Origin: Candidatus Zixiibacteriota bacterium
GTDB taxonomy: Bacteria; SM23-81
Assembly: GCA_030628225.1 (NCBI GenBank)
Contig: DAOVRJ010000086.1
Coordinates: forward strand, 1 to 9,210
DNA length: 9,210 bases
Reading direction: 5' to 3'
The notes beneath the pieces were generated by a model, which saw only the letters and a program-made list of their open reading frames with translations, was not told the DNA's origin and searched no databases. How positions within the stretch are numbered: position 1 is the stretch's first letter; each line of letters opens with the position of its first letter. Of this stretch, positions 1-9,210 are shown one piece after another. Position numbers and translations under genes: made by a program.

Positions 1-1428
1 CTCCCAGATGGCCTCCCCTTTGGAGGACACCTTCAAAGGCACTCGCATACAATCGGGATATAATACCTGGTTGATGGCCAGGGGCTCCCTGCTTAGTTTC
101 TCCCGAATCACCTGCTCCTCACCGATAAGCTCTCCTCCTCCGGTCATCCAGGAGCGCCATTTCGTCAGAGCGCGCTCTGACGAAAGCACGCCGACAATCT
201 CGAAGAAAACGAGTCCCGGCAGGATGATGCTCAGAACCGTCTTTCCATCGCCGCCCAGAACGGTGGCCACAAAAAATGCCTCCACGGCGGCGACGCCCGC
301 CTGGGGCAGCATCAGCTTGGGTAAAGTGTTCCTCATCCGGCGCTCCACCCTCGTGATCCGGCAACCCAGCCAGGAACCACCCATTTTCCCCACCGTTCTG
401 GCCGCCACATAGGCTCCAATGACCAAAAAGTTCTCCGGATGGAATGCCTCGATGTCCGCGTTGGCCCCGATGAGAGCGAAAAAGACCAGCGTGTACATGG
501 AGGTGGCACCTTCGATGCGCAGAGACTGAAACACTTGCCGGGAATACAAGTTGGAAATGAGCACGCCTGCGGCAACGACTGTGATCAGAAAGGGAAGATG
601 CCAGTGAAGAGCCAGGCCAACGCCCAGACACACACAGCCGGCCACGATGATGAACACCTCCATGGACGGACCGGGTAATTCGGAGATCAGCCGCGAAAGG
701 AACTCCGGACCGGGAAGGGGCTTTGCTCTGCCCCGTGCCCCCTCGGGTTCGAGCCACCGCCGCTCCAGCGCAAATCTGAGAACAATAAAGATCGCCAGCC
801 CGATCAGCAAGGCATAGATGAGCTCTCGCACCACAGGCAGAGAGAGGCCCAGCAAGGAAAAGTCGCCGCCTTTTTCTAATAGCAGGGCCGCCTGACAGGT
901 AATGGAGAAGACGATGATCTCGATGACATCATCAAGTACCACCATCCCGCCGAGCCTGCTGCGCATTGCCCCCCCGATATCCAACCGGTTCATGATGGCG
1001 AAGGTGGCAGCAGGCGCGGTGGCGATGCCGATGCTTCCGATGAGCAATGCCACGATGGGTCTAAAACCCAGAAGCAGAAAAGTTCCCGTTACACAGGTCC
1101 AGGTGATAAAACCCTCGGTGAGAGAAAGGACCAGCATGCCTCCGCCGATCTTTCTGAACTTTTCGCGATTCAGCTCGTCGCCAATGCCAAAGGCGATAAG
1201 GCTCAAAAAAACGAAGGCAAAAAAGTGAAGTGAATGGAGAGCACTCCGATATGCTGGAAATTTGTGCTCGATAAACAGTAAAAGGATGGGACCAACAACA
1301 AGTCCCCCAAGGACCTGACCGACGACTTCACCGATTTTCAGACGGCGGGTGATCTTGGAGCCAAAGTGAGCCACCAGCACGAGCAGACCCAAACTGAAAA
1401 TTTGCATGTAGAATAGCTCAAAGGACAT
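1..1428 (-). CDS. CPA2-family cation:proton antiporter, 3' end beyond window
   Basis: An open frame runs from ATG 1428 to the left edge without a stop (476 residues visible). It predicts an inner-membrane monovalent cation/H+ exchanger. Residues 1-420 are a series of hydrophobic helices. The CPA2 signature is present: an unwound-helix motif TAPAAT at 137-142, a paired aspartate LDD with D166-D167 (the ion-binding carboxylates of NapA-type exchangers), and a conserved lysine in RTVGKMGG (K348). In characterised relatives the DD pair and this Lys go with electrogenic exchange, which is inferred here. A hydrophilic insert (about 222-252) splits two helix groups. After about residue 425 the chain becomes soluble. 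Its last visible part (MRVPLKVSSKGEAIWE) resembles the start of a PTS EIIA-type domain, a known fusion partner, but the domain is cut off. An AAGAGG ribosome binding site lies about 10 nt before the ATG. The promoter at 1485-1513 suggests independent transcription. Confidence 0.9.
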   Translation of the reverse strand, partial: MSFELFYMQIFSLGLLVLVAHFGSKITRRLKIGEVVGQVLGGLVVGPILLLFIEHKFPAYRSALHSLHFFAFVFLSLIAFGIGDELNREKFRKIGGGMLVLSLTEGFITWTCVTGTFLLLGFRPIVALLIGSIGIATAPAATFAIMNRLDIGGAMRSRLGGMVVLDDVIEIIVFSITCQAALLLEKGGDFSLLGLSLPVVRELIYALLIGLAIFIVLRFALERRWLEPEGARGRAKPLPGPEFLSRLISELPGPSMEVFIIVAGCVCLGVGLALHWHLPFLITVVAAGVLISNLYSRQVFQSLRIEGATSMYTLVFFALIGANADIEAFHPENFLVIGAYVAARTVGKMGGSWLGCRITRVERRMRNTLPKLMLPQAGVAAVEAFFVATVLGGDGKTVLSIILPGLVFFEIVGVLSSERALTKWRSWMTGGGELIGEEQVIREKLSREPLAINQVLYPDCMRVPLKVSSKGEAIWE

Positions 1429-1484
1429 GGTTCAGAGACCTCTTCGTGTGTAACTTCTCTAACCCCGAGAAATAACGGCGCTGA

Positions 1485-1513
1485 TTATTAAAGTGCGCTG
1501 AGGCTCATCTCAA
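1485..1513 (-). promoter_or_regulatory. Candidate sigma70 promoter of the antiporter gene
   Basis: Read on the minus strand, TTGAGA (1513-1508) and TAATAA (1490-1485) are separated by exactly 17 nt. This places the start of transcription near 1478, about 50 nt ahead of the antiporter ATG. The leader holds a small TTCTC/GAGAA dyad at 1455-1471. The remaining intergenic DNA up to 1634 shows no clear terminator for the upstream metallo-hydrolase gene: there is a T5 tract on the minus strand near 1550 but no convincing stem before it. Confidence 0.5.
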
Positions 1514-1634
1514 AAAGATGTTACCCTGGCTTCAGGCATTCCAGACTATTAAAAAGAGCCCGAGCATGACAGGATAAGCACACAGCCTGTAGATCAATAT
1601 GTTCGTCTCCTGCTTGGCGATCGAAGTTGACATT

Positions 1635-2273
1635 TTATACTTCTATGATCGCCCCCGCTCCGCCGGCGATGTATTTCTCAGGATACAAAGATTTGATCTC
1701 CGGGATATGCTGCGTGCAGTGCGTCGGGCAGACCATCTGCACATCACTCAGCAATTCATAGTCATCGAACCCGTGGAAACCACCGACAATGGCACAAACC
1801 CTCCCAAATTGCGCGGCAGCGTCAAGAACGACTTTCACTGTAGGGTGTGAACATCCCACAACTACAACCACTCCTTTTTCCGTCTTAACTGCCAGGGACT
1901 GTTCTATGCTATCAAGCTCGCCGGTGGAAAAGATGTTCTCATGCATTCTCATCGGCTCATGCACACAGATGAACTCTTTCGCATGACGAGTCTTCTTTAA
2001 TGAGAAAGGTGCATATATCTTCACATCATCATTCTGCTTCAGAAAAGCCGCCAGACCGCCTGTATGATCATAGTGGTCATGAGAGATGAACACTTCCTCG
2101 ATTGATCGCGGATCGATGTGCAGCTTCATCATGTTCTCAAGAAGTATCGAGCCATTGGCACCGGTATCAAAAAGAATTGTTCTGCCGTATACTTCCACAA
2201 GACAGGAAAAACCCCAGTCGGGTATAAGATCTGCTCGCATCACGGTATTGTCATAGACGATCGTGATCTTCAT
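1635..2273 (-). CDS. Metallo-beta-lactamase-fold hydrolase (COG1237-like)
   Basis: This 212-residue cytosolic protein has the full metal-binding set of an MBL-fold hydrolase: the H-x-H-x-D-H motif in SHDHYDHTGG (H65, H67, D69, H70), GCSHPT (H143), GGFHGF (H167) and CPTHC (H185). FDTGANG near residue 35 is the usual early strand-loop. The overall pattern, including the GCSH and FHGF motifs, matches the COG1237 group. Members of that group are annotated as beta-ribofuranosylaminobenzene 5'-phosphate synthase-like enzymes, but the substrate of most is unknown. It is shorter than many group members, which I recall as roughly 250-280 aa. It starts 9 nt after the stop of the Cys-rich gene, with TGAGGA immediately before the ATG, so translation is probably coupled. 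It is the last gene of the four-gene cluster. Family assignment is firm and substrate is not. Confidence 0.88.
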   Translation of the reverse strand: MKITIVYDNTVMRADLIPDWGFSCLVEVYGRTILFDTGANGSILLENMMKLHIDPRSIEEVFISHDHYDHTGGLAAFLKQNDDVKIYAPFSLKKTRHAKEFICVHEPMRMHENIFSTGELDSIEQSLAVKTEKGVVVVVGCSHPTVKVVLDAAAQFGRVCAIVGGFHGFDDYELLSDVQMVCPTHCTQHIPEIKSLYPEKYIAGGAGAIIEV

Positions 2274-2282
2274 TCCTCAGGC

Positions 2283-2513
2283 CTATTTGCTTGCGGTTGT
2301 CCCCGAACAGGTAAAGGCATGCTGTTTCATCTTCACCCATTTCCCCTCGGCTATGCCAATCAGATTTCCACATTCACAGACGACCCTGTCCCCATGACGA
2401 ACGCTATAATCCTCCACGACTCGATCGTTCCAACAATGCAGTAATTTCCCTTTTCCGACCTTTTTGTACCTGAAGATCTTCCGACGGCACCTGGCACACT
2501 TTATGGTGAGCAT
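2283..2513 (-). CDS. Small Cys-rich putative zinc-ribbon protein (76 aa)
   Basis: This is a 76-residue basic protein with an N-terminal C-x2-C knuckle (C6, C9: CARC), a central C27 preceded by H26, a C-x-C pair (C46, C48: CECG) and a late C69. The spacing suggests one structural zinc site made of the CxxC and CxC pairs, in the manner of rubredoxin-like or zinc-ribbon mini-proteins. No catalytic motif is seen. The AGGGGA ribosome binding site 4 nt before the ATG supports the start. The gene lies 43 nt after the NagB/PIG-L fusion gene and 9 nt before the metallo-hydrolase gene, on the same strand, so it belongs to the same transcription unit. It looks like a conserved hypothetical of anaerobic bacteria, but I cannot name a family. 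A nucleic-acid-binding or protein-adaptor role would be a guess. Confidence 0.82.
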   Translation of the reverse strand: MLTIKCARCRRKIFRYKKVGKGKLLHCWNDRVVEDYSVRHGDRVVCECGNLIGIAEGKWVKMKQHAFTCSGTTASK

Positions 2514-2556
2514 TTTCCCCTGCGTTTTTCTCGCTGAGCAGATCCTGACCGGCCAG

Positions 2557-4905
2557 TTACAGCTCCTGCATACTGCTCCTCAGCTTCTCAGAATGCTGAT
2601 AGAATTCCTTCAGATCCATCTGGCGCAAAAACACCAATCCGTGAGCCGCACGCATTCTGGGGCTGTCATGAGAGCCGAAAAGCTCGCGTCCCAGACACGT
2701 CTTCAGCATCTGGTATTGCTCCACCATAATTTTCTGGGCCAGACGGTAGAACGGACCATCATATTCGTAACTGGGAAATGACGCCTCTCTTTGGGATCCG
2801 AAGCATTTCATAAACGCGTTTTCCATAATCGCCATAGAATTAAGGGAAATGGGCACAAACATGTTTGCTTCAGATGGATGAAATCGATACCATACATTGC
2901 GATACCCCCACACCTGAACGTCCGGCTTGATCTTCTCATACCGTCGCAGGGCCTCGGTAGTGGCCTGTAAAACTTTGTAGTGGGTATCCGGCCCGCTCCC
3001 CTCCGGATCCAGGGCCACCGTGACCACATCCGGCCTGTCTCTCTCCATTAATTTGTAAATGGGTAGAACATCCCTATTTGTCTCAGGTTGCTCCTCAAAA
3101 ATCTCCCCTTTGTAAAATCCCATTCGAATGTGGTTGACCGATTGGGTGTTGAATCCAAAATAACCCCACAAAAGATCTGCTTCCCATTCCCGGATCACGC
3201 CCTTCAACTGTTGAATATGAGACAGATCCTTCTTTCCGGGATATTGCGTCTGGAAATAGTTAATTAATTCGTCGATACGATTGAGTAATCGCGTAACGCT
3301 GTCCTCTTCATACAAAAAAATCAAATTCCGCAGCAGCCGGCGAGCCTCCCCCTCATCTTTCATGGTTCGGCTATGGGCGGCGATGCCATCGAGGTACTGA
3401 AACACATCACGGCTACGGCCGATTTCAAAATCTGGCCTAAAGTAATCCTCCTTCATTAAATTGCGAAACTCATCCGACACAATCCACACCTTGAGTTTTT
3501 GAAGCAGATCGAGCACATAGCCGTTTGTGACAGCCGTAAAACCACTGGTCGCATAGTTGAAGGTGTGTTTGTTGGTGACCGGCCGCACCAGATGTGCGAC
3601 GTAGCCCAAATATCCCAACATGATGTCATCATGATGGGGCCCCATATGCATGAATGTTGTGTTCTGTATATCCGCCCGCCCGCGCTCGACCTTTTCTATC
3701 AGATTTTGCTGCACTTTTCCGGTAACGGCCGATACATCTCCTTCAAAACGCCTTAGTACCTCTGCAGAGGAACGTATGGAGTTGAAATCATCCCTGCTGA
3801 GGTCGCCAATACGTCTGTTGCGCTCCAGGGCCAGATTGATGACCACACGCTCCACAACCTCCTCGGAAAGCTGCGCAGCCCTTTTTACATCCACATACAC
3901 TCTCTCGGTCAAGAGGCACGCAGCCCCCTTGGTGAGGTAAAAACGGGCGTTGGGCAGATCGTGTAAGACCGTTGCTGGAAACAAAATGCTCTTGGGCTGT
4001 TGGATGGCATTGAACACTGTCGGCGCTTTGGCCTCGCCAGCAGCGATGATAATCACCACAACATCCTTGCTCAGGGTGATGGTAGCCAGCCCAATGGTGA
4101 TGACCAGCCGGTTCTTAGCCACCTCAACACCGCCCAGATCGGTGGCAGCGGCGGCCTGGGTTTCATAATTGGTGGGCATGAGCCGGGTGGTGGAATAGTG
4201 GTCCGAGCCCCTCACGTTAAAGGCAATATGACCATCCGGCCCGATACCACCCAAGAAAAACCCTATTCCCCCCAGTTTGCGGATATGGCTTTCATATTCC
4301 ATACACCATTGATCCACCTGAGCAATCACCGCTTTTTGACGCCGCTCAACCCGAGTTCCCGGCTGGCGGACCCGCAATGACAAATCGACTATGTTATCGG
4401 GAAAAACCGCTGTCATCTTTCTTCCCCTGGGTATCCCCAGCTGTGCGGTGTTTATCAGCAATGCCTTTTTCCCATCCAGACCAAAGCCCTTGATGTAAAA
4501 TTTATTGACATAATAGTAGAAGCTGTTGGTCTGCTCGGGGTCGATAGGATAAAAATCGTCAATTTGAACAAAGTGCAAGCTCTTCATGTCCGGCTTGATC
4601 GTCGGGTCCACGCCGCCTTCGCTCAAATCCTTTTGTGCCTCCGGCGAATCCCAATTGCTCAAATAGAACTTCACCCGTTTGATGAAATGCTCCGGCGTTT
4701 TCCCGGTGGGCAGCGAAATCACCCCCCCGGGGTTCTCCTGCACCCATTCGATAAAACGCAGCGCCGTGAGCTTTCCCAACGCCGGGAAATTCACCACCTC
4801 GATGATCCCGATGTGCTCCTTTTGCGGATAGATGAGCTGACGTTCCAATTTCGCCAGCCAGACCTCTTCAACATGGGAGATCTTCACGCTTTTTTTCGCC
4901 GGCAT
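2557..4905 (-). CDS. Glucosamine-6-phosphate deaminase-like/PIG-L-like fusion protein
   Basis: This is a 782-residue soluble two-domain protein. Residues about 36-340 are a NagB-type sugar-phosphate isomerase/deaminase domain: VISLPTGKTPEHF (62-74) is the phosphate loop, QIDDFYPI (114-121) carries the proton-transfer Asp, and GGIGPDGHIAFN (219-230) holds D224 and H226. In E. coli NagB the next residue is catalytic Glu148; here it is V231. Residues about 415-690 form a PIG-L/LmbE-like domain, with the zinc-site motif as PHHDD (423-427) and a later GPDTHYK with H642. This architecture is known from long NagB-like proteins of Bacteroidetes and related groups, typically somewhat shorter. The likely substrate class is amino sugars: deamination/isomerisation in one domain, possible deacetylation in the other. 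Actual activity is unproven given the missing Glu. The RBS GAGGTG lies about 9 nt before the ATG. The gene follows the uracil-DNA glycosylase by 45 nt. Confidence 0.9.
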   Translation of the reverse strand: MPAKKSVKISHVEEVWLAKLERQLIYPQKEHIGIIEVVNFPALGKLTALRFIEWVQENPGGVISLPTGKTPEHFIKRVKFYLSNWDSPEAQKDLSEGGVDPTIKPDMKSLHFVQIDDFYPIDPEQTNSFYYYVNKFYIKGFGLDGKKALLINTAQLGIPRGRKMTAVFPDNIVDLSLRVRQPGTRVERRQKAVIAQVDQWCMEYESHIRKLGGIGFFLGGIGPDGHIAFNVRGSDHYSTTRLMPTNYETQAAAATDLGGVEVAKNRLVITIGLATITLSKDVVVIIIAAGEAKAPTVFNAIQQPKSILFPATVLHDLPNARFYLTKGAACLLTERVYVDVKRAAQLSEEVVERVVINLALERNRRIGDLSRDDFNSIRSSAEVLRRFEGDVSAVTGKVQQNLIEKVERGRADIQNTTFMHMGPHHDDIMLGYLGYVAHLVRPVTNKHTFNYATSGFTAVTNGYVLDLLQKLKVWIVSDEFRNLMKEDYFRPDFEIGRSRDVFQYLDGIAAHSRTMKDEGEARRLLRNLIFLYEEDSVTRLLNRIDELINYFQTQYPGKKDLSHIQQLKGVIREWEADLLWGYFGFNTQSVNHIRMGFYKGEIFEEQPETNRDVLPIYKLMERDRPDVVTVALDPEGSGPDTHYKVLQATTEALRRYEKIKPDVQVWGYRNVWYRFHPSEANMFVPISLNSMAIMENAFMKCFGSQREASFPSYEYDGPFYRLAQKIMVEQYQMLKTCLGRELFGSHDSPRMRAAHGLVFLRQMDLKEFYQHSEKLRSSMQEL

Positions 4906-4950
4906 TTTATTTCACCTCTTGCTTTCCCTTTTTTTATCCGGCCCCTGCGC

Positions 4951-5535
4951 TCACTGGCCTTTTTCCAGCAGATTCGTTAAAAGCAGGCGCATCTTGCTGT
5001 AATTCCTTACCATCTCTTCTTTTATGGAACTGTTGTACAGAACGGCGGCGGGGTGCTGCACGGGAAGCAACTTCCTGTCACCAGCCGGCAATACTTCCCC
5101 ATATACCTGGTGAAGCTCTGCTCTGGGCGGCAACGCAATCGCGTATTTCCCCAAGAGGTATCTGGTTGCATAATAGCCAAGTGAAACCAGTATTCCGGGA
5201 TTTATTAGCTCTATCTCCCGATTCAGATACTGGCTGCAGATCTCTATCTCATCGGCCTTTGGCTTCCTGTATCCAGGAAGCATGCACTTTATGAGATTCG
5301 TCATATAAAGATCTGGCAAATCAATGTCAATCGTTCTCAACAGATCGCGGAGCACTTCTCCCGATGGCCCGATGAACATCTGCCCTTCTCTGTCCTCGTT
5401 CTCCCCGGGCGCCTGGGCAATGAGCATCAACCTGGCCTGCAGATTCCCTTCACCGCAAAGAGCGTGTATCCTGGTCTCGGCCAGCCTGCATTTGTGGCAC
5501 ATCCTGATCTGGCCATTCAGAACCTCGATGCTCAT
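4951..5535 (-). CDS. udg: Family 4 (Fe-S) uracil-DNA glycosylase
   Basis: This 194-residue DNA repair enzyme excises uracil arising from cytosine deamination. Four cysteines (C13, C16, C84, C100) are spaced as in family 4 enzymes, where they hold a [4Fe-4S] cluster. The active-site segment reads QAPGENED (41-48), followed by GQMFIGPSGEVL, equivalent to the family's GEAPGxxED...GxPFVGxAG. MTNLIKCMLPGYRKP (78-92) and the HPAAVLY motif (161-167) are also typical. Length is normal for the family. The ATG at 5535 is supported by AAGGGA about 8 nt upstream and by the position of the first Cys pair. The gene is first in the putative cluster and is preceded by about 180 nt of leader that contains an epimerase-gene remnant, whose frame ends in a TGA overlapping this ATG. 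Family 4 enzymes are common in thermophiles and anaerobes. Confidence 0.93.
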   Translation of the reverse strand: MSIEVLNGQIRMCHKCRLAETRIHALCGEGNLQARLMLIAQAPGENEDREGQMFIGPSGEVLRDLLRTIDIDLPDLYMTNLIKCMLPGYRKPKADEIEICSQYLNREIELINPGILVSLGYYATRYLLGKYAIALPPRAELHQVYGEVLPAGDRKLLPVQHPAAVLYNSSIKEEMVRNYSKMRLLLTNLLEKGQ

Positions 5536-5713
5536 GCGATATCCCTTTGCGCAGATACCACCTGATCTTCTCTCTACGCACCATCGTCAGCAAGGCAGGT
5601 GAAGTGGCCGCCGAGCTTGTCAGCGGGCAAATGCCCGGCCCAGAAAGGGACCACCTCGTCCAGCAATTGCTGGCGGTGGAAATCCAGAGGCTTATGGCTC
5701 TGGCGAGCTCCAT
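5532..5713 (-). pseudogene. N-terminal remnant of an N-acylglucosamine 2-epimerase (AGE) gene
   Basis: Between the promoter and the glycosylase gene, the minus strand reads LLDEVVPFW, then GHLPADKLGG, then HFTCLADDG (about 5666-5580). This matches the conserved N-terminus of AGE-family proteins (LLxDVLPFW...D..GGyFTCLdrdG), which interconvert N-acetylglucosamine and N-acetylmannosamine. The frame is broken. An in-frame TAG lies at 5576-5574, right after the DGA. The likely original start (ATG 5713, MELARAISL) is in another frame, so a frameshift is needed near 5690. The reading after the TAG (REDQVVSAQ) still loosely fits the family's D-x-D-K-x-V-W-x-Q stretch. It then ends in a TGA that overlaps the glycosylase start. 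About 58 codons remain of a gene that normally has roughly 400. It is clearly non-functional as an epimerase. Identity rests on motif recognition only. Confidence 0.62.
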
Positions 5714-5722
5714 TTCGTCTGT

Positions 5723-5751
5723 ATGATACGGCCTTTGGAATCAGAATTCAA
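5723..5751 (-). promoter_or_regulatory. Strong sigma70-like promoter ahead of the four-gene cluster
   Basis: On the minus strand TTGAAT (5751-5746) and TATCAT (5728-5723) stand exactly 17 nt apart. Transcription should start near 5716, only a few bases before the old epimerase ATG at 5713 and about 180 nt before the glycosylase ATG. The simplest reading is that this was the epimerase promoter and now drives the glycosylase, NagB/PIG-L, Cys-rich and MBL genes. Confidence 0.6.
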
Positions 5752-5845
5752 GAGAATAAATGCCCGGGGAGCATAAAAAAACCGGCGAGTATTTCATCGC
5801 TGGCGGCTTTATATTCTCGGGCTGATGTGGCCCATCTCTCAGATA

Positions 5846-5873
5846 TCTCTGGTGATGTGTCTGCTGCCAGAGA
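5846..5873. repeat. Perfect 7-bp inverted repeat
   Basis: TCTCTGG (5846-5852) and CCAGAGA (5867-5873) are perfect reverse complements around a 14-nt loop, which can add two G-T wobble pairs. The left arm overlaps the palindrome AGATATCT at 5841-5848. No T tract follows on either strand, so it is not a standard intrinsic terminator. Confidence 0.5.
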
Positions 5874-5900
5874 ATTGGGTTTGATGAAGCAAAAGGAAAC

Positions 5901-5964
5901 GCGAGTGCACCGTCGGGCGCCAGAGCACACATATACTCCCAGACACGCCGGACGGCGCACTCGC
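5901..5964. repeat. Long imperfect inverted repeat downstream of the lipoprotein gene
   Basis: Arms 5901-5914 and 5951-5964 pair over 14 positions with one A-C mismatch. After one G-G mismatch the stem continues for four pairs (5916-5919 with 5946-5949), leaving a 26-nt loop. This makes 17 pairs over 19 positions, GC-rich. On the minus strand it lies 45 nt after the lipoprotein stop and is followed only by a loose T-rich run (GTTTCCTTTTG). It could act as a weak terminator, an mRNA-stabilising hairpin or a copy of a dispersed REP-like repeat. Confidence 0.6.
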
Positions 5965-6008
5965 ACTCTTCCGCCAGGAGGGCGGTTATGTTATACAACT
6001 ACCAGGAG

Positions 6009-6482
6009 CTACTTTTTCCCCTCGTGCCGGCCGAGGATGATATGACATCCGTTATCTTCGAAGACCGTCACGTTTGCCACAAATCTGCCGCCTTTTTTCT
6101 GCCACGCGCATCCCCAAACCCCATCTTCTTCATGGGCATCCAGGAGCTTTGTCCAACCCTTTTTGGGCATCTTGGATTTATAATAGGAGATCACCTGGGC
6201 AGGTTTGGCATCCGTGATATAGTGCCGCACCTCGCTTCTTTCAAAAGCACCAACCCCTGTTATCACCTTCGCCTCACCCTCGCTCTTCGCGCCAGAGAAA
6301 ATAGGCATATCACCCCAATCTCCCGAGCTCGTCTGGCGAACCTCCACCTGTGCAGATCCGGTCTCAGATGATTCGGTAGAAGCGGCCTGCTGCTGCTTCT
6401 CACCCCCACCACCGCAGGCGATCAAACTCACACAGCCCAGCAGCAGAAGAGATGCCAATAAAAAATGGATCGGCTTCTTCAT
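6009..6482 (-). CDS. Small secreted lipoprotein of unknown function (157 aa)
   Basis: The product starts MKKPIHFLLASLLLLGC and carries the lipobox LIAC with the lipidated Cys at residue 23, then a Gly-rich and Gln/Ser/Thr-rich tether (about 24-55). It should be exported by Sec, lipidated and anchored, probably to the outer membrane because Gly rather than Asp follows the Cys. The C-terminal part (about 60-152) is a compact domain with MPIFSGAK, a YYKSKMPKKGW segment and a strand-rich end (VWGCAWQKKGGRFVANVTVF). The YYxxxMxxxGW pattern recurs in small bacterial lipoproteins of unknown function. I cannot name a family. The start at 6482 is chosen because GGAGG lies 8 nt upstream and the signal peptide begins here. 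An in-frame ATG at 6653 would add 57 residues ahead of the signal peptide and is rejected. A long leader precedes the gene and inverted repeats follow it. Confidence 0.88.
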   Translation of the reverse strand: MKKPIHFLLASLLLLGCVSLIACGGGGEKQQQAASTESSETGSAQVEVRQTSSGDWGDMPIFSGAKSEGEAKVITGVGAFERSEVRHYITDAKPAQVISYYKSKMPKKGWTKLLDAHEEDGVWGCAWQKKGGRFVANVTVFEDNGCHIILGRHEGKK

Positions 6483-6586
6483 CTCTTGATCCTCCCTTTC
6501 CTTACCGTCCTGAATCGAAAAGGCCCTTTTAAAACGAGCCTGATGACCTCCTCCCCAACACCAAAGCGGCACCAGCGCTGGGGGTG

Positions 6587-6610
6587 TCACTTTTCCATTC
6601 TTGCCCTCCT
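6587..6610 (-). promoter_or_regulatory. Strong ribosome binding site followed by a 3-codon ORF
   Basis: On the minus strand AGGAGG (6610-6605) sits six bases before an ATG (6598-6596), an ideal initiation site, yet the reading is only Met-Glu-Lys followed by TGA (6589-6587). The lipoprotein ATG is about 105 nt downstream with its own RBS. It may be a minimal upstream ORF that tunes ribosome loading, or a relic of a lost gene. Confidence 0.35.
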
Positions 6611-6720
6611 TTCTGAGATAAACAAAAAAGTGTATGCGCAAACCTCGCTTCACACCGTTTTCTTATAATATTTGTAGGCGGCGAACCGAAACAGGGCGCG
6701 GCCACCCGACAGCTATTTTA

Positions 6721-6759
6721 TTCACCAGCGTCTGGTACGCTAACCCGACGCCAGGTGAA
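6721..6759. repeat. Stem-loop in the lipoprotein leader
   Basis: TTCACC (6721-6726) pairs with GGTGAA (6754-6759), and after small bulges GCGTC (6728-6732) pairs with GACGC (6747-6751), leaving a 14-nt loop. The stem is flanked by A/T runs but has no T tract on its downstream side on either strand. If the promoter at 6782-6810 is real, the hairpin begins within about 20 nt of the 5' end of the transcript, a usual place for an mRNA-stabilising structure. Confidence 0.5.
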
Positions 6760-6781
6760 AAAACCCTTCTTCTGCGAAAGA

Positions 6782-6810
6782 AAGTTAATCGATTACGTAA
6801 GGTATGGCAA
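6782..6810 (-). promoter_or_regulatory. Candidate promoter of the lipoprotein gene with palindromic operator-like spacer
   Basis: On the minus strand TTGCCA (6810-6805) and TAACTT (6787-6782) are 17 nt apart. The -10 box is only a moderate match. The spacer is filled by two overlapping palindromes, TTACGTAA (6793-6800) and TAATCGATTA (6786-6795), which could bind a repressor between the two boxes. Predicted start near 6775, giving a leader of about 290 nt before the lipoprotein ATG. Confidence 0.35.
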
Positions 6811-6872
6811 CAACTTTTTGGCGGCACACGAACCCATTCATAATAAAAACCTCTCCACCCCAACAATAACAC

Positions 6873-6905
6873 AAAAAGGAGCCGCATCCTCCACCGACGT
6901 GGCTC
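6873..6905 (-). terminator. Probable intrinsic terminator of the 48-aa zinc-ribbon gene
   Basis: On the minus strand GAGCCACGTC (6905-6896) can pair with GATGCGGCTC (6888-6879), with GAGCC/GGCTC as the solid base and mismatches above it, followed by CTTTTTGTGTT. It lies about 70 nt after the stop codon at 6978. The imperfect upper stem lowers confidence. Confidence 0.5.
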
Positions 6906-6977
6906 TCTTTCTCTGTTCATCTCCTGATCCATTCTCGGTGAAGAACACTGGACGAGCGCATACTCCTCGGGAAACTC

Positions 6978-7124
6978 TCACACTTTTGACGGATCGCCTC
7001 GTCTCACCCTCTCCCTCACCTCCTGCATCTTCACCATCCCACATCTCTTACACACCCATTTGCGGCGCTTGTGAAAGCTGCGTTTCTGCTCCGTCATCTT
7101 GGTCTTACAGCGAGGACAGATCAT
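6978..7124 (-). CDS. 48-aa zinc-ribbon mini-protein
   Basis: The short frame begins ATG 7124 and reads MICPRCKTKM, with C3-x2-C6, then an Arg/Lys-rich middle (KRSFHKRRKW), then C25-x2-C28 in VCKRCG, a basic helix-like tail, and TGA at 6978. The two CxxC knuckles 18 residues apart make a textbook zinc ribbon, and the high positive charge suggests nucleic-acid or ribosome contact, which is inference. An excellent ribosome binding site (GGGAGGGG, a few bases before the ATG) supports translation. A terminator-like hairpin lies downstream. The gene stands alone: the lipoprotein gene is 495 nt further on, and on its upstream side come a heptamer repeat and the insertion sequence. Small size makes it easy to miss in automatic annotation. 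The basic N-terminal knuckle recalls zinc knuckles of transposases, but there is no following catalytic domain. Confidence 0.72.
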   Translation of the reverse strand: MICPRCKTKMTEQKRSFHKRRKWVCKRCGMVKMQEVRERVRRGDPSKV

Positions 7125-7150
7125 GTCCCCTCCCTACAACCCACCCCGGT

Positions 7151-7213
7151 GGCAGTTGGCAGTCGGCAGTAAGCAGGAAGCAGTAAATGAAATGCAGAAT
7201 GAAAAATGAAAAG
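7151..7213. repeat. Degenerate heptanucleotide tandem repeat
   Basis: Nine successive 7-mers can be read: GGCAGTT, GGCAGTC, GGCAGTA, AGCAGGA, AGCAGTA, AATGAAA, TGCAGAA, TGAAAAA, TGAAAAG. The first five are clearly GGCAGTN-like and the later ones decay. The tract ends two bases from the left terminal repeat of the insertion sequence. Heptamer tracts of this general kind are known as dispersed repeats in several bacterial groups. Confidence 0.6.
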
Positions 7214-7215
7214 TG

Positions 7216-7238
7216 GGTAGTGTGAAGTTAAGTGTGTC
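7216..7238 (+). repeat. Left terminal inverted repeat of the insertion sequence
   Basis: It starts GGTAGTGTG and ends TTAAGTGTGTC, and matches the reverse complement of 8424-8446 at 21 of 23 positions. Similarity stops after the final GTC. Confidence 0.88.
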
Positions 7239-7318
7239 CGATTTAGTACTTAAGTTCTTGTAAATGGGGTATATTCCTTCCATCGAACTTTTGACAAAAA
7301 GATGGGAGGAGTATTGGG

Positions 7319-8434
7319 GTGAAAAAAAGGTGTCCTCGATGTTCAAGTTTCCTGGTTAAGAAGATTGGCTTTAAGAGAAGTTCCATTACTACCAAGAGAG
7401 GGGTTATTGCCAAAAAGCTCCAAAGATATCTTTGTAACGTGTGCCAAAAGAGCTTTACTCTGGAGGTAGCAAGTAAACGAAAGAGGCATTCTAAAGCACT
7501 CATCACATCGGCTATTAAAAGATATGTGGAGGATAACACCACCCTAAGGCCGGTCAGTAATAGCATCGGCATCTCTCCAAAAGGGCTTTTAAACTGGTTG
7601 ATGGAATATGGCAGTAATGCGAAAAGCCCGTTAGAGGTTGCTCGGGAGCTGAAACCGAAATGGTCTGGCCTGCTCGGTGTTGATGGTAAGGCATTTAAAA
7701 TCCATGGACAAGAGTTTACTATCCTGGTGGCTCAGGATGTACAGACCTTTGATCCGGTGTTCTTCTCTGTGGTAGAGAGAGAAAATGTAGAGAACGCAGA
7801 ACGGTTTTTCCTGATCATCCGTGATGTTTTACGATATCCTATTAAGGGCATTGTCAGTGACCTCGGTAGAGGTAAGGCGTTCGTTGCCCTCATCAAGGAA
7901 ATCTTTACAGGTATTCCCCATCAGGCATGCGTCGTACACTTTTTCAGGTATGTCAACGCAACCATTCCAAAGAGCAAAAAGAGTGTCTACTACCAGGAGA
8001 ACTGTATTCTCAGACAGACTGTCAAAGGGATCCTCTTCGCTGAAAATTTCAATGATGCCGAAGAAACCTTCCAAAGACTCCTATTAGCTAAAAGTCTTAT
8101 TAAAACATCGTATCACAAAAAAATCATTCGCTCCCTAACAAGACACTTTGATCTTTTAACCGCCCATTTCCATCACTCTGTGTTGGTACGAGACAACAAC
8201 GTGACAGAGAACCTGATCAAGCAACTTAACAGGAAGTTCAAACAATCAGGAGGCTTTAAGAATATCGACAACGCCTATAACTTCCTAAAGCTCTGGTTCA
8301 TTTACTACAGACTGAAACCCTTTTGCAACAGCTCTAGGCCATATCGGAACGGTAAAACCCCTATAGAACTCGCTAATGCAAAAAGCAATAAGACTGATTG
8401 GCTAACGTTTTCTCAACGAAATAGACACACTTAA
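7319..8434 (+). CDS. DDE transposase, Mutator/IS256-like
   Basis: This 371-residue protein catalyses cut-and-paste movement of the surrounding element. The N-terminus has a zinc knuckle (C5, C8, C39, C42), then a helix-turn-helix region (about 58-98) for end recognition. The catalytic core shows the first Asp in LGVDGK (D122), the second in IVSDLG (D181), the C-x2-H motif QACVVH (C204, H207) that marks the Mutator superfamily, and the Glu in NNVTENLIKQ (E297), followed by basic KQLNRKFKQSGG. The start is GTG at 7319, since GGGAGGAG lies about 7 nt upstream and the zinc knuckle begins at once. The stop codon TAA (8432-8434) lies inside the right terminal repeat and directly abuts the stop of the convergent truncated ATPase gene. 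Length and order are those of an intact transposase. Confidence 0.9.
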   Translation: MKKRCPRCSSFLVKKIGFKRSSITTKRGVIAKKLQRYLCNVCQKSFTLEVASKRKRHSKALITSAIKRYVEDNTTLRPVSNSIGISPKGLLNWLMEYGSNAKSPLEVARELKPKWSGLLGVDGKAFKIHGQEFTILVAQDVQTFDPVFFSVVERENVENAERFFLIIRDVLRYPIKGIVSDLGRGKAFVALIKEIFTGIPHQACVVHFFRYVNATIPKSKKSVYYQENCILRQTVKGILFAENFNDAEETFQRLLLAKSLIKTSYHKKIIRSLTRHFDLLTAHFHHSVLVRDNNVTENLIKQLNRKFKQSGGFKNIDNAYNFLKLWFIYYRLKPFCNSSRPYRNGKTPIELANAKSNKTDWLTFSQRNRHT

Positions 8435-8446
8435 TTACACACTACC
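8424..8446 (-). repeat. Right terminal inverted repeat of the insertion sequence
   Basis: Partner of 7216-7238 with two mismatches. It encodes the transposase stop on the plus strand and the last three residues plus stop of the truncated ATPase on the minus strand. Confidence 0.88.
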
Positions 8447-8914
8447 AATAATTTTAATTCCAGATTCTCGCAGGCTTTCTCTTTTTCTTGCGGTTTCAAA
8501 TTCTGCATTGTCGGAGCCTTCACGAAGTGTAACCCTTATAGTTTCAGTACCTTTATCCTTCTTAGAATAAAAAGTGCATTTCTTTCCGATTTGAAGAAAG
8601 CTAAACATTCCGATCCCAAGTTGACCTATCTGCTTAAAATCTAAGCTCTTTTTTGCAGAATCAGCTACTCGCTGAAGGGCATCTATAAATTCCTCTTTAG
8701 ACATTCCATAAGGATATTCAATTGTGACTCTATCCTTTTGTAAGGAGTAAGTTACCTCACAAACAGGAAATGCCTTACCAATCTTTTTTGCTTTAAAGTG
8801 TTCATCTACAGCATTACTTATATGCTCCTTTATAGCGTCGGCAGGGTTTCGATACAAACTTCCCAACCATCTGAGAGCATTTGCCGTATGTAGCTTTATC
8901 GGGACTTTCCTCAT
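8435..8914 (-). pseudogene. GHKL (Hsp90/MutL-like) ATPase gene truncated by the insertion sequence
   Basis: 159 residues are readable, of which 156 are native. The last three (GSV) and the TAA come from the IS terminal repeat starting at 8446. The N-terminal ATP-binding fold is recognisable: the N box EHISNAVDEH with E30, N34 and D37, and a glycine-rich lid GQLGIGMFSF (97-106). The G1 box, normally DxGxGM, reads EYPYGM (66-71), so the adenine-contacting Asp is replaced by Glu and the first Gly by Pro, unusual for this superfamily. Family proteins continue for several hundred residues with transducer and C-terminal domains, all missing here. The RBS GGGGGG about 6 nt before ATG 8914 is good. 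The gene overlaps its upstream partner by 4 nt (ATGA). Such ATPase-plus-partner pairs occur in accessory regions, sometimes with defence functions, but no specific system is identified. Confidence 0.8.
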
Positions 8915-9210
8915 TTCTGTCCCCCCTTCTTTTTAAAAAAATTGAACCTGTTAGTAGTTAAAGTAAGCCATCTTCTGAATTTTTCTTCATCTCCCAGCAT
9001 GGTAAGAAGGCTCGAAATGTATCCGATATCGCCAAGATCCAATTCTTCCCGCAGGATGTCCCGGGCTTCTTTCGAGCCATCCCGAAACCATCTAAGCTCT
9101 TCCTCTAAAAACAACAGAAGATATTTTACTTTATTCGTTTTTCGTTCCGCTTCCTGAAGTATCAAATCCAAAACTGGAATCTCAAAACCGACAGTTTTTG
9201 CAATCTTTTC
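8911..9210 (-). CDS. Helical charged protein of unknown function, 5' end beyond window
   Basis: The frame is open to the right edge. 99 residues plus the stop are visible, beginning EKIAKTVGFEIPV at the edge and ending FFKKKGGQK. A TTG at 9171 could be read as a start but has no good ribosome binding site, and the frame continues cleanly upstream, so the gene is taken as partial. The visible part is rich in Lys, Glu, Arg and Leu with amphipathic helix patterns (KYLLLFLEEELRWF, SSLLTMLGDEEKFRRWL). There is no signal peptide or membrane helix. I recognise no family. The stop overlaps the ATPase start by 4 nt, so the two are translationally coupled and probably work together. Its base composition is AT-rich like the ATPase and unlike the genes left of the IS. 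Confidence 0.7.
   Translation of the reverse strand, partial: EKIAKTVGFEIPVLDLILQEAERKTNKVKYLLLFLEEELRWFRDGSKEARDILREELDLGDIGYISSLLTMLGDEEKFRRWLTLTTNRFNFFKKKGGQK

Follow-up and report, generated by a model that had tools for sequence, protein, structure and literature searches.

A truncated epimerase gene and its promoter sequence ahead of a uracil-DNA glycosylase gene in a draft bacterial genome

Gene content of the locus and of its counterpart in a relative

The stretch of DNA analysed here (the window) is an entire contig (C139, 9210 bp); the draft genome to which it belongs has 2.34 Mb in 306 contigs and is 92% complete. Three genomes served for comparison: G001, a member of the same family, and G002 and G003, which belong to the same phylum. 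On the minus strand, the window carries the 5′ end of a gene for an N-acylglucosamine 2-epimerase (AGE; PF07221), reaching over approximately 46 codons from position 5713 to about 5577. Between this stub and a gene for a cation:proton antiporter, four genes are located, coding for a uracil-DNA glycosylase (UDG), a NagB-like/PIG-L-like protein, a small cysteine-rich protein, and a metallo-beta-lactamase (MBL)-fold protein, none of which is present at this place in G001 (Table 1).

Table 1. Features of the window that bear on the epimerase locus
Feature	Position	Strand	Basis
CPA2-type cation:proton antiporter, cut by the contig end	1..1428	-	PF00999; orthologue of G001:C82:110863-112290
MBL-fold protein	1635..2273	-	PF00753
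Small Cys-rich (zinc-ribbon-like) ORF, 76 aa	2283..2513	-	ORF list; no Pfam match
NagB-like/PIG-L-like protein, 782 aa	2557..4905	-	Best model PRK02122 "glucosamine-6-phosphate deaminase-like", below cut-off
Family-4 UDG	4951..5535	-	TIGR00758, 148.6 bits (cut-off 125.3)
AGE gene remnant	5577..5713	-	Start codon, one-base frameshift, ~37 more codons in the AGE frame, then TAG
Putative sigma-70-like promoter of the former AGE gene, TTGAAT-N17-TATCAT	5723..5751	-	Consensus scan and alignment with G001
Inverted repeat with T run, upstream of the promoter	5768..5806	-	Alignment with G001
36-aa zinc-ribbon ORF, the other common flank	7014..7124	-	84% DNA identity over 109 bp to L040 11041-11149

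G001 contains a single intact AGE gene (on contig C82). Upstream of it are a small lipoprotein-like ORF and a gene for a peptidase; downstream come the antiporter gene and an exonuclease III-like gene. The AGE stop codon and the antiporter start are separated by 11 bp, with neither a glycosylase nor a NagB gene in between. The antiporter of the window (1428-1) shares 84% protein identity with its G001 orthologue, which is the gene directly after AGE there. In G001, the antiporter (L040:6474-8300) is fused to a C-terminal PTS EIIA domain; in its window counterpart, the contig end cuts off the corresponding part.

On the other side, the zinc-ribbon ORF is common to both genomes, while the lipoprotein gene between this ORF and AGE is not. 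The lipoprotein gene of the window (6009-6560) has paralogues at three more places in the genome (34–39% identity) and no relative in the three nearest genomes. In G001, three tandem serpin-like genes, each with a lipoprotein-like signal at its start, were identified by eye (L040:908-4771). An imperfect inverted repeat (5870-5990; GAGTGCGCCGTCCGGCG / CGCCCGACGGTGCACTC) separates the lipoprotein gene of the window from the old AGE promoter; it occurs as a single copy in the genome and does not align with G001. Further upstream, a short intergenic repeat (7130-7215; GGCAGTTGGCAGTCGGCAGTAAGCAGGAAGCAGT...), of which about 27 partial copies with 76–100% identity are spread over the contigs of the genome, adjoins a gene for a Mutator-like DDE transposase (7319-8434; PF00872, 40 bits), which is unique in the genome at the DNA level.

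The epimerase remnant and its promoter sequence

That a fossil AGE N-terminus lies in a minus-strand frame ahead of the glycosylase gene was the core of the original prediction, and it is borne out by comparison with PDB sequences and with G001. The stub frame reads ...PLDFHRQQLLDEVVPFWAGHLPADKLGGHFTCLADDGA*; translation of the minus strand from 5747 to 5577 gives ILIPKAVSYRRNGARQSHKPLDFHRQQLLDEVVPFWAGHLPADKLGGHFTCLADDGA, with TAG next, and the part from LDF to DDG corresponds to 5687-5580, immediately followed by the TAG. Upon a phmmer search of the 57-aa stub frame against all PDB sequences, the top four matches (2gz6, E=0.0012; 1fp3; 8bry; 6f04) were all AGE-family proteins and all N-terminal. 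With the intact AGE of G001, the stub shares 67.6% identity over 37 aa (E=2e-15), and the alignment score of 138 compares with at most 45 in 300 base-shuffled controls. As is seen in the AGE family (PF07221, NF052547; 2gz6, 1fp3), the stub has the N-terminal motif LLDxVxPFW...GGxFTCLxxxG. A Pfam scan of the fragment gave no match because PF07221 begins only at residue 36 of the intact G001 relative. In one tblastn alignment, the similarity to AGE seemed to continue past the start codon into the upstream sequence (to residue 11 of a longer 455-aa ORF); this extension was discounted since promoter DNA common to both genomes had been translated as protein. Among the NCBIfam models, the intact G001 protein itself matches N-acyl-D-glucosamine 2-epimerase best (410 bits, short of the 600-bit cut-off), and its best PDB matches are GlcNAc 2-epimerases.

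The intact gene also allows the damage to be read. Window positions 5591-5804 align with the G001 promoter, start codon and first AGE codons at 71% DNA identity over 218 bp, and the start codons correspond (window ATG 5713, L040 ATG 9531), as do the promoters. A one-base gap before LDF in this alignment confirms the predicted frameshift, and the predicted in-frame TAG is present likewise; in addition, some 360 codons are gone. The uncorrected frame from the old ATG yields an unrelated 87-aa ORF (5713-5450), which overlaps the glycosylase start. Downstream of the stub, from about 5577 to 5536, neither AGE nor glycosylase sequence can be recognised. AGE sequence past codon ~46 was found neither in the window nor elsewhere in the 92%-complete genome, and a search for a 3′ remnant beside the antiporter gene was negative. 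What is present is N-terminal homology; the complete (alpha/alpha)6 barrel with its catalytic residues is absent. In contrast to working genes of the family, about 46 of 406 codons are left, frameshifted and stopped, so that no enzyme can be made from this locus. An intact orthologue occupies the same place in G001, with promoter and antiporter in common, and the stretch is thus a well-supported truncated bacterial AGE pseudogene with a surviving promoter sequence, both together spanning approximately 5751-5577.

The promoter predicted ahead of the fossil is likewise supported, as sequence, by G001, where TTGAAA-N17-TATTAT stands at the same position. In both genomes, the promoter ends about 9–10 bases before the start codon. 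It is this conservation that gives the call its weight and not the consensus scan alone, which returned one match versus 0.5 expected in shuffles. Upstream of the promoter, the G001 counterpart of the inverted repeat is a terminator-like site with a perfect 8-bp stem and T7. In the window, the repeat is weakened by a stem mismatch and the terminator scan makes no call there; probably, it is the terminator of an upstream gene.

As regards promoter capture, a conserved promoter sequence is present upstream of the new first gene, coding for UDG, and judged from its position, the surviving promoter would now read into this gene. A message from about 5713 would carry approximately 175 nt, mostly dead epimerase, before reaching the UDG start at 5535. 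It is conceivable that the stub has been retained as a leader, either as a leader peptide or as a structured 5′ untranslated region, which controls the glycosylase gene, considering that the 87-aa ORF opened by the old start codon shares 86 nt with the beginning of the UDG gene and could couple or hinder its translation. This is very unlikely, given that the stretch folds no better than shuffled sequence (z -0.41), that no relative among the genomes compared has this arrangement and could show its conservation, and that AGE ancestry already accounts for the sequence. The chance that the out-of-frame ORF has been co-opted to regulate translation of the acquired glycosylase operon is fainter still.

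Origin of the four-gene block

Homology of the stub to AGE, common genes on both flanks, the missing AGE body, and the lack of a NagB/PIG-L gene in the nearest genomes are observed; the order of insertion and loss as well as the mechanism of recombination would have to be reconstructed from them. We consider it most plausible, with a probability of roughly 0.8, that the locus is the decayed 5′ end of an AGE gene whose body was replaced by the four-gene block, at least one gene of which is probably foreign. The ancestor shared with G001 would have had promoter, AGE and antiporter in this order. In the lineage of the window, the block of about 4.1 kb would have come to separate AGE codon ~46 from the start of the antiporter gene; loss of the AGE body would have accompanied this event or followed it, and the stub would have gained at least one frameshift and a stop. 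Differences by codon position number 9/6/14 of 36 in the stub and 74/36/241 of 476 in the antiporter gene; the pattern of the stub, lying between constraint and drift, suggests from these small numbers that AGE was under selection for much of the divergence and was lost later.

The case for acquisition of part of the block rests on two of its genes. G001, G002 and G003 lack the NagB/PIG-L-like gene, and its relatives with 51–65% identity were found dispersed among Latescibacterota, KSB1, Planctomycetota, Ignavibacteriales and Spirochaetes. In the case of the UDG, the gene in the window is a divergent second copy, with 35–36% identity to both the copy on contig C174 and that of G001, whereas the C174 copy, the orthologous one, shares 69% identity with the G001 gene. 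Thus, at least part of the block was probably acquired, and the NagB/PIG-L-like gene is the one for which we consider this probable. The MBL-fold protein is not diagnostic of origin since relatives of 42–46% identity occur in all four genomes (G000-G003). In 28 loci, several of them short, no other block gene was found adjacent to NagB/PIG-L relatives, and the block may therefore have been built stepwise. The hallmarks of a defined mobile element are lacking: neither terminal repeats nor a target duplication (only chance-like repeat matches) were found at the block ends, no recombinase gene is among the block ORFs, and neither RNA families nor tRNA genes that could have served as insertion targets were found. 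The GC content of the block (0.48–0.51) is only slightly lower than that of the antiporter gene (0.56), which, like the missing hallmarks, speaks against the preferred history.

The original prediction held that a deletion had joined an existing glycosylase cluster to the epimerase promoter, and suggested looking in close relatives for an intact epimerase between this promoter and the glycosylase. The intact gene was indeed found in G001 behind the same promoter, with the antiporter and not the glycosylase coming next. Under deletion alone, the ancestral order would have been AGE, UDG, NagB, small ORF, MBL, antiporter; the AGE body would have been deleted in the window and the four other genes lost separately in G001. 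While this would account for the block starting right behind the stub, and two genomes give no strict polarity of change, it is unlikely, in that AGE and antiporter are 11 bp apart in G001, the three nearest genomes are altogether without NagB/PIG-L, and the nearest relatives of this gene that were found belong to other phyla. Insertion or replacement is therefore preferred over deletion; with a single close relative compared, the direction (gain of the block here versus its loss in G001) rests on parsimony. An assembly artefact, by which a foreign contig was joined to AGE and antiporter sequence, would have to be reckoned with in so fragmented a draft, the window being a whole contig; it is highly improbable, since two joins, one per side, would be required that replace exactly one gene, and the stub is already frameshifted at a place away from the contig ends.

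Relation to known systems

That the locus might once have been an amino-sugar catabolic operon, with the NagB-like gene as a member, is not supported. In G001, the one relative compared in this respect, no amino-sugar gene lies near the intact AGE gene within the 18 kb read. The NagB-like gene belongs to the block and is itself absent from G001-G003, and its matches to NagB models are well under their cut-offs. Classical NagB has Glu after FN. In the NagB-like domain of the window (GGIGPDGHIAFNVRG), Val follows FN; hence, the protein might not be a glucosamine-6-phosphate deaminase.

The downstream glycosylase passes the cut-off of the family-4 model; it is a second, divergent copy and has no known link to AGE. 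A search of the literature combining AGE with pseudogene and horizontal transfer returned nothing. Generally, truncated pseudogenes with replacement of neighbours, and possibly with promoter capture, are part of operon evolution, and the locus follows this process in that a new gene set stands behind an existing promoter, with the stub of the old first gene in between. Nothing about it is distinctive except which genes are involved. It is a case of ordinary gene loss and replacement, a kind of event already well known, and bears on no open question. Its value lies in showing, cleanly and on a small scale, how a gene can be lost to replacement while its promoter stays behind, a history that can be read since the intact gene survives in a relative; it also cautions that the promoter and initial codons preceding a gene may be those of a dead predecessor.
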